Below, piece by piece: positions 1-13,229 of a stretch of 13,229 nucleotides of DNA (positions are counted from its first letter, which is position 1; each line of letters opens with the position of its first letter). A program made the position numbers and the translations under genes. The notes beneath the pieces were generated by a model. The model was not told where the DNA came from. It saw nothing but the letters and a program-made list of their open reading frames with translations, and searched no databases. The stretch comes from Fidelibacterota bacterium (GTDB lineage: Bacteria > Fidelibacterota > UBA8477), in contig JAIPJR010000069.1 in assembly GCA_021734045.1 (NCBI GenBank), positions 1 to 13,229 on the forward strand, in the 5' to 3' direction.

Positions 1-891
1 ACCCTTTTTCATGAGCGAAAATTTCTAAGCTATCATCCGCCGGAGCGCTTCGGTGATCATTCTCTGATTATTGAAAAAAAGGAGAAGCCCCTGGCCGTCT
101 TCCCGGCTGCGGAGGTGGTACGGGATGGGAAGCGCTGGCTCATTTCCCACCCGGGCGCATCCTATGGTGGCTTTGTCTATCCATTGGAGCTTTCTATCCG
201 GGACAGTTTTGATCTGGTGAATGGCCTGAAGCAGTACGCCCGCCGCCAGGGGTTTGATGCCATCCGACTCACCCTGCCGCCGGCGATTTATCAGCAGCGG
301 GTCTCCAATTACATCGATTTTGCGCTGGTAAAACATGGTTTCGAATACGCCAAGCGCGACATCTCCTCCATGCTCACCATTGAAGCCACACCGGAGGAGA
401 ATCTGGCGAAATTCCGTGCTACCCACCGCACGGCGGTTCGAAAAGCGTTGCGTCAGGGGGTGGAGATTCGGCTTTCTGCTGATTATCCAACTTTCTATGA
501 CATTCTGGAGCATAACCTGAAAATCCGTCACGGCGTCACACCCACCCACACATTGAAAGAGCTCATCCAGCTGAAGGATATGTATCCGGATAAAATTTCG
601 CTCCATGCCGCATTTCACAAAAGCCGGATGGTGGCCGGTGTTGTGAACTTTATCGTGAATCCCCAGGTCGTGCTGGCTTTTTATATCAGTCATGACGAAG
701 AATACCAGCATCTTCGGGCGGTGAATCTGTTGTTCTACGAAATCATCAAATGGTGTCATGCCCAGGGCAGCAAATACCTGGATTTCGGTATTTTCACCGT
801 GGAGATGGAACCCAATTTTGGTCTGGGGCGGTTTAAGGAAAATTTCGGCGCCAGCGGGGTTTTCCGGGATACGTTTCAGTGTGTTTTATAA
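1..891 (+). CDS. FemAB/BioF2-like GNAT-fold acyltransferase, 5' partial
   Basis: The frame is open from the first base, so the true start lies outside the window and 296 residues are visible; the GTG at 115 is internal. The basic segment RATHRTAVRKALRQGVEIRL, followed by a helical stretch, a strand-rich part (AAFHKSRMVAGVVNF) and a KYLDFGIF motif near the C-terminus, is the pattern of the BioF2-like/FemAB GNAT fold (Pfam PF13480 type). Family members transfer acyl or aminoacyl groups from CoA or tRNA to cell-wall or exopolysaccharide precursors in the cytoplasm. It is the first of several surface-glycan genes on this strand, so modification of a sugar or lipid-linked precursor is a reasonable inference. 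Substrate and donor cannot be read from the sequence. Family call fairly sure, exact reaction unknown. Confidence 0.8.
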   Translation, partial: TLFHERKFLSYHPPERFGDHSLIIEKKEKPLAVFPAAEVVRDGKRWLISHPGASYGGFVYPLELSIRDSFDLVNGLKQYARRQGFDAIRLTLPPAIYQQRVSNYIDFALVKHGFEYAKRDISSMLTIEATPEENLAKFRATHRTAVRKALRQGVEIRLSADYPTFYDILEHNLKIRHGVTPTHTLKELIQLKDMYPDKISLHAAFHKSRMVAGVVNFIVNPQVVLAFYISHDEEYQHLRAVNLLFYEIIKWCHAQGSKYLDFGIFTVEMEPNFGLGRFKENFGASGVFRDTFQCVL

Positions 892-899
892 TGCTTTCT

Positions 900-958
900 C
901 CCGAATGTCTCCCTTGGCTGCGCCTGCCCGGGCGAAGCAGGATCGAAGGGCATTCGGG
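900..958. repeat. Long imperfect inverted repeat after the GNAT gene
   Basis: Eight bases after the GNAT stop there is a long hairpin-forming element. CCCGAATG (900-907) plus CCCTT (911-915) pairs with AAGGG (946-950) plus CATTCGGG (951-958), leaving only TCT unpaired in the left arm. A second small stem, CCTGC (923-927) with GCAGG (937-941), sits inside the loop. No T-run follows directly; the T-rich TTTTGTTT comes about 13 bases later. It could be a terminator-like or mRNA-end structure, or one copy of a dispersed palindromic repeat. The pairing is seen directly; the role is unknown. Confidence 0.55.
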
Positions 959-1024
959 CATTATGCTGACTTTTGTTTCACGGCGCCCCTTGGCGATCTC
1001 AGGGAGACGCGCTGATTCAAATAT

Positions 1025-1075
1025 CAAACCAAAGAACCGGTTTGTCTGTCTGAGCTTGTGGAAGACCAAACCGGT
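1025..1075 (+). promoter_or_regulatory. Mutually exclusive hairpins before the GT-C gene
   Basis: GGTTTG at 1039-1044 can pair with CAAACC at 1025-1030 (8-base loop), or, as part of ACCGGTTTG (1036-1044), with CAAACCGGT at 1067-1075 (22-base loop). The two structures exclude each other, as in attenuators. No U-tract follows the second stem, so classical termination is not supported. The structure covers the GTG at 1058, which argues for the ATG at 1103 as the start of the next gene. The 1076-1102 stretch holds no recognisable ribosome binding site. Confidence 0.35.
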
Positions 1076-1102
1076 GTAACGCTATCATCAAATTCTGAAT
1101 TC

Positions 1103-2704
1103 ATGATCAAACCCTTTACCCGCAAACAACACTATCTGATTCTGCTGATTTTAATGGCGGTGACACTCCTGCCACGCCTGCCCTTTGCGGGACCCTATCT
1201 GTACAATGGTGACCCCACCGCCTATTTTCTGGGCGCCGAAAGTATTCTGAACTCAGGTGAATATCTCATCGACGGAAAGGTTTCATTCTGGCCGGTGGGG
1301 ACCTCGCTTACCATGGTGCCCTTTGTCTGGATTGCGGAAACGCTCTTCCACTCAGCCGGTGAATCCGGTGCTTTCTGGCATGGGGTGTTCTTTATGTACC
1401 TGGCGGTGGCGTTCACCTATTTGCTGGGTAAACGCATGTTCTCACCGCTGGTGGGTGTCATGGGAGCGGTCTTGCTCTCCATGGCCGAAAGCCCCTTTTG
1501 GCACAGCGTGAATGCCAACTCAGACACGGCAGCATTGGCAGTTTTGGTGGCTGGTGTGTATTTCATGCTGCTTTTCCTGGATACCCAAACGCCACGGGAT
1601 CTCTTTGCCGCATTTTTCCTGTTGGCATTAACCGTGGTGTTTCGCTGGAATTATATTTTTTTCATGCCGTTGTACCTGCTGTACCTGGTGGGAGACCGGC
1701 GTATATGGGCTTTCACACTTTATCCGAAATTTTGGATTCTCAGCGGCGTGGCTTTTTTAGCAGGACTTTTTTCCCAATTCTGGGTGAATACGGTTCAAAC
1801 CGGGAATCCCTTTTTAATCGGATACGCTCAACTGGGATTTAGCGATCAGTTCTCCTGGAATCCCCTGACCTGGCTGGTGAATTGTGTTCGCATTGTTTAC
1901 CGAGTCATTTTTACCTGGGATTTTTATTCACCCACACTGGCGGCATTCAGTTTCCTCACCATCATTTATGCGGTGCGCCAGCGGCGACGGGACATCCTCA
2001 TGCTGTTTGTACCGTGGGTGGTTTTAGGCTCCCTCTCGGTGATTTATTTCGGGGTAAAACCCCGGCTGCTCATGCCCATTATGCCACCGCTCTTCCTGCT
2101 GGGCGCGGCGGGAATTGAGCAACTCTATGGTTATCTACGCGATGTGATTTCCCGTGAATCATTTCCCTCTCGCTATCTGATTCCGGCTTATGCGCTGGTG
2201 ATATTGCTCCTGTTCGCGCCCATGCTGTCCCGGAGTCTGCTTATGACCTATGGGAATTTTCAGGATAAAAAAGAGATGCAGCAGGCTTTTCGCTGGACGG
2301 GAAATGCGGCCTCGCCGGGTACGACGATTCTCACCCAACCCATCTATGCCGGTCAAAATGACGACTGGTTACGGGCCGGCTGGAAGGTCTGGGCATCCCG
2401 CTATTATGCAGGCCATGAGATGGCCTCCTTGAGTCTTCCGGAAAAATGGCCAGACGACACCGAACGCTGGGTCGTGATTAACCGGTTCTGGTTCGAAGGG
2501 GAGAATATGCGGTTTGATGACACCCGGGAGCTCTCCACCCGGTTTGATTCCTTGCGCCAGGTCTGGAATCTGCAAAAAGTGAAAGAATTTCACGGCAAGC
2601 CCGAACCGGTTTGGCTGAAAAAACTCAACATGCTCAGTTTCTATCCCGTGGATTTTATGGTTTACCGTCCGCGATTTGAAGTCTGGACCAATGCCCGTGA
2701 GTAA
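1103..2704 (+). CDS. GT-C integral membrane glycosyltransferase (GT39/ArnT-like)
   Basis: A 533-residue multi-spanning membrane protein. The first hydrophobic helix (about residues 10-28) is followed by a predicted periplasmic loop with YNGDPTAYF; Asp37 sits where GT-C enzymes of the GT39/GT83 class keep their catalytic or metal-binding acidic residue. Many hydrophobic helices follow to about residue 385. The last 140 or so residues are a mostly soluble, Trp-rich domain. Such enzymes move a sugar from a polyprenyl-phosphate donor to a lipid, protein or glycan on the outer face of the inner membrane. The ATG at 1103 is preferred because the first helix starts shortly after it. A GTG at 1058 would add 15 polar residues and lies inside a hairpin; neither has a clear Shine-Dalgarno site. 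The 3' end overlaps the flippase gene. Donor and acceptor are not determinable. Confidence 0.8.
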   Translation: MIKPFTRKQHYLILLILMAVTLLPRLPFAGPYLYNGDPTAYFLGAESILNSGEYLIDGKVSFWPVGTSLTMVPFVWIAETLFHSAGESGAFWHGVFFMYLAVAFTYLLGKRMFSPLVGVMGAVLLSMAESPFWHSVNANSDTAALAVLVAGVYFMLLFLDTQTPRDLFAAFFLLALTVVFRWNYIFFMPLYLLYLVGDRRIWAFTLYPKFWILSGVAFLAGLFSQFWVNTVQTGNPFLIGYAQLGFSDQFSWNPLTWLVNCVRIVYRVIFTWDFYSPTLAAFSFLTIIYAVRQRRRDILMLFVPWVVLGSLSVIYFGVKPRLLMPIMPPLFLLGAAGIEQLYGYLRDVISRESFPSRYLIPAYALVILLLFAPMLSRSLLMTYGNFQDKKEMQQAFRWTGNAASPGTTILTQPIYAGQNDDWLRAGWKVWASRYYAGHEMASLSLPEKWPDDTERWVVINRFWFEGENMRFDDTRELSTRFDSLRQVWNLQKVKEFHGKPEPVWLKKLNMLSFYPVDFMVYRPRFEVWTNARE

Positions 2705-4160
2705 TGTGGGTACCAACATCAGGCGCATGTCCAAACACACAGCCGTGTATGGTGTGGGGAATATCCTGAATCGGGCGATTACCTTCCTGCTCCTACCGCT
2801 TTACACCAATATCCTCACCACCGCTGATTACGGTGTCCTGAATCTCATCTATCCCTTTCTGGGACTCATGAATGTGGTGTTCATGTACGGGATGGATTCG
2901 GCCTTTATGCGGTTTTTCATTCCGGAGAAGGATGAAAAACGACGCTCCGAAGTTTTCTCCACCGTCTATATCAGCATTTTGGGCTCAACGGCTGTTTTCA
3001 CAGGTCTGCTCTTTCTGCTCGAACCGGTTTTGGCGCGTTCCATTCTGGGAAATGACAATAACCTGCTCTACCTGGCATTCGTCATTTTAGCCCTGGACGG
3101 TTTGTCATTTTTACCGGTGCTCTACTTCCGCAGCGTGAACAAACCGGTGAACTATGTGGCCATCATTTTCGGGGAAGTGCTGCTGAATCTTTCCCTGAAT
3201 ATCCTTTTTGTGGCGGTGTTCCGGTGGGGCATCCGGGGTGTGCTGCTGGCCAATATCTGTAGTTCAACTTTAAAGCTCCTGCTGGCCTCACCTGCCCTCC
3301 TTCACCATCTGAAGCGAATTTTTATTCCACCCCTCTGGCGGGATATTCTGAAATTCGGACTTCCCACCGTTCCGGCCGTCCTCTTCGCCAATATTATCGC
3401 CCTGGGTGACAAATTTATCCTGCGCTATTTTTTCGACGAATCCACCGTGGGGATTTATGCCGCCAGTTATAAGATTGCCATTATTATGGCGCTGTTCGTA
3501 ACGGCGTTCCGCTTCGCCTGGCATCCCTTTTTCCTCTCCATTTCAGATCAACCCGACGCGAAGCAGACTTATTCCAAAATCCTGACCCTGTTTGTCATGG
3601 TGGCGGCATTTCTCTTTCTTTTGGTTTCCCTGCTGGCGCCACCCATTTTGACCACACCGCTTTTCGGGGTGACCATCATTCCCCTGGCATATCAGGCGGG
3701 CCTGAAGGTGATTCCCTGGGTATTGGCGGCCTATATTTTCCAGGGGATGTATGTAAATCTGGTAGTGGGTGTTTACCTGGAGAAAAAAACGCACTTAAGT
3801 CCGCTTTTTACGGGAATCGGGATGATGGTGAATCTGGGAACTAACTTTTTTCTGCTGGGCGTTTTGAAAATGGATTTCATCGCTGCCGGAATTGCCGCGC
3901 TGCTGGGGAATCTGGCCCAGACGATCGCCATTTTCATTGCCACCCGGCGGTTTTATCCCATTCGTTATGAATACGAAAAACTGCTGCTCATTGGCGCTAT
4001 CAGTCTGGTGCTGTTTTTAACGCCCCGCGTCACGGGATTGGAGCAATTCTGGTTTCTGGCCCTGCTGGTGCTGCTCTATTTCCCTCTGTTGTTTCGGTTT
4101 CATATCATTGACCGACAGGTTGCTTTAAATCTGGCCAAACGCGTATTGAAACGACATTAA
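2691..4160 (+). CDS. Wzx-type polysaccharide flippase (MOP superfamily)
   Basis: About 489 residues, hydrophobic nearly throughout, with 12-14 likely membrane helices, the usual size for this family. The N-terminal segment TAVYGVGNILNRAITFLLLP followed by a TADYGVLNLIYP stretch is the hallmark opening of oligosaccharide flippases (polysaccharide biosynthesis/Wzx proteins). These move undecaprenyl-linked oligosaccharide from the cytoplasmic to the periplasmic face of the inner membrane. The ATG at 2691 overlaps the previous gene by 14 bases, suggesting translational coupling. A TTG at 2676 and an ATG at 2727 are in the same frame, and the conserved sequence begins at 2727, so the start is uncertain by up to 12 codons. 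It sits among glycosyltransferases, as Wzx genes normally do. No polymerase (Wzy) is obvious in the window. Confidence 0.88.
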   Translation: MPVSNVGTNIRRMSKHTAVYGVGNILNRAITFLLLPLYTNILTTADYGVLNLIYPFLGLMNVVFMYGMDSAFMRFFIPEKDEKRRSEVFSTVYISILGSTAVFTGLLFLLEPVLARSILGNDNNLLYLAFVILALDGLSFLPVLYFRSVNKPVNYVAIIFGEVLLNLSLNILFVAVFRWGIRGVLLANICSSTLKLLLASPALLHHLKRIFIPPLWRDILKFGLPTVPAVLFANIIALGDKFILRYFFDESTVGIYAASYKIAIIMALFVTAFRFAWHPFFLSISDQPDAKQTYSKILTLFVMVAAFLFLLVSLLAPPILTTPLFGVTIIPLAYQAGLKVIPWVLAAYIFQGMYVNLVVGVYLEKKTHLSPLFTGIGMMVNLGTNFFLLGVLKMDFIAAGIAALLGNLAQTIAIFIATRRFYPIRYEYEKLLLIGAISLVLFLTPRVTGLEQFWFLALLVLLYFPLLFRFHIIDRQVALNLAKRVLKRH

Positions 4161-4168
4161 AAGGATCC

Positions 4169-5278
4169 ATGTCTCCACCATTAAAAATATTGTACCTCCG
4201 AATGGAAGATACCGCCGGAACGCTGGGCATTTTCAAGCGCCAGCATGAGGCCTTGGGGAATGAATGCCGTTATGTGACGCTATTTCGGAGCCCGGAAGGC
4301 TTCCCCCATGATATTGAACTGAACTTGCCCCTGCTGCCGGCCACCGACTGGTTCAAATCCGTAAAACACCAACTGGTGGAGGATGAACAACTTTACACCG
4401 ATGCCACGGGCTACCCGCCCACCTGGCAGGCAAAGTCCTGGTGGCAATCTGCCTTTTTCCACATGCGGGATAAACTCTGGAAGCCGCGGATTCAAAAAGC
4501 CATTGAGCAATACGGGCTGGATGAATTTGACATCTATCATCTGGAAGGCGGCCACGGCTTTCTGCGAATGTCCGCCTGGCCGTTTGATGAATGGGTAGAA
4601 CGGGGGAAGCATCTCCTCATCAACTATCATGGCGCCGACATGCGCACCCGGGGTGTGTTGCCATGGATTGACAATTTGGCGGAAGTCTATACCACCAGTG
4701 AACTGGATCTCATGGAGCGTCATCCGGATATGGATTATGTGTTTTTGCCCTTTGAGGTGGAAAAATTCACGCCCTCCTATGAAAATCACACGCCGCTGCG
4801 GGTGTGTCATGCCACCCGTGATCGGTTCTGGAAGGGTTCGGACACCATAATTGCGGCCTGTGAAAAATTAGCCAAAACCCACGGAATTGAGTTCATCCTC
4901 ATTGAAAATCAGCCCCACGCCAAAACACTGGCCATGAAGGCGGAATGCGACATTTATATTGATCAGGTTTCCAATCTGGGCGGCTGGGGTTATGGCATGA
5001 ATTCCGTGGAAGCGCTCTCCATGGGGCTGGCCTGCTGCACCAATCTCGTCCCGAAATACGAGGCGTTCATTCCGGACCACCCATTCTTCAATGTGAATAA
5101 AGAGAGCCTTTATGACGATTTGGTCCGTTTGATTGAACAGCCGGCACTTATTACAGAATTGCGACAAAAAGGCCGGGAGTGGGTGGAGCGCACTCATTCC
5201 GCGCGGGCAGTGATCAAATCCGTATATGCGTTATATTTGCGGGAAAAATGGATTGGAGCCCTACCCCGTGACCTCTGA
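4169..5278 (+). CDS. GT-B glycosyltransferase (GT4-like)
   Basis: A 369-residue soluble protein. The N-terminal part (KILYLRMEDTAGTLGIFKRQ) resembles the first Rossmann domain of GT-B enzymes, and residues about 115-160 contain YHLEGGHG and INYHGADMR, the kind of His/Gly loops that line the acceptor site. The donor-site signature is GGWGYGMNSVEALSMGLA, with Glu281 at the position of the conserved GT4 glutamate that contacts the nucleotide-sugar ribose. The role inferred is cytoplasmic transfer of a sugar from a nucleotide donor onto a growing lipid-linked glycan. Eight bases separate it from the flippase gene, with AAGGA (4161-4165) just before the ATG. Its end overlaps the next gene by 11 bases. 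Somewhat divergent from textbook GT4 proteins, so the family number is less certain than the fold. Confidence 0.75.
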   Translation: MSPPLKILYLRMEDTAGTLGIFKRQHEALGNECRYVTLFRSPEGFPHDIELNLPLLPATDWFKSVKHQLVEDEQLYTDATGYPPTWQAKSWWQSAFFHMRDKLWKPRIQKAIEQYGLDEFDIYHLEGGHGFLRMSAWPFDEWVERGKHLLINYHGADMRTRGVLPWIDNLAEVYTTSELDLMERHPDMDYVFLPFEVEKFTPSYENHTPLRVCHATRDRFWKGSDTIIAACEKLAKTHGIEFILIENQPHAKTLAMKAECDIYIDQVSNLGGWGYGMNSVEALSMGLACCTNLVPKYEAFIPDHPFFNVNKESLYDDLVRLIEQPALITELRQKGREWVERTHSARAVIKSVYALYLREKWIGALPRDL

Positions 5279-6248
5279 AAATCTATCCCAAAAGACCATT
5301 TCCATCATCATTCCGGCTTATAACAATCTGGCCGGATTGGTGCGCTTGCTGGGGACATTTGAACGGCTCACCTGGCCCCGGGAGCAGATGGAAATTATTG
5401 TGGTGAACGACGGCTCCACCGACGCGACGGCCCGTTTTTTGGATGACTACGATTTTGATTTACCCATTACGCTCATTAATCAGCCCGAAAATCGGGGCCG
5501 TTCCGCTGCTCGCAATGCGGGTCTGAATGTAGCGAAAAATAAGTTTATTCTTTTCATTGATAGCGACATGGAAGCTGAACCGGATTTAATCGAGCAGCAT
5601 TTGAATAGTTATGTGGATGAACAATGCGTGGGCGTGGTGGGTGAATTTTTTCTGCCGCCGTTTGTGCAGAAGAATGTGTGGTTCCGCTATTTGGATGCGC
5701 CGGTAAGGGGGGCGCGTAAATGGCACAAGCAGACCGGTCGCTATTGTCCGGTGCCGTTTCAATACCTGCTTACCGGGAATCTCTCGGTTCGTCGGAACGC
5801 CGCACTAAAAGCCGGCGGTTTTTCCCAGCATTTGGATGGGTATGGTGGTCAGGACTCGGAATTTGCCTATCGCATCATTCAGGCCACGGGCGGCTACTTT
5901 GCGTTCAACCCCAACGCCATTGCCTATCACCAGCACGAGCCCCTAAAAAAAACGGCAGTAAAACTGCATGAGTACGGCCGGAAATCGCTGCCCGTCATCC
6001 TGGAGCGCCACCCGGAACTGTCCGAATACCTGCCAGCCCGACTTGTGGAGCCATTGCGCTGGTCCGATTTGTTCTCGCTCAAGCTGCAAAAACTGTGGGC
6101 GTGGGTGTTTTTGCGTAAACCATTTCTCTTTATCGCCCGGGGATTGCGGCTGGTAACACCCGATTTTATCGCATTTCCCATGATCCGGTTTATCATGGCA
6201 TACCATACGCTCACCGGGTATCGAAAATCAATAAGGAAGCATCCTTAA
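5268..6248 (+). CDS. Family 2 GT-A glycosyltransferase
   Basis: 326 residues from the GTG start. The GT2 signature is complete: TISIIIPAYNN opening strand, VVNDGSTD with the nucleotide-binding Asp (about residues 45-52), the DSD metal-binding motif in LFIDSDMEAEPD (98-100), and GGQDSEF (about 194-199) at the usual position of the catalytic ED-type motif. The C-terminal 90 residues are helical and basic, with two weakly hydrophobic stretches that could lie on the membrane. It should transfer a sugar from a nucleotide-sugar donor on the cytoplasmic side. GTG at 5268 is chosen because GGAG (5255-5258) lies nine bases upstream and the conserved domain begins 10 residues in. An in-frame ATG at 5226 would give a longer overlap with the previous gene. 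Last gene of the operon; its stop lies inside the terminator hairpin. Confidence 0.88.
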   Translation: MTSENLSQKTISIIIPAYNNLAGLVRLLGTFERLTWPREQMEIIVVNDGSTDATARFLDDYDFDLPITLINQPENRGRSAARNAGLNVAKNKFILFIDSDMEAEPDLIEQHLNSYVDEQCVGVVGEFFLPPFVQKNVWFRYLDAPVRGARKWHKQTGRYCPVPFQYLLTGNLSVRRNAALKAGGFSQHLDGYGGQDSEFAYRIIQATGGYFAFNPNAIAYHQHEPLKKTAVKLHEYGRKSLPVILERHPELSEYLPARLVEPLRWSDLFSLKLQKLWAWVFLRKPFLFIARGLRLVTPDFIAFPMIRFIMAYHTLTGYRKSIRKHP

Positions 6249-6280
6249 ATTATTAAAATTTAGGGGTGCTTCCGTTCTTT
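6235..6280 (+). terminator. Intrinsic terminator of the glycosyltransferase operon
   Basis: GGAAGCATCCTTAAAT (6235-6250) pairs with ATTTAGGGGTGCTTCC (6258-6273) along its whole length, with only two G-U wobbles. It is followed by GTTCTTT. The TAA of the GT2 gene (6246-6248) is inside the left arm. On the opposite strand the wobbles become A-C mismatches, so it should work better for rightward transcription, though a T-rich run also follows on the minus side and it lies at the end of the convergent minus-strand block. Confidence 0.8.
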
Positions 6281-6284
6281 AACA

Positions 6285-6548
6285 TTATTTAAGAAGCAAT
6301 ATTTTTTCTGTAGAATAAAAATTCGTATCTCCTGAATATTCTCTAGAGATGTTCACTAGTTTTACAGCGAATCTGGTAATATATAATCCCGCAGGAACGT
6401 CATGTCCTTCATTATTTTTGGTTATGCAACATCTTTTCTGTAAAATTGGTAATACAGGGTTCTCGATTGGTTCTAACCAACTCTGACTTGGATCTATTGT
6501 AAAATCGAGGGTTTTCTGAGGAATTATATTATTTATCTGCCGGTTTAA
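6285..6548 (-). pseudogene. Remnant of a T9SS cargo protein: C-terminal sorting tail
   Basis: A minus-strand frame of 88 codons runs from just behind a stop at 6549-6551 to TAA at 6285-6287. It has no plausible ATG start. Its end reads NNEGHDVPAGLYITRF, then a strand, then NFYSTEKILLLK-stop, which matches the last third of a type A T9SS sorting tail (the 'VPAGxYxxRF ... YSxxKKxLLLK' pattern). The front of the protein, including signal peptide and main domain, is absent; the frame begins directly after the stop of the PIG-V-like gene. GC content is low (28% and 37% in two lines counted), unlike the cassette on its left. Interpreted as the 3' end of a deleted or replaced secreted-protein gene. 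It fills most of the otherwise gene-free gap at 6281-6552. Confidence 0.75.
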
Positions 6549-6552
6549 TCAT

Positions 6553-7749
6553 TCAGGCAACCCACCGCCCGCTGGCGAACCACGCACTGTATATAACCAG
6601 GATGAGTATCGAGAGAATTATTAAGGAGATTCTCAGGGTGTATTTCATTTTTCCGGAGAGTACAGCTAAGACCATATAAACAGGAAAGAAAAGTGCCAAA
6701 TGTCGCGGGAAGGACATTAATGGATTTCCAGCCGGACCGTGATTGATCAGGAGAAACAGCATACCACCTGCCAGGTAAATCGCATAACTGCGCCTTAGAT
6801 GAAACCAACTCCAAACCGCCATGGAAATTCCGATCAGTGCGAATCCCAGATTTTGGATGGTCAATAAGCGGCTGAACAACAGTGGCGAGACATTTTTACC
6901 GGTGACGGCTGATTGGATTCCATGAAAAAAGGTTGACCAGGGAAACATGCTCATCCGGTCCCATTCTAAAGATTGAAGTGCAACGTACACATTCAATCCG
7001 TTTAATGTCCCGGCCTGCCAACCCAGGTATCCCATATATGCGAAGAATCCCAAGGGTGCAATGAGCATTCCCAACAATACCATGACCTTCTCTTTGCGGG
7101 ATTGTGGTTTATGGTGGAAGTATTCAACGAAATAGGGAATGGCCAACAGTGTAGCAAGAGGTGTGGTGGACCCTGCAAAAAATATCAATACCCCGCTTAG
7201 AAAAAATGAACCCTGTCGTTCAAAATAGATGCTTCCAATCGCCAGCATCAGAAACAACGATTCCGGGTAAAATGAGACGAAAAAAAACGAAACCGGTGAG
7301 AAACATATCCACAGAACACTATAAAACGCTGTAGGTCGGTCCGAATCATATAAGACCAATTTATACAGGAATAAACCGGCTCCGGCAAAGCTCCCAATCG
7401 AAATGATCAAACCACTCCAAAGGATTGGGATATTCAATAAACCTGATAAAGCGTTGCATAATAGGGGATATCCGGGGAAAAAAGCTCTTTCGATTCCATC
7501 GGGAGAATAGCCTATCGTTGCGATTTTTAAGTAATACAAGGCGTCCCAACGCACGAACCACGATGCCAAACCATTTCCTAAACTTCGGTGAGGTCGTTCT
7601 GAACCACCCCAGTCCAGAAAGTGTTCAGCCATGTAAACGCCCAAATATCCCGAAAGCAATATCAGCGCAGTTGAAACGCCGGCAATGATGAAGACTTGTT
7701 GCCACCAGGGCAGGAGAGAGAATCGATGAACTGTTTTATTACCGGTCAT
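6553..7749 (-). CDS. PIG-V-like integral membrane mannosyltransferase
   Basis: 398 residues with about 9-11 membrane helices. After the first helix (about 17-36), a predicted outside loop carries WFVRWDALYYLKIATIGYSP (residues 64-83), then RAFFPGYPLL (88-97). The RWDxxxY and FFPxYP pair is characteristic of the PIG-V/GPI mannosyltransferase 2 family (Pfam PF04188, GT76), which has many bacterial members; Asp69 is the likely catalytic acid. Members use polyprenyl- or dolichyl-phosphate-mannose as donor. A C-terminal GNPLMSFPRHLALFFP stretch fits the last conserved loop of the family. Acceptor and sugar are unknown. The ATG at 7749 has no clear Shine-Dalgarno site, only an A-rich leader with the palindrome ATCGATCGAT. 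It stands apart from the plus-strand glycan cassette, converging with it, so a shared pathway is only a guess. Confidence 0.78.
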   Translation of the reverse strand: MTGNKTVHRFSLLPWWQQVFIIAGVSTALILLSGYLGVYMAEHFLDWGGSERPHRSLGNGLASWFVRWDALYYLKIATIGYSPDGIERAFFPGYPLLCNALSGLLNIPILWSGLIISIGSFAGAGLFLYKLVLYDSDRPTAFYSVLWICFSPVSFFFVSFYPESLFLMLAIGSIYFERQGSFFLSGVLIFFAGSTTPLATLLAIPYFVEYFHHKPQSRKEKVMVLLGMLIAPLGFFAYMGYLGWQAGTLNGLNVYVALQSLEWDRMSMFPWSTFFHGIQSAVTGKNVSPLLFSRLLTIQNLGFALIGISMAVWSWFHLRRSYAIYLAGGMLFLLINHGPAGNPLMSFPRHLALFFPVYMVLAVLSGKMKYTLRISLIILSILILVIYSAWFASGRWVA

Positions 7750-7850
7750 ATCTATATCGATCGAATTTTTTTCACCTTAATCTAATCAATAGCTCCCAAG
7801 GTTTGAGGTCTTATTTATTTATTCATACATCCAAAGGGAAGGGTTTTCAG

Positions 7851-7898
7851 AAAAAATTATACTTGTTGATGATCTCAACTCGGGTTGATTCCGGCGTC
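7851..7898 (-). terminator. Possible terminator after the propeller gene
   Basis: On the minus strand, GTTGA at 7879-7875 can pair with TCAAC at 7869-7865 around a five-base loop, and eight bases later comes TTTTTT (7856-7851). Neighbouring TCAAC/GTTGA copies offer competing stems, for example TCAACCCGAGTTGA (7888-7875). The stems are short, so the call is weak. The rest of the 7750-7900 gap shows nothing firm beyond AT-rich sequence. Confidence 0.3.
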
Positions 7899-7900
7899 AA

Positions 7901-10078
7901 CTATTTTGCCAGCAACATTTTCTTCGATTTTATCCAACCGTTAGACTTCAAAACATAAAAATAGACCCCGCTGGCTAATTCCGAACCATCGAAACGAATC
8001 ACATGGTTACCCTGTGTCTGGTATCTATCGACCAATTGAATCATCTCCCGGCCAGTGATGTCACACACGTGTAAGTCAACATGCCCTGAAACAGGCAACA
8101 TGTAACGTATGGTGGTGGCTGGATTGAAAGGATTGGGGAAATTTTGGTCTAAACGCATTTCAGTGGGTGTGACCGGTTCTTCCTGCTCCACGGCTAGTTG
8201 TACGCCTCCCGGTTGGTACACCGATAATCCGCCACCGACCGTACCAATCCACATATTTCCCTGATTGTCAGAGGTCAGGGCATGGACAAAATTGTGGGTC
8301 AACCCGGAGTTATCTGTACTGAATCGTGTCCAAACAGCGCCATCAAACCGCACCAGCCCGCCGGAAATCACCGACCCCAGGGTACCGAACCACATATTAC
8401 CAGCTATATCCGAATCAATGGCATAAACCTGGTTGGCGGGTAGGCCGGAATTGGCCCAGGTGTACACAGCCCAGGTAAACTGATCAAAGGCCGCCAGACC
8501 GTACGTGGTACCGATCCAGATGCTGCCATCGCCATTTGTATAGAGGCTTAAAATATGATTTCCCGGCAGGTCAGAATTGTCCGTGTTATAATGAATCCAG
8601 GTTTCTCCATTATATTCAGCAACACCGTTATCATACGTGCCGACCCATACGGTACCCGATTCGTCAATCTCTAATGCGGTAATGTAATTCGCGGGAAGGT
8701 TTGAATGGGTCGTATCAAAAATCATCCAATCCAATCCATCGTACATCGCCAGTCCGGCGCTTTTGGTCCCCACCCAGATACGATTTTGTTCATCGACCAC
8801 GAGGCTTTGGATGTCATTGCCCGGAATGTCGGAGTTGGTCGTATCATAGACCGTCCAGGTCGTCCCGTCAAAAGCTGCCAGGCCGGATTGATACGTACCA
8901 ACCCAGAGGGTTTGATTCTGATCCACAGCCAGGGACAGTATATAGTTACCCGGCAAGTCGGAATTGGTTGAGTCATAAATTGTGGATTCAGTGCCGTGGA
9001 AAACGGCTAAACCATTACGGGTGCCCGCCCAAACACGGTCATTCTGAGAATCTTGGGCAAGCGCATATACCCGGTCATCCGGTAGCTGACGCACGGATGG
9101 CGGGAGATATTGGGTTCCTGACACGCCATCAAACTGCACCAAACCGTTATATGTACTCAGCCAAATGTTGTCGTGGGAGTCTGCTGCCAGAAGGTTGAAA
9201 AAATACAGCGACCCCTGGTTATTTAATTCAATTGTTTCCCATGAGAATCCATCAAATCGGCGTAATTGAAAAAAGGAACATATCCACACTGTCCCAGAGT
9301 TGTCGATTGTAAGATCTTGTACCTCATCTAAGTCCGACTCGAGAGGCAAATGGACTATCCAGGTTTGATTCACATGTTCGAGTACTTGGTTTGACCACTG
9401 TTGGGTTACCCAGAGTTCATTCTCCGGCGATACGGTAATGGATGTAATCTTCTCATCATTAAGTGGGGAATTGATCGTGTCAAACACCGTCCAGATGCTA
9501 TTCGTCAATTTGCCAATTTGCCCTTCAGTAGTTCCGACCCATATATCACCGACACTATCAACTGCCACAGCTGTGATATTATTTGAGGGAATATTTGAGT
9601 TCGTGGTGTCGAATATGGTCCAGTTACCATTCATGTATCTGAATAATCCCCGCAGACCTGTACCTATCCAAAGTTCATCTCCGTTAACGACCATACAGCG
9701 AGGATAGGGCTGGATTCCATCACTTGTATCGGGCAGGGGATAAACCGTCCATTCCTCCTCATGAAATGACACGAAATTATTTCCGGCAATCATCCACAAC
9801 ACATTTGCCGCATCCACATAGATTTTTTCCACATAGTTGCCCGGGATGTCAGAATTTTCCGTCGTGTAGTTTTGCCAGTTCTCCCCATCGAACCGGATCA
9901 ATCCGTTGTCGAAGCTACTCGTCCATTTGTTACCATTGGTATCAACGGCCAATGTCCAAAATTCACCTGTTAATCCCCGGTTGCGGGAGTCAAAATTGAC
10001 CCACTCACCCGACTGGGCGAATAGACTGCTGACACTGATCACCAAAAGATGAACAGCAACCCGAAAACTCATTTTCAT
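7901..10078 (-). CDS. Secreted double beta-propeller protein with T9SS type A tail
   Basis: 725 residues from the ATG at 10078. An in-frame ATG at 10144 would put 22 extra residues before a clear signal peptide (MKMSFRVAVHLLVISVSSLF, cleavage near residues 20-22). Residues about 40-626 hold 14 repeats of about 43 residues with an aliphatic-W-x-G-T anchor, GLxxFDGxxW and a DTTNSxIPGN loop: the 'two-component regulator propeller' repeat (Pfam PF07494 type). Fourteen blades imply two seven-bladed propellers. The last 83 residues form a T9SS type A sorting tail, starting LDQNFPNPFNP and ending KSKKMLLAK, which directs export across the outer membrane and release or anchoring at the surface. There is no membrane helix, Y_Y_Y domain or histidine kinase after the propellers, so it is a stand-alone extracellular propeller, ligand unknown. 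No clear ribosome binding site; a candidate promoter lies at 10142-10170. Confidence 0.88.
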   Translation of the reverse strand: MKMSFRVAVHLLVISVSSLFAQSGEWVNFDSRNRGLTGEFWTLAVDTNGNKWTSSFDNGLIRFDGENWQNYTTENSDIPGNYVEKIYVDAANVLWMIAGNNFVSFHEEEWTVYPLPDTSDGIQPYPRCMVVNGDELWIGTGLRGLFRYMNGNWTIFDTTNSNIPSNNITAVAVDSVGDIWVGTTEGQIGKLTNSIWTVFDTINSPLNDEKITSITVSPENELWVTQQWSNQVLEHVNQTWIVHLPLESDLDEVQDLTIDNSGTVWICSFFQLRRFDGFSWETIELNNQGSLYFFNLLAADSHDNIWLSTYNGLVQFDGVSGTQYLPPSVRQLPDDRVYALAQDSQNDRVWAGTRNGLAVFHGTESTIYDSTNSDLPGNYILSLAVDQNQTLWVGTYQSGLAAFDGTTWTVYDTTNSDIPGNDIQSLVVDEQNRIWVGTKSAGLAMYDGLDWMIFDTTHSNLPANYITALEIDESGTVWVGTYDNGVAEYNGETWIHYNTDNSDLPGNHILSLYTNGDGSIWIGTTYGLAAFDQFTWAVYTWANSGLPANQVYAIDSDIAGNMWFGTLGSVISGGLVRFDGAVWTRFSTDNSGLTHNFVHALTSDNQGNMWIGTVGGGLSVYQPGGVQLAVEQEEPVTPTEMRLDQNFPNPFNPATTIRYMLPVSGHVDLHVCDITGREMIQLVDRYQTQGNHVIRFDGSELASGVYFYVLKSNGWIKSKKMLLAK
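8249..9925 (-). repeat. Fourteen propeller repeats, period about 43 codons
   Basis: The anchor Trp codons of the first and last units fall at 9923-9925 (residue 52) and 8249-8251 (residue 610): 13 intervals averaging 42.9 residues, or 129 bases. The left part as drawn here (units 8-14, about 8250-9050) is GC-rich, with 57-58% in two sampled lines, and its units are closely similar. The right part (units 1-7) is AT-richer, 37-47% in five sampled lines, and more diverged. This suggests recent amplification or conversion in the C-terminal propeller. Confidence 0.75.
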
Positions 10079-10125
10079 GGTATTATCCCATTTTTCGTTC
10101 AGACTTACAACACATGAAGGTAAGG

Positions 10126-10138
10126 ACCCTGGCAGGGT
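10126..10138. promoter_or_regulatory. Palindrome between candidate promoter and propeller gene
   Basis: ACCCTGGCAGGGT has perfect six-base arms around one central base. It sits about 48 bases upstream of the propeller gene's ATG and within a few bases of the transcription start expected from the candidate promoter, a usual place for an operator. It could also fold as a very tight hairpin, or be chance. Confidence 0.25.
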
Positions 10139-10141
10139 TAT

Positions 10142-10170
10142 CAAATATCACAGATTTAAAAAGATTACAA
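10142..10170 (-). promoter_or_regulatory. Candidate FCB-type promoter for the propeller gene
   Basis: On the minus strand TTG (10170-10168) is followed after 18 bases by GATATTTG (10149-10142). This is one base off the Bacteroidota-type -7 element TAnnTTTG at about the usual spacing from the -33 TTG. It would start transcription near 10135, giving a leader of nearly 60 bases. AT-rich sequence makes chance matches likely. Confidence 0.25.
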
Positions 10171-10214
10171 CGAAATCAGTCTAAGGCAGAATGTGGCAAA
10201 CGATGGCACAGCCC

Positions 10215-10409
10215 TCAGAACAGCAGCAACATCTCACGCAGGGTCTTGGCCGCCAGAACAGCAGATATCCCGGCTGGATCATACTGCGGCGCTAGTTCCA
10301 GGACATCACAACCCACCAGATTGATGTCATTCTTGATTGCGCTAAAAATTGAAAAAATCTCGTGGGGCGATCCACCGGCAGGTTCGGGTGTACCGGTGCC
10401 GGGGAAACC
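10215..10409 (-). pseudogene. Agmatinase/arginase-family C-terminal remnant
   Basis: The minus strand reads GFPGTGTPEPAGGSPHEIFS at the start of a 64-codon open stretch, then IKNDINLVGCDVLELAPQYD and PAGISAVLAAKTLREMLLLF, ending at TGA (10215-10217). This is the unmistakable end of a ureohydrolase (agmatinase, SpeB-like): the PGTGTPEPGG metal-site loop, the VGxDVxExxPxYD strand and the final helix. The first three quarters, with the metal-binding His and DxD residues, are missing, so it cannot be active. It begins directly behind the TGA of the upstream exported-protein gene and in the same frame. GC is about 57% in the line counted, higher than in the genes to its right, which suggests that it is older native DNA cut by an insertion, deletion or replacement. 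Confidence 0.82.
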
Positions 10410-11537
10410 TCAATCTAAAACCCGGCGAAATGTTTTCAGTGTCATTAGCGCTGATTTGAACTGGTCCGGTTCGGGAGGATGCAGGAGTGAAAATACAGCG
10501 TTGTACTGCTCCGCTGGATTTTGACGGGATTGAAGCGTGAAATAATATTCACCGCCCATCCAACAGGGTCGCGTTTTATAGTGCGCTGAAATAATTTGCC
10601 AGCGTTCCAATTTCAAGCCAGCCCGCAGCCGCTGTTCCCTTTCCTGTGAAGATTCACGATACAGCTCTTCGGGTAGATTTAGTGCCTGCCGGATGACTGA
10701 ATGGAAATCCTCGGTTACCACTTGGTGGTCCCCCGCCACGACCCACTGATACAAACTATCCCGTTGTGGTTGTGTTTGCATCCGAACGATCTTGCGGGGT
10801 TCCGGCACGGGAAAACTTAGCGGGTTGTAGACATAAGGAACATGGAAACCGGCCGGGAAATAGTAAGCACCCAAATCCATTGATCTATCCATTTGTTTCC
10901 AGAAATCCGGACTGCCCTCTAAAACCTGATATTGAAACTCAAAGCCACCGTTTTTCGCAGCAAAAGCTAAAATGAGCGTAAACCGACGCTTTTGCTTCTC
11001 CCAGGGCCAGCCATGATATTCACTATTGAACATGATAATCGCCGGCAGGGTGTCATGAACTGGGCGAATATAAATTAATGCTTGATCGTTTTTCCCTGGC
11101 GGAGGCAAAATGGATTTTCTTAAATAGTCTTGTGGTGACGTCCTTATGGTGGTTTTTTTAATCGGGCTGGTGGGCGAGACACCTTGCCAAAAATAGCAAT
11201 GGTTGGGCATATTTATCAGATCTGCCTGTTGCCACGCAATATGCTGCTCAGAACTAATTGATATAAGTTCCTCTGCAATTTGCCGTGTAAAGCCCGCATC
11301 GAAATACATGCCGGTGAGGATATAATTTGAATGAAGACCATGCCTTTGATTGAACGGTTGCCAAACTGGCTTGACCAGGGTCGCGAGAACAGAATCACTT
11401 TTTGTAACTTTCCCGGTTGAATCACAACCGGCGTACGCACCGCTTGGCCAAACGGATAAAACGCCCAAGAGAAAAAGGAGATAAGCGTGGTTCCGTCCTC
11501 GCCAGATCATCATTGTGCGGTGTGATGGCCTATTCAT
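10410..11537 (-). CDS. Exported protein, second of a paralogous tandem pair
   Basis: 375 residues, family not recognised. A hydrophobic helix (about 19-31) followed by SGAYAGC makes a signal peptide, cleaved after AYA; Cys38 could be lipidated, but Tyr at -3 is a poor lipobox. The mature part is homologous to the product of the gene just upstream: W59QPFN, LTG (74-76), DTLPAI (162-167), KRR (183-185), QYQV (202-205), RDSLYQW (259-265), LQS (335-337) and EQYNAVFS (343-350) all have counterparts in order. Composition is rich in beta-strand and aromatic residues, so a periplasmic or surface beta protein is plausible. The ATG overlaps the upstream stop by eight bases, with AGGTGG three bases before it, implying translational coupling. 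Its own TGA abuts the agmatinase remnant, so the C-terminus could have been reset by that junction, although the last residues still align with the sister protein. Confidence 0.75.
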   Translation of the reverse strand: MNRPSHRTMMIWRGRNHAYLLFLLGVLSVWPSGAYAGCDSTGKVTKSDSVLATLVKPVWQPFNQRHGLHSNYILTGMYFDAGFTRQIAEELISISSEQHIAWQQADLINMPNHCYFWQGVSPTSPIKKTTIRTSPQDYLRKSILPPPGKNDQALIYIRPVHDTLPAIIMFNSEYHGWPWEKQKRRFTLILAFAAKNGGFEFQYQVLEGSPDFWKQMDRSMDLGAYYFPAGFHVPYVYNPLSFPVPEPRKIVRMQTQPQRDSLYQWVVAGDHQVVTEDFHSVIRQALNLPEELYRESSQEREQRLRAGLKLERWQIISAHYKTRPCWMGGEYYFTLQSRQNPAEQYNAVFSLLHPPEPDQFKSALMTLKTFRRVLD

Positions 11538-12630
11538 GATCCACCTGCTTTAGAGAATCCAGGATCATGGGGACACCCTCAAATACGCCCTTTCGATAGT
11601 GTTGATCATAATATCGAATTGAAAACCTGGCGTTATATTGCTCCTCACGATTTTCCTTCGATTGAAGTACAAATTTGTAAAAATAAAACAGAGCCCACGG
11701 ACGCATAGTTACCTCAGCCTTTACAACAACCCACTTTTCCGGATGTAGAGTATTCACCAGAAATTGATGGTGCTTTTCTGGATTGAGTGAATCCCAGTTC
11801 TCAGGGAAAGGCAAATCAATTCGGGGACCTAATGCGATGTTATCATAAGTCTTGAGCCTATGGGGGCCAGATATAATCCATTGAAAAAGACTGTCCCGCA
11901 GGGATTGTGACAGAATGTCAAAAGTCCGCTGAATTCTGATGCGCTGGTTGTGGGAACTCTGACTTGGATTAACATCCTGCTTAAACCACAGCCCGTATGG
12001 AAAACTAATCTGGTGTTTGATCTGCCTGTCCTTCAACGGATTGGGTGTTAATACCACAACCTGATATTGACAGGATGTTCGATCTCCGTCACGAAATAAT
12101 GCCAAAATAAGTACATAATCGCGGCGTTTGAATAACCTGAACCCAGGGTTGTATTTTCCTTTGAATATGACAATCGCCGGGAGTGTATCATTGAGTGGTT
12201 TCACGTAACTCAATGCCAGGTCATCCGGCTCCGATTGGGACACCATCCCGGATAGCAACTTCAGCGGTTGGTCGGCTTCCACCGTATGCCAGTGATCCCC
12301 CCTGGGAATAAACGGCTTAAAAAAGGTCCCGGCATATTTCTTCAATAAATCTACCGGGTACCACACAAGCCGTCCGGAATCATTCTGCGCGAAAATGTCC
12401 TCCCCTATGGCGTTGATAAAATCGGTATCATGGTAGTTGCCTGTTAGCATGGTATCGCTAAACAGATGGTACTTGTGATTAAAAGATTGCCAGGTGGATG
12501 AGAAGATGGCCTGAGGTTGAATTCCAACCGATGCTTGCCCCGTTTCAATTGGCGTTAATGGCGATTGAGCCATGCATGTGGACAGACCGAAAAGCAAGAT
12601 AAGCCCGATTTTCTGAGATGGATGTTCCAT
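11530..12630 (-). CDS. Exported protein, first of a paralogous tandem pair
   Basis: 366 residues, family not recognised. Signal peptide: KIGLILLFGLSTCMAQ, cleaved near residues 21-22. The mature protein shares with its downstream neighbour W47QSFN, LTG (62-64), DTLPAI (148-153), KRR (168-170), QYQV (188-191), RDSLFQW (245-251), RP (310-311), LQS (322-324) and EQYNARFS (330-337). The regions between (for example 95-130 and 205-235) differ strongly in sequence and length, so the duplication looks old. No catalytic motif, membrane helix or T9SS tail is visible, pointing to a periplasmic or outer-membrane-associated role. A good ribosome binding site, AAGGA, lies six bases before the ATG. The preceding cysteine-rich gene ends 29 bases upstream and is probably in the same transcript. 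Confidence 0.78.
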   Translation of the reverse strand: MEHPSQKIGLILLFGLSTCMAQSPLTPIETGQASVGIQPQAIFSSTWQSFNHKYHLFSDTMLTGNYHDTDFINAIGEDIFAQNDSGRLVWYPVDLLKKYAGTFFKPFIPRGDHWHTVEADQPLKLLSGMVSQSEPDDLALSYVKPLNDTLPAIVIFKGKYNPGFRLFKRRDYVLILALFRDGDRTSCQYQVVVLTPNPLKDRQIKHQISFPYGLWFKQDVNPSQSSHNQRIRIQRTFDILSQSLRDSLFQWIISGPHRLKTYDNIALGPRIDLPFPENWDSLNPEKHHQFLVNTLHPEKWVVVKAEVTMRPWALFYFYKFVLQSKENREEQYNARFSIRYYDQHYRKGVFEGVPMILDSLKQVDHE

Positions 12631-12636
12631 TATTTA

Positions 12637-12641
12637 TCCTT
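12637..12641 (-). promoter_or_regulatory. Shine-Dalgarno site of the first paralogue
   Basis: AAGGA on the minus strand, six bases from the ATG at 12630. It is one of the better-placed sites in a window where most genes lack one, and it fixes the start of this gene. Confidence 0.6.
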
Positions 12642-12659
12642 AGCGATAATCATTGTTTT

Positions 12660-13229
12660 TTACGGACAATATTGATTGATATGGTTCTGAGTAGCTTGAA
12701 TAGCATTATTTGCTCGATCTAACTCCAATTGATAGTAATCTCTAAGACTCCCTAACTGGGGCTTAATATTGAGACAATTAAAACTTGGCTCGTCTTCAGG
12801 AATACAATCAAGCATTCGAGCAATTCGATTTCTGATATCTATCAACTGCCCAATGTCTGCTTCTGATTTGCAGCAGATCACGATTTCATTGAGTTCATTT
12901 CTGATTTCAGGTGTCATTTCAACACCTCCTGCATCGCCGCAATAGGCTTCATAATCACCCCAAACGGGTACTCCACTACTTCCAATTAATTGCCAAGCCG
13001 GGTTGTTTTGCCACCAGGCACACAAGACATCACGGCCAAGCCTGTTTTCAATGGTTGAATGCAAACAAACTCGCTCTGGGTCGGAATATGCATCCCCTCC
13101 CAGTTCTGACTCGACATGCCTTGAGTCATAACCTTCACCAAAATTATTTATACAAGAAAATATATCAAAGATATAATCATCATATTGCTCTCTTTCCTGA
13201 TCAATTTCAGACTGATCGCAGTTCTGATC
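12660..13229 (-). CDS. Cysteine-rich protein of unknown function, N-terminus outside window
   Basis: The frame ending at 12660 is open to the window edge, giving 189 visible residues; the TTG at 13064 is inside the gene rather than its start. I do not recognise the family. The visible part is acidic (DQSEIDQEREQYDDYIFD) and contains ten cysteines, including a CC pair and a penultimate Cys, an even number that suggests disulfides in an exported protein. A Trp-rich patch (AWWQNNPAW) and a C-terminal helix (LELDRANNAIQATQNHINQY) follow. There is no sorting tail. GC is low (35-40% in lines counted). It precedes the paralogous exported pair by 29 bases on the same strand, so it is likely co-expressed with them. 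A secreted or surface protein is the best guess; its main domain may lie beyond the window. Confidence 0.65.
   Translation of the reverse strand, partial: DQNCDQSEIDQEREQYDDYIFDIFSCINNFGEGYDSRHVESELGGDAYSDPERVCLHSTIENRLGRDVLCAWWQNNPAWQLIGSSGVPVWGDYEAYCGDAGGVEMTPEIRNELNEIVICCKSEADIGQLIDIRNRIARMLDCIPEDEPSFNCLNIKPQLGSLRDYYQLELDRANNAIQATQNHINQYCP

Follow-up and report, generated by a model that had tools for sequence, protein, structure and literature searches.

The last 64 codons of an agmatinase gene (speB), with their stop, survive as a dead relic behind the stop codon of an unrelated exported-protein gene in the window, the 13,229-nucleotide stretch of DNA that we analysed. An exported-protein module was inserted into the operon to which speB belonged, or replaced that operon, and the relic is very probably the leftover of the agmatinase of the genus after this foreign module had been joined into speB without extended homology. 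Of the two other genomes of the genus (G001 and G002), G002, from a sister species, carries an intact agmatinase. The features on which the analysis rests are as follows.

6553..7749, minus strand: mannosyltransferase-like (PIG-V) gene, intact; the syntenic anchor, with only its two ends present in G002.
7901..10080, minus strand: gene for a two-component-propeller protein that carries a Por secretion tail; it separates the relic from the PIG-V gene.
10215..10409, minus strand: agmatinase (speB) relic, last 64 codons plus stop, without an ATG start and without the metal-ligand segments.
10405..10412, no strand: the junction; homology to G002 speB reaches as far as 10407, the stop (TGA) of the exported gene occupies 10410–10412, and the two bases between are assigned to neither.
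10410..11537, minus strand: exported-protein gene 1, 375 aa, intact, without a Pfam family.
11530..12630, minus strand: exported-protein gene 2, 366 aa, a tandem paralogue of gene 1 with 31% identity and an equivalent last residue.
12660..13229, minus strand: third gene, running off the contig end, so that only the C-terminal domain of a larger protein is present.

On the minus strand, the window reads KTFRRVLD, a stop, GFPGTGTPEPAGGSPHEIFSIFSAIKNDINLVGCDVLELAPQYDPAGISAVLAAKTLREMLLLF and a second stop, so that the 64 codons are bounded by two stops; past the first of them, the frame goes on as GFPGTGTPEPAGGSPHEIF and ends with REMLLLF and the stop, down to 10215. The relic lies in the frame of the preceding exported-protein gene 1, which is uninformative because one junction in three would give the same result. 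Residues 2–61 of the relic match positions 219–278 of the 280 positions of the Pfam Arginase profile (PF00491) with 57.9 bits and an E-value of 1.5e-15, above the curated Pfam cut-off of 22. Aligned with G002 speB, the relic is 78.8% identical in DNA over 193 bases, gap-free, and 51 of its 64 residues are identical to those of the G002 agmatinase, a likeness far beyond chance. The sequence-only reading had claimed a 64-codon ureohydrolase end right behind the TGA of an unrelated gene and had proposed a profile search of these codons; both the profile match and the residue identity bear it out.

The C-terminal 60 residues of the relic thus resemble agmatinase (SpeB, ureohydrolase superfamily), whereas the first ~220 residues, which hold all metal ligands, and the ATG are absent; of the agmatinase, the relic keeps the C-terminal fifth and is no enzyme. 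It covers profile positions 219–278 only, and a complete ureohydrolase domain, including the metal-binding aspartates and histidines, is not present. In the G002 agmatinase, the metal ligands of which we take to be those established for E. coli SpeB, the last ligand motif is the DxD (DLD) of FDLDFYDP, which precedes the position of the junction. Searched in all six frames, the whole genome that carries the window (G000; an assembly of 2.54 Mb in 119 contigs, 92% complete) returned the relic as its only ureohydrolase match. The search of GTDB contigs with the relic returned ordinary agmatinases only, at most 56% identical (from Clostridia, Colwellia, Campylobacterota, and others), with no record from the same genus among them.

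The intact counterpart lies on contig C22 of G002, where speD, a pyruvoyl arginine decarboxylase gene, speE, and speB form an operon, each gene with Pfam support. Window positions 6163–6249, 6557–6705, 7628–7707, and 10215–10407 correspond, in order, to C22 positions 1–84, 100–248, 1843–1922, and 4115–4307; the glycosyltransferase end, both ends of the PIG-V gene, and the speB end have the same order and orientation in the two contigs. From C22 position 6627 onward, G002 is continued in G000 by contig C16, the first base of which lies inside speD and is homologous to G002 from that base. C16 also carries the counterparts of the stretch upstream of speD and of the genes past it. The G000 assembly holds no intact polyamine genes: speD is represented only by a 5′ piece of its first ~38 codons at C16 base 1, which accounts for the absence of a detectable AdoMet decarboxylase family in G000, and the searches found neither the arginine decarboxylase gene nor speE nor most of speB. 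These 2.3 kb of the operon are on no G000 contig. C35, the window contig, breaks off at 13229 within the third gene, and the other edge of the module lies beyond; no overlap was found between the ends of C35 and C16. The gap between these two contigs could contain part of the operon. In G001 (82% complete), agmatinase, arginine decarboxylase, and AdoMet decarboxylase were all not found, and the sole spermidine-synthase-family match sits within an 808-codon frame. DNA identity to G002 is 77%–88% near the boundary (window 1–1679, 6557–6705, and 7628–7707; C16 1–157) versus 70%–73% in the C16 housekeeping block, a contrast that is perhaps due to recombination between lineages.

Neither G001 nor G002 has the incoming module, which is single-copy in G000. 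Its third gene matches the C-terminal domain of thrombospondin type 3 repeat proteins in G003 and G004, with about 29%–31% identity. Exported-protein gene 2, like gene 1, has no Pfam family, and for neither were relatives found in 245 genomes of the phylum or in viral contigs. In G003 and G004, a ~350-aa exported protein comes next after the homologue of the third gene, at the same position, and its start overlaps the end of the homologue; this arrangement suggests one kind of module at different genomic places in different species. Profile comparison did not confirm the ~350-aa proteins as homologues of genes 1 and 2 (E-value 0.34), and the likeness is one of position only. The thrombospondin-3-repeat exported protein itself appears split into two frames, at different places, in G004 (L146, 3205–6488) and G003 (L147, 4260–7490). 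In the 2.8 kb present in the contig of the module, the far end of which is beyond 13229, we saw no transposase, integrase, tRNA, or mobility gene, and no terminal or informative repeats or target-site duplication.

The edge between module and relic is sharp. DNA homology to G002 speB extends from the speB stop up to base 10407 and then ends abruptly; upstream of 10407, the anchored extension against G002 speB has a score of 0, which does not exceed that of any control segment, and 14.5% of control segments reach the local score. The alignment across the junction to a syntenic relative without the exported genes, which the sequence-only reading had suggested, is the one made here with G002, and it places the edge of homology at 10407. 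The VLD that ends gene 1 aligns with the end of gene 2. Because gene 2 ends at the equivalent residue, the TGA at 10410–10412 most probably belongs to gene 1 and marks its natural C-terminus. No RNA family, tRNA, or terminator-like site was found at the junction.

Compared with G002 speB, the relic has a pN of 0.109, a pS of 0.56, and a dN/dS of 0.115, a weak estimate given its 64 codons. This value falls inside the range of the intact neighbouring genes compared with G002 (0.016 to 0.162), which points to little change having accumulated in the relic as a pseudogene and to most of its divergence having passed while it was a working gene. The loss of agmatinase was therefore probably recent.

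We propose that in the ancestor speD, the gene of a pyruvoyl-dependent arginine decarboxylase, speE, and speB would have formed one operon beside a surface-polysaccharide cluster. A foreign module, comprising 2 exported partner proteins and the terminal part of a protein of the thrombospondin-3-repeat type, would have been joined into speB without extended homology, just past the codons of the last metal-binding aspartates; the module finishes at the stop of its last gene. The joining, which would be recent relative to the species split, may have occurred by illegitimate recombination, either homology-facilitated or as a plain insertion-deletion, and was probably an ordinary event of this type. 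In homology-facilitated illegitimate recombination, an insertion comes together with a deletion, and the joint shows either 3–10 bp of microhomology or no microhomology (PMC3240628); an effector-module displacement that leaves remnants in Vibrio cholerae has been proposed to arise in this way (PMC5361080). The present case resembles this process in that foreign genes stand against a truncated resident gene with a sharp, non-homologous edge (10405–10412) and conserved flanks, and in that a resident gene of the sister genome G002 has kept both ends with its middle exchanged. By contrast, one edge is visible here; the defining deletion and the homologous anchor would have to be sought beyond the contig, past the end of which the other edge of the module lies, and microhomology would have to be read against the donor. 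Homology-facilitated illegitimate recombination is the route that we infer and favour. Our literature search returned no directly comparable agmatinase pseudogene scar.

Two other readings concern the relic itself. The sequence-only reading placed the junction within VLD-coding sequence common to both genes, with the stop replacing the conserved proline and one codon lost. DLDVLDP-x-x-F-PGTG is indeed the commonest form among the agmatinases aligned, many of which read DLDVLDPSVFPGTG, and the window sequence at this place is VLD, stop, G, F, PGTG. However, the orthologue in G002, the one available from the genus, does not show the expected ending near DIDVLDP but reads DLDFYDPAYFPGTG (FYDPAYFPGTG); the relic is homologous to it from the F, gap-free, and with the homology starting at this F no codon is missing. 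The zero extension and unexceptional local score upstream, together with the match of VLD to the end of the tandem paralogue, also argue against a shared VLD, and although a VLD at this place in the relic's own ancestor is formally conceivable, we regard this reading as highly improbable. What stands of the claimed molecular scar is the insertion or replacement and the missing agmatinase N-terminus, seen against the syntenic intact operon of G002; the shared-VLD junction and the lost codon are without support. Continued use of the 64 codons, for example as a tail of the exported protein through read-through of the TGA, deserves still less credence. The open frame, the conserved residues, and the low dN/dS would fit such use, but divergence before the loss accounts for the last of these, and the exported protein stops where its paralogue stops. 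Moreover, the relic lacks every metal-ligand motif of the enzyme and has an alanine where a glycine is conserved in 98% of about 100 homologues.

The junction rests on a single genome of the species, in a fragmented assembly, so that the assembler might have wrongly joined the exported-protein gene to a stray speB end. Against such a chimera, the relic lies where synteny with the PIG-V gene would place speB, and the junction has no repeat of a size that confuses assemblers; we consider it very unlikely. Within the explanation that we prefer, a joining of the module into speB, a pure insertion is given slightly less than an even chance. The 5′ part of speB, speE, the arginine decarboxylase gene, and the rest of speD would then still be present in the gap between C35 and C16, as is consistent with homology from the very first base of C16 inside speD, with the end of C35 inside the module, and with a genome that is 92% complete. 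Two findings weigh against a pure insertion: no contig carries any of these 2.3 kb, and no transposase, integrase, tRNA, or terminal repeat was seen in the part of the module present.

Gene content differs elsewhere at the same boundary. The place of the propeller gene (7901–10080) is taken in G002 by a PAS histidine kinase gene. A mirror scar is found in G002 on C22 (L028, 99–249 and 1842–1946), where codons 8–41 and the last 50 codons of the PIG-V gene lie on either side of an unrelated frame of 477 codons that has no Pfam family, about 2 kb away; the gene is whole in G000 and G003. Such scars thus recur at the boundary. It is nevertheless unlikely that the polysaccharide-to-polyamine boundary is a hotspot at which gene bodies are exchanged with their ends kept, independently in the 2 sister species (agmatinase in one, mannosyltransferase in the other). 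If true, it would point to a recurrent recombination route in the lineage.

As a genomic scar, the relic is clean but ordinary. Genome annotation should mark the 64 codons as a pseudogene fragment, and they add one case to the counting of insertion-deletion scars, with the general picture unchanged. For the lineage, the relic provides one precise entry junction of a patchily distributed exported-protein module, and a positionally anchored record of how agmatinase, and probably the polyamine pathway too, was lost.
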